A stretch of 64,000 bases of DNA from an uncultured SAR86 cluster bacterium (GTDB taxonomy: Bacteria > Pseudomonadota > Gammaproteobacteria > Magnimaribacterales > D2472). The stretch covers positions 25,251 to 89,250 of the forward strand of contig CABXFU010000008.1 of NCBI GenBank assembly GCA_902511575.1, written 5' to 3'. Shown one piece after another: positions 1 through 64,000 of this stretch; position 1 is the stretch's first letter; every line of letters begins with the position of its first letter. The translations under genes were made by a program, and so were the position numbers. Below the pieces are notes generated by a model, which was not told the origin of the DNA, ran no database searches, and saw only the letters and a program-made list of their open reading frames with translations.

Positions 1-190
<190 letters not shown>

Positions 191-225
191 CTAAACATTC
201 TTAATTCAGCAAAATCTTGTAATGA

Positions 226-420
226 TTGTGTAAAATAATGGTTATGAAAAAAGTTGAAACTGAGCATATCAATCATTCCAAGTTGAAAAAAAAAGATATG
301 CCAAGTGCTGTTGAAGATGCAGCTAATGTGATGTCAAGATACCACAAGAAAACTAAGAGAATCAAAGACCAAAAGCATAGCTTCCCAGAAATAGACTACG
401 AGAAACCACCACATTATTAA
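226..420 (+). CDS. Small basic hypothetical protein (start may be the MVMKK methionine at 238)
   Basis: 64 aa ORF in a gap between coaD and the next gene; no recognised domain. Confidence 0.45.
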   Translation: MCKIMVMKKVETEHINHSKLKKKDMPSAVEDAANVMSRYHKKTKRIKDQKHSFPEIDYEKPPHY

Positions 421-448
421 ATTTTTCTTTAATTAGAAATAATTTCCT

Positions 449-844
449 TTATGCCTCTTTGTTTGGATCCCATATCACTAGATTCTTAGTCTTCAACCTG
501 TTAATAACTAGCTTGTATCTCGATTGCTCTTCACGCCATTCTTTTAACCAATTTTCACCATCTCTTTCAGCATCAACAAAAACTGCATTTGTAAATGCTA
601 TAGGGATAATTATTGCGACATGGACCAATATACTTATAGGGATGCTATAACCAATAAATCCAAGCCAATATATTGCTATCAATCCAAAAAATATGCTCCA
701 AATAGTAAACAGGACTAACATGAAATATGTTTGGAGGCTTGGATCTATGTGCTTGAGTGGATTAAACCTTACATCCATAACTGCTCTCCAAGAATCAACT
801 ATGAAGATTATGAACCGTCTGAAAATATTAGGCTTTTCGTGCAT
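449..844 (-). CDS. Small membrane protein with about two TM helices, hypothetical
   Basis: 131 aa ORF with two hydrophobic segments (YFMLVLFTIWSIFFGLIAIYWLGFIGY; ISILVHVAIIIPIAF). Confidence 0.6.
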   Translation of the reverse strand: MHEKPNIFRRFIIFIVDSWRAVMDVRFNPLKHIDPSLQTYFMLVLFTIWSIFFGLIAIYWLGFIGYSIPISILVHVAIIIPIAFTNAVFVDAERDGENWLKEWREEQSRYKLVINRLKTKNLVIWDPNKEA

Positions 845-859
845 TAAGCTTAATCTTGA

Positions 860-3028
<2,169 letters not shown>

Positions 3029-3046
3029 TCACTGCGTAAAGCTGTG

Positions 3047-3062
3047 GTAAATATTAGTTTAC
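3047..3062. promoter_or_regulatory. Imperfect inverted repeat in the katG/oxyR divergent intergenic region (possible regulator site)
   Basis: gtaaatattagtttac (GTAAA-N6-TTTAC) in the 137 bp AT-rich divergent promoter region; no biochemical support. Confidence 0.25.
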
Positions 3063-3138
3063 ATATTTTCTATATATTGGTAAATATATAAAAAAAGAAT
3101 GTTATATTCGATTTTATAAAAGATAAAATATATGATCT

Positions 3139-4044
3139 ATGCTAACTTTAAAACAAATTGAATATGCTTTGGCGGTTGCTAAAAATCTACATTTTAAAAA
3201 GGCTGCTGATGAGTGTTTTATCTCTCCCTCAACTCTTAGCAATGCCATTACAGAATTAGAGACACAGCTTGGACTAAAAATATTTGAAAGAAGTAATAAA
3301 AAAGTCATTGTTACCAGCCTTGGGCATGAGATTTTAGATAAAGCTAAGAGGATTAAATTGGAGGTTCAGAATATTCATGAACTTGCTCAACATAATAATA
3401 TGGACGGCTTAAACTCTTCTTTATCAATTGGTATTATTCCAACAATTAGCCCATATTTTCTTCCTTTAATCTTACCAAAACTGCAGAAGGAGTTTTCTAA
3501 TCTCCAGCTAAAAATAGAAGAAGGTCAATCACATATACTTACCAATAGGGTAAAAGAGGGCGAACTAGATATGGCTATTTTGGCTTTACCCTATGATGTG
3601 CAAGATCTTGTAAGCTTTAAATTTTGGGATGAAGATTTCTTCTGGGTCTCACATAATCAAAATAAGAATGCGGGCAAATCTGAGATCAAAGCATCAGAGT
3701 TAGAACACTCAGAACTTATGCTTCTTGAAGATGGTCATTGCCTTAAAGATCATATTTTAGATGCTTGTAATATTGAATCTTCCTCACAATACTCATTAAA
3801 AGCATCTAGTTTGAATACACTCATTCAATTAGTAAAAGGAAAAATGGGAACAACGCTGGTTCCAAAAATGGCTTTGAAGGAATTGGTTGGAAGCAGGAAA
3901 GATTTATCTATTTCTCATCTAGACGAACCGGGACCACATCGTGAAATCGCATTAATAGTTAGACCGAATTATGCGGGAATGGGCAACGCAAAGATGCTTG
4001 TAGAGTTTTTTGGAAATTCCTTAAAGGAGTTAGATAAAAATTAA
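3139..4044 (+). CDS. oxyR: LysR-family hydrogen-peroxide-responsive regulator, OxyR-like
   Basis: N-terminal LysR HTH (MLTLKQIEYALAVAKNLHFKKAADECFISPSTLSNAI), OxyR-like effector domain, divergent from katG. Confidence 0.88.
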   Translation: MLTLKQIEYALAVAKNLHFKKAADECFISPSTLSNAITELETQLGLKIFERSNKKVIVTSLGHEILDKAKRIKLEVQNIHELAQHNNMDGLNSSLSIGIIPTISPYFLPLILPKLQKEFSNLQLKIEEGQSHILTNRVKEGELDMAILALPYDVQDLVSFKFWDEDFFWVSHNQNKNAGKSEIKASELEHSELMLLEDGHCLKDHILDACNIESSSQYSLKASSLNTLIQLVKGKMGTTLVPKMALKELVGSRKDLSISHLDEPGPHREIALIVRPNYAGMGNAKMLVEFFGNSLKELDKN

Positions 4045-4457
4045 ACCTCTTCAGGGAGATCTAAGATATCTGTTTTTTGCCATTTGAGAGAAAAAGTTCG
4101 AGAAAGGAATTTAGCAGTGCCATCTCGGATCTCAATGACATCATTGTAAATAATACCCATATCTAATTTATGAGGTTTATTATCTTTATCAAACATATGA
4201 CTAGCTATACAGTATGTTTCTCCCTTATATAAGTCTTCTGCCCACTCTCCCTGGATATTCATAACTTGATGCATGGTGCTTTGATAATTTTCAAGCTGCT
4301 GCATGGCAGTTATAAAATTTTCTAAGCCATTAATCTCAAACTGACCCAGCATAGAAAATTCATCCCACATGATTGAACTCAATGTAGAAAATTTTCTTTG
4401 ATCGATAATAGATGCATATAAATTAGATAGGTTAGATGGAACAAGGTCTTTGCTCAT
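4041..4457 (-). CDS. NTF2-like/SnoaL-like protein
   Basis: 138 aa; pattern resembling nuclear-transport-factor-2-like proteins; overlaps the adjacent LLM oxidoreductase. Confidence 0.6.
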   Translation of the reverse strand: MSKDLVPSNLSNLYASIIDQRKFSTLSSIMWDEFSMLGQFEINGLENFITAMQQLENYQSTMHQVMNIQGEWAEDLYKGETYCIASHMFDKDNKPHKLDMGIIYNDVIEIRDGTAKFLSRTFSLKWQKTDILDLPEEV

Positions 4458-5344
4458 GATTTTTTTACCTCGGAAATGAGTTTTAACACTTTATAGATAT
4501 CATCAGGTGCCTGAATAAAATTTATTGGAAAAACCTCTATCTCATCAAGACCAGCGGCCATAGATTTTTCTAATTCTTTCAATGTTAAATCTATATTAGG
4601 CACTCCATTCTCATCAACGCATGTAGGTAGCTGTCCTCGAATTCTAGGTTGATCCTGTCTACCTTCTTTAATAAATGCCTCAGATAAGATTTCTCTTCCA
4701 GAAGAAATAAAATCTCTGCTAGTTTTGATTGGAATCCAACCATGCCCTACTTTTGCAATTTTTTGAGCATTATCATGTGTCATTTTCAAACCAAATAACA
4801 AGGGTAAATTCTGGCCCTGCGTGGGTTGTGGATGACACCAAATATCATCAAAATTAAAATGCTTCCCATGAAAAGAAACTGGGCTATCTTTCCAAAGAGA
4901 TTTACAAATATCTAAAGTTTCCCAAAATATCTCTGAACGATCTTCAAAAGGAAGTCCTGCTGCATCAAATTCTTCTTTTTGCCATCCCAAACCTACCCCA
5001 AGCTCTAACCTACCTTTAGAAATAACATCTAGAGTCGCAACTGTCTTTGCAAGCAGTGCTGGATTTCTTAATGGGACAATTAAAATTGCCGTTGCCAAAT
5101 TAATTCTAGACGTATTAGAGGCAATCATCGTAAGCAAGGATAGTGGCTCATACCAAGGAGCCTCAGATGGAAGGGGAAATTCTCCAAATGGGTATTTATG
5201 AAGATTTTTTCCCATTACTACATGATCTGTAACACTAATTGAGTCAAAGCCAAGCTCCTCACCCATCTGAGCAATTTCAATATAGGATGAAATATCTCCG
5301 CCATAGAAATTCTCCAACCCAAAAAGACCTAAAACTAACTTCAT
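4454..5344 (-). CDS. LLM-class (luciferase-like, F420-type) oxidoreductase
   Basis: 296 aa; luciferase-like TIM-barrel motifs (FDSISVTDHV, GRLELGVGLGWQKEEFDAAGLPFEDR). Confidence 0.88.
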   Translation of the reverse strand: MKLVLGLFGLENFYGGDISSYIEIAQMGEELGFDSISVTDHVVMGKNLHKYPFGEFPLPSEAPWYEPLSLLTMIASNTSRINLATAILIVPLRNPALLAKTVATLDVISKGRLELGVGLGWQKEEFDAAGLPFEDRSEIFWETLDICKSLWKDSPVSFHGKHFNFDDIWCHPQPTQGQNLPLLFGLKMTHDNAQKIAKVGHGWIPIKTSRDFISSGREILSEAFIKEGRQDQPRIRGQLPTCVDENGVPNIDLTLKELEKSMAAGLDEIEVFPINFIQAPDDIYKVLKLISEVKKS

Positions 5345-5418
5345 AGAACTAATTATTTTATATATTTTATTGTACGAATATTTTTCATCTAATGCACTTT
5401 AATAAATGTAATCGCAAC

Positions 5419-6132
5419 CTATAAAACTAAAATCAAAGCAAGAAATGATAGCAATAGCTTCAATGCAATATTAAACCTTTCATAAGGAATTAAAGATATT
5501 ATTGCCTTGGCTAAAAATGCTCCTGCAAACCCAGCAACAGCTAAAATCAATATAAAGAAAATATATTCTTCTAATGAAAATCCAAAAAAATATATAAATA
5601 AAAGAACTTTAATAGAATGTTGATAAATCATGACCGCGCCATGATTTGCAACTAACGATTCAGGAGTTAAATTCTTTGTGCGCATGTATGCAGTAACCAA
5701 TGGACCGTTTGCACCAATAAAAATACCAGCAAAACCCGAAATAAGTCCACAAAACCAATCATTTCTCATAATAGAGAGAATAAAATTATCTAAAGGAGCC
5801 CAAGTAAAAAATAAGATTGTTCCTACAATTAACCATATCAGAATTTCCTCAGGGATAGCTCCAAACAATAGTATTCCTCCAAGAGACCCTATAGAAGTAG
5901 CAATCAGAATATTTTGTATTAAGTGCCATTGAAAGAATTCTCTATATACAAAAGTCCTCGATAAGTTATTTGAAAGTTGAATTGCTCCATGCAAAGGTAT
6001 AAGAGTGCCAGGAGAAAAAGATTGGGCTAATGCAACAAGCATGATTATGCCTCCTCCAACGCTAAATATAGATGTTAAGAAAGAGGTTGCAAAAGATAGC
6101 GCAGCAAAAATACTTATAAACTCTAAAGACAT
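5419..6132 (-). CDS. TauE/SafE-family sulfite/anion exporter-like membrane protein
   Basis: 237 aa polytopic protein, SVGGGIIMLVAL and ANGPLVTAYM repeat motifs. Confidence 0.8.
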   Translation of the reverse strand: MSLEFISIFAALSFATSFLTSIFSVGGGIIMLVALAQSFSPGTLIPLHGAIQLSNNLSRTFVYREFFQWHLIQNILIATSIGSLGGILLFGAIPEEILIWLIVGTILFFTWAPLDNFILSIMRNDWFCGLISGFAGIFIGANGPLVTAYMRTKNLTPESLVANHGAVMIYQHSIKVLLFIYFFGFSLEEYIFFILILAVAGFAGAFLAKAIISLIPYERFNIALKLLLSFLALILVL

Positions 6133-6173
6133 ATAAGAGTGTGTTTTAACTATAAAGGAATTAAGATTAACAC

Positions 6174-8621
6174 ATGAAAAATATAGATCAGATCATAGCA
6201 ACGCTAACTTTGGATGAAAAAGTCTCATTACTAAGTGGTTTTAATTCTTGGTATACCAACAAAATTGAAAAAAAGAATATTCCAAGTATAAAAATGTCAG
6301 ATGGTCCCAATGGAGTCAGAGGCGACTCAAATTCTGGAAAATCTTCAGCTTGTTTTCCATGTGCAATATCAATAGGTTCCACATGGGATATCAAGTTAAT
6401 TAAGGATATTGGTATTGCATTGGGCGAAGAAGCGCAAGCAAAAGATGTAGATGTTCTATTAGGCCCAACCATTAATATTCATAGACATCCTCTGGGAGGA
6501 AGACATTTTGAAAGTTTTTCTGAGGATCCATTTTTAACTGGAAAAATTGCAACCAATTATGTTCAAGGAGTTCAATCTAAAAATGTAGCAGCCTGTTTAA
6601 AGCATTTCGTAGGAAATGATACTGAATATGAACGTCACTCCATAAGCTCAAATATAGATGAGCAGACTTTGAGAGAAATCTATTTACTGCCATTTGAAAT
6701 GGGTATTAAAGAAGGCAATGCAAAAGTTGTAATGAGTGCATATAACAAATTAAATAATATTTTTTGTAGTTCTCACCAAGAACTGCTAATCGGTATCCTA
6801 AAGGAAGAATGGGGTTTTGATGGATATGTTGTTAGTGATTGGGGGGCAGCGCTTGAAACGGTAGAAAATGCGAATGGTGGCTTGGATCTTGAAATGCCTG
6901 GACCTAGTAATGTTTGGGGTAAAGCATTAATTAATGCTGTTGAAGGTAAAAAAGTTGCTGAGGAATTGATTGATGACAAGGTTAGAAGGATTTTAACTAT
7001 TGCTGAATTCTCAAATAGATTTCAAAAACCAGAACTCAAAAATGAGGAAGCTGTAGATCAGCCCAAACACAGATCGCTATTAAGAAAAGCAGCAGCTGAT
7101 GGGATGGTTATGTTGAAAAATGAAGGCTTACTGCCTTTGAAAAAAAATATTAAAAAGTTAGCTGTTATTGGGCCTAATGCCAAAGAAGCTCAAATAATTG
7201 GTGGCGGTAGTGCAAGCTTAAAGCCACATTATCAAATCCATCCACTTGAAGCAGTAAGAGAAAGACTGGGGCATAAAACAGAAATTCTTTATTCAAAGGG
7301 CTGTCATACTCATAAATACCTTCCAAAGATCAACGAAGCACTCATGGGAAATAAAGATGGTTTCTTGGTGGAATATTTTGATGGTAATCAATTTGATGAG
7401 AACTTAATTTTAGAAGAACGCCTTATTGGAAGTAAGTTTTGGGTTTTTGAAGGCTTTGCTAAAGATGTAATTTCAAAAGAAGATAGGCCAAATATTTCCG
7501 TAAAGTTTTCTTGTGAATATACGCCAGATATTTCTGGCTCTCATGAATTTGAAATTTTTGGCATTGGTAAGTGTCGCTTACTAATCGATGGAAATGAGCT
7601 TATTGATAATTGGACTAGTACAGATCCGGGAGAAGCTTTTTTTACCTTTGGATCTGCCTCAAAAAAGGGAGTTGTAAATTTCCAAAAAGGAGAAGCTTAT
7701 AAAATTGAAGTACAGTACCATTTTGAAGGAAGTTTTCCAGCAGTCTATATAGGTTGTCAAGCTCCTGATGAAGTAGATATATTTCAAGAAGCTATTGAAT
7801 CAGCTGCTAGTGCAGACGAAGTTCTTTTGATTGTTGGAACTAATTCAGACTGGGAAACGGAGGGAAATGATAGAGCAGATTTTAATTTGCCTGCAAATCA
7901 AAATAAATTAATTGAAGCGGTGTTAGAAGCCAATCAAAATACAGTCATCGTTATCAATACTGGTTCTCCAGTGCATATGCCGTGGGAAAAGAAAGCAAGC
8001 GCTATTGTTCAGACATGGTTTGCCGGACAAGAATTTGGAAATGCTTTGGTTGATATTTTATCTGGGCAGGTAAATCCATCTGGCAAATTACCAACAACCT
8101 TCCCAGCAAAAATAGAAGATACTCCTGCATATAAAATCTATCCTGGGAATGATTTGCAAATGAACTATGATGAAAAACTTCTGGTTGGGCATAGGTGGTA
8201 TGAAACAAAATCAATCAAGCCATTATTTTGTTTTGGTCACGGGTTGTCATATACAAAGTTCAATTATCAAAATCTAGAAGTTACTATCAATGATGAGTTT
8301 GCTGTCTCATGTAAGTTTGAAGTTCAAAACATTGGAGATATTTCTGGATTAGAAACTGCTCAATGCTATGTGAGCTATACAAAGCCCCTTCCTCAGGAAC
8401 CCTGTAAGACTTTGCAGGGCTTTGTTAAAGAGGAAATAGGTGCAAATGAACTTAAAAAACTAGAAATACAACTTGGGCCAAGAAATTTTTCATATTGGTC
8501 AGTGGATACAAAGACCTGGCAAATAAGAAGGGGCACATACAAAATCTTCATTGGATCCTCTGCAGAAAATATACTCTTAGAAGCCAGTCTTAATCTTGAG
8601 CAAGCGCTTGAAGTTCTTTAG
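6174..8621 (+). CDS. Glycoside hydrolase family 3 beta-glucosidase with PA14 insert
   Basis: 815 aa; KHFVGNDTEYERHSISSNIDEQTLREIYL, GYVVSDWGA nucleophile motif, PA14-like middle region, Fn3-like C-terminus. Confidence 0.93.
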   Translation: MKNIDQIIATLTLDEKVSLLSGFNSWYTNKIEKKNIPSIKMSDGPNGVRGDSNSGKSSACFPCAISIGSTWDIKLIKDIGIALGEEAQAKDVDVLLGPTINIHRHPLGGRHFESFSEDPFLTGKIATNYVQGVQSKNVAACLKHFVGNDTEYERHSISSNIDEQTLREIYLLPFEMGIKEGNAKVVMSAYNKLNNIFCSSHQELLIGILKEEWGFDGYVVSDWGAALETVENANGGLDLEMPGPSNVWGKALINAVEGKKVAEELIDDKVRRILTIAEFSNRFQKPELKNEEAVDQPKHRSLLRKAAADGMVMLKNEGLLPLKKNIKKLAVIGPNAKEAQIIGGGSASLKPHYQIHPLEAVRERLGHKTEILYSKGCHTHKYLPKINEALMGNKDGFLVEYFDGNQFDENLILEERLIGSKFWVFEGFAKDVISKEDRPNISVKFSCEYTPDISGSHEFEIFGIGKCRLLIDGNELIDNWTSTDPGEAFFTFGSASKKGVVNFQKGEAYKIEVQYHFEGSFPAVYIGCQAPDEVDIFQEAIESAASADEVLLIVGTNSDWETEGNDRADFNLPANQNKLIEAVLEANQNTVIVINTGSPVHMPWEKKASAIVQTWFAGQEFGNALVDILSGQVNPSGKLPTTFPAKIEDTPAYKIYPGNDLQMNYDEKLLVGHRWYETKSIKPLFCFGHGLSYTKFNYQNLEVTINDEFAVSCKFEVQNIGDISGLETAQCYVSYTKPLPQEPCKTLQGFVKEEIGANELKKLEIQLGPRNFSYWSVDTKTWQIRRGTYKIFIGSSAENILLEASLNLEQALEVL

Positions 8622-10593
8622 CAGATAATGCAAGTTGAGTGGCTTGAATTGAACTGTTAGATTCAAAAATTGTTCTAGGTCCAATTAACGGAAAAATTAG
8701 TTGAGATTTGTGCAATACATAAGCTAAGGCAACCTGGATAGGCTGCACATTCCTTGCCTTTGCAACCTCAAAACATGCCTGCCTTCTTTGTAAATTTTTT
8801 TCATAATGCCAGACCCTCTTTTCTTCATCTAGAGTAGGATTTGAAAAGTGCTCATTAGACATAACTTCTTTTTTCTGAATAAAAAATCCTCTAGCTTGAG
8901 AAGACCAAGGAAATAACATAATGCGCTCTTCAATAAGGTATTTTAAATAATGGTCGTTTACACCGACACAACCTGGCCATACGGGTTCGATCATTTCAGC
9001 TAAGCTAAAATTATTACTAAGGACAGTGAAGGGTTCTTTTGCATTTTTCATTGCATAATTTCTTGCTTCAGAAAATCTATCCATCTCCCAATTTGAAGCG
9101 CCTATAAGATCAACTAAACCTTCGTTTTTTATGTCAGCTAATGCATCAATAAATTCATCTACAGGAATATCTGGGTTATCTCTATGCAAACAAAAAATAT
9201 CAAGTTTTGGAATCTGCAGACGATCCAAAGACTTGAGCACTTGTGGGCGAATATACTTAGGCTCACATTCAGGCGTATGTGCTCCTTTCCCCAAAACTAT
9301 TACATCGTCTTCAACTTTCCTAGCATTAATCCAATCTCCAAGGTACGTATCACCCATTCCATGGTTGTAAATAAAAGCAGTGTCAAAAATTCTGCCGCCA
9401 GATCCATAAAAATGATCAAACATAGTAAATGCATGAAGATCTGAAGTTTGATTATCACAACCTAATGCTAGTCTTGAACCAGGCTTGATCAACCCAGGAA
9501 GGTCATTCCTTTCAAGCTGAGAGTTCTGAAAGAGATATGCTTTAGATTGAAAAATTGGTGAATTTTTAATCTGAGACTTGGGGCAATCAATTTTCATTTC
9601 TTGTCGCCACTTATCTAACCAAAACATATTACTTTGTGTTTCAGCATGACAAATAAGTTGCGATTCAATTTTTGATTCTAATATGCACTGTGCAGCGTGC
9701 TCTATCTCTCTGGTGAATAAGCCAGTGTCATCCGTACATTTAATTTCTTTGCTATTCCCTCCATCAGTGGAAAGATGAATAGATGAATTACCTTCTTGAA
9801 ACTGCCCACAATGCCATGGATCGGGAACGTGAATGGCATATTTACCATTAGATATAACAAGATCATTTGAGAAGTCCTCATTAATAGCGCAGCTTATTTT
9901 TGCTTCAATTAAATCAGAAAAAATTAAATGGGCATGTGACTGAAGGTCAACACCTGTCTCATCTAGCTGACCAGTTGCAGAGAGGCTTTTTGGTTCAGCA
10001 AAAGCCAGGCCCTGCAATTGACCCGCTATTAATTTAGCAATAGTCAATGGATAACATCCAACGTCTAATATTGCTCCTCCGCCTAGATCAGGGTTTCGAA
10101 GTCTGTGCGTTGTTGGAACATCTGCCTTAAATCCAAAAGAACCCTCTATTATAATTTTTGATTTTGCATCTGATAAAAAATTTAAATTGTCTAAAATATT
10201 TCTTGTCTGTGGATGTGTTCTATACATGAAGGCTTCCATCAAAAAAACATTTTTAACATTAGCAAGATCTAATAAAACCATGCTTTCGAAGGCATTCATT
10301 GTGAATGGCTTTTCACAAAGAACATGTTTGCCATTTTTGATTGCCTCTAATGCATAAAAAAAATGTTCGCTGTGAGGAGTTGCAATATATATAGCATCTA
10401 TTTCCTCAGAAGAAATAAAATCATCTAATTGATGATGGGCGCCTATCTGAAACTTGTCAGCAAAACTTTTTACCTTCTTGGAATTTCTTCCAAAAACGCT
10501 AGTTAATTTAGAGTTTGTTGAAGCTTTGATAGAATAAGAAAATGCATTGGCAATAGAGCCAGAGCCAATTATCCCCCAATTAATTTGATGCAT
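8590..10593 (-). CDS. Fusion protein: N-terminal Gfo/Idh/MocA oxidoreductase plus C-terminal aldo/keto reductase-like domain
   Basis: 667 aa single ORF; residues ~1-340 NWGIIGSGSIANAFS...LCEKPFTMNAFES...DLGGGAILDVGCYPL; residues ~360-667 AKR-like (GGRIFDTAFIYNHGMGDTYLGDWI, GLVDLIGASNWEMDRFSEA). Confidence 0.88.
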   Translation of the reverse strand: MHQINWGIIGSGSIANAFSYSIKASTNSKLTSVFGRNSKKVKSFADKFQIGAHHQLDDFISSEEIDAIYIATPHSEHFFYALEAIKNGKHVLCEKPFTMNAFESMVLLDLANVKNVFLMEAFMYRTHPQTRNILDNLNFLSDAKSKIIIEGSFGFKADVPTTHRLRNPDLGGGAILDVGCYPLTIAKLIAGQLQGLAFAEPKSLSATGQLDETGVDLQSHAHLIFSDLIEAKISCAINEDFSNDLVISNGKYAIHVPDPWHCGQFQEGNSSIHLSTDGGNSKEIKCTDDTGLFTREIEHAAQCILESKIESQLICHAETQSNMFWLDKWRQEMKIDCPKSQIKNSPIFQSKAYLFQNSQLERNDLPGLIKPGSRLALGCDNQTSDLHAFTMFDHFYGSGGRIFDTAFIYNHGMGDTYLGDWINARKVEDDVIVLGKGAHTPECEPKYIRPQVLKSLDRLQIPKLDIFCLHRDNPDIPVDEFIDALADIKNEGLVDLIGASNWEMDRFSEARNYAMKNAKEPFTVLSNNFSLAEMIEPVWPGCVGVNDHYLKYLIEERIMLFPWSSQARGFFIQKKEVMSNEHFSNPTLDEEKRVWHYEKNLQRRQACFEVAKARNVQPIQVALAYVLHKSQLIFPLIGPRTIFESNSSIQATQLALSAKELQALAQD

Positions 10594-11938
10594 TGCCTAG
10601 TTTTCTTTCCTCAATTTCATTAATTAACTTTTGATGAAAGCTTTTATCTATCGGGTAAAAAGAAACTAATATAAAACTTATTAAAATTCCTGTTAAAGGT
10701 ATCCAAGTCATTATTAATTTTAATCCTGCTAATGTTTCATCTGATTGGACTTGATTAGGCTCAAAACCAATTTGAGTTAATGCCATGCCCAATAAAATTG
10801 CTGCAAAGGCTATTGCGCCCTTTTGCGCAAAAGTCATAAAGCCATACAAAGAAGACTCTGTTCTAACTTTTGTTTTCCATTCTCCATACTCAATTGTATC
10901 TGGAAGCATTGACCAAAATAATACTCCAGTAGCGCCATTGCCTATCCCAATAAATCCTAATACAAGAAGTAATTCATTAAGAGAAGCAATTGGATAAAAA
11001 TAAAAAACTAAAAATCCTGTTAACAATAATGCCATCGCGGCCATCCATGAGTTTCTCTTTCCAATTTTTAATGCAGCATATGCCCAAAAAGGTATGGCTA
11101 AAAGAGCTGCTCCACTGCTAACTCCTAAAATTAAACCTTGATATTCATGCAGATCAAGTGAGTACTTAACAAAATATATTAAGTTGTTGTTAAACATAAT
11201 AGACGTAGACCCAAGAATTAAAATAGACCCAAAGACAATCCAAAATGGATAATTTTTTGCAACTGATCTGGCTACCTTTGAAAAACTTGGTATCTCAGCT
11301 GGACTAAATTCGAATTCTCGTTCTTTAACAAAACGAACAGTGATGCTTAAAACGAGGATAGCTACAAGACCACAAACCATGCCAAGAAAGAGAAAGCCTA
11401 ATGCTTCATCCCCGCCTCCAAACCATAAAACAATTGGGAAACCTAACGCTGAAACTGATAATGTTCCAAAAGATGCTCCGATCATTCTTGCAGTGGTAAG
11501 CTTTGTGCGCTCATCACTATCATCAGTTATCCTTGCTGTAAGAGAAGAATAAGGAACGCTGACAATTGTGAAACAAGTTCTGTGGAGTAAATTAACTGTT
11601 AATAAAAAAATAAATAGTGTGGAGCCTTCAAATGGCGGAACCCAAAGAAGCAATATAAAAGAACAAGCCAGTGGAATTGAGCCGTAAAAAATATATGGTC
11701 TATAGCTCCCCATTTTAGTTCTCGTTCTTTCTGCGAGATATCCCATAAATGGATCTGTGATAGCATCCCAGGCTATACCCAGAGCATATATCCAACCAGC
11801 TAGCAATGGAGTTATTCCAACCACATCAGTATAAAAATACAAAAGGTATAAACCCACTCCACTCCAATATAAACAAATTGCATAATCTCCTATGCCATAC
11901 GCTGCTCTAACTTTGTTGGGTATTGTGTTTGAGGTCAT
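10580..11938 (-). CDS. MFS transporter, GPH (sugar:cation symporter/MelB-like) family
   Basis: 452 aa, ~12 TM; LYFYTDVVGITPLLAGWIYALGIAWDAITDPFMGYLAERTRTKMGSYRPYI signature. Confidence 0.9.
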   Translation of the reverse strand: MTSNTIPNKVRAAYGIGDYAICLYWSGVGLYLLYFYTDVVGITPLLAGWIYALGIAWDAITDPFMGYLAERTRTKMGSYRPYIFYGSIPLACSFILLLWVPPFEGSTLFIFLLTVNLLHRTCFTIVSVPYSSLTARITDDSDERTKLTTARMIGASFGTLSVSALGFPIVLWFGGGDEALGFLFLGMVCGLVAILVLSITVRFVKEREFEFSPAEIPSFSKVARSVAKNYPFWIVFGSILILGSTSIMFNNNLIYFVKYSLDLHEYQGLILGVSSGAALLAIPFWAYAALKIGKRNSWMAAMALLLTGFLVFYFYPIASLNELLLVLGFIGIGNGATGVLFWSMLPDTIEYGEWKTKVRTESSLYGFMTFAQKGAIAFAAILLGMALTQIGFEPNQVQSDETLAGLKLIMTWIPLTGILISFILVSFYPIDKSFHQKLINEIEERKLGNASN

Positions 11939-12033
11939 AAATATCCATTGACTATAACAGCCTTATCTTCGGTTGGTAATATATGAAGAGTGCATTAGTA
12001 TAAAAATATATTAAAAAGGTAATAAAAAAATTT

Positions 12034-12948
12034 ATGAATGCAACTGATCAATATTCAGAAGGTTTTGCTGAAAATGACGGAGTCAAAATATTTTACCGAG
12101 ACTATGGTCCCATCAATGGAGATCCGATTCTCATGGTGCATGGTTTAGGGGCTCAACTAGTGCATTGGCCTCCTCATCTTATTCATTTTTTACAATCACA
12201 TAATTTTAGACCCATTACTTATGACAACAGAGATGTTGGTTTGTCATCAAGGTTTTCAGGTACTCCATCTTTTGTGTTGGATTACATCAAATATTTTTTA
12301 AGGCTGCCTATTAAATCAGAATATACCATCGACGATATGGCAGATGATGGAATAAAACTTCTTGAAACATTAAACATTGAGCAAGCTCATATTCTCGGAA
12401 CTTCCATGGGCGGAATGATTGCTCAGATAATCAGTGCTCAATATCCTAAAAAAGTTAAATCATTCACTCTAATCGCCTCAACAGCTTCAACTCCTAGCCC
12501 ATTCAATGCCCCATCAAGACCAGTGCGGAAACTTATGATGGAAAGATCGAAAAACCCAAACGCATCAGCAGAGGATGTAATTAAGAGGGAAATAAAAATT
12601 GTCTCCCTGATTGGCATGAAGGGTCGGGTTGTTGATACTCCAGAATTTAGAGAAGAAACAATTAAAAACTTAAATCGTGCCCAAGATGGTTCTGGGTATG
12701 CAAGACAACTTTTATCAATATTAGCTTCAAAAGATAGGTTGAAAAAAATTCAGAAGATCAAAGCATCGACATTAATTATTCATGGCAAGCAAGACCCCAT
12801 GATTCAAATAAGGAATGCTTTTAAAATGCATAAGTTAATACCACACAGTAAGTTAAAAATTATTGAAGAAATGAGGCATTTGATAGAGCCAGAGATTCTT
12901 CTTCAGTTCGAGGAAGATCTACTAGAGCACTTGCGGCTTGCCTCTTAA
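12034..12948 (+). CDS. Alpha/beta hydrolase
   Basis: 304 aa; GTSMGGMIAQ nucleophile elbow, MVHGLGAQ oxyanion motif, C-terminal H. Confidence 0.88.
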   Translation: MNATDQYSEGFAENDGVKIFYRDYGPINGDPILMVHGLGAQLVHWPPHLIHFLQSHNFRPITYDNRDVGLSSRFSGTPSFVLDYIKYFLRLPIKSEYTIDDMADDGIKLLETLNIEQAHILGTSMGGMIAQIISAQYPKKVKSFTLIASTASTPSPFNAPSRPVRKLMMERSKNPNASAEDVIKREIKIVSLIGMKGRVVDTPEFREETIKNLNRAQDGSGYARQLLSILASKDRLKKIQKIKASTLIIHGKQDPMIQIRNAFKMHKLIPHSKLKIIEEMRHLIEPEILLQFEEDLLEHLRLAS

Positions 12949-13368
12949 TTAACCTTGAATGCTTAAAAGCTCCTCTTTGCTAATGAGCAACATTTCACCA
13001 ATTTGCATAAAAAGAGAATTTTCATATTGATCTACATGATCATCAGATAAAATTACATCCCAAATATTAGATAGGATTTCTATTTTCATTCTTTTGGTGC
13101 AATTACTATTAATGATATTAATAAAAGGATTGAATGACTCTTTGTGACTCGTCCACTCTTTCAACTCTTCAAATGCTTCAGAAAAATTTCCATTAGGATA
13201 TAAATCTAAGTAGAAATTTTTAATTTCATCTATTTCAATCTCATCTATTTTTCCATCCATGCGAGCAATTTCAATCATTAAACATAAAACAGCAGACACA
13301 TGTGGCGGCATATCTTCTGCACTTCCTGAAATATCAGCAAATAATTTTTTCTTAAAAATAGACAACAT
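12949..13368 (-). CDS. TerB-like (tellurite resistance TerB family) protein
   Basis: 139 aa; VLCLMIEIARMDGKIDEIEIDEI typical of TerB-like helical proteins. Confidence 0.7.
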   Translation of the reverse strand: MLSIFKKKLFADISGSAEDMPPHVSAVLCLMIEIARMDGKIDEIEIDEIKNFYLDLYPNGNFSEAFEELKEWTSHKESFNPFINIINSNCTKRMKIEILSNIWDVILSDDHVDQYENSLFMQIGEMLLISKEELLSIQG

Positions 13369-13456
13369 AATGAGATAAGTAATTTAAAAAATAACTATAG
13401 CAAGATTTTTATAAATTTAGCTAGAGCCTATACCTTGTAATTGTTTGATGTGCATA

Positions 13457-15196
13457 TCATAGAGATAATTCATTGTGGGGGAATAACTCCCCTTTTAAAA
13501 CTGTGCCCAGTATTTCAATATTTTTGATCTTATGATTTGAAATTGTTAAGGGGTTTTTATCAAGAATAGTAAAATTTGCATATTTGCCAGCTTCTATTGA
13601 CCCATATAATTTCTCCAATCTTAAAACATAGGCTGCATTTATTGTTACAGCCTTCAACGCTTCAATTTTACTAATTCGTTGTTGAGGTCCAGCTACTTTG
13701 CCTGCAAAATTATCTCTATTTACAGCAGCATGCATCAGCATCAATGGGGAAGCTGGTGCCATGGGCATATCAGAATGAAGAGCAACTTTAATGCCCTCTT
13801 CTATTGCATCACCCAACCTAACCATTTCCTGAGAACGCTCATAGCCGACTCCTTTTCTGCTGTATAGATCTGAAAGGGCTGTTACATAATATGGATTTGC
13901 GCTGACCGCTACTCCTAATTCTTTCATTTTTTTTAATTGATCTTTTGCTGAATATCCAAAATGAACAACAGTGGTTCGATGATCAACCCTTGGATTATCT
14001 GCTAGATTTTTCTCTAAAGTAAAAAGCAATCTATCTAACGCTGCATCTCCATTTTGATGGATGTGAATTTGATAGCCATCATCCCAGAAAATCTTAAAAA
14101 GATTTTCAAAAGTTTCTAGATTCATAAGCCATGAGCCCTGATGATTATCTAAATAACCATCCCTCATTACCATATTTTGTGAGTACATCGCGCCATCAGC
14201 AAATAACTTGATATGCTTAGATAGATAATTTAACTTTCCTGCACCCCATCTTGTTTGTTCTTTTGCGGCATCCAAGACTTCATGAGATTGAAATTGCTCT
14301 GCTAAATTTAATGCACTTGGAAAAAAATATGATTCAAAAGGTGAATCTATATTTCCAAAGATCAAGTTCTTTGCTGCTTGAAGATCTTTGTTATACATCG
14401 AGCCAGGATTCCCAATTACCGTAATGCCATTACTGTGTAAATATTCTTTAGTTTTTTGAAGACCTTGTATTAATTTTGTGGGCGCTGCTAATACCCGCAT
14501 TAACTTAGGTAAAACAATAATTGCTCCACGCTCAGAGAAATGTCCATCATCAAAGTTAGCTAAATGCGTATCCTCTCCAAGATTGTCAAATGCATTTTCA
14601 TTAATGCCTAATAAATCCATGGCAGGTGTATTTAAAATAAATTCATGGAAAGATCTATGGATAATAATTATGGGTCTTATTGAGGAAATTTTATCCAAGT
14701 CATGTCTTGTTAATTTTCCATGGAAATAATGATGAAATCCCCAAGATATTAAAGATTGATTTACGGGATGATTCTTCTCAATTTTAGATAAATTCAACAA
14801 ATAACTAGATCTATCGCGAACGCCTATTGATTTTTTTGAAGGCAACTGCCAATCCTCAATAGCTAAAATCTCAGAATTCATTGTTACGGCAGCTAAAAAT
14901 GGATGGATGTGATGCTCTATAAAACCCGGAACTATAATTGCATTTTCATAATCAGAAATTAATGTTGCATCTGGATAAATTGTGGTGATCTCCTCTTTGG
15001 AACCTACTTTGATAATTTTGGATCCTTGGGTCGCAACAGCCTCAACAGAATCATTGTTATGATTGAGAGTAAGGATATCTTTTGCAATGAATATTTTTAT
15101 AGCACTGCTTTCTTCTGCAATGATTGCTATTGAGAAAAGAAAAAAAGTTATGATGAAAAAAATCTTATTTAATATCAACTCTCTTAGAAATATCAT
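13457..15196 (-). CDS. Exported amidohydrolase family protein (YtcJ-like)
   Basis: Called ORF extends to 15424, but signal-peptide-like start MIFLRELILNKIFFIITFFLFSIAIIAEES maps to ATG at 15196; GFIEHHIHPF metal motif, HIHQNGDAALDRLL. Confidence 0.83.
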   Translation of the reverse strand: MIFLRELILNKIFFIITFFLFSIAIIAEESSAIKIFIAKDILTLNHNNDSVEAVATQGSKIIKVGSKEEITTIYPDATLISDYENAIIVPGFIEHHIHPFLAAVTMNSEILAIEDWQLPSKKSIGVRDRSSYLLNLSKIEKNHPVNQSLISWGFHHYFHGKLTRHDLDKISSIRPIIIIHRSFHEFILNTPAMDLLGINENAFDNLGEDTHLANFDDGHFSERGAIIVLPKLMRVLAAPTKLIQGLQKTKEYLHSNGITVIGNPGSMYNKDLQAAKNLIFGNIDSPFESYFFPSALNLAEQFQSHEVLDAAKEQTRWGAGKLNYLSKHIKLFADGAMYSQNMVMRDGYLDNHQGSWLMNLETFENLFKIFWDDGYQIHIHQNGDAALDRLLFTLEKNLADNPRVDHRTTVVHFGYSAKDQLKKMKELGVAVSANPYYVTALSDLYSRKGVGYERSQEMVRLGDAIEEGIKVALHSDMPMAPASPLMLMHAAVNRDNFAGKVAGPQQRISKIEALKAVTINAAYVLRLEKLYGSIEAGKYANFTILDKNPLTISNHKIKNIEILGTVLKGELFPHNELSL

Positions 15197-15206
15197 GAGG
15201 AAGTCA

Positions 15207-16070
15207 TTAGTCCCATATACGCATAAGGCCTTCTTGAGCGGTTGATGCCACGAGTTTTCCTGATTTTGTATAAATTGATCCTCGAGAGAAGCCTCTGGCG
15301 TTCTGGGATATCGGACTGTGCATATGGTGCAAAATCCAATTATTAAAATTAACTTTTCCATGAAACCACATAACATGATCCAAGCTTGCACTTTGAAATT
15401 TCTTAGACATAAAATTAACCTCATGAGGATTTACTGCTGCTCCAAGCAGACCCATATCAGAAACATACAATAGCAATGCTTGATGGATCCTTTCATCAGT
15501 TGGCAATCTTCCGGTAGGTTTCATCCATGTGCTTCTGTAAGGAGGAAGTTTTTCTGCTTTAAGCAAATCAACAGGTTCAACCTGTCTTGTTTCAATCTCC
15601 CTCTCCCTAAGCCACATTGGTAAATAGTCTTTAGGTATTTTTGATTGAAGATCTTTTCTAAGCTCTAAGTCGCTTTTTAAATTTTCTGGGCCCTGAATTT
15701 TAGGCATTTTTATTTGATGAGTAAGGCCTTTTTCTCTTTTTTGAAATGAGATAGAGCAACTGAAAATTGCTTCCCCATTTTGGATCGCATTAACCCTTCT
15801 AGTGGTAAAGCTTTTACCATCTCGAATTCGGTCTACTTCAAATATAATGTTTTGTTTAAAGTCACCCGGTCGAAGGAAATAAGAATGAAAAGAATGGACC
15901 ATTCTTCCCTTCTCTACTGTTTGATAGCCTGCAATTAAGCATTGAGCCATAATTTGACCGCCAAAAATTCTTTGGAAGCCAACACTTTGACCCGTCCAAG
16001 AATACAGATCTCTATCAATTCTAGTGAGGTTAAATAACTCAAGGGTATTTTTTAGCGCTTTGCTCATCAA
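15207..16070 (-). CDS. tesB: Acyl-CoA thioesterase II
   Basis: 287 aa; VFGGQIMAQCL-like, HSFHSYFLRPGD, GSIYTKSGKLVASTAQEGLMR. Confidence 0.92.
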   Translation of the reverse strand: MMSKALKNTLELFNLTRIDRDLYSWTGQSVGFQRIFGGQIMAQCLIAGYQTVEKGRMVHSFHSYFLRPGDFKQNIIFEVDRIRDGKSFTTRRVNAIQNGEAIFSCSISFQKREKGLTHQIKMPKIQGPENLKSDLELRKDLQSKIPKDYLPMWLREREIETRQVEPVDLLKAEKLPPYRSTWMKPTGRLPTDERIHQALLLYVSDMGLLGAAVNPHEVNFMSKKFQSASLDHVMWFHGKVNFNNWILHHMHSPISQNARGFSRGSIYTKSGKLVASTAQEGLMRIWD

Positions 16071-16183
16071 TATATGGGTGAATTAAATTAAAATTTATCT
16101 TACATTGATTCAATAAAAACTAGAACTTTATCTTCTCAAAAGTTAGCATAGACCTTCCTAGAAATAAAAAGATATTTTAAATT

Positions 16184-17164
16184 ATGGATTCTGAAAGAAT
16201 AAGCCTCCCAGATAGGCCTGATCAAACATTCAATGTAAATAAAACCTTTGGGATTAACTGTGATCTTGAAGTTCATGGTTTTAAAGAAAAGACTCAATGG
16301 GTTCCTGAAATTGATGAAACATATATCTTTGATAAAGATACTACCTTAGCAATTTTAGCTGGGTTTGAGCATGATCGAAGGGTGATGATTCAGGGATATC
16401 ATGGAACAGGCAAATCCACACATATTGAACAAGTTGCTGCAAGGCTGAATTGGCCATGCGTGCGAATCAATCTTGATAGCCATATAAGCAGAATTGACTT
16501 GCTTGGGAAAGATGCAATTGTTTTAAAAGATGAAAAACAGATCACTGAGTTTAAAGAAGGTATTCTGCCGTGGTCAATTCAAAATCCGGTTGCGATAGTT
16601 TTTGATGAATATGATGCGGGCAGACCTGATGTAATGTTTGTTATTCAAAGAATACTAGAAGTAGATGGAAAATTAACATTGCTTGATCAAAATCAAGTAA
16701 TAACTCCGCATAATAGTTTTAGGCTATTTGCTACCACTAATACTGTTGGAATGGGAGATGTGACTGGTCTCTATCACGGAACTCAGCAAATTAATCAAGG
16801 CCAGATGGATCGATGGCACATACTCTCAACACTTAATTATCTTGAGCGCTCTCATGAGCTGAGTGTTGTCACCGGAAAAGTACCTCAACTAAAATCTGCA
16901 AAAGATAAAGCTCTAATAAAAAGCATGATTCAGCTAGCAGATCTAACCAGGCAAGGTTTTATTAACGAAGATATTTCAACACTTATGTCGCCAAGAACAG
17001 TTATAACTTGGGCACAAAACTACATTATCTTCAATGACATCCAGCATTCATTCAGATTAACATTTCTGAATAAGTGCGATGAAGCTGAGAAGCCAATTGT
17101 GGCTGAGTATTTTCAAAGATGTTTTGGAGAAGATCTATTAGAAAGTCATAATCCTGAATCATAG
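16184..17164 (+). CDS. cobS: CobS-like AAA+ ATPase (annotated as cobaltochelatase subunit CobS)
   Basis: 326 aa; GYHGTGKSTHIEQVAARLNWPCVRINLDSHISRIDLLGKDA, Walker B VFDEYDAG. Confidence 0.92.
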   Translation: MDSERISLPDRPDQTFNVNKTFGINCDLEVHGFKEKTQWVPEIDETYIFDKDTTLAILAGFEHDRRVMIQGYHGTGKSTHIEQVAARLNWPCVRINLDSHISRIDLLGKDAIVLKDEKQITEFKEGILPWSIQNPVAIVFDEYDAGRPDVMFVIQRILEVDGKLTLLDQNQVITPHNSFRLFATTNTVGMGDVTGLYHGTQQINQGQMDRWHILSTLNYLERSHELSVVTGKVPQLKSAKDKALIKSMIQLADLTRQGFINEDISTLMSPRTVITWAQNYIIFNDIQHSFRLTFLNKCDEAEKPIVAEYFQRCFGEDLLESHNPES

Positions 17165-17167
17165 TTA

Positions 17168-18937
17168 ATGAGTTGGGTTAAGAATCGAGAAGAGTTTAAG
17201 CAAGCTGCTCTTTCAACTGCAAAAGCAATATCAAAAAATCATGACTTAGAAAGTACCTCGCAGGCTTCAAGTCGTCCGCCATCTTCATCACAAATTTCCT
17301 TGCATTACCCACCCAGATCATCTTCTCAAATCGACATGTGGAGAGGCGAATGCGATTTCCAAACATTTTGGCATACCTTCCACAAAGAAAATCCATCTTT
17401 GAAGATGCCAAAGATTGCAAGAGATTTCTTTGCTGAGCTTGAGCTCTCTCGGGTTGAGATGGTTGGGGGTGAAAAATATCCTGGTGCTAGAATTAACGTA
17501 AATGCTTATTTAAATACTCAAGCAAAAAAAGGATTAGATAGTAAGGTGCCTCCATTTAATCCGTTGGCTGCAAATCTTTGGTTAAAACAACTCAATGGGG
17601 AAACGTTACAAGAAGACAGCAAAAATACTGTCAATGCTTTTCTCTCATCTATCCCCCTTAACATTGATGATATCGGCAAACAATTAATTGAAGCTCAAAA
17701 CTCTCAAGAAGATTTTCAATCTATTGCCATAGATTTAATGAGAGACTTAGATTTGATGCATGAATCAGAAACAACAGGCGATCAAGAATCGCTTGAAGAT
17801 GATCCTGTACCAGAAGAGCCTCAAGATTCTGGTGAGCAACAACAAGACATTGAGCAAGATTCTCAAGAACAAACGATGGAATCCAAGGCAGAAGGAGAAG
17901 CCACAGAAGAGACTGAAATGCTTGAGGAGGCTCAGGCACCCATTGATTCAATGTCTATTGATGAAGAGATAGACCTTACAAGAAATTTTAATGAAGACTT
18001 GGACCATACTTCTTATGAAGACTATAAAATTTTTACCAATCAGTTCGATGAAGTTATAAATGCAATTGAATTAGCAACTCCTGAAGAGTCTCAAAGATTA
18101 AGGTTGCAACTAGATCAATTAATTGCTCCTCATCAAACAACAATTGGGAAATTGGCTAATAGATTGCAAAGGCTGCTGCAGGCTCAGCAAAATAGAAGCT
18201 GGAACTATAATCTTGAAGAGGGTTTACTAGACACAGCTCAGTTACATAGAGTGATTACTCGACCAGGAGACCCATTGAGCTTTAAGCAAGAAAGTGAGAG
18301 TAAATTTAAAGATACAGTTGTCTCTTTATTGATCGATAGCTCGGGCTCTATGAGGGGTCGATCTATGACTTTAGCAGCAATCTGTGGGGACATTATTGGA
18401 AGCACTCTTGAGAGATGTTATGTAAAAACAGAATTGTTAGGATTTACAACAAAACACTGGAAGGGAGGCGATTCAAGAAAATCATGGGTTAATCAAGGCA
18501 GTCCTTCAAATCCAGGACGATTAAATGATTTACGACATATAATTTTTAAGTCTGCAGATGATAACTTTAGAAAGGCTAGGAAGAGTTTTGGAATAATGTT
18601 GCGAGAGGGATTGTTAAAAGAAAATGTCGATGGCGAAGCTTTGGCCTGGGCGCATCAAAGATTAAGTAAACGTAACGAAGAAAGAAAGATACTTATAGTT
18701 ATCTCAGATGGAGCTCCGGTAGATGACAGCACCCTTTCAACAAATCATAGTAATTTTTTAGATAATCACTTGCGTCAAATCATCAATACAATTGAAACTC
18801 AAAGCAATGTAGAGCTTCTGGCAATTGGCATTGGGCATGATGTAACAAAATATTATTCTAAATCGATTACCATAAATAGAGCTGAAGAATTAGCAGAAGC
18901 ATTACTCGATAAGCTAACTGAACTTTTCAATGGTTAA
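17168..18937 (+). CDS. cobT: CobT-like VWA-domain protein (annotated as cobaltochelatase subunit CobT)
   Basis: 589 aa; acidic linker and MIDAS-type [14 protein letters not shown]; immediately follows cobS. Confidence 0.92.
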
Positions 18938-18957
18938 AAAAAGGAATATAATTGATA

Positions 18958-18976
18958 ATGTTTACACTGTAAACAT
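18958..18976. promoter_or_regulatory. Perfect palindrome, candidate operator
   Basis: ATGTTTAC-ACT-GTAAACAT, 8-bp arms, 22 bp upstream of the 18998 start; directly downstream of a TTGATA -35-like hexamer. Confidence 0.65.
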
Positions 18977-18997
18977 AAAAAATTTATAGAGGGGAAT

Positions 18998-20119
18998 ATG
19001 AAAATTACTAAAGCAGACGGCCCACCAAAAGAGATTCTGACTTTTGATACTTTAGCTGTTGATAATGAGTTAAACCTTTCGCCTGCTCAGGTAGAGGATG
19101 TTGCTGAAATATTTAATACGCCATTAACTGGAGCGTATAACTGGGATTACACAGTCGCGGATAACAGAATTAAGAAGCTTTATGAGCTTGGAAAAGAATT
19201 AAACTGGAATGGTTCAATAGATCTAAATTGGGATTACACTCATCCCGCTGATGAAAGGCTTGTTGAGGCTGATGAGCAGCTTCCTCATGAGACTCTTGAA
19301 GCTTATGAAAACTTAACTGAAAAAGAGAAGATTGAATTTGATCGTCATGATACTGCTGAATTATTAAGCCAGTTCCTTCATGGAGAGCAGGGAGCGCTCC
19401 TTGTAGCATCTCAACTAACTTCATGTGCGCCTACTTATAATGCAAAGCTTTATGCTGCGTCACAAACTTTTGATGAAGCAAGGCATGTTGAAGTATTCAA
19501 CAGATATTTGCAGGAAAAAATAGGCATGCACTACCCCATCAATAAAAACTTAAAATTATTGTTAGATAAAATTCTTACCGACGAAAGATGGGATCTCAAA
19601 TTCATTGGCATGCAAATCGTTATAGAAGGGCTAGCTCTTGCAGCCTTTCAGATGTTAAAGGGGCTATCCAAAGATCCTCTTTTAACTCAACTCCTACATT
19701 ATGTAATACGTGATGAAGCAAGGCATGTTACTTTCGGAATTAATTATCTAGAAGACTTTATAAAGACTTTAAGTCCTGAAGAGATTGAAGACAGAGCAGA
19801 ATTTGCTTATGAAGCATGTGTTATTTCAAGAGAGAGGCTCATCAATACAACAGCAATGCAAAAATACCTAAAAATGTCTGAGGATGAAGCAAGAGAATTT
19901 GCCTTATCTACTTCAGCTAACACGACTTTTAGAAATTTCTTGTTCTCAAGAATTATGCCAAACCTTTCAAGAATTGGTCTACTTACAGATAAAGTGAGAC
20001 CAAAATTTGAAGCATTGGGATTGCTCGAGTATGAAAATGCTCCAGATGATTTTGAATGTGATTGGGATGAACTTGAAAAACCTCTAGAAAAATTTGGTGA
20101 AATTCCTCAAGCTATCTAA
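18998..20119 (+). CDS. Ferritin-like di-iron protein (R2/AurF-like fold)
   Basis: 373 aa; two DEARH motifs (FDEARHVEVF; RDEARHVTFG) plus helix glutamates EQGALLVAS and IVIEGLALAAF, the ferritin-like E...ExxH pattern. Confidence 0.82.
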   Translation: MKITKADGPPKEILTFDTLAVDNELNLSPAQVEDVAEIFNTPLTGAYNWDYTVADNRIKKLYELGKELNWNGSIDLNWDYTHPADERLVEADEQLPHETLEAYENLTEKEKIEFDRHDTAELLSQFLHGEQGALLVASQLTSCAPTYNAKLYAASQTFDEARHVEVFNRYLQEKIGMHYPINKNLKLLLDKILTDERWDLKFIGMQIVIEGLALAAFQMLKGLSKDPLLTQLLHYVIRDEARHVTFGINYLEDFIKTLSPEEIEDRAEFAYEACVISRERLINTTAMQKYLKMSEDEAREFALSTSANTTFRNFLFSRIMPNLSRIGLLTDKVRPKFEALGLLEYENAPDDFECDWDELEKPLEKFGEIPQAI

Positions 20120-21332
20120 TCAATTCATTGTTGGGTTACTCTTTTTTAGTGGCTCGCTCTATTCTGCTGTTCAGATTGTTCAACCATCTGAGAATGCCTA
20201 TGAAGATATTCAAGAAGCTCTTATATTAGCCGAGCCTGGCGACGTTATTAGACTCACAGCAGGAATATATAATCTGCAAGATTCTCTTTCCCTCGATGTT
20301 GAAGGAGTCCAGATTGAGGGCGAAGGAATGAATCAAACGATTCTGAGCTTTGCTGGTCAGCAAAGTGGAGCCCAAGGACTAAGTGTTACTTCGGATAATG
20401 TAACCCTCCAAGATTTCTCTGTTCAAAACGCCAAAGGTGATGCAATTAAGGTAAAAGGCGTAACTAATATTAAATTTTTAAGGGTGAAAACAGAATGGAC
20501 AAATGGACCCAATCCACAAAATGGAGCCTACGGTTTATATCCTGTTGAATCAACAAATGTATTAATTGATGGTTGTGTGGCAATTGGCGCATCAGATGCG
20601 GGGATCTATGTGGGACAATCTCAAAACATTATCGTTAGGAATAGTAGAGCAGAATTTAATGTTGCTGGCATTGAAATTGAAAACTCATACTATGCAGATG
20701 TTCATAACAATATTGCCACAAACAATACTGGGGGCATTTTAGTTTTTGACCTACCAGGACTTCCTCAGCAAGGAGGGCATCATGTGAGAGTATTCAATAA
20801 TCGCTCGATTGGAAATAATACTGATAACTTTGCACCAGAAGGAAATATTGTAGGTGAGGTTCCAAGAGGCACAGGAATTATCATTCAAGCTAATTCGAAT
20901 GTAGAAATTTTTGATAACGAAATTGGGGATAATGATACGGTTAACATTGCAGTAGTAACCTACGGAAATGAAACTGATGATAACACTTACTACCCTCATC
21001 CTAAATCTATTCAAATTCATGGAAATAAGTTTGGTCCAACCGGTTACAATCCCGACACAAGCAAGGGAGAGTTAGCTCAAATACTTTTTGATCTTTCAGG
21101 GGGAAACATGCCAGATATCTTTTGGGATGGCTTACTGCCAATATCTCAACTTATTTTTGGACAACCTGATCATGAAAAAATGATTATCAGCAATAATGGA
21201 GATGCTTCATTACTTGCAATTAAGCCTATTGGTTACATGGTTCCTTTCTTAGAGCCTGCAATACTGGATATTAATGAATTTGACGGAAAAATCTCGCCGC
21301 TTGCAAAAGTTGAGTTTGATGAAAATTTTTAA
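20094..21332 (+). CDS. Secreted right-handed parallel beta-helix protein
   Basis: 412 aa; TTG start, signal-peptide-like N-terminus (IVGLLFFSGSLYSA), repeated N-I-V-rich beta-helix rungs; overlaps upstream CDS by 26 bp. Confidence 0.85.
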   Translation: MVKFLKLSNQFIVGLLFFSGSLYSAVQIVQPSENAYEDIQEALILAEPGDVIRLTAGIYNLQDSLSLDVEGVQIEGEGMNQTILSFAGQQSGAQGLSVTSDNVTLQDFSVQNAKGDAIKVKGVTNIKFLRVKTEWTNGPNPQNGAYGLYPVESTNVLIDGCVAIGASDAGIYVGQSQNIIVRNSRAEFNVAGIEIENSYYADVHNNIATNNTGGILVFDLPGLPQQGGHHVRVFNNRSIGNNTDNFAPEGNIVGEVPRGTGIIIQANSNVEIFDNEIGDNDTVNIAVVTYGNETDDNTYYPHPKSIQIHGNKFGPTGYNPDTSKGELAQILFDLSGGNMPDIFWDGLLPISQLIFGQPDHEKMIISNNGDASLLAIKPIGYMVPFLEPAILDINEFDGKISPLAKVEFDENF

Positions 21333-22356
21333 ACGATCTTTTTCATTATTTTTTTTTATTGTCTGTTTTTCATCTCAAACAGAAGGTGCTATTGAAATAG
21401 ATTTAAACAGCTTATCTAAAACACCAAAATTCTTGTCTGAATTTGGTTTCTTTGAAGATATGAAAAATCAGACTCCAGCTGTCAATGTGCACCCCTACTC
21501 TCTGGTTAGCCCTTTATTCTCTGATCAAACAGATAAGCTTCGTTTTGTATATGTTCCCGAGGGAGAAAAATTGAGCTATGTAAAAAATAAAGTTTTTATT
21601 TTTCCTGTTGGGTCTACTCTAATAAAAACCTTCGCCTACCTAAATAAGAATGGTCCCTTGGAACAACAATTACTTGAAACTCGCTTATTGATAAATACAA
21701 ATGATGGCTGGAAGGCAATAAGCTATGTCTGGAATGAGGAACAAAACGATGCTAAGAGAGCCATAGCAGGAGCCACTATACCAACTTCTTTTGTAAACTC
21801 TCAAGGAGACCTAGTAGCTGTTCGTTATCGAGCACCCAATCAGAATCAATGCAAGGAATGTCATCAAGTCAATAAAGTTATGACACCTATTGGTCCCAAA
21901 GCTAGAAATATGGATAAGAATTTGATCTATCAATCAGGCGAAATGAATCAATTACTTTATTGGGCAGCATTAGGATGGATTGATCAGAAGCTCGACTCAC
22001 ATCCAATTGCAAGTTACACAGATGTCAATGCATCTTTGGATGATCGAGCAAGAGCTTATCTTGATATTAATTGTGGACATTGTCATATTCCTGGTGGATC
22101 TGCAGACACTACAGGATTATATTTAAATCTAATTGAAGAAAATCAAGAGAAGCTAGGCATATTTAAAAAGCCGGTAGCAGCAGGTCGTGCAAGTGGTAAT
22201 TTAAAATACTCTGTTGTCCCTGGTCACCCAGATGATTCAATCATGCTTTTTAGAATGAAATCGTTGGATCCAGGTATCATGATGCCAGAATCAGGTCGAG
22301 CTCTAGCTGACGATGCTGGAATTAAACTTATTAAAGACTGGATAGACAAACTCTAG
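21319..22356 (+). CDS. Exported diheme c-type cytochrome (SO2930/HNE_0200-like)
   Basis: Start refined to MKIFKRSFSLFFFIVCFSSQTEG at 21319; two CxxCH motifs (CKECH, CGHCH); overlaps upstream CDS by 14 bp. Confidence 0.87.
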   Translation: MKIFKRSFSLFFFIVCFSSQTEGAIEIDLNSLSKTPKFLSEFGFFEDMKNQTPAVNVHPYSLVSPLFSDQTDKLRFVYVPEGEKLSYVKNKVFIFPVGSTLIKTFAYLNKNGPLEQQLLETRLLINTNDGWKAISYVWNEEQNDAKRAIAGATIPTSFVNSQGDLVAVRYRAPNQNQCKECHQVNKVMTPIGPKARNMDKNLIYQSGEMNQLLYWAALGWIDQKLDSHPIASYTDVNASLDDRARAYLDINCGHCHIPGGSADTTGLYLNLIEENQEKLGIFKKPVAAGRASGNLKYSVVPGHPDDSIMLFRMKSLDPGIMMPESGRALADDAGIKLIKDWIDKL

Positions 22357-22374
22357 CCTTTAAATTTGTCTATC
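22341..22374 (+). terminator. Stem-loop at the end of the diheme cytochrome gene
   Basis: gatagacaaa (22341-22350) / tttgtctatc (22365-22374) perfect 10-bp inverted repeat spanning the stop codon; no clear U-tract. Confidence 0.45.
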
Positions 22375-22420
22375 TGGCCATAATTAATTCATAATAACCC
22401 TTTAAATTGGAGATTTTTGC

Positions 22421-23161
22421 ATGTCTAAACATTCGGCGCTAAATACCTTTGGAAGATCTGGAAACCCAGCCTTCACAAGAAATTTTGAAAATACTGAAAC
22501 TTATGCTCAATCCGAGCGTATGACCCTTGATGGAGCTGTAAATAAAACTGCTATATTGCTGGCACTATGTTTTGCAGGTGCCTTTGCGGGTTGGAATGTT
22601 CCAGCCTTGGCGATGCCTGGCTTTATAATTGGAACTGTTCTTGCTTTTGTAACAATTTTTAGAAGTCCAGCCAAGGCAGGATCCACTGCTCCATTTTATG
22701 CAGCTTTTGAAGGCATGGCTCTTGGTGGCATTACAGTCTTTGCAGAAATGCAATACCCTGGAATTGGCATTCAAGCCATCGGACTGACATTTGGAATTCT
22801 TGCATCTTTATTATTTTGTTATAAAAGTGGGATCATTAAGCCTACAGAAAATTTTAGATTAATGATTTTTTCAGCAACAATGGGGATTGCTCTATTGTAT
22901 CTAGTTAGCTTTATTATGTCCTTCTTTGGGTCTGGAATTGGTTTCATTCACTCCAATGGATTATTTGGAATTGGTTTCTCATTATTTGTTGTTGGTATAG
23001 CAGCACTGAATCTTGTTCTAGATTTTGATTTTATAGAAGAAGGTGCTGAACAAGGTCTTCCAAAGTATATGGAATGGTATGGAGCTTTCTCTCTTATGGT
23101 TACATTAGTTTGGTTGTACATAGAAATATTGCGCCTACTGATGAAACTCAGAAGCAGATAA
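22421..23161 (+). CDS. Bax inhibitor-1/YccA-family membrane protein
   Basis: 246 aa, ~7 TM; gene context and sequence resemble the BI-1/YccA family. Confidence 0.8.
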   Translation: MSKHSALNTFGRSGNPAFTRNFENTETYAQSERMTLDGAVNKTAILLALCFAGAFAGWNVPALAMPGFIIGTVLAFVTIFRSPAKAGSTAPFYAAFEGMALGGITVFAEMQYPGIGIQAIGLTFGILASLLFCYKSGIIKPTENFRLMIFSATMGIALLYLVSFIMSFFGSGIGFIHSNGLFGIGFSLFVVGIAALNLVLDFDFIEEGAEQGLPKYMEWYGAFSLMVTLVWLYIEILRLLMKLRSR

Positions 23162-23162
23162 A

Positions 23163-23372
23163 ATGAATACAATTCTTTTTGGCATTCTTACTATTTTGTC
23201 GCTTTTTGTGTTCATGAACCTTGGCAAAATTAAAGCATCAAAGAAACAAATGGATCGAGATGATCGCATTAATTGGGGTCGGAAACGCAAACCAAATGTT
23301 AGGCAAAATAGAGATGGCTCAAAAATTATTGAAGGCAGCGCAGAAGAAGTTAACGATGAAGCTAAGAAGTAA
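23163..23372 (+). CDS. Small single-TM hypothetical protein
   Basis: 69 aa, N-terminal hydrophobic helix then charged tail; overlaps next CDS start. Confidence 0.55.
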   Translation: MNTILFGILTILSLFVFMNLGKIKASKKQMDRDDRINWGRKRKPNVRQNRDGSKIIEGSAEEVNDEAKK

Positions 23373-25746
23373 GTTTTTTTTTGTAATTGCTCTAGCAACT
23401 ATTAGCAATTTTTCTTTTTCTCAAATCGATCAATCTAAAGGCACCTTTGAAGATAAATTCAGACAGTTGGATGAAGTATATCCCTCACCAAATTTAAGCA
23501 GACCTGCAACAGGTGAGCCAGGCCCAGACTATTGGCAACAAAGAGCTGACTATAAAATAAAAATTAAGCTTGATGAAGCGGCTCGCAGTGTTAAGGGCTC
23601 AGAAGTTATAACTTACACAAATAATTCTCCATTGACGTTAAATTATGTTTGGTTACAGCTTGACCAAAATATTTTTGATAAGAACTCGATCAATAATCTC
23701 ACCCGCCCTTGGTGGGGAGGAAATAAAAGCGTAGATTTCTCAACCTTAAGAAGACAAAACTTTATGGACAGCTTTGATGGAGGCTTTCAAGAGCTCTCCA
23801 TTAAAGTGAATGGAGAAGATGCTGAAATAAACATGGTTGGAACACATGTTCGTATTAATCTTGATGCGCCATTAAATACAGGCGAATCAATCGGGCTAGA
23901 AATTGATTGGGCGTATGCTTTGGTAGAAGAGAATGCAGTGAGAGCTAGAAATGGATATGAGTCATTTGAAGATGGTAATGATATCTTCTTGTTGGCTCAA
24001 TGGTACCCAAGAATAACTGTATTTAGCGACTACGAGGGCTGGCACAACAAAGAGTTTATAGGTAATGGTGAGTTTACTTTGGAGTTTGGAGACTTTGAGG
24101 TTGATATTACTGTTCCAGCTGATCATATAGTTGCTGCAACTGGCACCCTTCAAAATCAAGACGATGTCCTAAATAACATTCAAAAAAGAAGAATGAAGAA
24201 GGCTGAAAAATCTTCAAAGCCTATTTTCATTGTTACTCCTGATGAAGCCTATGATAATGAGCTAGAAAAAAGTACAGAGTATAAGACTTGGTCTTTTAAA
24301 GCTGAGAATGTTCGAGATTTTGCTTGGGCAAGTTCTAGAAAATTTATTTGGGATGCTGCTGGTTATAAACAAAACTCAAAGGAAAACCCTCTGGTTATGG
24401 CCATGTCATTTTATCCAAATGAAGGTGAGCCTTTATGGTCAAAATATTCAACTGAAGCAGTAATGCACACAATGGAAGTCTATTCAAAATATTCATTTGA
24501 TTACCCCTATCCAACCGCTCAAAGTGTGAACGGTCCAGTTGGCGGAATGGAATACCCAATGATCACCTTTAATGGCCCTAGAACTGAATTAGAGGATGAT
24601 GGGTCAAGAACATATTCAAGAAGTGAAAAAGAATTTCTAATTGGGGTAGTGATTCATGAGATTGGTCATATCTATTTTCCCATGATTGTTAATTCAGATG
24701 AAAGACAGTGGACTTGGATGGATGAGGGCCTCAATACATTTTTACAGTATCTAGCAGAACAAGAATGGGATATTAACTATCGCTCTGATCGAGGCGAGCC
24801 AAGATGGATCACAGACTATATGTCTAGCAGCTATCAAGTTCCTATGATGACTAACTCAGAATCATTATTACAATTTGGAAATAATGCCTACGCAAAACCT
24901 GCAACGGCTCTGGTTGTTCTGCGTGAAACAATCCTAGGAAGAGAATTATTTGATCAAGCTTTCAGGGAATATTCCCAGCGCTGGAAATTTAAAAGGCCCA
25001 CTCCTTATGACTTCTTTAGAACCATGGAAGAGGCTTCTGGAGTAGATTTAGACTGGTTCTGGAGAGGTTGGTTTTACAGCACAGATCATGTTGATATTGC
25101 TTTAGAAAATATCCATATTGCTTCGTTAGATACACTCAACCCTCAAATTGATTTAGCGAAAGATAGAGTAGATTTTGAAAAGGAGCCAGAAATTCTTCAT
25201 GACAATAGAAATGAACAATCCGGAATTAAGACAAGGGTTGAAGCAAGGCCTGAACTCCTTGATATTTATGATGAATATGATGAATTTACTCCTTCGGACA
25301 GAGAAATGAGAGATTATGAAGAAATTCTTGATGACCTATATGATAAAAATGACAGCGATCCTGAGTGGAAAAAGAAAGCATTAGTTGAGGCACTTGCAAA
25401 AGAAGAAGATTACTATATTTTTGAATTCACAAATAAGGGTGGATTAATTATGCCAATCCCGCTTGAGCTTACCTATGAGAATGGAATGAAGGAACTCATA
25501 AGAATACCAGTTGAAATTTGGAGAAAAAATCCTAATAGAACAAGATGGTTAAAACGTTCTGAGTTAAAAATTACTCAGGCAGTTATTGATCCCTACTGGG
25601 AAATTGGTGACACGGAAATTGAGAATAACTATTATCCTACCCGACTCATTCCTGCAAGATTGAAACCGCGCGCATCAAGAAGCAACCCAAAGAATTTGAT
25701 GCAAGACCTGCTAAATAGAAATAAAAAAATTACATCTCATAACTAG
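23356..25746 (+). CDS. M1-family (gluzincin) metallopeptidase, exported
   Basis: Start refined to MKLRSKFFFVIALATISNFSFS at 23356; VIHEIGHIYFPMIV zinc motif, GGMEYP exopeptidase motif. Confidence 0.9.
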   Translation: MKLRSKFFFVIALATISNFSFSQIDQSKGTFEDKFRQLDEVYPSPNLSRPATGEPGPDYWQQRADYKIKIKLDEAARSVKGSEVITYTNNSPLTLNYVWLQLDQNIFDKNSINNLTRPWWGGNKSVDFSTLRRQNFMDSFDGGFQELSIKVNGEDAEINMVGTHVRINLDAPLNTGESIGLEIDWAYALVEENAVRARNGYESFEDGNDIFLLAQWYPRITVFSDYEGWHNKEFIGNGEFTLEFGDFEVDITVPADHIVAATGTLQNQDDVLNNIQKRRMKKAEKSSKPIFIVTPDEAYDNELEKSTEYKTWSFKAENVRDFAWASSRKFIWDAAGYKQNSKENPLVMAMSFYPNEGEPLWSKYSTEAVMHTMEVYSKYSFDYPYPTAQSVNGPVGGMEYPMITFNGPRTELEDDGSRTYSRSEKEFLIGVVIHEIGHIYFPMIVNSDERQWTWMDEGLNTFLQYLAEQEWDINYRSDRGEPRWITDYMSSSYQVPMMTNSESLLQFGNNAYAKPATALVVLRETILGRELFDQAFREYSQRWKFKRPTPYDFFRTMEEASGVDLDWFWRGWFYSTDHVDIALENIHIASLDTLNPQIDLAKDRVDFEKEPEILHDNRNEQSGIKTRVEARPELLDIYDEYDEFTPSDREMRDYEEILDDLYDKNDSDPEWKKKALVEALAKEEDYYIFEFTNKGGLIMPIPLELTYENGMKELIRIPVEIWRKNPNRTRWLKRSELKITQAVIDPYWEIGDTEIENNYYPTRLIPARLKPRASRSNPKNLMQDLLNRNKKITSHN

Positions 25747-25751
25747 ATAAA

Positions 25752-26573
25752 ATGTATGTTGCAATAGACTTCGGTATATCTAATACTGATTTAGCAATTT
25801 CTGACCAAGATAAAATTGTATTTCATACTACCCCCTCTCAATCCTCAGAAATTAATGCTGATACTTTAAAAAATATATTAAAAAAGTATGAAATTGATAT
25901 CTCAAACGTAAAGAAAATTGGGGTTACTGGGGGCAAATCATCAGACCTGGATGATGAATTGGACAGGGTAAAAATTGCAAAAATTAATGAAATTGATGCA
26001 ATTGGCTTAGGAGCAAAAAAACTATATGGCATTGGGGAAGAGTCTGCCCTTGTTATTAGTGCTGGTACAGGAACTGCTTGTGTTCATGTTCAAGGCAATA
26101 ATTTTAATCATTTAGGTGGTATTGCGGTTGGAGGAGGTATGCTTGAAGGCCTTGGTTCCCTTCTATTTAAAAATTCAAATGGTCTTGAAATTAACGAGTT
26201 TGCTAATAGCGGATCTAGAGCTGAACTAGATTTATTAATTGGAGATGTGGTTAATAAAATAGGAAATCTCTCACCAGATATAACTGCAGTTAATTTTGGT
26301 CAAGCAAAGAGCTCATCAGCAGATACCATGGAAAATACTGCAGCAGCATTATGTAATATGGTAGGTGAAGTTATTGGAACTGTGGCCTATTTAAACGCAT
26401 TGCTAGTAGGATCGGATAAAGCTTGTTTTATAGGTAGAACATCCTGCCTTTCAGAAATTACTGATGGGATCAATCAAAGGTTAGAGCTTGCTGGTATCAA
26501 AGGACAATACAATGATGACCGCCAATATGGTAACGTCATCGGAGTTCTTGAAAGTATCGAGACTAACTCCTAG
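25752..26573 (+). CDS. Type II pantothenate kinase-like (CoaW/PanK-II) protein
   Basis: 273 aa ASKHA-fold: DFGISNTDLAI, ISAGTGTACVHVQ, HLGGIAVGGGMLEGLGSLL. Confidence 0.8.
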   Translation: MYVAIDFGISNTDLAISDQDKIVFHTTPSQSSEINADTLKNILKKYEIDISNVKKIGVTGGKSSDLDDELDRVKIAKINEIDAIGLGAKKLYGIGEESALVISAGTGTACVHVQGNNFNHLGGIAVGGGMLEGLGSLLFKNSNGLEINEFANSGSRAELDLLIGDVVNKIGNLSPDITAVNFGQAKSSSADTMENTAAALCNMVGEVIGTVAYLNALLVGSDKACFIGRTSCLSEITDGINQRLELAGIKGQYNDDRQYGNVIGVLESIETNS

Positions 26574-26584
26574 AGATATAAAAC

Positions 26585-27076
26585 CTAAAGTAACTCTATA
26601 ATTTTAGAAACACAAGAATGCAAATCTTCAGCATTGCTGACTATGTGATGAGAGTATTTATTATACAATTCTTGCCTTTCTTCAAATGCATCCTCAATAG
26701 ATTGGCTTGGAGCTTTTGCAAAACCTCTATCGTGAAAACTTGGAACCCTCTCTAGAATTTCGCTAAAGGAGACATCTAAAAATATTACTTTTGAATTCTG
26801 CTGGATATGTTTCATTGCTTCATCACTATAAACAGCACTTCCGCCAGTTGAGAGAATGATTTCTTTGAAGTGAAGATTTTTAAGCGCTGAATTCTCAATT
26901 TCTCTAAGTCTAATATAACCCTCATCATCGAGGATCTTTTGCAAACTTTTCCCTTGCTGTTCTTCAATGAGAACGTCGCTATCAATTAATCTAAAATTCA
27001 GGATATTTGCTAGCTCTCTCCCTACGGTGGACTTGCCTGCCCCAGCCATTCCTATTAGTGATATTGAATTTTTCAT
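26585..27076 (-). CDS. aroK: Shikimate kinase
   Basis: 163 aa; GMAGAGKSTVGRELA P-loop, DSDVLIEEQQGKSLQKILDDEGYIRLREIE, STGGSAV. Confidence 0.92.
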   Translation of the reverse strand: MKNSISLIGMAGAGKSTVGRELANILNFRLIDSDVLIEEQQGKSLQKILDDEGYIRLREIENSALKNLHFKEIILSTGGSAVYSDEAMKHIQQNSKVIFLDVSFSEILERVPSFHDRGFAKAPSQSIEDAFEERQELYNKYSHHIVSNAEDLHSCVSKIIELL

Positions 27077-27144
27077 TTTTCGTGCTGTACTATAAACCTT
27101 TCTGAGTTAAATTTTATAAAAATATAATACAAAGTTACATTTCA

Positions 27145-28038
27145 ATGAAAAATAAATTCTTGCTCCTCTTACTAATGACGCCCTCGTTGTATGGGGCGAC
27201 AAAACTAATTGTTCTTGGCTCAGGGACACCCAATCCTGATCCTAATAGAGCTGGATCGGGTTACGCGGTAGTTGTGAATGAAACTCCCTATTTAATTGAT
27301 TTTGGACCTGGCATTATTCGCAGAGCCGCTTCTATGTCTCCGCCTTGGGGTGGAAAAATTGAAGCCATGACAGTTAAAAATTTTGAACATGCATTCTTAA
27401 CACATATCCATTCCGATCATTCTGCTGGCTTGGCTGATTTATTGCTGACTCCATGGATCATGGGAAGGGATAAAAAATTAAACCTATTCGGCCCCAAAGG
27501 ACTAGAGCAAATGGCATCCTCTACTCTTGAAGCCTTTGAAGATGACATTAATTATAGAGTCTATGGGACTCAACCATCTAATAAGATAGGCTATAAATAT
27601 AATTTTCATCTAATTGCTGAGGGACTAATCTATGAGGATGAAAATGTTTCTGTCGAGGCATTTACAGTGCCGCATGGCAGCTTTGATGATGCTTATGGAT
27701 TTCGATTTACTACTAAGGATAAGGTTATAGTATTCTCAGGTGACACAGGCCCATCTAAAACAATAGAAAAATTCGCTGCTGGAGCAGATATATTAGTTCA
27801 TGAGGTTTACTCAAATGCAGGATTTCTAAAAAAAACAAAAGACTGGCAGATATATCATCAAGGGCATCACACCTCCACGTTTGAAGTTGGCGAGATAGCC
27901 TCTAGAGCAAAACCAAAACTATTGCTTTTATCCCATATACTATTTTGGGGTTCTACAGCAGATGAGATTCTGAGAGAAACACAATCAACATATAAAGGTG
28001 AAATAAAGATCGCGGAAGATTTGATGATTATCGAATAA
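27145..28038 (+). CDS. Exported MBL-fold metallohydrolase (RNase Z-like)
   Basis: 297 aa; signal peptide, LTHIHSDHSAGLADLLLTPW, VFSGDTGPS. Confidence 0.9.
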   Translation: MKNKFLLLLLMTPSLYGATKLIVLGSGTPNPDPNRAGSGYAVVVNETPYLIDFGPGIIRRAASMSPPWGGKIEAMTVKNFEHAFLTHIHSDHSAGLADLLLTPWIMGRDKKLNLFGPKGLEQMASSTLEAFEDDINYRVYGTQPSNKIGYKYNFHLIAEGLIYEDENVSVEAFTVPHGSFDDAYGFRFTTKDKVIVFSGDTGPSKTIEKFAAGADILVHEVYSNAGFLKKTKDWQIYHQGHHTSTFEVGEIASRAKPKLLLLSHILFWGSTADEILRETQSTYKGEIKIAEDLMIIE

Positions 28039-28114
28039 TGGTGGAGCTACGCGGGATCGAACCGCGGACCCCCTGCTTGCAAAGCAGGTGCTCTCCCAGC
28101 TGAGCTATAGCCCC
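28039..28114 (-). tRNA. tRNA-Ala (TGC)
   Basis: Reverse complement GGGGCTATAGCTCAGCTGGGAGAGCACCTGCTTTGCAAGCAGGGGGTCCGCGGTTCGATCCCGCGTAGCTCCACCA folds as a cloverleaf with TGC anticodon and encoded CCA. Confidence 0.97.
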
Positions 28115-28180
28115 ACACGAGGAAACAATTGTACAAGATATCTTTTTCAGTGCAACAAGCTATTTCTAATAAAGATTGTG

Positions 28181-28414
28181 GGCTCGCAAGGGATTGATGA
28201 TGCCCAAAACTTGAAATATATTAAAACTTAGGAGTAGAAATATCTTCAAACTTGGGAGCTTGGGGAAAGAAAATTACCATGTTTTCTCATCATCAAGCCC
28301 TCTTGAGTTAGGTTCCTCAAAGGAGGCCACCTTAAACCCTGTGTTCGTCTTAGGGAACATTTCTGAAGGGTTTAGGGAGTAAAGCTACCACAACTTTTGA
28401 TTGGCAGCCTCCAG
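28181..28414. ncRNA. Candidate structured RNA or long-stem element of unknown class and strand
   Basis: Nested inverted repeats: gggattgatgatg (28190-28202)/catcatcaagccc (28288-28300); inner cccaa..ttggg and agaaaa/ttttct stems; ggaggc/gcctcc outer stem enclosing aaaccct/agggttt and tgttc/gaaca stems; no ORF. Confidence 0.45.
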
Positions 28415-28425
28415 TGAGAAATTAA

Positions 28426-30633
28426 TTAAAACTTATAACTAAATCCTACTTTGATGGTTCTCGGTTTTTGTGATCTTGCGCCCTCAGATGGTGCTCTTGA
28501 AATAATATCTGCATCATCAGAAACATTTTCTATAATCGCATAAATATCCATCAAATCATTAAGGGATTTTCTTATATTTAAATCGATGATTGTATGAGCA
28601 TTAATCTTGTTATAAGTACCGCATGCTGCAATTGAGCATGAGCTACCCACATCAATTATTCTCATGTTTCCGCTGAGGCCATTGTCAGTAACGAATCCAG
28701 CAACAAGTGACATAGACGAACTAGGAACATATGGCAGATCATCTCCTGCAGCAACTACTCCAAAGTAATCACTCTCAGAACTATTCTTAAAAGTAGCATC
28801 TGTAGAGGTATAAGCTAAAGCAATAGGATAATTTACCCCATCGCCCTCTAAGACCCATGAACCACTGAGCTCTATTCCTTCAACATCTGCTGCACCACCA
28901 CTGAAAACTGCAGATTCATCTGCATTACAGGCTGCACCACTTACAAGGGTACACTCAGCTGCAAGGTTTGAATATTCACTAGAAAAATAGAAGGCCTCTA
29001 TATTAGTTGTACCTGCAGAGTATCTAATACCAAGCTCAGTATTATCAGCTTCCTCTGGATCTGCGCCAAACATAGGAGTCATGCCCTCATGAAACCCTGC
29101 AACCAAAGTAACGTTATCACTCAGGTCATATGTAGCACCAATACTTGAAGTTGTATGATCATTTTTGGTAAAGGTATCTCTATTGTCAGCTTCACCTGTT
29201 CTAACCATTGTTAAGTTTGGTCCTGCGCGATCCGACCATCTTCTATGACGTTGATCATAATCCTCAGATCTGTAACCTATAGTTACATCTAGCTTGCCAA
29301 AATCCATAGTGTCTTGGAGATAATATGAAGTTGCGGTAGATTCTCTTAATCTGTTATTACTATTGTTTAAGCCAATATAACCATACAAAGGAGACAAAGA
29401 ACCATCTGCAGCTTGATCTGCGTATTCGTGAGCCTGAACTCTACTCTCTGAATCTTCCATGTCTCTGTAACCAAGAGTTAAGTCATGAATACCCATAGAA
29501 GTATTTATACTAAATTGATAGCCTTCATTCGTGTAGTATCTGTTGTTATGCTTATATTCAATTTGAACCGGGAGCTTGCCATCAAGAATTGCTTGAGCAT
29601 TTGCACTGCCATTGTTGGCATCACTTATTAATTCATTGATGTCATCTTGCTCTCCATGGGCTTTTTTATTGTTGAAGTCGCTGACTTTAAACCAGTCTCT
29701 ATAATAATCGTTTTGCCATGAAGTAAATTGAACATTAAAGTTTTCAAAGTTACCAACATACGTTAATGAAGTTTGGTCACCATCATTCATCATTTTGTCG
29801 TAAGCAGTTGCTCCATATCTTACTCTTGGATTTGCATTAAAACTTGCTTGTGAAAGACCGACATAGGACTGATTTGATGTCTCATCAAGATCTACCATTT
29901 TTAGAGTTAATGAATGAGCTCCACTTTCATACCTAGCTTTAAAAACAAAGTCTGATTTATTAAATCCAGTATCGCCACCTACATTTGCAATAGAATCAAA
30001 ACCATCACTTTCATGTTCATGAACTTCCACTAAAGCACCGAAGTTACCGCTGGTTCCACCAAAATATGCATGGGTTCTCATCATTCCATTTTCACCTAAT
30101 TCTTGAACAAATTTACCTGAAGTAGTGATAGGAATAGGAGTACTGATTAAGTTAATAGCCCCTCCAATGGTTTGAGGCCCTTGAGAAACAGCAGCAGGCC
30201 CTTTTAAAACTTCAACTGAGTGAATTCTTCCAGTTGTTGGAAAATAATATGCTGATGATGAAGTATAAGGAGAAGGAGCAACAAGCACTCCGTCTTCCAT
30301 GATGGCAACTTTTGCAGATCTTTCTATAGCAGTACCTCGTATAGAGATATTTGGTCTAAGTCCGTAACCCTCTTCAGTTCTCATGTATACGCCAGGAACT
30401 GCGGTGAGGATCTTCTGAATATCAGTATCCATTGCCTTTAATAGGTCTTCGTTTGATATTACTTGTCCAGATCCAGGTAACTTTCTTAGATCTTCCGCTG
30501 AACCAATGATTGTTACCGATTCGATAACTTCCTCAGTATTTTCGTCTGCAAATGCAGGAGCAAAGAAGAGGATTGTTAACAATCCCATAATCACAAAATT
30601 TATTTTTGTATGCGTATTAGGCCAATTTTCCAT
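28426..30633 (-). CDS. TonB-dependent receptor, probably for an iron complex
   Basis: Likely start MENWPNTHTKINFVIMGLLTILFFAPAFADE (ORF extends to 30657); plug domain and C-terminal SRAPSEGARSQKPRTIKVGFSYKF; Fur box upstream. Confidence 0.93.
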   Translation of the reverse strand: MENWPNTHTKINFVIMGLLTILFFAPAFADENTEEVIESVTIIGSAEDLRKLPGSGQVISNEDLLKAMDTDIQKILTAVPGVYMRTEEGYGLRPNISIRGTAIERSAKVAIMEDGVLVAPSPYTSSSAYYFPTTGRIHSVEVLKGPAAVSQGPQTIGGAINLISTPIPITTSGKFVQELGENGMMRTHAYFGGTSGNFGALVEVHEHESDGFDSIANVGGDTGFNKSDFVFKARYESGAHSLTLKMVDLDETSNQSYVGLSQASFNANPRVRYGATAYDKMMNDGDQTSLTYVGNFENFNVQFTSWQNDYYRDWFKVSDFNNKKAHGEQDDINELISDANNGSANAQAILDGKLPVQIEYKHNNRYYTNEGYQFSINTSMGIHDLTLGYRDMEDSESRVQAHEYADQAADGSLSPLYGYIGLNNSNNRLRESTATSYYLQDTMDFGKLDVTIGYRSEDYDQRHRRWSDRAGPNLTMVRTGEADNRDTFTKNDHTTSSIGATYDLSDNVTLVAGFHEGMTPMFGADPEEADNTELGIRYSAGTTNIEAFYFSSEYSNLAAECTLVSGAACNADESAVFSGGAADVEGIELSGSWVLEGDGVNYPIALAYTSTDATFKNSSESDYFGVVAAGDDLPYVPSSSMSLVAGFVTDNGLSGNMRIIDVGSSCSIAACGTYNKINAHTIIDLNIRKSLNDLMDIYAIIENVSDDADIISRAPSEGARSQKPRTIKVGFSYKF

Positions 30634-30676
30634 TTTATCTCCTTGATAAGTGCTCAAGAAGACAATGGGTCTAATT

Positions 30677-30705
30677 GAGAATGGTAATGATAATCATTCT
30701 CATTT
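30677..30705 (-). promoter_or_regulatory. Fur box upstream of TonB receptor
   Basis: GAGAATGgtaatgataatCATTCTC; core ggtaatgataatcattctc matches the classical GATAATGATAATCATTATC at 17/19 positions. Confidence 0.85.
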
Positions 30706-30731
30706 AGATTTACAAGCTTTTTTTATTTTTT

Positions 30732-31148
30732 TTAATTATTACCTTTTATAGCGAAATAAAGCCCCAGAGCAAATAAAAAGATCTGCTCACTCATAAATAA
30801 TTTTTGGGTGATAAACCAATCAGCATGAGCTAAATAAAATGCTCCTGTCATGATGACCAGTACTGCCCCACCGCCGAGTCGGGTTACTAGATGACCTGCA
30901 CCACCAAGAAAGCCGCCTAAGATTACTGCAGCCCCAGCACCAACCTCTCCAATAGCAACAAGACTTGCGACAATCTCAGGAGCTGCTATTCCCATGCTTT
31001 CAAACCAAGTAACCATCTTTTCTGGAGGCAAAGGAAATTTTCCTAAACCGTGCAGAATAAATGACACGCCCAAGACTAATCTTAAAATCCATGGTGCAAA
31101 TACCTCAAAGGGCCTGGCAACGCTATCTAAATAATTTGAAATGCTCAT
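30732..31148 (-). CDS. DoxX-family membrane protein
   Basis: 138 aa; APWILRLVLGVSFILHGLGKF and GEVGAGAAVILGGFLG motifs. Confidence 0.88.
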   Translation of the reverse strand: MSISNYLDSVARPFEVFAPWILRLVLGVSFILHGLGKFPLPPEKMVTWFESMGIAAPEIVASLVAIGEVGAGAAVILGGFLGGAGHLVTRLGGGAVLVIMTGAFYLAHADWFITQKLFMSEQIFLFALGLYFAIKGNN

Positions 31149-31240
31149 ACAACCTCCGTTTTTATATATTGTAGCTGATGTCTTATTAAGAATTGCAATA
31201 TTCTAATCTATCCCTATATTTATACTGATAGGAGAATAAT

Positions 31241-31402
31241 ATGTTTAATCCATTAAAAATGGCAGGTGATATGAAGGGCATGGAAAAAATGCTTAAGCCT
31301 GCATTAGAAAAATTTATGCAAGAATCTGGCTTTGTAAAAGAGTCTGAATTGAGAAAACTCGAAAAGAGGGTTGAAGAGTTAGAGGCAAAATTAAAAAATT
31401 AA
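31241..31402 (+). CDS. Small protein with C-terminal coiled coil (accessory/UbiK-like), absent from the ORF track
   Basis: MFNPLKMAGDMKGMEKMLKPALEKFMQESGFVKESELRKLEKRVEELEAKLKN; aggag RBS 5-9 bp upstream; below the track's length cutoff. Confidence 0.65.
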   Translation: MFNPLKMAGDMKGMEKMLKPALEKFMQESGFVKESELRKLEKRVEELEAKLKN

Positions 31403-32183
31403 TTAATTATTCTCATAATAGAATAATCGCTCTATGTCCTCTTCACTGGTGGACTCCCCATATTGAATCTCAATAATATGGCAGGCATCCTGCGCGGGAT
31501 TAATTAACTGATGCCACTCACCCTGTTTTACATGAAAAACCTCTTCAGTTAATAACTTGGTCTCTTGAATATCTTCTGGATCATCTTGGCTATGTTTGAC
31601 TAAACATGAGCCTTTGCTGACAAACCATATCTCATTTCGCTTTTGATGCCTTTGAAATGACATTCCCTTCTGAGGCTCCAAAATAAGTTCTTTTAGCTTT
31701 ATTCGATGATCCTGAAAGAGATTATAGAACTTGCCCCAAACTCTTTCTTCGCTATCAAACTGCCACTCTTTAAGAATGCTACTTGAAGAATTAATTTTAT
31801 GATCTCCACCGACTCCAAATTTAAACGTTATGCCTGCAACACTCATTTCAGGGATATTTTCTGCTTTTCGATCTCCCCCGTTACAAAAGATAATTTCATC
31901 TTCTGGGTATCTTGATTTAATTTTTTCCAATGCAAAGCAACAACTGCCTTGCTTATCATCATCAAAACCAAGAACTTCATCTACTATCTCTAAATTCGAA
32001 ATTATTATTTCTCTTTCATGAAACGGCATAAAAAACTTGCCTTTCTTTTTAATCAGCCATTCGTCGCTGTTCAGGGCAACAATTAGATGATCTCCAAACC
32101 GCTTAGCAGATTTAAAATATTCAATGTGTCCAGAATGTATTGGATCAAAACCGCCGCTGACAACTATTCTTTTAATTTTTCAT
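31403..32183 (-). CDS. Cytidylyltransferase-fold nucleotidyltransferase fused to a C-terminal cupin; one-base frameshift near the N-terminus
   Basis: Frame upstream of the called ORF (ends 32029) encodes IKRIVVSGGFDPIHSGHIEYFKSAKRFGDHLIVALNSDEWLIKKKGKFF; removing one A from the T5/A5 tract (32176-32180) joins it to ATG at 32183, which follows GGAGG. Confidence 0.8.
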
Positions 32184-32250
32184 ATCCTCCAATCATTGGA
32201 TTATACAAGCAACTAGTTAAAATTTCTTGAGGCTGAAATGAGTTTAAAAC

Positions 32251-33150
32251 TTAGATTTTGATTAAAGGGTTTAGAGTAACCCTGTAAGGAATTTTATTTG
32301 CGCCAGGTACTTTTCTTGCAATTAGAAAAGGTTTTAGAGCTTCAATAGCCTTCGGCTCATCATAGTGCCCAATGCTTGGATGAAGATGATGTATAAAATG
32401 AAGCTGCATGGAATGATTTAAATATCTTGGCATCCAATGAGTCCAGAATCGAGTATTTTGATATCTTCCAGTTGAAGTCCCAAGGTGTGGAAAGTAAGAG
32501 AAAAAGACAGTTGTATAAACCGAACCTATCTTGGCGGGCAGCCACCATAGTAATAAGGTTTCCAATGGAAAGATAATAACCAGCACTAAGAGGATAAATC
32601 TATATAAAAGCGCGATTGGAATTGCTTTTTCAAAAGAATGCACAAAAGCCTTGTCAGCTGAAAAAACTTCAAGATACTTTCCAAAGTCTAATGTTGAACC
32701 ATCTAAAACATTTTTAATAACTTTGAGCACGGAACTAGTATGCGCATTAAGATAGTCAGGATCTTTTTCTGGATCATTGGTATAAGCATGATGTTTCATG
32801 TGGGTCACTCTCAAAAGATGATAAGGATAGATAAGAGTAATAAGAGTTATATGACCAACGAACCCATCAAGCCATCTTAGCTTGGAATTACCTCTAGAAT
32901 AATTACCATGTTGAGCTTCATGAGATGGCAAATAAGCAAAACATGCGCATAGGCTTGCGATTAAAAATCCTACCCATAAATCTATAATGCCATTCAGGAC
33001 CAGCGGCCATAATGAAAGCCAAATAACTGCCTGTCCCAAACCTATTAGAATCATTTCCCACTGAAATCTTTGTGAAAAGCTTTTAGCAATTGCTTTTTCT
33101 TTTTCAAATGAAAACTCTGCAGCAATTTCTGGTGATTCTCTCATAACCAA
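32251..33150 (-). CDS. Membrane fatty acid desaturase
   Basis: 299 aa; His-box motifs HEAQHGNYSR, HMKHHAYTN, HFIHHLHPSIGHY. Confidence 0.92.
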   Translation of the reverse strand: MVMRESPEIAAEFSFEKEKAIAKSFSQRFQWEMILIGLGQAVIWLSLWPLVLNGIIDLWVGFLIASLCACFAYLPSHEAQHGNYSRGNSKLRWLDGFVGHITLITLIYPYHLLRVTHMKHHAYTNDPEKDPDYLNAHTSSVLKVIKNVLDGSTLDFGKYLEVFSADKAFVHSFEKAIPIALLYRFILLVLVIIFPLETLLLWWLPAKIGSVYTTVFFSYFPHLGTSTGRYQNTRFWTHWMPRYLNHSMQLHFIHHLHPSIGHYDEPKAIEALKPFLIARKVPGANKIPYRVTLNPLIKI

Positions 33151-33338
33151 GCTCCCCTAATTTTTGCAACAAGCCCTATCAAGGCTCCTGCTCCAAAAGC
33201 AAATACTGAAACATAAGGTGAATCTCCAACTAAACTAGATTTTTGCAGGACTGCATTGATGATACTTCCCAAAAAAATTAGGCCAAACCAAGCCATTTTC
33301 CAGTTCGAAATATGATCAAAAATTTTTTCAATTAACAT
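33141..33338 (-). CDS. Small two-TM hypothetical membrane protein
   Basis: 65 aa; overlaps the desaturase start by 10 bp, likely co-transcribed. Confidence 0.6.
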   Translation of the reverse strand: MLIEKIFDHISNWKMAWFGLIFLGSIINAVLQKSSLVGDSPYVSVFAFGAGALIGLVAKIRGAWL

Positions 33339-33380
33339 TGGAATCCATTATGAACTTAAAAATGATATTTTGTCATAATT

Positions 33381-33854
33381 TTATAATGTTTCTTGTTCAA
33401 TCGCATGAAGCTTTATATCAAATGTTAGAACAGAGTTAGGAGGTATAGTGGGTCTGCTCTCTTTGCCATATGCTAGATCAGGATGAATAAAGGCTCTCCA
33501 AAAATCACCTTCTTGCATAAGGGAGATCACCTTTTGACATCCAGGAATTAATTGTGAAAGTTGAATGGTTAAAGGCTCGCCAATCTCAATAGAGCTCCAA
33601 AATACAGAACCATCCATTAATGTTCCATGAAAATCTGCAGTAATGGTATCTTCAAGTTTTGGTTTAGATGTATTACTTTGAGATGATTCTAAAATCATGT
33701 ATTGAAGGCCTGACTCAATTTCAACGACCTTAGAATTTAATAAATTCTTTGTCAGAAATAATTCACTTTGTTCTAAATTTATTTCTAGATTTGAAGATTT
33801 ACTACACGCGGAGATAAAAATTACTATCGTTAAAAAGATAAATATATTTTTCAT
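33381..33854 (-). CDS. FKBP-type peptidyl-prolyl isomerase, lipoprotein
   Basis: 157 aa; lipobox-like FISACSK, GTLMDGSVFWSS, PPNSVLTFDIKL. Confidence 0.88.
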   Translation of the reverse strand: MKNIFIFLTIVIFISACSKSSNLEINLEQSELFLTKNLLNSKVVEIESGLQYMILESSQSNTSKPKLEDTITADFHGTLMDGSVFWSSIEIGEPLTIQLSQLIPGCQKVISLMQEGDFWRAFIHPDLAYGKESRPTIPPNSVLTFDIKLHAIEQETL

Positions 33855-33904
33855 CTTTTGATTATGTCAGAAATATAGCATCAGGTATCTCTGAGATTTT
33901 AGCT

Positions 33905-34675
33905 CTATGAAACCTTTGCAACAGAAATCTTCCAAATTTCTTCTAGATACTCAATGAAATCAATCCATTGATTGAGTGTATCTATTTGAAAAAGATTGCT
34001 TCTAGATTTATAACCTTTTGACAGTTCTTTTATTTGGCTTTTATTTAATTTCAAACTCTTAACTAGGGAAGCTATGTCAAAACATGGATGATTGACTCCA
34101 GAATATTCCCAATCTAGAAAGTAGCATTTTTTATTCCAAAGCAGATTTCCTGGGTGTAAATCATTATGCGAAAGTACTTTATTTGTGGCATCTTGCAATA
34201 ATTCATTGTAAAGGTTTAAAGCTTTTTTAAAAAAAATTTTCTCAGATGAATCAACGAGCAAACTTTGATATAAAGACATTGAATTAGAGAATATATCAAT
34301 AGAATTCTTAGGAATGGGATGACTGTGAAGAGAATAGAGACAGCTACCTAATTGATATAAATCGTTTGCCTTAAATTTCTTACCAGTAAAAAGAGATTGT
34401 GTTCCAGAAATATACTCCCATATCAAGATGCCTGCTGAAATATCACTGTAAAGCACTTTAGGAGCTAGATCTAAATGACTGATATCCATGAGTAGATTCA
34501 CTTCATGCTGCCGATCAATTGCTAGTCTTGAAGCAACCAAAAGATCGACTCTGATAACAGCCTTAACATCATTAAGAATACCCAAATAAACGTTTGAAAT
34601 TGAGCTTGAAGATAATTCACGCTCTAAAATACACTTTCCAGGTATAGATTTAATTTTCTCAAGAGCTGACTGCAT
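33905..34675 (-). CDS. Aminoglycoside-phosphotransferase/choline-kinase-fold protein, probable thiamine kinase
   Basis: VLSHNDLHPGNLLWNKKCYFLDWEYSGVNHPCFDIASL Brenner motif; start likely MQSALEKIKS at 34675 (ORF to 34714); lies in TPP-riboswitch operon. Confidence 0.8.
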   Translation of the reverse strand: MQSALEKIKSIPGKCILERELSSSSISNVYLGILNDVKAVIRVDLLVASRLAIDRQHEVNLLMDISHLDLAPKVLYSDISAGILIWEYISGTQSLFTGKKFKANDLYQLGSCLYSLHSHPIPKNSIDIFSNSMSLYQSLLVDSSEKIFFKKALNLYNELLQDATNKVLSHNDLHPGNLLWNKKCYFLDWEYSGVNHPCFDIASLVKSLKLNKSQIKELSKGYKSRSNLFQIDTLNQWIDFIEYLEEIWKISVAKVS

Positions 34676-35255
34676 TATTCTCTTTAAGCGCTTTACTCCA
34701 TAAACGGAAACCAAATACTATTATTACTATATAGACTCCAAATAAACATGCTGTTAGCCAAAGATCTCTTGAAATAAATAATAGTATTGAAATAGAATCA
34801 ATGACTAACCAATATAGCCAATTTTCAAGCAATTTTTTTGCAACCATATAGGTTGCAACTACTGCCCCCCAAGTCACTAAAGCATCTAAGAATGGAAGAG
34901 CTGAATCAGTGAATAAGCGAAGCAAAGTACCCGAAAGAAATGACAGCATTAATATAATAAAAAGTGCAAAAAAATGATTTAATTTACTCCAGGTGTGTAC
35001 GACAAAATTTTCTTTATTTATTGCTTCCTTTTTCCATTGTGACCAACCATAAAAACCCATAAATACATAAAAAATTTGTAAATATGCCTCCATATATAAG
35101 CCCGCTGAACGCATAATAAAAAAATATAGGATGGAACTAATAATTCCTAAAATCCAGCATAAAATATTTTGTTTGACTGCTAAGATAAGATACAAAATAG
35201 CAAAAATAACCGCTGCTATCTCGAGCCAATTCTGAATAATATAATTAAAAATCAT
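34659..35255 (-). CDS. PnuC-family vitamin transporter, probable thiamine transporter PnuT
   Basis: 198 aa, ~7 TM; QNILCWILGIISSILYFFIMRSAGLYMEAYLQIFYVFMGFYGWSQW PnuC signature; in TPP-riboswitch operon. Confidence 0.85.
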   Translation of the reverse strand: MIFNYIIQNWLEIAAVIFAILYLILAVKQNILCWILGIISSILYFFIMRSAGLYMEAYLQIFYVFMGFYGWSQWKKEAINKENFVVHTWSKLNHFFALFIILMLSFLSGTLLRLFTDSALPFLDALVTWGAVVATYMVAKKLLENWLYWLVIDSISILLFISRDLWLTACLFGVYIVIIVFGFRLWSKALKENNAVSS

Positions 35256-37350
35256 ATCTCACTGAAAGGCCGACGTGTCTTGGATCGCCGTGTCGTTCAT
35301 ATAATGTATCTTTGAAGTCAGGCGCCTCATTTCCAAAATAAAATCCTCTTACCGAATAATATTCATCAAAAATATTTCTAGCCCAAATGGAATATGTCCA
35401 TCCTCCAATCAAATAATCAAAATTTATATTTGTTAGCGAATATGATTTAGATTGGTTGTTATGCGAATCAGAATAATAAAAGCTACTTTTACCAACTGCA
35501 TCTAAGGATAATGATGCTCTATTTGTAATGGACCAATTCATTCCAAACGCATAACTCTTTTTAGGCGCGTGCGCTTGCGCCCTGCCCTCAAGATCAGGCC
35601 TAGATTTCCAATTATTAATCTCAGTTCTTAACAAGCCCAGTCTTGCAAAAAAATTAAGAGATTCTGTAAGCTGCATATCAATATTGAGTTCTAATCCCTT
35701 GTTTGTTCCTTCAGCTGCATTTTGCGTTAAGAATGAAAAGGTATTCGGGTCTGTTGGATCAACTTGAGTGGAAATTAGAACTTGCTGATCTTCTCTATCA
35801 GAATAAAAAATTACTGCAGCGATATTTGTCTTTGCATCAAAAAGCTGAGCGTTAAAACCAACTTCATAATTTGTTAAAAATTCTGGATCATAATATAGAT
35901 TAGTATTTTTTGACTCTGGAGCTAGCCCAAGATTTAGATTAAAGCCGCCTTGATTAAATCCCCTTGCAACACTAATAAATATATTTGCAACATCACTTAA
36001 GTTTTTGTTCAGTGATATTTTTCCGCCAGACATCTGGTCAGTGGGATTAAATGACTCTCCAAATGAATCATAATAATTTGATTGATAATCCTCCCACCTA
36101 GCTCCTATAGACAGCTTGGTAAATTCGTCTAAAAAGTAATCTATGTTGCCAAATATTGACAAATTATCTGAAGAAAAATTACTTGAAGATGAGGATTGGC
36201 TTCCATATGGACCAAAAGGATCCGATGGATCGCCATAAACTCCATCATCATTCTTAAAATTAACTTCTTTTACATCAAAATAGCTGATACCAAGAACCCA
36301 CTCGGTATTTCTATTTGAATTGAAATTTAGTTCATCTGAAACCAATCTCAATTCTTGACTAAAGGTCTCTCTATCTCTCAATGTTTCTGAAAAATAATCA
36401 TAGGTATAAGGTGCATGTGACTTAGCATTACCCCAATCCGCATCATAGCTAAGAACTACATCCGTATCTGTGATACTGGTGATGCTCTGAAACTCATATC
36501 CGGCGAAGCCATGAAAAATCTTCATGCTATAAGCATTCATTTTTTGAGAATCCATACCTGGTCTATCCGAAAGAGTATTTAAACTTCCATCGATGGTCCA
36601 AATATCTGCTGGATCATCTAAATCTATTTGAGTTATGAGAAATTTAAGTGTTGTTTTATCTCTTAATTTCCAATTAATTTTTAACCTATATGTGTCTTCA
36701 TCTTTTTTTGAAGTATTGGATTTACCTAAAAATAAATTCTTTCTAAATCCATCTGAGTAATCGCTCCTTAATGCCACCCGGTAAGTAATATCTTGATTAA
36801 ATTGTGTGGGACCTCCAAATGCAATTCCTGCATTGCGGGTTCCATAAGTTCCCAAAGTAATTTCACTCGAACCCTCAAATACTTCAGTTGGTTCTTTTGT
36901 CTTTATATAAATTAGCCCAGCTAGAGCATTTGAGCCTATTCTAGATCCCTGAGGTCCTCTATGGACTTCGATTTGATCTACATCAAAAGTTGTTGCAATG
37001 CCTCCTTGGCCAGAGTAATCAATATCATCAATCAGAAATCCTACTGCTGAATTGGGGGTTCTCTCATATCCAGATCTTTCTCCAATGCCCCTAATTTGAA
37101 AATGTCTTGCCCTGGAATCACTTGCAGCAAAATTAAGGTTTGGTACCAAATAAGAAAGATTTTCAAAATGCTTGATTGGTTGTGATTCTATAATTTGATT
37201 ATTAAGAATGACAATGCTTGAGTCTTCTTCAAGAACATTTATTTCGCGCCAGTCTCCTTTTACAATTATTTCTTCAATGTCCTGAGAGAAGCTGGCAATG
37301 CTAAGAAAAATGAAAAAAAATGAAAAAAAAGTATTGTTGATGATGTGCAT
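35245..37350 (-). CDS. TonB-dependent receptor, probable thiamine/thiamine-precursor receptor
   Basis: 701 aa; signal peptide, plug (LVPNLNFAASDSRARHFQIRGIG), C-terminal ...GDPRHVGLSVRYDF; immediately downstream of a TPP riboswitch. Confidence 0.92.
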   Translation of the reverse strand: MHIINNTFFSFFFIFLSIASFSQDIEEIIVKGDWREINVLEEDSSIVILNNQIIESQPIKHFENLSYLVPNLNFAASDSRARHFQIRGIGERSGYERTPNSAVGFLIDDIDYSGQGGIATTFDVDQIEVHRGPQGSRIGSNALAGLIYIKTKEPTEVFEGSSEITLGTYGTRNAGIAFGGPTQFNQDITYRVALRSDYSDGFRKNLFLGKSNTSKKDEDTYRLKINWKLRDKTTLKFLITQIDLDDPADIWTIDGSLNTLSDRPGMDSQKMNAYSMKIFHGFAGYEFQSITSITDTDVVLSYDADWGNAKSHAPYTYDYFSETLRDRETFSQELRLVSDELNFNSNRNTEWVLGISYFDVKEVNFKNDDGVYGDPSDPFGPYGSQSSSSSNFSSDNLSIFGNIDYFLDEFTKLSIGARWEDYQSNYYDSFGESFNPTDQMSGGKISLNKNLSDVANIFISVARGFNQGGFNLNLGLAPESKNTNLYYDPEFLTNYEVGFNAQLFDAKTNIAAVIFYSDREDQQVLISTQVDPTDPNTFSFLTQNAAEGTNKGLELNIDMQLTESLNFFARLGLLRTEINNWKSRPDLEGRAQAHAPKKSYAFGMNWSITNRASLSLDAVGKSSFYYSDSHNNQSKSYSLTNINFDYLIGGWTYSIWARNIFDEYYSVRGFYFGNEAPDFKDTLYERHGDPRHVGLSVRYDF

Positions 37351-37436
37351 GCAATTCCTCCGCCATTATTGTATGGATCAGGTTCAAAGGGTTTCAATAC
37401 AGATCTCAGGTTAGAAAAACCACCCCTTTGCAATTA
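37350..37436 (-). promoter_or_regulatory. TPP riboswitch (THI element)
   Basis: Reverse complement TTGCAAAGGGGTGGTTTTTCTAACCTGAGATCTGTATTGAAACCCTTTGAACCTGATCCATACAATAATGGCGGAGGAATTGCATG has CTGAGA, ACCCTTTGAACCTGATC and AATGGCGGAGG core motifs. Confidence 0.95.
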
Positions 37437-37477
37437 GATTTTATAATATTTGAATTTAGCTTTAAAAGATACAGCTT

Positions 37478-38794
37478 CTATTCATCAGTGAGGTTGTTTT
37501 GATAGGTCTCAGTTAGCGCCATAACCGAAAATAACGTCAGCAATGAGGCAAAAGCTATATACACAGACACCCAAAAAATACCATAGTTGTTCCACAGGAA
37601 GGCGGCAATTGTTGGAGCGAATGCTCCTCCCAATATTGCACCAAACTGATAACCAAGGGTTGCACCTGAATATCTTACCTCTGTTGAAAATAACTCAGTA
37701 AAGAATGCTGCTTGTGGCCCATACATCATGCCTACAAATATTAAGCCCATAGTAATAGCTAAAACTATCAGCCAGAAATTACCAGTATCTACAAGTGGGA
37801 ATATGGCAAAAGCCCACAAGCCAGTGAATATTGCTCCAGCCATAAATATACCTTTTCTTCCGTGTCTGTCAGAATATGAAGAGAATATAAACTGACATGG
37901 AACCATAATTGCTGATGCAATTAATACTGCGGCTAACATGTCATCTCTGGATATTTCTGCGCTTGATACGCCATATGCAAGAAGGAAAGCTATTAAAATA
38001 TAAAACGTTACTTGAATTGAAAGAAAGGCCCCTGCAGCTAATGCTATTCGCTTTGGATACTTTTTAATTGCCTCCAATATAGGAGATCGTTGGACCGCTT
38101 GATTATTATCTTCATGAACTTCTCTCATTGCCTGCAACTCCTTAAAGGCTTTTGTATCCTCCAGATTTAACTGAATATACATACTAATGCCAATTAAAAT
38201 AGCACTTGCAAGAAACGGGATCCGCCACCCCCAAGAATAAAAAGATTCTTCAGAAACAAGCGAGCTTGTAATGATGAATGCAAGATTAGCTAGAATAACG
38301 CCAACTGGTGCACCAGCTTGGGCAAAAGCTCCATAATACCCTCTTTTATCTGATGGAGCGCTTTCAGTAACCAGTAACATGGCTCCGCCCCACTGGCCGC
38401 CAATCGCTAGCCCTTGAGCAAATCTCAACGAAGTTAATAAAATTGGGGCAGTAACTCCAATCATTGCATAGGTTGGTAAAAGCCCAATCAATGTGGAAGA
38501 GACACCCATTAAAATTAACGCTATGACTAAAGTTTTTTTTCTGCCCACTCTATCGCCATAATGACCAAAAATAATTCCTCCAATAGGTCTTGCTATAAAG
38601 CCTGCGGCAAAAGTTAGTAGAGATAAAATCAGTGCGGTTGAGGGAGTTGCTTCACCAAAAAAGGCAGTAGGGAATATTAATGCTGCTGCTGCCCCATAAA
38701 GGAAAAAGTCATACCATTCTATGCTTGTTCCAGCTAAAGCGGTCAATGCCACTTTTTGCATGTTTGATTTTGAATGATCTTTATTTTCCATCAC
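37478..38794 (-). CDS. MFS transporter, metabolite:H+ symporter (MHS/ProP-like) family
   Basis: 438 aa; GTSIEWYDFFLYG, GHYGDRVGRKKTL, RFAQGLAIGGQWGGA. Confidence 0.93.
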   Translation of the reverse strand: MMENKDHSKSNMQKVALTALAGTSIEWYDFFLYGAAAALIFPTAFFGEATPSTALILSLLTFAAGFIARPIGGIIFGHYGDRVGRKKTLVIALILMGVSSTLIGLLPTYAMIGVTAPILLTSLRFAQGLAIGGQWGGAMLLVTESAPSDKRGYYGAFAQAGAPVGVILANLAFIITSSLVSEESFYSWGWRIPFLASAILIGISMYIQLNLEDTKAFKELQAMREVHEDNNQAVQRSPILEAIKKYPKRIALAAGAFLSIQVTFYILIAFLLAYGVSSAEISRDDMLAAVLIASAIMVPCQFIFSSYSDRHGRKGIFMAGAIFTGLWAFAIFPLVDTGNFWLIVLAITMGLIFVGMMYGPQAAFFTELFSTEVRYSGATLGYQFGAILGGAFAPTIAAFLWNNYGIFWVSVYIAFASLLTLFSVMALTETYQNNLTDE

Positions 38795-38841
38795 AACAAA
38801 GTATTACAAATGCTGACGAAAGTAAAAGTTTTGAATATAAA

Positions 38842-38919
<78 letters not shown>

Positions 38920-38978
38920 AATAAATTGGGAAAAGCGATTATAAACTAAACAATGATCTTGGGAAACTAACTTATAAA

Positions 38979-39371
38979 TTAATCAAGTTTCCCTTCTTCT
39001 CGAAGTTTTTGACGAATTTTTGTAGCGCTGATTTCAGTTACTGAGCTATCAAATACCTCTTCTTCGAAAGTATATCCAACCCCTCGACCATAAGTGATAT
39101 TAACAATATTGGGCACCAGCATGATTTCATACTCATGGCCTCTTTTAAAACCATCTTGTAAAAGCCCTGCTTCAATATTTTTACAAACCTGATCCCAATC
39201 AAAAGGATTGTCATCTTGCCCATCTCCACCAGATGCCCCTTGAACATCTCGAACCTGAATTGCTACCTGACCAGTTTTTGCAATGCATCTTTTAAATAAG
39301 GCTTGATGGCCATCATGCCAAGGCTGCCATCTACCTAACATCTGTACTGTTGGTTTTTTCCAATCAAACAT
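38979..39371 (-). CDS. Nucleotidyltransferase (adenylyl/cytidylyltransferase fold), phage-like type
   Basis: 130 aa; MLGRWQPWHDGHQALF (HxGH signature) and SATKIRQKLREEGKL (ISxTxIR-like). Confidence 0.8.
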   Translation of the reverse strand: MFDWKKPTVQMLGRWQPWHDGHQALFKRCIAKTGQVAIQVRDVQGASGGDGQDDNPFDWDQVCKNIEAGLLQDGFKRGHEYEIMLVPNIVNITYGRGVGYTFEEEVFDSSVTEISATKIRQKLREEGKLD

Positions 39372-39774
39372 TTTTTAAAATCTCCTTAGCCACATCATCA
39401 TGGTTGTGCTCATTCCATTCTGTAATATGAAAATCAACACTGTCAGGATCTTGGAAAAGCTTATTAGTGTCTTCGTATCTTCCCTCTTTGATGGTGTCCA
39501 TCCAAATGACTATGTCCGCATCAAAGTTTTCTCGGGTTTCTTTGGTAGGACAGACAAAATCACATACAACATATCTTCCATGCAATTTTTCAAAATCTGC
39601 AAAAGTTTTCATTCTCATCGATTGTCTTTTTCTGCCCTCATCTGAAAAATCCCAATCATTGGACATCTTCCTTACTTGATCAGCGTTGTACCATGCAGCA
39701 TTCAATATTGGCACTAATCTCTGAGTTAGATAAGTTTTGCCACTGCCTGGCAGACCCATTACTAATATTTTCAT
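39364..39774 (-). CDS. P-loop kinase, adenylylsulfate-kinase-like
   Basis: 136 aa; MGLPGSGKTYLTQRL Walker A; RYVVCDFVCPTKETRENFDADIVIWMDTI resembles APS kinase; overlaps the nucleotidyltransferase by 8 bp. Confidence 0.8.
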   Translation of the reverse strand: MKILVMGLPGSGKTYLTQRLVPILNAAWYNADQVRKMSNDWDFSDEGRKRQSMRMKTFADFEKLHGRYVVCDFVCPTKETRENFDADIVIWMDTIKEGRYEDTNKLFQDPDSVDFHITEWNEHNHDDVAKEILKNV

Positions 39775-39779
39775 ATTTT

Positions 39780-40475
39780 TTAATTTCCCATTTGTGGTTT
39801 ATTTCTTACAGACTCATAGAGGCTATAAAATAAATAAAACAAAGGCATTAATGTTGCGTATTTTACCGTAGTTGCTGCAATTAAAAACCATAAGGCTCCA
39901 TCAGCTCCCATCATACCTCCAATAAATCCAAAACCAAGCTGAATGCTTATAAAAATTGCAGTAAGAGAGAATAGCTTAGTTGCAACTTCATCTGTTACAT
40001 TCCAAGATTCTCCAAGAGAATCCATCACGCCTTTATTTTCAAACATAACAAATAAAGGAAATAATCCAAGACGGCCATATAAATAAAAACCTGGCAGAAT
40101 TAACATTAAAAAACCTAGCCCATATGCACAAGAGTGCAGAATATTTGCCCAAAGCAGTGGGAAAAATTTCTTCAATCCCGCAAAAAGAGCTTGGTATGGG
40201 CTGACCAATCCATCACTAGACAGTGAACGAAAAGCTGCCATGCAACCACCACTCAAAGCCACCGAAAGAATAAGAGAAGCAAGCACTAAAAAAAACACTT
40301 GAGCAGATATTTCACCAATTGCCTCTAGAGCCGCAGTATCTGAACCGGATTGAATATCTAAAGAAGCTATGAGACTTGCCAAAGCGATTTCAAGCGTCAT
40401 AATTGGGAGGCACAAGATAAACAAGTATCCAATGTTGCTTAAACAAAAACTAATGGAAGAAAAAAACTGTTGCAT
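39780..40475 (-). CDS. Polytopic membrane protein, hypothetical (BPSS1780/YciC-like)
   Basis: 231 aa with about six TM segments. Confidence 0.6.
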   Translation of the reverse strand: MQQFFSSISFCLSNIGYLFILCLPIMTLEIALASLIASLDIQSGSDTAALEAIGEISAQVFFLVLASLILSVALSGGCMAAFRSLSSDGLVSPYQALFAGLKKFFPLLWANILHSCAYGLGFLMLILPGFYLYGRLGLFPLFVMFENKGVMDSLGESWNVTDEVATKLFSLTAIFISIQLGFGFIGGMMGADGALWFLIAATTVKYATLMPLFYLFYSLYESVRNKPQMGN

Positions 40476-40510
40476 ATTTTTATACTCAATCCGAAATTAT
40501 ATTATTAAAA

Positions 40511-41699
40511 CTAGAGGGTTATTTTTTTAAATTTTCTTTTTCCCACTTGATAAATGGCTGAAGTGCCAGAAGAAATGAGATGCTTTGTATCTGTAATTTT
40601 CTTTTCATTAATTCTAACAGCGCCCTGTTTAATCATTCTCATTGCCTCAGATGAACTGCTCGTCATCCCGCAATCTTTCAAAAGATTAGCCAAGGGAATT
40701 GAGCTCTCTGATATAGCAAAAGATACCTCTTCTATATCATCTGGCATATTCTTTTTTTTGGAACTGGTTAATAAAATTTGCTTCTGCAAGATTGGCTGAT
40801 TGATCATCATGAAAACGAGCAATGAGCTCTTTAGCTAGTTGGATTTTAATATCCCTAGGATTCATTCCTTTGGCTTGATCAGCTTTCAGAACATTAATCT
40901 CATCAGTAGATTTGAAACTTAATAAATCAAACCATCTCCACATTAGCTTATCCGAAATAGACATAATTTTTCCAAACATCTCATTTGGAGCCTCATCAAT
41001 TCCAACATAATTATCTAAAGATTTAGACATTTTATTTTTTCCATCTAAGCCCTCAAGAATTGGAACTGTGATTACCACCTGAGGCTCTTGACCATATGAT
41101 CTTTGGAGCTCTCTGCCAACCAGGAGATTAAATTTTTGATCGGTGCCGCCAAGTTCTATATCTGCTTTTAGGGCAATCGAATCATTTGCTTGAATTAATG
41201 GATACAAAAATTCATGAAGTGCAATAGTCTGATTAGACTTATATCTTTTATTAAAATCATCACGTTCAAGCATCCTTGCTAAGTTATATTGCGAAGCAAG
41301 TTTGATTATTCCCTCTGCGCCAAGCTTGTTGCTCCACTCAGAGTTAAACCTAACATCAGTAAGTTTTGGATCTAAGATTTTAAAAACTTGTTTTTTGTAT
41401 GATTTTGCATTTTCTTTTATCTCAGCCTCATCTAAGGCAGGTCTAGTTTTATTTTTTCCAGAAGGATCTCCAATCATTCCTGTGAAATCACCAATTAAAA
41501 ATATTATCTGATGGCCTAATTGTTGGAAATGCCTTAACTTATTTATCAGCACCGTATGGCCCAGATGTAAATCTGGTGCAGTAGGATCAAAACCAGCCTT
41601 AACAATAAGGGGTTTCTTTGATTGGAGTTTTGCCAGTAGCTCCTCTTCGCTAATCAGCTCGTCAATTCCCCGTTTAATTAGATTAAGATTTTCTTTCAT
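40511..41699 (-). CDS. tyrS: Tyrosyl-tRNA synthetase, interrupted by a one-base frameshift
   Basis: ORF 40737-41699 carries the catalytic domain ([17 protein letters not shown]); ORF 40511-40822 carries the S4-like C-terminus ([34 protein letters not shown]); they meet at an A8 run (40752-40759). Confidence 0.93.
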
Positions 41700-41747
41700 G
41701 AGATTTCATTTATTATAGTATTTAATCGAAAAAATGTTTGAAATCAT

Positions 41748-42446
41748 ATGACTGAAGACTCAAAAGCTCATTTTGTATTTAAACCAATTATTAGGGGAAT
41801 GGTCATTTCAGAAAGCACAGAGTTATTTCCAATTGGAAAAGTGTACTGTGTTGGAAAAAATTATGCTGATCACGCAAAAGAAATGGGCGGCAAAGTAGAT
41901 GAAGATCAGCCATTTTTTTTTAGTAAGCCTCCTCAAGCTGTAACCCAATTAAATTCTATTCCTTTTCCAGCTCAAACAGATAATCTTCAACATGAGGTTG
42001 AGCTTGTTGTTTTTTTGAAATCAGAATGTTCAGACATATCTCCAAAGGAAGCAAGCCAACATATTTTTGGATATGCGGTTGGCGTAGATTTAACCAAAAG
42101 AGATCTTCAAACTTTGGCAAAAGAAAGCGGGAAGCCGTGGGACTTAAGTAAAGGATTCGATAATTCTGCACCAATCTCAAAAATTCAACAAAAAGAGGGC
42201 TTTCTATTAACAGAAGGAAATATCTCTCTTAGAGTTAATGGTCAAAAAAAACAATCTAGCAATCTAGTAAATATGGCATGGAAAGTGGATGAATTAATTA
42301 GCTGGTTATCAAAATTTATTACGCTTAAGGCGGGAGATGCTATATTCACAGGAACTCCCTCGGGGGTTAGCAGACTCAGCTTAAATGATAAAATTGAAGC
42401 AGAGATTGAAAATATTGGCTCACTTTCTTTTGAGCTAGTTCAATAA
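41748..42446 (+). CDS. Fumarylacetoacetate hydrolase family protein
   Basis: 232 aa; GKVYCVGKNYADHAKEMG, GDAIFTGTPSGV. Confidence 0.92.
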   Translation: MTEDSKAHFVFKPIIRGMVISESTELFPIGKVYCVGKNYADHAKEMGGKVDEDQPFFFSKPPQAVTQLNSIPFPAQTDNLQHEVELVVFLKSECSDISPKEASQHIFGYAVGVDLTKRDLQTLAKESGKPWDLSKGFDNSAPISKIQQKEGFLLTEGNISLRVNGQKKQSSNLVNMAWKVDELISWLSKFITLKAGDAIFTGTPSGVSRLSLNDKIEAEIENIGSLSFELVQ

Positions 42447-42457
42447 ATTAAGAAACT

Positions 42458-43714
42458 GTGAGCACCTATAAACCAAATGCTAAAATATTACCTTTTGTTT
42501 TGCTGGCATTACTTGGTATTTTGTTTATTTATGATGCTGGGGTAGAACAAGAAATAGTTTCTCCAGAAATAATTTCAGAAACTTTACTATTACCTAGTCA
42601 AAATACTTCCGGCATTCAAACTAAGAAAATTCATATTGTTAAAGAGGGTGAAAACCTTTCATTGATATTCGAAAAATATCAAGTCTCCTTAAATAATACA
42701 TACAAAATATTTAGAAAAGACAAATCAGATGAAGTTAAAAAAATACTGCCCAATGATAGGTTGGAATTTATATTTTTAGGTGAAGAGCTGCAAGAAATTC
42801 ATATTCATAAAGGGCCTTTGCTCTCTTATAAAATTGAAGTTTTTCCACAAATATTAATTAAAAGGATTGATAAAAAACCGGTGCTTCTAAACTCCTTTAA
42901 AACGGGAGTAATAGAGTCATCTTTTTATTTAGCTGGATTAAAAAATGATATTCCTGAGAGCGTGATTATGGATCTGGCCTATATCTTTGGCTGGGATATT
43001 GATTTTGTTTTTGATATCAGAGTCGGAGATAGATTTAAAATCTTATATGAAACACCCTTTGTAGATGGACAACAAATTGAAAATGGCAGCATTTTATTTG
43101 CAGAATTTTATAATCAAAATAATCGATACACCGCCATACGATACAAAGGTAAAAATAAGAAATGGGAGTACTTTAACGAATTTGGTGGCAGCCTGGAGAA
43201 AGCTTTTTTACGAGCACCCCTTGATTTTGCATATGTAAGTTCACATTTCAATCCAAACAGAAGGCACCCAATACTTAATACTATTAGAGCTCACAATGGT
43301 GTTGATTATGCAGCAAAAAGGGGCACGCCAATTCGCTCAACTGGTGAAGGGGTAATTCAATCAGTAGGATGGAAAAGTGGATATGGAAGAACAATAGTTA
43401 TACGTCATGGAGGCGAGATTACAACCCTATATGCTCATTTAGAAAAGTATCATCCGAGTATTTCTAAGGGCATTAAAATTTCTCAAGGTCAGACAATAGG
43501 CTTCGTAGGTGACTCGGGTCTAGCAACAGCTCCTCACTTACATTACGAATTTAGAATAGGAGAAAAAAGAACAGACCCCTTGAAGGTAGCTTTACCCTCA
43601 GCATCTCCATTAGCACAATCTAAAATGAATCAATTTCAAGAATCAAAAAATAATTACATAGAAATAGCAGATCAGTTATTATCTAAAGATCCAAATGAAA
43701 ACCTCTTTAGATAA
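42458..43714 (+). CDS. M23-family peptidoglycan endopeptidase with LysM/OapA-like N-terminus
   Basis: 418 aa; HPILNTIRAHNGVDYAAKRGTPI, TLYAHL, ATAPHLHYEFRIG. Confidence 0.92.
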   Translation: MSTYKPNAKILPFVLLALLGILFIYDAGVEQEIVSPEIISETLLLPSQNTSGIQTKKIHIVKEGENLSLIFEKYQVSLNNTYKIFRKDKSDEVKKILPNDRLEFIFLGEELQEIHIHKGPLLSYKIEVFPQILIKRIDKKPVLLNSFKTGVIESSFYLAGLKNDIPESVIMDLAYIFGWDIDFVFDIRVGDRFKILYETPFVDGQQIENGSILFAEFYNQNNRYTAIRYKGKNKKWEYFNEFGGSLEKAFLRAPLDFAYVSSHFNPNRRHPILNTIRAHNGVDYAAKRGTPIRSTGEGVIQSVGWKSGYGRTIVIRHGGEITTLYAHLEKYHPSISKGIKISQGQTIGFVGDSGLATAPHLHYEFRIGEKRTDPLKVALPSASPLAQSKMNQFQESKNNYIEIADQLLSKDPNENLFR

Positions 43715-44783
43715 AATCTTTATAGGAACCATGAGTGGTACCAGTCACGATGGGATTGATATTTGTGCTTTAAAAGTTACTGATCAAATTAGTTTATTGA
43801 AATTTTGTTCTTATAAATATCCGCTAAAATTGAGGGAGACTATATCTGAAGCAATCCAGCAACAAGAATTAAGTCTTAATATGTATTTTGAGCTTAATAA
43901 AAAAATTGGGATTGCTTTTAGCAAATCAATAAAAAAATTTCTTTCCCAAAATAAAATTAATAAAAAAGATGTTGCGGCAATTGGTCTGTCAGGACAGACC
44001 TTATTTCATAAACCAAAAGGAAAATATCCTTTCTCCATCCAGGCTGGAGATCCTAAAATAATAACCAATGAATGTGGAATAGACGTTGTCAGCGATTTTA
44101 GAAATGATCATATTAAACTTGGCGGAGAAGGCGCACCACTTGTACCAGAATTTCACCAAAAATTATTCGCAAAAAAAAATACTCCTTTGGTGGTATTGAA
44201 TATAGGTGGAATTTCAAACTTTACCTACTTAGATGGAAAGCATACTTTCTATGGTTCTGACTGTGGACCCGGCAATGCGCTCATGGATATCTACTGTCAA
44301 AGCTTTCTTAATTGCCCATTTGATAGAAAGGGTGAGCATGCAAAAAAAGGAGAAATCCACCTCCCTTCACTAAATCAAATGTTAGGCCATCCATTTTTTA
44401 AAAAACGATATCCAAAATCTACAGGCAAAGAAATATTCAATATTAGGTTTATACCTAAACAGCTTCTAAAAAGATCTTCTTACGATATATTAGCCACGCT
44501 GACAGAACTCACTGCTATTTGTATTTCAAAATCCTTGAGCTCACAAAAGAAATTTCCCCATCAAGTTATTGTGTGTGGAGGCGGGTTAAACAATACATTC
44601 TTAATAAATACAATTGAAAGACGTATAAATATGCGCCTGGTTTCTACCAATGAATATGGTTTTCACCCTCAGGCAATTGAAGCCATGGCATTTGGATGGA
44701 TGGCGAGACAAAGATTTTGCAAAAATACTCTTATCGTAAAAAAAAATAAAGGCTTGGTGGGAACTCTGACTAAATCTATATAG
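43695..44783 (+). CDS. anmK: Anhydro-N-acetylmuramic acid kinase
   Basis: 362 aa; GTMSGTSHDGIDICA, GLSGQTLFHKP, NIGGISNFTYL. Confidence 0.95.
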   Translation: MKTSLDKIFIGTMSGTSHDGIDICALKVTDQISLLKFCSYKYPLKLRETISEAIQQQELSLNMYFELNKKIGIAFSKSIKKFLSQNKINKKDVAAIGLSGQTLFHKPKGKYPFSIQAGDPKIITNECGIDVVSDFRNDHIKLGGEGAPLVPEFHQKLFAKKNTPLVVLNIGGISNFTYLDGKHTFYGSDCGPGNALMDIYCQSFLNCPFDRKGEHAKKGEIHLPSLNQMLGHPFFKKRYPKSTGKEIFNIRFIPKQLLKRSSYDILATLTELTAICISKSLSSQKKFPHQVIVCGGGLNNTFLINTIERRINMRLVSTNEYGFHPQAIEAMAFGWMARQRFCKNTLIVKKNKGLVGTLTKSI

Positions 44784-45111
44784 TAAATGACTCGCCACAC
44801 CCACAAGTAGTCTTTGCATTTGGGTTGGTAACCAAGAATCTTGAACCCGATAAGTCCTCAACATAATCTAAGGTTGAGCCATAAAGATATGGATATGATA
44901 GAGAATCTAACAGGATTGTGAATCCATCAAAATCAACAACATCATCATCCCCTTCAGGACTATCATCAAACTTAAAACCATATTGAAAACCTGAGCACCC
45001 TCCGCCAGTAACGTACACCCTAAAATAATTAGATTCATGGCTAGGCAAAAGATCTTGAATGCGCTTTACTGCATTGCCACTGAGGTTGATGGATGTCATT
45101 TCGGAGCTCAT
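44776..45111 (-). CDS. erpA: Iron-sulfur cluster insertion protein (ErpA/A-type carrier)
   Basis: 111 aa; YVTGGGCSGFQYGF and CGCGESF conserved cysteines. Confidence 0.92.
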   Translation of the reverse strand: MSSEMTSINLSGNAVKRIQDLLPSHESNYFRVYVTGGGCSGFQYGFKFDDSPEGDDDVVDFDGFTILLDSLSYPYLYGSTLDYVEDLSGSRFLVTNPNAKTTCGCGESFTI

Positions 45112-45207
45112 TTACTGCTTAGTTTATAGGATTAAAAATATATTCAGCAATATTTAACCAAAAATATTTTTCTATCAGAGCTCTAGAAGCGCTAAGATAT
45201 GACTTAA

Positions 45208-45639
45208 ATGAGCCTATATCTAGTTTTTAAAGTCCTGCATATCCTATTCATGGTTTCATGGTTTGCTGGCATTTTTTACTTACCTAGGCTGTTTGTTTAT
45301 CACGTTGAGAGCGATGATCAGAACACAAAAGATCAATTGGCAATAATGCAAACAAACTTAATTAGATTCATTACTCCGTTGGGCTTATTGGCATTATTTT
45401 TTGGTTTAATGATGGGCTTTCTGGGGTCTGATTGGGTTGGGTTTTTCTCACAAAACTGGATAGTTGCTAAGTCTCTTATAGTATTGGTTTTAATTTTCTA
45501 TCAAGTTTTCTGTTTGAAGATTCTAAAAGATCTTGGTTCAAATTCTCATAATTGGACTGGTTTCAAGTTAAGAGTTTTTAATGAGATACCAGTTTTACTT
45601 TTGCTGGGTGGAATTGTTGCTGCTGTCTTTAAGTTTTAA
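45208..45639 (+). CDS. HemJ-like protoporphyrinogen oxidase membrane protein
   Basis: 143 aa; KVLHILFMVSWFAGIFYLPRLFVYHVE, next to hemL. Confidence 0.88.
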   Translation: MSLYLVFKVLHILFMVSWFAGIFYLPRLFVYHVESDDQNTKDQLAIMQTNLIRFITPLGLLALFFGLMMGFLGSDWVGFFSQNWIVAKSLIVLVLIFYQVFCLKILKDLGSNSHNWTGFKLRVFNEIPVLLLLGGIVAAVFKF

Positions 45640-45731
45640 AATCCTGCTTTTTTAACCATAATACTAAAAAGAAATTTGATATAATTGGTCATTCAGCATC
45701 GCAAGCTATAAAAAATTATTACTAAAAATCT

Positions 45732-47015
45732 TTGAAAAGAAAAAATTCAGAATCGCTTTTTGAGCAAGCTCAATCCCTTATGCCAGGCGGCGTAAATTCT
45801 CCAGTCAGAGCATTTAAAAATGTTAATGGAAAGCCTATATTTTTTAAATCTGCAAAAGGTCCGATTTTAGTTGACGAAGATGAAAATCAATACATTGATT
45901 TCATTGGCTCATGGGGTCCCATGATTCTTGGTCATTCAAATCCAATTATTGTAGAAGCTATTAAAGCTCAACTTGAACTTGGAACAAGTTATGGCGCTCC
46001 CACAAGTTTAGAAAATAAACTAGCAAGCATTATCAAAAGTCAGGTTCCTTCAATGGAAAAACTACGAATGGTTAATTCTGGCACTGAGGCAACAATGAGT
46101 TGTATCAGGCTTGCTAGGGGTTTTACAGGTAAAAATAAAATTATTAAATTCACAGGTTGTTATCATGGCCATGTTGATTCATTGTTAGTTAAAGCAGGCT
46201 CTGGTGTTTCTACTTTTGGTCTCCCAGATTCTCCGGGAGTACCAAAAGAGCTCGCGGCACTAACATATAGCTGTCCTTACAATAATATCGAAGCTTTGTT
46301 AGATGTTATTAATGAAGTTGGTGATGATCTTGCTGCAATAATTGTTGAGCCTATTGCAGGCAATATGGGGTTTATTCCAGGAGAACCTCAATTCTTAATT
46401 GCCTTAAGAGAGTTATGCGATAAACTTGATTCTCTTCTTATATTTGATGAGGTCATGTCGGGTTTTCGAGTGGGGCTTGGAGGAGCGCAAGCCATATATA
46501 AGATTCAACCTGACTTAACAGCTCTTGGGAAAGTAATAGGCGGCGGACTTCCTGTTGGAGCATTTGGTGGCAAGCAATCAGTCATGGATCAACTTGCTCC
46601 ATTAGGCCCTATTTATCAAGCCGGAACATTATCTGGAAATCCATTAGCGATGAGTGCTGGCATCGCCCTTATAGAGACTTTGATTCAAAAAAATCCATTT
46701 AATGAGTTAGAAAAAGCATCTTCAGAGATCATGACTCATACAAAAAATCTTTTGAATAAAAAAGGTATACCATTTTCAACCTCTTCTATCGGCGGCATGT
46801 TTGGTTTTTTCTTTGCTGAGGATTTACCAAAGAATTTTGAAGATGTTGTTAAGAGTAGTGACAAGATGTTTAAAAAGTTTTTTTATGCAGCTTTAGAGAG
46901 TGGTATATACTTTGCTCCATCAAAATATGAGGCCGGATTTATATCGTCAACACATGACCGATCTATACTGGATCTGACTAAAAATAAGATTGAAAAAGCA
47001 ATTAAGGAATTATAA
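45732..47015 (+). CDS. hemL: Glutamate-1-semialdehyde 2,1-aminomutase
   Basis: 427 aa; TTG start; PGGVNSPVRAF, TYGAP-like region, GKVIGGGLPVGAFGG PLP motif. Confidence 0.96.
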   Translation: MKRKNSESLFEQAQSLMPGGVNSPVRAFKNVNGKPIFFKSAKGPILVDEDENQYIDFIGSWGPMILGHSNPIIVEAIKAQLELGTSYGAPTSLENKLASIIKSQVPSMEKLRMVNSGTEATMSCIRLARGFTGKNKIIKFTGCYHGHVDSLLVKAGSGVSTFGLPDSPGVPKELAALTYSCPYNNIEALLDVINEVGDDLAAIIVEPIAGNMGFIPGEPQFLIALRELCDKLDSLLIFDEVMSGFRVGLGGAQAIYKIQPDLTALGKVIGGGLPVGAFGGKQSVMDQLAPLGPIYQAGTLSGNPLAMSAGIALIETLIQKNPFNELEKASSEIMTHTKNLLNKKGIPFSTSSIGGMFGFFFAEDLPKNFEDVVKSSDKMFKKFFYAALESGIYFAPSKYEAGFISSTHDRSILDLTKNKIEKAIKEL

Positions 47016-47017
47016 AA

Positions 47018-48022
47018 ATGAAAAATGATATTAGTGCAATTGGAAACGCTCTTGTGGATACTGTATTTAAAGTTGAGCATAGTCTTATTTCTGAGCTTGG
47101 TTTAGAAATTGATCAAATGACGCTTTCAAGTGCGGAAGAACATGCCCCAATAATAGAAAGACTTATTGCCTCTGGAGCAGATACTATTTCTGACTGTGGT
47201 GGATCTGCAACTAATAGCCTTGTTGCTGCAGCTAGCTTTGGTGCTAAATGTTTTCATATCTGCAAAGTAAGTGAGGACCAAGATGGATTAAGGTATCTGA
47301 AAAGCTTAAAAGAAGCTGGAGTTGATCATAAAGGAAACACAGCATCAGCAAACTCTATTCCAACTGGAAAGTGCCTCATTCTTGTTACTCCAGATGCCAA
47401 GAGAACAATGACTACGGCATTAAATATTAGTTCGCTGATGGATGAAAGTGATCTTGATCTAGACCAAGTTGCGAATTCAAAAATTTTCTATATCGAGGGA
47501 TATATGGTTACTAGCGAAGAAAATTATAAAGTAACTTTAAAGGCTCTTGAGCACTTAAAGAGCTTCCCAGATGTAAAGATTGCTCTCTCATTATCTGATC
47601 CAGGAATAGTTATGGGATTTAAGGATAAATTTAATCATATAGAATCTTTTGGCTTAGACTATATTTTTGGCAACGATGATGAGGCAATGGCTTTTGCAGA
47701 TGCAGAGAATATCGAAGATGCATTCATCAAACTGCAAGAAAAATCTTATATCTCAATAATTACTATGGGGGAAGAAGGCAGCGTTGTAGTTACTAAAGAT
47801 GAAATTATTAACACTCCAAATGTTAACATCGATCCAGTTGATACTAATGGCGCTGGAGATATGTTTGCAGGAAGTTTTTTGTATGCCTTACTTCAGAATC
47901 ATGACTTAAAGTCATGCGCTGAATTTGCAAATTATGGAGCATCAAAGGTTGTAGAGACATTTGGGCCCAGACTAACCCAAGAAGGATATTGCGAAGTATT
48001 AAATAATTATAAAAAAAGCTAG
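47018..48022 (+). CDS. PfkB-family carbohydrate/adenosine kinase
   Basis: 334 aa; CGGSATNSLVAAASFGAK, DTNGAGDMFAGSFLYAL. Confidence 0.92.
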   Translation: MKNDISAIGNALVDTVFKVEHSLISELGLEIDQMTLSSAEEHAPIIERLIASGADTISDCGGSATNSLVAAASFGAKCFHICKVSEDQDGLRYLKSLKEAGVDHKGNTASANSIPTGKCLILVTPDAKRTMTTALNISSLMDESDLDLDQVANSKIFYIEGYMVTSEENYKVTLKALEHLKSFPDVKIALSLSDPGIVMGFKDKFNHIESFGLDYIFGNDDEAMAFADAENIEDAFIKLQEKSYISIITMGEEGSVVVTKDEIINTPNVNIDPVDTNGAGDMFAGSFLYALLQNHDLKSCAEFANYGASKVVETFGPRLTQEGYCEVLNNYKKS

Positions 48023-48079
48023 CTTATTGCCCCGCTTTCTGATAATTTCATGCGCCTAAAAACTTTTATTTATTAAAAT

Positions 48080-48682
48080 ATGCCAAAAAAAGCAGATACA
48101 AAAAAATCTACTGCTAAAAAAACAGCCGAAAAGAAAACTACACTTAAAAAAACTACTGTAAAGAAAGCTCCAGTAAAAAAGACTGCTGTGAAGAAGGCTC
48201 CGGCAAAGAAAGCTCCAGTAAAAAAGACTACTGTGAAGAAGGCTCCAGCTAAGAAAATAACTTCCAAGAAAAGAACTACTCCAATATCATCATACAAAGG
48301 CCGCAAAGGTGAAAAATATATGAGTGCTGCGATGAAAAAGCACTTTAATGCGGTTTTAATTGAGTGGCGTGAACACTTAAGAGAAGAAATGCAAAAAACT
48401 TTTGATCATCTTAAAAATAAAGGTGAATCATATGCAGACCCTATTGATAGAGCTTCTCAAGAAGAAGAATTTGCTTTCGAGCTGAGGACAAGAGATAGAG
48501 AAAGAAAGCTAATAAATAAAATTGCAGGCTCTTTAGAGCAAATCAAGCAAGATGATTACGGATACTGTTATGCTTGTGGGATAGAAATAGGAGTGAAAAG
48601 ACTTGAAGCTCGCCCAACGGCTACACATTGTATTGATTGTAAGACACTAGATGAAATCAAGGAAAAACAACTTGGTGGTTAG
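48080..48682 (+). CDS. dksA: DksA-like zinc-finger protein with lysine-rich N-terminal extension
   Basis: 200 aa; ~65 aa K/A/T/P-rich N-terminus, then DksA coiled-coil and YGYCYACGIEIGVKRLEARPTATHCIDC zinc finger. Confidence 0.92.
   Translation: MPKKADTKKSTAKKTAEKKTTLKKTTVKKAPVKKTAVKKAPAKKAPVKKTTVKKAPAKKITSKKRTTPISSYKGRKGEKYMSAAMKKHFNAVLIEWREHLREEMQKTFDHLKNKGESYADPIDRASQEEEFAFELRTRDRERKLINKIAGSLEQIKQDDYGYCYACGIEIGVKRLEARPTATHCIDCKTLDEIKEKQLGG
48164..48253 (+). repeat. Two tandem 45-bp repeats in the lysine-rich extension
   Basis: aaagctccagtaaaaaagact(g/a)ctgtgaagaaggctcc(gg/ag)c(a/t)aag at 48164-48208 and 48209-48253. Confidence 0.85.
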
Positions 48683-48714
48683 CGTCCGAGCTAAAAAAAG
48701 TTTCTTTTAAGCTT

Positions 48715-49995
48715 TTGAATAAAACAAATAAAGTATCTTCAACCAAAATTCCCAAAATTCTTAAAGAAAGCAAATTTAGCCCTCTTGCAATTGAGGTTGT
48801 TAAAAAATTAAAGGGGTCTGGCTTCAAGGGGTACTTGGTTGGTGGGTGTGTTCGTGATTCTCTTGTTGGAATCACAGCAAAAGATTTTGATGTATCAACA
48901 GATGCCACGCCGGAAGAAGTAAGAAAAATCTTCAGATCATCCAGAATTATTGGTAAGAGATTTCGTTTAGTCCATGTTTTTAGCAGGAATGAGCTGATTG
49001 AGGTCTCAACCTTTAGAGCAAATGCCTCTAAAAAAGATAATAGCTCTGGCGTTATTAAAGACTCTGAAGGGAAAATCCTTAGAGACAATGTCTGGGGAAC
49101 CTTAGAAGAGGATTGCATAAGAAGAGATTTTTCAATTAATGCGCTGTATTTTGATCCTATAGAAAATAACTTATGTGATTTTCACAGTGGTCTGCAGCAT
49201 ATACAAAAAAAAATTCTTGTATCGATAGGCGATCCTCTAATTAGGTTTGAAGAAGATCCAGTAAGGAGCTTGCGTGCAATTAGATTCAGCTCAAAACTAG
49301 ATTTTAAAATTTCTAATGATGTCAAAGAGGCTATATATCAAAAAGGTCATTTGCTCGGGAATATCTCTAATGCAAGAATGTTTGATGAGTTCTGTAAAAT
49401 CTTTCTTACAAAAAAGGCATTTAATAATTTTAATAAGCTAAACTCATTTGGGGTTTTGAAATATTTAATTAATACTGATAATTATGTAAAAAATTCATTT
49501 GGCTTAAGATTTCAACATGCTGCATTAATTAATACTGACAACAGACTAAATGAATCTAAATCTGTAACCCCAGGATTCCTGATTGCTGCTTTACTTTGGC
49601 CAAGATTAATTGATATATCAAAAGAAAAGGGAAGTCTAAATTTAAGAAAGTTTTTCCGAAGTATGGACAGAATCATCAGAGAGCAACAAGTCTTAACTGC
49701 TGTACCAAGGAAATTTCATGGATACATCAAAGATATTTGGTCTCTACAATTAAAACTGGAGACTCGTTTGGGGCACCAGCCATATAAAATTTTAAATCAT
49801 CCTCGTTTTAGGGCTGCCTATGATTTTTTGCTCTTAAGGGAAGAAGCAGCAAGGGATTCTCAGGGCATAGGTGATTGGTGGACTCAATTTCAAAAGGTCA
49901 ATCGACCAAGTAAAATTGAATTATTAAAATCACTAAGGGAATCTCGAAGTGGTCCGGTTGAGAAAAAGTTTGGTTTCTTGGAAGAGTTAAGCTAA
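48715..49995 (+). CDS. pcnB: Poly(A) polymerase I
   Basis: 426 aa; TTG start; GYLVGGCVRDSLVGITAKDFDVSTDATPEEV, RRDFSINALYFDP. Confidence 0.94.
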   Translation: MNKTNKVSSTKIPKILKESKFSPLAIEVVKKLKGSGFKGYLVGGCVRDSLVGITAKDFDVSTDATPEEVRKIFRSSRIIGKRFRLVHVFSRNELIEVSTFRANASKKDNSSGVIKDSEGKILRDNVWGTLEEDCIRRDFSINALYFDPIENNLCDFHSGLQHIQKKILVSIGDPLIRFEEDPVRSLRAIRFSSKLDFKISNDVKEAIYQKGHLLGNISNARMFDEFCKIFLTKKAFNNFNKLNSFGVLKYLINTDNYVKNSFGLRFQHAALINTDNRLNESKSVTPGFLIAALLWPRLIDISKEKGSLNLRKFFRSMDRIIREQQVLTAVPRKFHGYIKDIWSLQLKLETRLGHQPYKILNHPRFRAAYDFLLLREEAARDSQGIGDWWTQFQKVNRPSKIELLKSLRESRSGPVEKKFGFLEELS

Positions 49996-50021
49996 CCTTT
50001 ACCAAATAGATTAAAAACCTT

Positions 50022-50687
50022 ATGGAACCAGCTTTACAGGAAGCTCCGCTTCCAAAATATATTGCGATTGAAGGACCAATTGGTGTTGGGAAGACTACGC
50101 TTGCTCATAAAATTGCTGAGACTTTCAATTATGATGTATTTTTAGAACAGCCTGCAGAAAATCCTTTTCTAAAAAGCTTTTACAGGAATCCAAAACAATC
50201 AGCGCTAGCAACCCAGTTATTCTTCTTGTTTCAACGCATGCAGCAAATTGAAGACTTAAAACAAAGATCATTATTTGAGCCTGTGCGTGTCGCTGATTTT
50301 TTAATTCAAAAGGATAGATTGTTTGCTGAGGTTACTTTGTCCGAGGAGGAAATGGGGTTGTATGACAAAGTATATGAACATTTAACCTTGGATGCTCCAT
50401 CACCTGATTTAGTAATTTACCTTCAAGCTCCTGTAGATGTATTGCTGGAACGGATTAATAAACGTGGAAACCCTGATGAGAAATTTCTAACCATTGATTA
50501 TTTAGAAAAACTGAATGATGCCTACTCAAAATTCTTTTTATATTTTGAAAATGCTCCTTTATTAATTATCAATGCGTCAGATATTGATCTTGAGGGCGGC
50601 GGTTCTGACTATGACATGCTAATTAATAAAATCATGTCCGATCCAAGGGGTAAAAATTTTATTAATCCTCAACCCTCTATCTTATAA
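50022..50687 (+). CDS. Deoxynucleoside kinase family protein
   Basis: 221 aa; IAIEGPIGVGKTTLAHKIAE P-loop, FEPVRVADFLIQKD, YLQAPVDVLLERINKRGN. Confidence 0.9.
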   Translation: MEPALQEAPLPKYIAIEGPIGVGKTTLAHKIAETFNYDVFLEQPAENPFLKSFYRNPKQSALATQLFFLFQRMQQIEDLKQRSLFEPVRVADFLIQKDRLFAEVTLSEEEMGLYDKVYEHLTLDAPSPDLVIYLQAPVDVLLERINKRGNPDEKFLTIDYLEKLNDAYSKFFLYFENAPLLIINASDIDLEGGGSDYDMLINKIMSDPRGKNFINPQPSIL

Positions 50688-50702
50688 AACTTAGTTACCG
50701 TT

Positions 50703-52643
50703 ATGGCTGAGAAAAAATACTCTCCTCCTAAAAGTCTCATCAATCCATTTATAAAAAATCTAGATGAATACATGTCTATGTATCATCAATCAATTGAGGA
50801 CCCCCAATCTTTCTTTGGAGAACAAGCTGAAGAAAACTTAGCTTGGATGGAGCCATTTACAAGCGTTCATAATAATAAGTTTGCTGATTCAAAGTGGTTT
50901 GAGGGTGGAAAAATTAATATTGCCTATAATTGCATCGATAGGCATTTAGAAGCACATGCAGGCAAAACTGCGATTATCTGGGAGGGAGATGATCCTAATG
51001 AATCCCAAGAAATTAGCTATAAGGCCTTGCATGAAAATGTCTGCAAATTTGGAAATATTTTAAAAGATTTAGGAGCTTCAAAAGGATCAAAAGTTTGTAT
51101 ATACATGCCGATGATTCCTGAGGCAGCCTATGCAATGTTGGCATGCGCTAGAATTGGCGCTGTGCACTCTGTTGTTTTTGGTGGCTTTTCTCCAGAATCT
51201 CTCAAGGACAGAATTTTAGATGCAGACTGCAGCATAGTTATCACAGCAGATGAAGCCATAAGAGGTGGCAAGAAAATTCCTCTTAAAGAGAATGTTGATA
51301 GCGCCTTGTTGGATTGTCCAAAAGTAGATCATTGCTTAGTCATCAAGAGAACAAATGGGTCGATTGATTGGGTGGCAGGTAGAGACAGAAATTATGAAGA
51401 AATGTTTGCTGATGCACCGAGTGATTGTCCATGCGAACCAATGGATTCTGAGGATCCATTATTTATTTTGTATACATCTGGCTCAACGGGAAAGCCAAAA
51501 GGTGTCATGCACACCACCGGAGGTTACTTGCTGGGAGCGCATTTAAGCTTCAAATATCTTTTTGGTTATGAAACTAGTGATAAATATTGGTGTACTGCAG
51601 ATGTTGGGTGGATCACCGGCCATACATATATCCTCTATGGACCATTATCCAATGGAGCTACAAGTTTAATGTTTGAAGGAATTCCAACATATCCAAATCC
51701 ATCAAGGTTCTGGGAAATCTGTGACAAGCATCAAATCTCCATCTTTTACACGGCACCTACTGCTCTGAGAGCTCTCATGGCTCAAGGAGATAAACATGTG
51801 TTGAAAACAAATAGAAAAAGTCTTCGTATTTTAGGAACGGTTGGTGAGCCAATTAATCCTGAGGCATGGGAATGGTATTTTAAAGTGGTTGGTGATGAGG
51901 CTTGTCATATTATAGATACATGGTGGCAAACAGAAACAGGCTCTGTTTTAATTTCTCCCATTGCTGGCATCACTCCCGTAAAACCAGGTTCAGCAACTTT
52001 GCCATTTTTTGGAGTGAAGCCTGAACTTGTAGATGAAAATGGCCTTATCCTAGAGGGGGAACAATCTGGCAATTTGATCATAACTCAATCTTGGCCAAGC
52101 CAAATCAGAAGTGTGTATGGAGATCATCAAAGAATGATTGATACATATTTTTCAACTTATAAGGATGCTTATTTTACTGGTGACGGAGCTAAAAGAGATG
52201 AAGACGGATACTTTTGGATTACCGGTAGGGTTGATGATGTATTGAATGTATCTGGGCACAGACTTGGTACAGCTGAAATAGAAAGCGCTTTAGTGCTTCA
52301 TGAGAAAGTTGCTGAGGCGGCAATTGTGGGTTTTGAGCATCCAATAAAAGGTCAAGGTATATACGCATACGTGACATTGATGGTTGGAGAGGAAGAAAAT
52401 GAAAGTTTAATAGCAGAACTGCAGAATTTTGTTGCAAAAGAAATTAGTCCAATTGCTAAGCCTGATCTTATTCAATGGGCTCCAGGACTTCCAAAGACTA
52501 GATCTGGAAAAATTATGCGGAGAATTTTAAGAAAGGTTGCCGGTGGTGAATTCGATAATCTCGGTGATACATCAACACTGGCTGATCCAAGTGTTGTTAA
52601 AGATTTAATTAAAAATAAACGTCATTTAGAAATAACTAACTAA
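50703..52643 (+). CDS. acs: Acetyl-CoA synthetase
   Basis: 646 aa; [48 protein letters not shown]. Confidence 0.96.
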
Positions 52644-52988
52644 TAAGCACCCTATCCCAACCACAGAAGTCAGTATAACTAAATAATTATTCATTGATTC
52701 CTCGCTCATCAGCTCCATTTCTTCTTTTGAATGATAAAAAAGTTGAGGCTTAATTAATAGCGTCATTGAATTAAATGCATGCATAGCAAATATTAAGAAA
52801 AGAAACCAGTGGGGTTCTTCAATTATTGCTGCAATGCTAATTAGTAAGAATGGTGCATCAAAAATTATTAAAAACTTTCTGTTGTTTGGGTTGTATATAA
52901 ACCCAAAGATATTAAATTTCTCTTTTATTAGTAATAGATAAATTAGAGCTGAAATTAGATACAAACAGCCCAAGGTAAATACAAACAT
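52626..52988 (-). CDS. Hypothetical membrane protein
   Basis: 120 aa with ~4 TM segments; convergent overlap with acs end. Confidence 0.6.
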
Positions 52989-52993
52989 TTATT

Positions 52994-53803
52994 TTATTTT
53001 AAAGTCCAGATTTTTTCTGTTGAATCGTAAGTCACCAATCCATCTTCAAGAAGTTTGTATAAGTGAGCTTCTAAACTCCATATTGCAATAGGATGAAGTT
53101 TTGGATCAACATCATCATAGACGCTTGATACCAAATCCTCAGATGTAACATTTGGAAAAAGCTTTAACTTAGAAGTAACTTTCCTTTCTCTTTCTAGTCT
53201 ATGATTGATAATCCAATCAACTACTGCCATTGGGTCTCCTAAAAAATCGCCATGTCCAGGACCTATTTTGTTGAAATCATAATTACGCAATAGCGCCAAA
53301 GAGCTTAAATAATCTTTCATAGAACCATCCGGATGGGCAATGACAACCGTTGAACCGTTCATAATATGATCTCCTGTAAGCATAACCTTTTCTTCTTGAA
53401 TTAAGTAACAAAGATGGTTTGAAGCATGTCCAGGAGTGTGGACTGTCTCAATGGTGTATTCATTTGTTTTGATTAAGTCTCCGTGCTCAAGTATGCGGTC
53501 GGGCTTGAAAGTTCTATCTTGCAGAGAGTCATCCTTTTTAAGCAATCGACCCATCAATGGAACGTTAAGAATTTCACCTAAAACTTTGGCTGCAGGAGAG
53601 TGATCACGATGAGTATGGGTAACCAAAATACGCTTAATCTTACCCTCACCAAGATTAACTAAATTTTCTATATGCGCATCAATTTTAGGGCCCGGGTCAA
53701 CTAAAGTTACATCCTCTTTGCCAATCAAATAGCTATTAGTACCAGGGCCGGTAAATACGCTGCCATTAGAGGCTGTCACTCGCTCAATAAACGATCTAGA
53801 CAT
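52994..53803 (-). CDS. MBL-fold hydrolase (LACTB2-like)
   Basis: VTHTHRDHSPAA, HTPGHASNHLCYL; likely start MSRSFIERVTASNGSVFTGPGTNSYLIG at 53803. Confidence 0.9.
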   Translation of the reverse strand: MSRSFIERVTASNGSVFTGPGTNSYLIGKEDVTLVDPGPKIDAHIENLVNLGEGKIKRILVTHTHRDHSPAAKVLGEILNVPLMGRLLKKDDSLQDRTFKPDRILEHGDLIKTNEYTIETVHTPGHASNHLCYLIQEEKVMLTGDHIMNGSTVVIAHPDGSMKDYLSSLALLRNYDFNKIGPGHGDFLGDPMAVVDWIINHRLERERKVTSKLKLFPNVTSEDLVSSVYDDVDPKLHPIAIWSLEAHLYKLLEDGLVTYDSTEKIWTLK

Positions 53804-54575
53804 TGTCATACCCCTCCTCTCCGGGCAGAAAGCCAATCCATTCCCCGTCTCTTTTAATAAATTTTGGAAGTATTGGCGGAATTGCGTTATCTCCTAAGCC
53901 TTGAAAATAATTAAATGCCTCTTCACTAGAAGAAAATTCAGCTAACTTTTCAATATTTTCTATGGTCGGAAGAATCATATTCATTTCTCCATTTTTTAAT
54001 TTAACTAAAGCATCTGCGGGTGTAATCCAAAAACTCTCAGTTAATTCAAAACCATCATGCGTGGCTAATTGTTTAGCATTTACTTTGGCAAGAAAAAACC
54101 TAGTATCAAATCTTTTTGGTTCAACTTCAGGGGTAATCCAATGTGCACAAGGCACAATATTTTTAGCTCTTAATCTTAAAGATTCAGACATACAGATATC
54201 TTTAAAAGTAATTTCTTTGTTGTTAAGTTCTTGTCTCATCTTATTGAGCTTTTCACTATCTTGGATGATTGCATCATCAGGATTAACAAGTAACACCCCC
54301 GCTTCCTCAAAGCACTCTCTAATACAAGCAATCCAAAAAGATAGACCATTTTCTTTAATTCCCAGCTGCCTAGAGGCTGCCACATCATTCATTCCCTCAC
54401 AATATGGATATAAGTCATTGTCAGAGTCTTCTGGATCTAACTTACCTCCTGGAAAAACATAAAGACTCCCAAAAGGAGGTCTGCTGCTTCTTTTAACCAT
54501 AAATATTTCAAAAGCACCTTCTTTTGCTTCGCGCATTAGAATAACTGTCGCTGCTGGCTTGATAGGCGTTGTCAT
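53796..54575 (-). CDS. NUDIX hydrolase
   Basis: 259 aa; FPGGKLD...ECFEEAGVLLV Nudix box (with insert). Confidence 0.87.
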   Translation of the reverse strand: MTTPIKPAATVILMREAKEGAFEIFMVKRSSRPPFGSLYVFPGGKLDPEDSDNDLYPYCEGMNDVAASRQLGIKENGLSFWIACIRECFEEAGVLLVNPDDAIIQDSEKLNKMRQELNNKEITFKDICMSESLRLRAKNIVPCAHWITPEVEPKRFDTRFFLAKVNAKQLATHDGFELTESFWITPADALVKLKNGEMNMILPTIENIEKLAEFSSSEEAFNYFQGLGDNAIPPILPKFIKRDGEWIGFLPGEEGYDNV

Positions 54576-54624
54576 AATTTATTTCAATAGTATGGTTTTT
54601 TATTATCCTTTAGAATACACCTTA

Positions 54625-55533
54625 ATGGAAATTACAGATTCACTCTCAAATGATATAAAAAATGCTCCAGACTGGTTCCATTCGGCTATATCCCATGGCT
54701 CAAGAAAAGAAATCTTGAATCATCCACTTGGCAAGCTTACCTATCAAGTCTGGGATAGAAAAGATGCACAAGACATTATTCTTCTTATTCATGGCACAGG
54801 AGCACACAAAAAGTGGTGGGATCCGATTGCGCCCCTATTAAATAATAAATTTTCTGTCATTGCCCCTGACCTTCCTGGAATGGGAGAGTCTGCTCATAGA
54901 AATGCATATAATTTTGAAGAATTTAGTGAGGCATTGATTGCAATCATTAATCAAGAAAAAAGTGTTAGTAATTATCAAAAAATTTACCTTGTAGGCCATT
55001 CACTTGGCGGACATGTTGCAGGATTTATGGCAAGCGAATTTCCAGACCTATTTCATGGAGTAATAATGATTGATTCTCCCATTCGCCCACCAACATATGA
55101 CTATGATAAACATCAAAGCACTGGCCCGCTAAGAAGGATCAAATACTACCCTGATAAAGTTTCAATCATCGAGAGATTTAGACTAATGCCTCCGCAGGAC
55201 TGCGAAAATGGTTGGTATCTTAGATACATTGCAGAGCACTCCGTTTTCGATGTTGAGGAAGGCTGGAGATGGCGATTTGATGATAAACTCTTTGCCACTC
55301 TTAGGCGCCTTCATAATTATGAATTTAAATTCCAATGCCCAGCACTTTTTATTGCTGGCGGTAAAAGTCTATTATTAGAATCAAAGATAATGAAATATAT
55401 TAGAGAGGCCTTTAGGAACTCTATGACAGTCGAAGTAATTGAGGATGCGGCTCACCATGTCCCACTAGATTCTCCACTAGAACTTGTTTCTTTGATAAAT
55501 AATTATTTACAACAATGGGAAGAGAAAAAATGA
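54625..55533 (+). CDS. Alpha/beta hydrolase
   Basis: LLIHGTGAHKKWWDPIAPLL, LVGHSLGGHVAG; start refined to MEITDSL at 54625 (ORF from 54559). Confidence 0.88.
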   Translation: MEITDSLSNDIKNAPDWFHSAISHGSRKEILNHPLGKLTYQVWDRKDAQDIILLIHGTGAHKKWWDPIAPLLNNKFSVIAPDLPGMGESAHRNAYNFEEFSEALIAIINQEKSVSNYQKIYLVGHSLGGHVAGFMASEFPDLFHGVIMIDSPIRPPTYDYDKHQSTGPLRRIKYYPDKVSIIERFRLMPPQDCENGWYLRYIAEHSVFDVEEGWRWRFDDKLFATLRRLHNYEFKFQCPALFIAGGKSLLLESKIMKYIREAFRNSMTVEVIEDAAHHVPLDSPLELVSLINNYLQQWEEKK

Positions 55534-56612
55534 GAAAAAGAATAATAACTATTCTAGGGGCTTTGACATTGAGCATTATGGCATTTTTATGGTTTGGTGA
55601 TGAAAATAGCATCGAACCGTTGGATGGATGTAAAGATAATGAAGAGCTGAAAGTCTATTGTAATTTTATGAATCCTGAAGATTTAGCGCTAACCCCAGAT
55701 GGAAATTTTTTAATTGTGGCCGAGTTTGGCGGAATGGCACCATTGGTTGAAATGACATCTGGTAAATTAAGTTTTTTTAACATAAAAGATAAAACTAGAT
55801 CTCAGGCGAAGATTACTTTTGGAGAAAATGAATGGGGCTATGGAGACTGTTCTAGAGATCCGAGCATTCCCTTTGGCCCCCATGGCATTGATTTAGTTCA
55901 AAGAGAGGATGGGAAGCAGCAACTTGCAGTTGTCAGTCACCATCCCAATGAAAGCATAGAGATGTTTGAACTATTAGAAAAAGATGGTTGGGTGCTTGAG
56001 TGGAGGGGCTGTGTTGATGTTGATGGCAAATATTATTTCAATGATGTTTCGTTGGATAGGTCTGGAAATTTCTATGCCACTCATATGTTTGAATCTGACT
56101 TCTCAATGATCAGAGCCTTGTGGAATGTATTTGCCAAGTCAGATACAGGCATGGTTATTAGATGGACTCAGGATAATAAATTTGAGGAACTAAATTACAC
56201 AGCTGGCTCTTTCCCAAATGGCATTGCATTAGATCAAAAAAATAATAATCTTATTGTAAATTACAACTTAGGAGATAAAAGTGTTCTATTTGACCTGAAT
56301 TCCAAACAATCTCTGGGAACCTACGAGCACAATTCACCTGATAACGTAGTTATTAAAGATGGCTTTGCCTGGGTTACTAATCATGATCACTCTGTTACAG
56401 AATCTTTGGGATGTGCCGAAATAGTTAATTGCACGCTTCCTTTTTCAGTTAACAAATTATCGGTTTCAGATCTTTCATTGGTTGAGTCCTATAAGTTTGA
56501 AAGCAAAAATATGGGCGTCGGAACTGTTGGTTTGCCACATGATGGATCATTATGGATTGGCTCATACCACTCAGACAGATTAGCAGAAGGTAGCCTATCT
56601 TTTAGTGAATAG
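55515..56612 (+). CDS. Beta-propeller, SMP-30/paraoxonase-like protein
   Basis: 365 aa; N-terminal TM, GPHGIDLVQREDGKQQLAVVSHH and FPNGIALDQKNNNLIVNY propeller motifs. Confidence 0.8.
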   Translation: MGREKMRKRIITILGALTLSIMAFLWFGDENSIEPLDGCKDNEELKVYCNFMNPEDLALTPDGNFLIVAEFGGMAPLVEMTSGKLSFFNIKDKTRSQAKITFGENEWGYGDCSRDPSIPFGPHGIDLVQREDGKQQLAVVSHHPNESIEMFELLEKDGWVLEWRGCVDVDGKYYFNDVSLDRSGNFYATHMFESDFSMIRALWNVFAKSDTGMVIRWTQDNKFEELNYTAGSFPNGIALDQKNNNLIVNYNLGDKSVLFDLNSKQSLGTYEHNSPDNVVIKDGFAWVTNHDHSVTESLGCAEIVNCTLPFSVNKLSVSDLSLVESYKFESKNMGVGTVGLPHDGSLWIGSYHSDRLAEGSLSFSE

Positions 56613-58074
56613 TATTTATACTGCCGAGCAGGTTAGAGCTTTTGAGGAAAATTCATTTATTAAAGAGGGTGATGACCTGCGAGCAATGATGGAGGCTGCC
56701 AAGCAGTCTGTAGAGATATTAAACAAAGATTTTTCAACGTCAGAGTTCTTAATTCTATGTGGACCAGGCAATAACGGTGGAGACGGATATTTCATAGGCA
56801 TTGGTCTTAGTAAATTAAAAAAACAAGTCAAATTTATAGATGTACTTAGTCATGTAAAGAAATCTCCTTTATGCGAGCATGCATTTAAAGCAGCACAAGA
56901 TTTCGACTTTATTGATGCAAAAACACTTAAAGATATTTCCAGCAAAACCGTTATAGTGGATGCAATATTTGGAATAGGTGGAAGAATAGATTTAGGGAGT
57001 GAGTTAAAAGAAATTTTATCTGGTTGTAATAGATTTGAATCTAAAATAGCCATAGACGTCCCAACTGGAATTAATAGCAATACTGGAGAAATATCTCCAG
57101 CATGTTTTAATGCAGATAAAACAATTACTTTTATTGGTTATAAACTGGGACAGCGAATCAATGAAGGTAAGAATTATTGCGGCAAGCTAATATTAAAAGA
57201 CCTCGGACTTAGTATGAATGAAAATGTAAGCCCAACAGTGAAAGAACTATCTTTTGATGACATAAAGACAAATATCCCAAAAAGAGTAGAAAACTCTCAC
57301 AAGGGAAATCATGGCAAGCTTTTAATAATTGCTGGGGATGAGGGTTTTGGGGGTGCAGGCATTATGTCTTCAGAATCTGGATTAAAAACTGGAACAGGGC
57401 TTGTAAGGCTGCTAACTAGAAAATCTCATATCTCAGCAAGCTTAGCGAGAAACCCTGAGGTTATGGTATCTGGCGCTGATAATGCACAAGACATAGAAGC
57501 TAATTTAGAGTGGCCTGATGCAATTGTTGCAGGGCCGGGAATGTTTGAAAACTTCTGGTCGGAACAGATACTATACAAACTACTTTTATCCCTTGCTGAT
57601 AATGACACCCCTGCCCTTTTAGATGCTGGAGCTCTCAGATTGCTGCGTCACAAAGCTTTTTCTAAAATAAATCTTCACAGCGAAACAGTGCTCACTCCAC
57701 ATCCAGGTGAGGCAGCTGAAATGCTAAAAGTCACCGCTGAAGAGATCCAAAAAAATAGAATAAAATCAGCAAAACAACTGCAAAAAAAATATGGCTGCAT
57801 CATTGTCCTAAAAGGCAATGGAACAATTATTTGTAATAAAAATGATGTTTATCTTTGTTCTTCTGGTGGTCCAGAGTTGGCAGTTGCAGGCTCAGGCGAT
57901 ATTCTCTCTGGAGTTATTGGGTCATTAATTGCTCAGGGGCTAACTCCATTTGATGCAGCAAAAACTGGCGTTGTAATTCATGCTTTAGCTGGTGAAGAGT
58001 TTGCTAAGGATGTAGGCAAAATAGGACTAGCTGCTGGTGAACTTATTCCTTACATTAGAAAATTTTTAAACTAA
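56605..58074 (+). CDS. nnr: Bifunctional NAD(P)H-hydrate epimerase/ADP-dependent dehydratase
   Basis: 489 aa; LCGPGNNGGDGYF (epimerase), VLTPHPGEAAEML and AVAGSGDILSGVIGSLIAQG (dehydratase). Confidence 0.95.
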   Translation: MNSIYTAEQVRAFEENSFIKEGDDLRAMMEAAKQSVEILNKDFSTSEFLILCGPGNNGGDGYFIGIGLSKLKKQVKFIDVLSHVKKSPLCEHAFKAAQDFDFIDAKTLKDISSKTVIVDAIFGIGGRIDLGSELKEILSGCNRFESKIAIDVPTGINSNTGEISPACFNADKTITFIGYKLGQRINEGKNYCGKLILKDLGLSMNENVSPTVKELSFDDIKTNIPKRVENSHKGNHGKLLIIAGDEGFGGAGIMSSESGLKTGTGLVRLLTRKSHISASLARNPEVMVSGADNAQDIEANLEWPDAIVAGPGMFENFWSEQILYKLLLSLADNDTPALLDAGALRLLRHKAFSKINLHSETVLTPHPGEAAEMLKVTAEEIQKNRIKSAKQLQKKYGCIIVLKGNGTIICNKNDVYLCSSGGPELAVAGSGDILSGVIGSLIAQGLTPFDAAKTGVVIHALAGEEFAKDVGKIGLAAGELIPYIRKFLN

Positions 58075-58080
58075 TCTTTA

Positions 58081-58551
58081 ATGCTAAAGCTAAAATTAAA
58101 GAACGAATCTAGGACATTGCTTTTGGGTGCAGCTATTGGAAACATTATTAAAAATATCGATTTAAAGAATTTTGAAGTTCATTTAAATGGTGATTTGGGC
58201 GCTGGAAAAACAACCTTAGTAAGAGGAATCCTCCAGAATTTAAATTGGAAAGATGTAGTAACTAGTCCTTCATATACTCTATGTGAAGAGTATGAAATTG
58301 ATGGAAGGCTGCTGTTACATGTTGATCTGTATAGAATCAATTCCGTTGAAGATGTGGAGGTTTTAAATCTTGATAGAAAGATCAACATGCAAAAAGTTAT
58401 TTTTATTGAATGGCCAGAAAATCTTCAGACAGATAGAAATGTTGACGTTATAATCAACCTAGAGCATGACGATCAGGCAAGACATGCCTCAATAAAATGT
58501 AAGGACAGGAATATTGAATCCAGTATTAGAACTTACTATGAAAATGAATAA
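58081..58551 (+). CDS. tsaE: tRNA threonylcarbamoyladenosine biosynthesis ATPase TsaE
   Basis: 156 aa; LNGDLGAGKTTLVRGIL, SPSYTLCEEYE, HVDLYRI, FIEWPE. Confidence 0.94.
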   Translation: MLKLKLKNESRTLLLGAAIGNIIKNIDLKNFEVHLNGDLGAGKTTLVRGILQNLNWKDVVTSPSYTLCEEYEIDGRLLLHVDLYRINSVEDVEVLNLDRKINMQKVIFIEWPENLQTDRNVDVIINLEHDDQARHASIKCKDRNIESSIRTYYENE

Positions 58552-59815
58552 ATTAAAATTTCTTCTCGGGGCTCTGTGCATCCTTGCCCTGTCAACAGAA
58601 GCAGCTAATCGAGTATCTTTTAATAGTATTTCTGAACTTGAGTCTGGGAACTTAAAGATAGTATTCAACCTAGATAAGGTAGCTTTAATCAATTCATATG
58701 CGCTGGATGATCCATCAAGGATAGTCATTGATTTAAAAAATACTTCTCTAAATGGCCCGCTAAAATCTGAATCGTTCGCTCCTATTAAACTAATTAGAGC
58801 TAATGAAGTCGGGAGCTCTGTTCGAATTGTGATTGACCTAAAGGGATCTGTGTATTGGAAAAAACCCTGGCAAGTCAAACACAAAGACCGAATTGATTTG
58901 ATTCTAGAGATCAAAAGAGATAGAAAGATCTCCTCAAACTTAAGAGATATTATTGTAGCAATAGACGCAGGTCATGGCGGTAGAGATCCGGGGTCAGTTG
59001 GCAAAAATATATTAGAAAAAGATGTGACGCTCTTAATTGCAAGAGAATTAGAGCGAACTCTAAAAAATACTTATGGGTATAAACCAGTAATGATAAGGTC
59101 TGATGATCGATACGTGGGATTAGATGACAGGTATCAAAATGCTAGAAAATTAGGTGCCGATTTATTTGTTTCTATTCATGCTGATGGCTTTAGATTGTCA
59201 TCAGTAAAAGGCGCTTCTGTTTATGTGTGGTCAGAAGAAGCCTCCTCAATTACAGCAGCCACCCTTTCAAAAAATAAATTAACCACTAGTCCAGAAATAA
59301 AATCAAAGATTGGTAAGCTAGATGTCAGAGATTTTGATGAAGATGCAGCCAGAACCCTTTATCAAATAGCATATGAGGCCAAAATAGATAATAGCGTTAT
59401 CTTGGCTGAAAAAATCCTTGAGCAATTGAAAACGGATCCCTACACCAAGATGCATAAACCAAACGTAGAGTTTGCAGATTTTAGGGTCTTAAAATCAATT
59501 GATATTCCATCAGTCCTCATTGAATCTGGCTTCATTACTAATCCTGATGATGCAAAAAGATTAGAAGGCAAAGCAGGAAGAAGAATGATTGCCAGGAGCA
59601 TTTTTTTAGGAATTCATAATTATTTTAAAATTAAACCTAAGCCAAATACTTTCATGGCAGCTTTACCAAAATTTGTTGAGTATGAAATCCAAAAAGGTGA
59701 TGTAATCTCAGAGATTGCTATTCGTTTTGGTGTTACCATTGATGAAATTATCAATTGGAATAATTTAAACAACAAAAGCATTTATCCAGGTCAAGTAATT
59801 CAAATAACTATCTAA
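58514..59815 (+). CDS. N-acetylmuramoyl-L-alanine amidase with AMIN and LysM domains
   Basis: AMIN-like N-terminus, IVAIDAGHGGRDPGSVG, SVLIESGFITNP, C-terminal LysM (VEYEIQKGDVISEIAIRFGV); real start may be 58541-58547 after TsaE overlap. Confidence 0.93.
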   Translation: MNPVLELTMKMNKLKFLLGALCILALSTEAANRVSFNSISELESGNLKIVFNLDKVALINSYALDDPSRIVIDLKNTSLNGPLKSESFAPIKLIRANEVGSSVRIVIDLKGSVYWKKPWQVKHKDRIDLILEIKRDRKISSNLRDIIVAIDAGHGGRDPGSVGKNILEKDVTLLIARELERTLKNTYGYKPVMIRSDDRYVGLDDRYQNARKLGADLFVSIHADGFRLSSVKGASVYVWSEEASSITAATLSKNKLTTSPEIKSKIGKLDVRDFDEDAARTLYQIAYEAKIDNSVILAEKILEQLKTDPYTKMHKPNVEFADFRVLKSIDIPSVLIESGFITNPDDAKRLEGKAGRRMIARSIFLGIHNYFKIKPKPNTFMAALPKFVEYEIQKGDVISEIAIRFGVTIDEIINWNNLNNKSIYPGQVIQITI

Positions 59816-60678
59816 TGTGGAATCTAAAAAATAAAACAGTTGTTATTTCGGGAGCAACAAATGGTATAGGTAAAGCTGCAGCAATTGAGCTGTCAAAAGA
59901 AAACCCTAATCTATTGTTTACTTATCGAAATCAAGATCTTGCAAATGAACTGCTTGCTGAAATTAAAGCCCTATCCCCAGATACACATGTTCAATCAGTT
60001 TATTGTGACTTTTCAAATCAAGACTCCATTAAACAATGTGCCGATGAGATTAATCATTTGTGTGGAGATATCGATGTGCTCATCAATAATGCTGGTGTTG
60101 TAAATACTTCATATCATGAAAACAGTGAAGGCATTGAAAATACATTTGCAGTAAATCATCTTGGATATTTTCTTTTAACAAATCTACTTCTAAATAAATT
60201 AAAAGGTGAAAATGAATCAAGGATTATAAATGTCTCATCTGCCGCTCATTCATTTGTAAATGAAATCCAATGGGATGATATAAATTTTAAAAATAATTTT
60301 GGGCAAGGCTTAAGACCCTACGGACAATCAAAACTTGCAAACTTACTTTTTACAAGATACCTAGCAATTAAACTATCTACAGATAATATTTCAGTAAATG
60401 CTATTCATCCTGGTGGTGTAAATACTTCACTTGGCAGCCAAAATAAAGCCTGGTATAGCAAACCCCTAAGATTAATTCTAAGGCCCTTCTTTAGATCACC
60501 ATTAAAAGGAGCAGAAAGTATAATCTATCTTGCAACCAAGCAAGATGATGGGGTGACGGGTGAATACTTTGTTGATTCAAAAATACATAAATCTTCTAAT
60601 TACTCAAAGAATCTTGAAGAAGCTCATAAGCTTTGGAGCCTATCAGAAGAATTGGTGGGTCAAACTTTTAATATTTAA
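59815..60678 (+). CDS. Short-chain dehydrogenase/reductase
   Basis: 287 aa; VVISGATNGIGKAAAIEL, NNAGV, YGQSKLANLLF. Confidence 0.92.
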   Translation: MWNLKNKTVVISGATNGIGKAAAIELSKENPNLLFTYRNQDLANELLAEIKALSPDTHVQSVYCDFSNQDSIKQCADEINHLCGDIDVLINNAGVVNTSYHENSEGIENTFAVNHLGYFLLTNLLLNKLKGENESRIINVSSAAHSFVNEIQWDDINFKNNFGQGLRPYGQSKLANLLFTRYLAIKLSTDNISVNAIHPGGVNTSLGSQNKAWYSKPLRLILRPFFRSPLKGAESIIYLATKQDDGVTGEYFVDSKIHKSSNYSKNLEEAHKLWSLSEELVGQTFNI

Positions 60679-62651
60679 AACTCTAGCGGATCAACATTTA
60701 TACTCCAGCGAACCTTCTTGGAGATATTACTTTTATCTTTAGAAAGACAATCTGATAAATGAACTAAAAGTTTGTTTAAGCCGGTTCTTGTTTTAGCCTG
60801 AATAAGTAAGTGATGATGATAAGAGCCCCTAACCTTAGATTGCATTGCTGGAATGGGACCGATAAGCACGCATTTGCTAGAGTCTATAAATTGCTTTGCA
60901 TAAGTTAACATTTCTATATTAGTTTGAGCTTTAGGAGATGAGGCTTTAATAGTAGCTTCAAAAGTATACGGGGGTTGATTGGTTGCTTGACGTTGCTGCA
61001 TCAAAGATTTGGCAAAGTTTAAATAATCCCCGCTCTTTAGTTGTAATAAATTTTGATCATTCACATACCTTGATTGAACCAAGACTATTGCATTACCATC
61101 TGAGCGTCCCGCCCTTCCAGCAACCTGAATGAGTTGCTGCCCCATTTCTTCTACTGCAGATGAGTTTAAGCTTGTGATGCCTTGATCTACATCCACAGTT
61201 ACAACTAACTCTAAATTTGAAAAATCATGTCCTTTGATTAACATTTGTGTGCCTATCAAAATGCCTGTATCTGAATTATTTATTTCTGAGAGAATTGTTT
61301 CCAAGGAACCGGCTTTTGTTGTTGAGTCTCGGTCCATTCTATGAATTGAAGTCTTAGGAAAAAGTTCTTTTAATGTTTCCTCAAGTTGTTCTGTGCCTGT
61401 GCCAAGAAATGAGAGTTGAGCTTTGGAGCAGCTTGGACAGAGGGTGGGAACACCAAAAGCTGAATCACAGCGATGACAAATCAATCGAGCGGCTTGATGA
61501 TGAAATACTAAGCTTGAATCACAACTATTACACATAGCTTTCCAGTCACAATAAGAGCATATAAATTGAGGTGCAAAGCCTCGTCGATTGATGAATATCA
61601 TGGCTTGTTTTTTTTGCGTTAAGGTTTGACTAATGGCTTCTATTGCCTGAGGAGCTAAGCCACTTACTAACTTCACCTCATTAATATCGAGAATAGAAAA
61701 TTTTGGGGGGCTTTTTTGGGTAACTCTCTTAGTTAAGCTAATAGTTTGAAATTTCTTTTCTTCAACCAGTTTAAGTGTTCTTAGAGATGGCGTTGCCGAA
61801 CCTAGGATGATTGGGATTTTGATTATCTGCGCTCTCTTGATTGCAATGTCTCTTGCAGAAAATTTAAAGCCTTCTTGTTGTTTGTATGAGGCATCATGCT
61901 CTTCATCAACAATGATAAGTCCAAGTTTTGGTGCAGGCATCATTACGGCAGATCTAGTACCAATAATGACTTTAAGCTCACCACTTCGAAACTTTTTCCA
62001 GGCCTTATAACGAGCGGATGGTGTCATTTTAGAATGATAAATTCCAACCAAATCTCCAAACTGATTTCTTACCCTGCTTTCCAGTTGAGGCGTTAAAGCA
62101 ATTTCAGGTGCTAGAACCAAAACTGATTTATTATTTAATAATTGTTCATAAATGCATCTTATGTACACTTCTGTCTTGCCTGAGCCTGTTACTCCATGTA
62201 AAAGGGTTGGCATAAATCCTTTTAGTTCATTCAAAAACTTCACAGCTTTCATCTGTTCAGAATTGAGAGTTGTTTCAAACTCTGAGTTCTGTTCTATGAT
62301 TTCTTTATTACCCTCTATCGTTTCAACCTTAAAAGTATTCTTTGTTTGTCTGAGATTTGTTGGCAAAAAGGAGTTCATTACTTCGCCTATTGGATGCAAA
62401 TAATAATCAGACGCCCATTTAAATATTTTTAGCTCAGTTTTAGAAAAGATTGGTAAATCATCTAACACCATATGAATGGGTTTAGTCTTGATGTCTGTCT
62501 CGCCAATGACCTCTGTCACTATACCCAGCTTATTGGTTCTGCCAAATTTAACAGCCACTCTGGTGCCAGGAATAATCTGCTGGTTTGAGTGATAGGTAAA
62601 GGCTTGTCTGAGTGGGACAGCTATAGCTACATTGTAAAAAAATTTACTCAT
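60675..62651 (-). CDS. priA: Primosomal protein N' (replication restart helicase)
   Basis: 658 aa; LLHGVTGSGKTEVYIRCI, VDEEHDASYKQQEG, zinc-binding cysteine cluster. Confidence 0.96.
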   Translation of the reverse strand: MSKFFYNVAIAVPLRQAFTYHSNQQIIPGTRVAVKFGRTNKLGIVTEVIGETDIKTKPIHMVLDDLPIFSKTELKIFKWASDYYLHPIGEVMNSFLPTNLRQTKNTFKVETIEGNKEIIEQNSEFETTLNSEQMKAVKFLNELKGFMPTLLHGVTGSGKTEVYIRCIYEQLLNNKSVLVLAPEIALTPQLESRVRNQFGDLVGIYHSKMTPSARYKAWKKFRSGELKVIIGTRSAVMMPAPKLGLIIVDEEHDASYKQQEGFKFSARDIAIKRAQIIKIPIILGSATPSLRTLKLVEEKKFQTISLTKRVTQKSPPKFSILDINEVKLVSGLAPQAIEAISQTLTQKKQAMIFINRRGFAPQFICSYCDWKAMCNSCDSSLVFHHQAARLICHRCDSAFGVPTLCPSCSKAQLSFLGTGTEQLEETLKELFPKTSIHRMDRDSTTKAGSLETILSEINNSDTGILIGTQMLIKGHDFSNLELVVTVDVDQGITSLNSSAVEEMGQQLIQVAGRAGRSDGNAIVLVQSRYVNDQNLLQLKSGDYLNFAKSLMQQRQATNQPPYTFEATIKASSPKAQTNIEMLTYAKQFIDSSKCVLIGPIPAMQSKVRGSYHHHLLIQAKTRTGLNKLLVHLSDCLSKDKSNISKKVRWSINVDPLEF

Positions 62652-62708
62652 ATGTGTTTGTAAACCTAACTGTATTTGGTATAGTGCTCATCCAAATTTG
62701 ATTTTATT

Positions 62709-63149
62709 ATGAAAACAGACATACATCCCAATTATCAAGAAATAACTACAACATGTAGCTGTGGTAACGTGCTGCCTGTAATGAGTACATTAAAAGATAA
62801 TTTGTCATTGGACGTTTGCGCTAAATGTCATCCATTCTATACCGGAAAGCAAAAAATGCTTGATTCTGGCGGAAGAGTTAAGAAATTCCAAGATCGTTTT
62901 GGTGCATCAGGGGCCTCAAAGCCTGCAGCTAAAAAAGCTGAAGCTAAAGTTGAGGAAACTGCTGTAGAAGAAGTGGCAGAAGAAGTCGTGGAGACTCCTG
63001 TCGAAGAGGTTGTCGAAGAAACTGTCGCTGAGGTAGCTGAAGTTGAAGAGGCAGTTGAAGAAACTGCTGAAGAAGAGACTTCTGAAGACAATGCTGAAGC
63101 AGAAACTACTGTTGAATCAGATGGTGAAAGCGAAGAAACAAAAACATAA
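62709..63149 (+). CDS. rpmE: Ribosomal protein bL31 with ~80 aa acidic C-terminal extension
   Basis: [65 protein letters not shown] core; CxC/CxxC zinc type; divergent from priA as in other gammaproteobacteria. Confidence 0.95.
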
Positions 63150-63193
63150 AAAACAATATATAGATTAAGTCACATTGGCTTACTTCTCTCCAC

Positions 63194-63520
63194 CTAATGT
63201 ATTTCTTTGCAATCTTCATTAGCCATATCTATTATCGCTCTCTCTAAATCTTCAATAGTTTGTAAATTATTATCAGCTATTTTTTCGAAAATACTCAAAA
63301 TTAATCTTGCTGCATTTATATTTGAATGACTATATAAAAATGTTTTTTCCATGCTTTCTTCAAGCAGTGTAATCACAATCGTTCTTACATCTAAGTTTTT
63401 TTCTTTAGAGGAATTTATTAGATCAATGATACTGTCTCTGACAAACTCCTCGCTCTGCAGCTCTTTAATTTTTTGATTTGTTATTTCATTCATTGATTCA
63501 TCCTGATATTGAAGACCCAA
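63194..63520 (-). CDS. Hypothetical protein
   Basis: 108 aa acidic helical ORF overlapping its upstream neighbour by 23 bp. Confidence 0.55.
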   Translation of the reverse strand: MGLQYQDESMNEITNQKIKELQSEEFVRDSIIDLINSSKEKNLDVRTIVITLLEESMEKTFLYSHSNINAARLILSIFEKIADNNLQTIEDLERAIIDMANEDCKEIH

Positions 63521-63980
63521 GATCTCTAATCATTGGAATTATGATTGGTCCCAATGCTTTTGACACTTCCTCACATGATTTTTCAACATCTGTGAATTCA
63601 CTTTTATTCAAATTAAGTTGAGACATATTCATGCTAATAAGTGCTAAGCCAAGAGTATATTGTGTCTTTATTACTTCTTTATCTGCCTCATTTTTAGCTG
63701 TCTTTAATTCAGTAAGAAGATGGATATTGTCCATATTTACATATGTATCAAAGACATTATTATTTTTTACAAATTTGAAAACACTCTCCTTATGCCAATT
63801 ATGATCAGGCCAATCATTTTTATAGATCCTAGCAATTGGCGGGAGTTTGAAACCGGGGGTTGTATTATTTTTTGCTTGCCCTGCACTGCTTCCTCCTTTT
63901 CCTCCACCCACCTTTTTTTGATATGGAATCGTCTCTATCCAAAAGGTCTGTTCTAATGGTGTTACTCTTGAAACATCCAT
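63498..63980 (-). CDS. Hypothetical protein
   Basis: 160 aa ORF; no recognised domain. Confidence 0.55.
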   Translation of the reverse strand: MDVSRVTPLEQTFWIETIPYQKKVGGGKGGSSAGQAKNNTTPGFKLPPIARIYKNDWPDHNWHKESVFKFVKNNNVFDTYVNMDNIHLLTELKTAKNEADKEVIKTQYTLGLALISMNMSQLNLNKSEFTDVEKSCEEVSKALGPIIIPMIRDLGSSISG

Positions 63981-64000
63981 TATTTTGATATTAATTTCAA

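Follow-up and report, generated by a model that had tools for sequence, protein, structure and literature searches.

A TPP-riboswitch operon predicted to import and trap thiamine in a SAR86 cluster bacterium

The closest known system to the locus described here is the OMthi-pnuT-tnr3 operon of gut Bacteroidetes, in which a TPP riboswitch, a TonB-dependent transporter, a PnuC-family transporter and a trapping enzyme are combined, mostly in one operon (PMC5613172). Deletion experiments in Bacteroides thetaiotaomicron lend support to a thiamine transport role of OMthi and PnuT, and this organism retains thiamine biosynthesis genes alongside its operon (PMC5613172). Thiamine receptors co-localized with pnuT had been predicted earlier, and their proof was still outstanding in 2009 (PMC2771747). 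According to the title of a 2018 study cited in PMC8552899, PnuT takes up thiamine by facilitated diffusion, and a trapping enzyme is therefore expected to accompany it. For SAR86, a published account reports B1 auxotrophy, describes an omr1 gene in SAR86 MAGs that lies close to a TDP riboswitch and classes it as a potential B1 transporter (PMC10881298).

We analyzed a window of 64,000 nucleotides, i.e. the whole stretch of DNA under study, from a genome bin of 1.39 Mb that is 83% complete and whose closest named relatives are SAR86 cluster bacteria (94% identity for the permease). We read the locus, with a probability of roughly 0.8, as an operon under TPP repression through which a SAR86 bacterium unable to synthesize thiamine scavenges the intact vitamin.

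Gene order and riboswitch geometry

The open reading frames and an RF00059 scan of the window placed a TPP aptamer and three genes, encoding a TonB-dependent receptor, a PnuC-family permease and a kinase, all on the minus strand (Table 1). In the covariance-model scan the aptamer match spanned model positions 1-105 and scored above the gathering score of 54.3 bits, and an RF00059 search of the whole bin (83% complete) found this single TPP aptamer. A Pfam search identified Plug and barrel domains in the receptor. By their coordinates the receptor and permease genes overlap by 11 bp, and the permease and kinase genes overlap by 56 bp if the kinase is read from a TTG codon at 34714 (269 aa) or by 17 bp if it is read from the ATG at 34675 (256 aa). 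As in the OMthi-pnuT-tnr3 operon, aptamer, TonB receptor and PnuC-family permease thus form one overlapping unit on the same strand, and this unit is conserved across loci. The preliminary description of this DNA had named, without giving a strand, a TPP aptamer, a TonB receptor behind it, a PnuC-like permease with an overlap of about 11 bp and a kinase of the choline/aminoglycoside-phosphotransferase fold with an overlap of 17-56 bp, and all of these were borne out. Promoter and terminator scans at the locus gave a yield not above that from shuffled sequence.

Table 1. Features of the locus, in positions of the window.
Feature	Position	Strand	Evidence
TPP riboswitch aptamer (RF00059)	37338..37437	-	cmscan 61.9 bits, E 9.7e-10, full length
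Helix P1, 5' strand UGCAA	37428..37432	-	RF00059 alignment
Shine-Dalgarno GGAGG within the aptamer	37357..37361	-	read from sequence
Helix P1, 3' strand UUGCA	37350..37354	-	last base is the A of the receptor AUG
TonB-dependent receptor, predicted thiamine receptor (omr1/OMthi-like)	35245..37350	-	701 aa; PF00593 90 bits, PF07715 42.3 bits
PnuC-family permease, predicted thiamine carrier (PnuT-like)	34659..35255	-	198 aa; PF04973 162.9 bits
APH/choline-kinase-fold kinase, predicted thiamine kinase	33905..34714	-	PF01636 51.4 bits, PF01633 40.3 bits

The conserved 3' part of the aptamer at the locus reads GGCGGAGGAAUUGCAUG and contains the GGAGG of Table 1, i.e. the ribosome-binding site is built into the aptamer, which is the geometry of a direct-occlusion riboswitch. 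With the Shine-Dalgarno sequence enclosed by the aptamer and the A of the start codon covered by helix P1, TPP binding should block ribosome access at the SAR86 receptor start directly. We examined 78 distinct aptamer sequences chosen for containing GGCGGAGG or UUGCGGAGG; GCGGAGG was present in 78/78 of this set, which had been chosen for that motif. Across the 78 sequences P1 was paired in 375 of 390 cells, compared to 52-166 with a slid partner, and 12 sequences carried C-G to U-A exchanges in P1. Furthermore, the start codon was located exactly 27 bases past GAACCUGA in most SAR86 loci (92 rows, with some genomes counted twice). Loci outside SAR86 mostly showed GGCGUAGG, and most of their start codons were found 87-109 bases downstream, which leaves room for a separate expression platform. 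The aptamer fold was not reproduced by minimum-free-energy folding of the lone aptamer sequence (z = 0.85), and our account of the switch therefore draws on geometry and covariation. Earlier comparative work reportedly proposed that THI elements overlap ribosome-binding sites, and we therefore claim no priority for the direct-occlusion geometry.

Conservation of the operon and distribution of thiamine synthesis genes

The order aptamer, receptor, permease and kinase is conserved in the SAR86 families f1 and f4 and in genus g21 of family f2. Among 80 named loci fetched by their permease, a receptor was present in 78 and an adjacent kinase in 56, and the permease and kinase genes overlapped or abutted in 51 of the kinase-bearing loci. 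Such recurrence of the gene arrangement far exceeds what chance would produce. Of the 24 loci without a kinase, a few are contig ends, and most of them have about 1-6 kb of kinase-free sequence past the permease. In genus g5 of family f2, and in genomes related to it, aptamer, receptor and permease are retained with no kinase beside them; the permease of g5 is followed by a convergent katG-like gene or another unrelated one. Thus, the linked kinase is not indispensable, and because genus g5 also has no TPK, some other kinase must serve there. A non-adjacent APH-type protein of this genus (L255) was weighed as a candidate for that kinase and is not put forward, because its place in the tree is among general APH proteins and a weak match also occurs in a thiC-bearing relative. 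Similar receptor-permease-kinase sets, mostly with a TPP motif, were found in other gammaproteobacterial families. In a sample of the class outside SAR86, 14 of 34 permease regions had an adjacent kinase and 19 of 34 had a receptor nearby; the remaining regions include NadR-like or TPK-like neighbors, named from their N-terminal sequence alone, and the PnuC-family genes beside such neighbors are more distant relatives.

We also compared the distribution of the aptamer with that of the thiamine synthesis gene thiC. Across 199 genomes of the SAR86 order, the aptamer was found in 104 and thiC in 48, and no genome carried both, whereas about 25 co-occurrences would be expected (Fisher p 8.7e-20, a value uncorrected for phylogeny and inflated by shared descent). 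Both states occur within genus g1, where one genome (G014) has thiC and its sister genomes have the aptamer, and within genus g8 (G067 and G135 versus G039), and so the swap occurred more than once. As the aptamer never shares a genome with thiC in this order (n=199), it is a simple marker of thiamine need.

In a panel of 40 genomes, comprising the source genome and 39 related ones, thiC was present in seven and thiL in 38, including the source genome, where the thiL match scored 239.5 bits and was over the cut-off. A profile search of the source genome, at 83% completeness of the bin, did not find thiC. The TPK domain PF04263 was found in none of the 40 genomes, with control genomes positive. 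No convincing match to thiE or thiD was obtained in the riboswitch-bearing genomes of the panel, whereas their thiC-bearing relatives have both genes. The genome survey for thiC, thiE and thiL that the preliminary description had proposed thus agrees with its salvage route: thiC was absent, there was no convincing thiE and thiL was present.

Identity of the permease and kinase and the likely cargo

The predicted structure of the permease was confident (pLDDT 87.5) and its fold matched that of PnuC (4QTN) with a TM score of 0.79 and 21% identity in the structural alignment; PnuC fold and PF04973 domain together identify it as a member of the PnuC family (NMN_transporter). The permease also exceeded the cut-off of the NCBIfam model for the PnuC nicotinamide riboside transporter (85.0 versus 42.45 bits). 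However, this is a family-level naming that is contradicted by context, as PnuC in the narrow sense is linked to a NadR-type kinase and the permease here, in an operon headed by a TPP aptamer, is flanked by the genes for a TonB receptor and an APH-fold kinase. From the riboswitch and the anticorrelation with thiC we infer that the permease would carry thiamine, and the thiamine specificity of receptor and permease is predicted from the riboswitch and comparative genomics. The alternation of D and N in the W-x-x-W-x-x-x-N/D motif of the permease was considered as a marker of specificity and dropped, because N occurs in two receptor-adjacent permeases (L234 and L239) and D in one beside a NadR-like gene (L251).

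E. coli salvages thiamine to TPP by means of ThiK and ThiL, a route attributed to Melnick 2004, as cited in PMC8552899. The best NCBIfam model for the SAR86 operon kinase was ThiK (TIGR02721), followed by GntI at 63.5 bits, and both models were matched by all 17 SAR86 kinases. However, the ThiK match scored 76.0 bits against an equivalog cut-off of 299.45, a threshold passed in 0 of 274 genomes of the class and in 1 of 14 control genomes. Of the seven genomes scoring best with TIGR02721 class-wide, four (G365, G441, G244 and the source genome, G000) have the match beside a PnuC-family permease. Residues H183, N184, D185, N190 and D201 are invariant in 17 homologues, and the kinase combines the APH fold with the catalytic H-x-D, N and D of ThiK. 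Its AlphaFold2 model was confident (pLDDT 88.1), with choline kinases as the closest solved folds (LicA, TM 0.75), and its identity to E. coli ThiK was 18%. In a tree of 51 kinases that included E. coli ThiK, SrkA and YniA, the SAR86 operon kinases formed one clade, while E. coli ThiK was left unplaced on a long branch and the deep branches were unresolved. The operon kinase probably works like ThiK; since its score lies under the ThiK cut-off and the tree does not join it to E. coli ThiK, "ThiK-type" is an inferred label. Of the earlier claim of a ThiK-type kinase, the match to ThiK as best model stands, and membership in ThiK is a supposition, with the score short of the cut-off and E. coli ThiK unplaced in the tree. 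The claim that a kinase takes the place of the usual pyrophosphokinase was upheld by the APH-fold gene in the operon, with TPK in 0/40 genomes and ThiL in 38/40. The best model having been missed by more than 200 bits, this kinase family is without a name in present libraries.

It is conceivable that thiamine uptake is read correctly and that the linked kinase acts on choline, ethanolamine or another small alcohol, with the thiamine kinase encoded elsewhere. We regard this as unlikely: although choline kinases are the closest solved folds, the ThiK cut-off was missed and genus g5 keeps the transporters with neither a linked kinase nor a TPK, the kinase gene is tied to a TPP aptamer and the permease both within SAR86 and in several further gammaproteobacterial families, strong matches to the operon kinase are lacking in thiC-bearing genomes, and an unrelated kinase under a TPP riboswitch would be odd. 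That permease and kinase are instead a pair for uptake and phosphorylation of nicotinamide riboside, placed under TPP control by an accident of location, is a reading to which we give hardly any credence. The TPP aptamer is kept beside the permease in SAR86 and in further families, the permease lacks a NadR-like neighbor, presence of the pair is anticorrelated with thiC, and permeases beside NadR-like or TPK-like genes elsewhere in the class are only more distantly related; these observations stand against the passing score of the permease with the nicotinamide riboside model and the fact that a nicotinamide riboside transporter, 4QTN, is the only solved structure found for the fold.

The preliminary description had proposed a complete route for thiamine or a moiety of it. 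The outer-membrane, inner-membrane and kinase genes of such a route are all present, but a moiety as cargo is disfavored by the lack of convincing thiE and thiD matches in genomes with the riboswitch. Salvage of HMP or the thiazole alcohol, with phosphorylation by the kinase, would need ThiE to join the moieties and ThiD for HMP, and of these two the riboswitch-bearing genomes have no convincing match whereas the thiC-bearing relatives have both. This makes moiety salvage very improbable, even though TPP riboswitches govern moiety salvage genes in other bacteria, such as thiV in Pelagibacterales (PMC10881298), and the specificity of receptor and permease is a predicted one. Intact thiamine is thus the likely cargo, given the mutual exclusion of riboswitch and thiC, the lack of TPK, the near-universal thiL and the lack of convincing thiC, thiE and thiD matches together with the riboswitch. 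In the simplest reading, auxotrophs use the operon in place of thiamine synthesis, the compound imported is thiamine itself, intact, and the kinase supplies ThiL with TMP. The locus offers a complete and testable path for thiamine with a predicted cargo.

Proposed mechanism and relation to known systems

We propose that at low TPP the aptamer would be open and the ribosome would load on the Shine-Dalgarno sequence inside it. Thiamine would then cross the outer membrane via the TonB receptor and diffuse through the inner membrane via the PnuC-fold permease, and the APH-fold kinase would convert it to TMP and thereby trap it in the cell, with ThiL, encoded elsewhere in the genome, converting TMP to TPP. 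At high TPP the aptamer would be stabilized and helix P1 would close over the start codon, which would shut down translation of the receptor and the overlapping downstream genes. A wider proposal joins switch and kinase: SAR86 would have a platform-free TPP riboswitch whose aptamer, owing to a difference at one position (other Gammaproteobacteria have GGCGUAGG, SAR86 has GGCGGAGG), is itself a ribosome-binding site that TPP occludes directly, and this switch would drive an unrecognized kinase family that, together with ThiL, takes the place of TPK in trapping the cargo of PnuT-type carriers throughout the Gammaproteobacteria. Taken as a whole, this wider proposal seems to us evenly balanced between right and wrong.

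In a 2024 review TPP riboswitches are the example of strand exchange, and direct occlusion is described for other classes (PMC10907184). The SAR86 aptamer resembles the group 1 direct-occlusion riboswitches of that review (SAM-II and preQ1) in that the aptamer incorporates the ribosome-binding site, and its geometry, unlike that of the strand-exchange example, would fit direct occlusion. If the aptamer does act in this way, a TPP example joins a mechanism known from other riboswitch classes. The nicotinamide riboside transporter PnuC (4QTN) shares fold and PF04973 domain with the SAR86 permease, which differs in being under a TPP riboswitch with no NadR-like gene adjacent. E. coli ThiK (YcfN) shares the APH fold and the catalytic motif with the operon kinase; however, E. 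coli thiK is unlinked to a transporter or riboswitch, whereas the SAR86 kinase gene is linked to both. The SAR86 omr1 of PMC10881298 comes from the same clade and has the same riboswitch and TonB receptor as our locus; the passages of that account on omr1 provide receptor and riboswitch, and the permease, the kinase, the ThiL logic and the geometry of aptamer and start codon come from the present analysis. Our literature search found no description of the receptor-permease-kinase gene set, and an earlier mention in older comparative-genomics or SAR86 genome work is possible.

The trapping step is where the locus departs from the OMthi-pnuT-tnr3 operon. The trap of the Bacteroidetes system is the pyrophosphokinase Tnr3, which converts thiamine to TPP, whereas that of SAR86 is predicted to be an APH-fold kinase, with a second step that needs ThiL in a genome without TPK. 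Relative to the Bacteroidetes operon, the SAR86 locus differs in the type of kinase, the predicted dependence on ThiL and the geometry of the switch.

Loci lacking a linked kinase or receptor

In loci L085, L087, L090, L091 and L094, and in many of L122–L177, no kinase adjoined the aptamer, receptor and permease. These kinase-less loci belong to SAR86 family f2, chiefly to genus g5, and thiamine pyrophosphokinase was also missing from the f2 genomes tested. At locus L160, a TonB receptor was not found near the aptamer, permease and kinase. The window additionally carries two short ORFs: the match of one is nucleotidyltransferase-like but weak, and the other is P-loop kinase-like.

Coordinates of the features described
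Feature	Location	Strand
TPP aptamer-to-receptor region, gammaproteobacterial locus	L186:3637-3844	
TPP aptamer-to-receptor region, gammaproteobacterial locus	L190:759-967	
TPP aptamer, then directly permease and kinase	L160:5870-7366	
Two short overlapping ORFs	window:38979-39774	minus

Genomes without aptamer or thiC

Among the 199 genomes, the members of SAR86 genus g12 (G044, G072, G076, G139 and G153) were neither found to carry a TPP aptamer nor among the thiC-bearing genomes. Both features were likewise missing from G029 and G032, two single-contig genomes of genus g4; both of these had a thiE match, and G032 a good thiD. It is possible that G029 and G032 are HMP auxotrophs, in contrast to their aptamer-bearing sister genomes.

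Apparent repeat of aptamer sequence near the receptor start

The TPP aptamers of L186 and L190 retain GGCGGAGG, yet no start codon follows the aptamer. An AATGGCGGAGG stretch is seen again about 110 bases on, immediately 5' of the receptor ATG, and looks like a duplicate of the aptamer's 3' portion.
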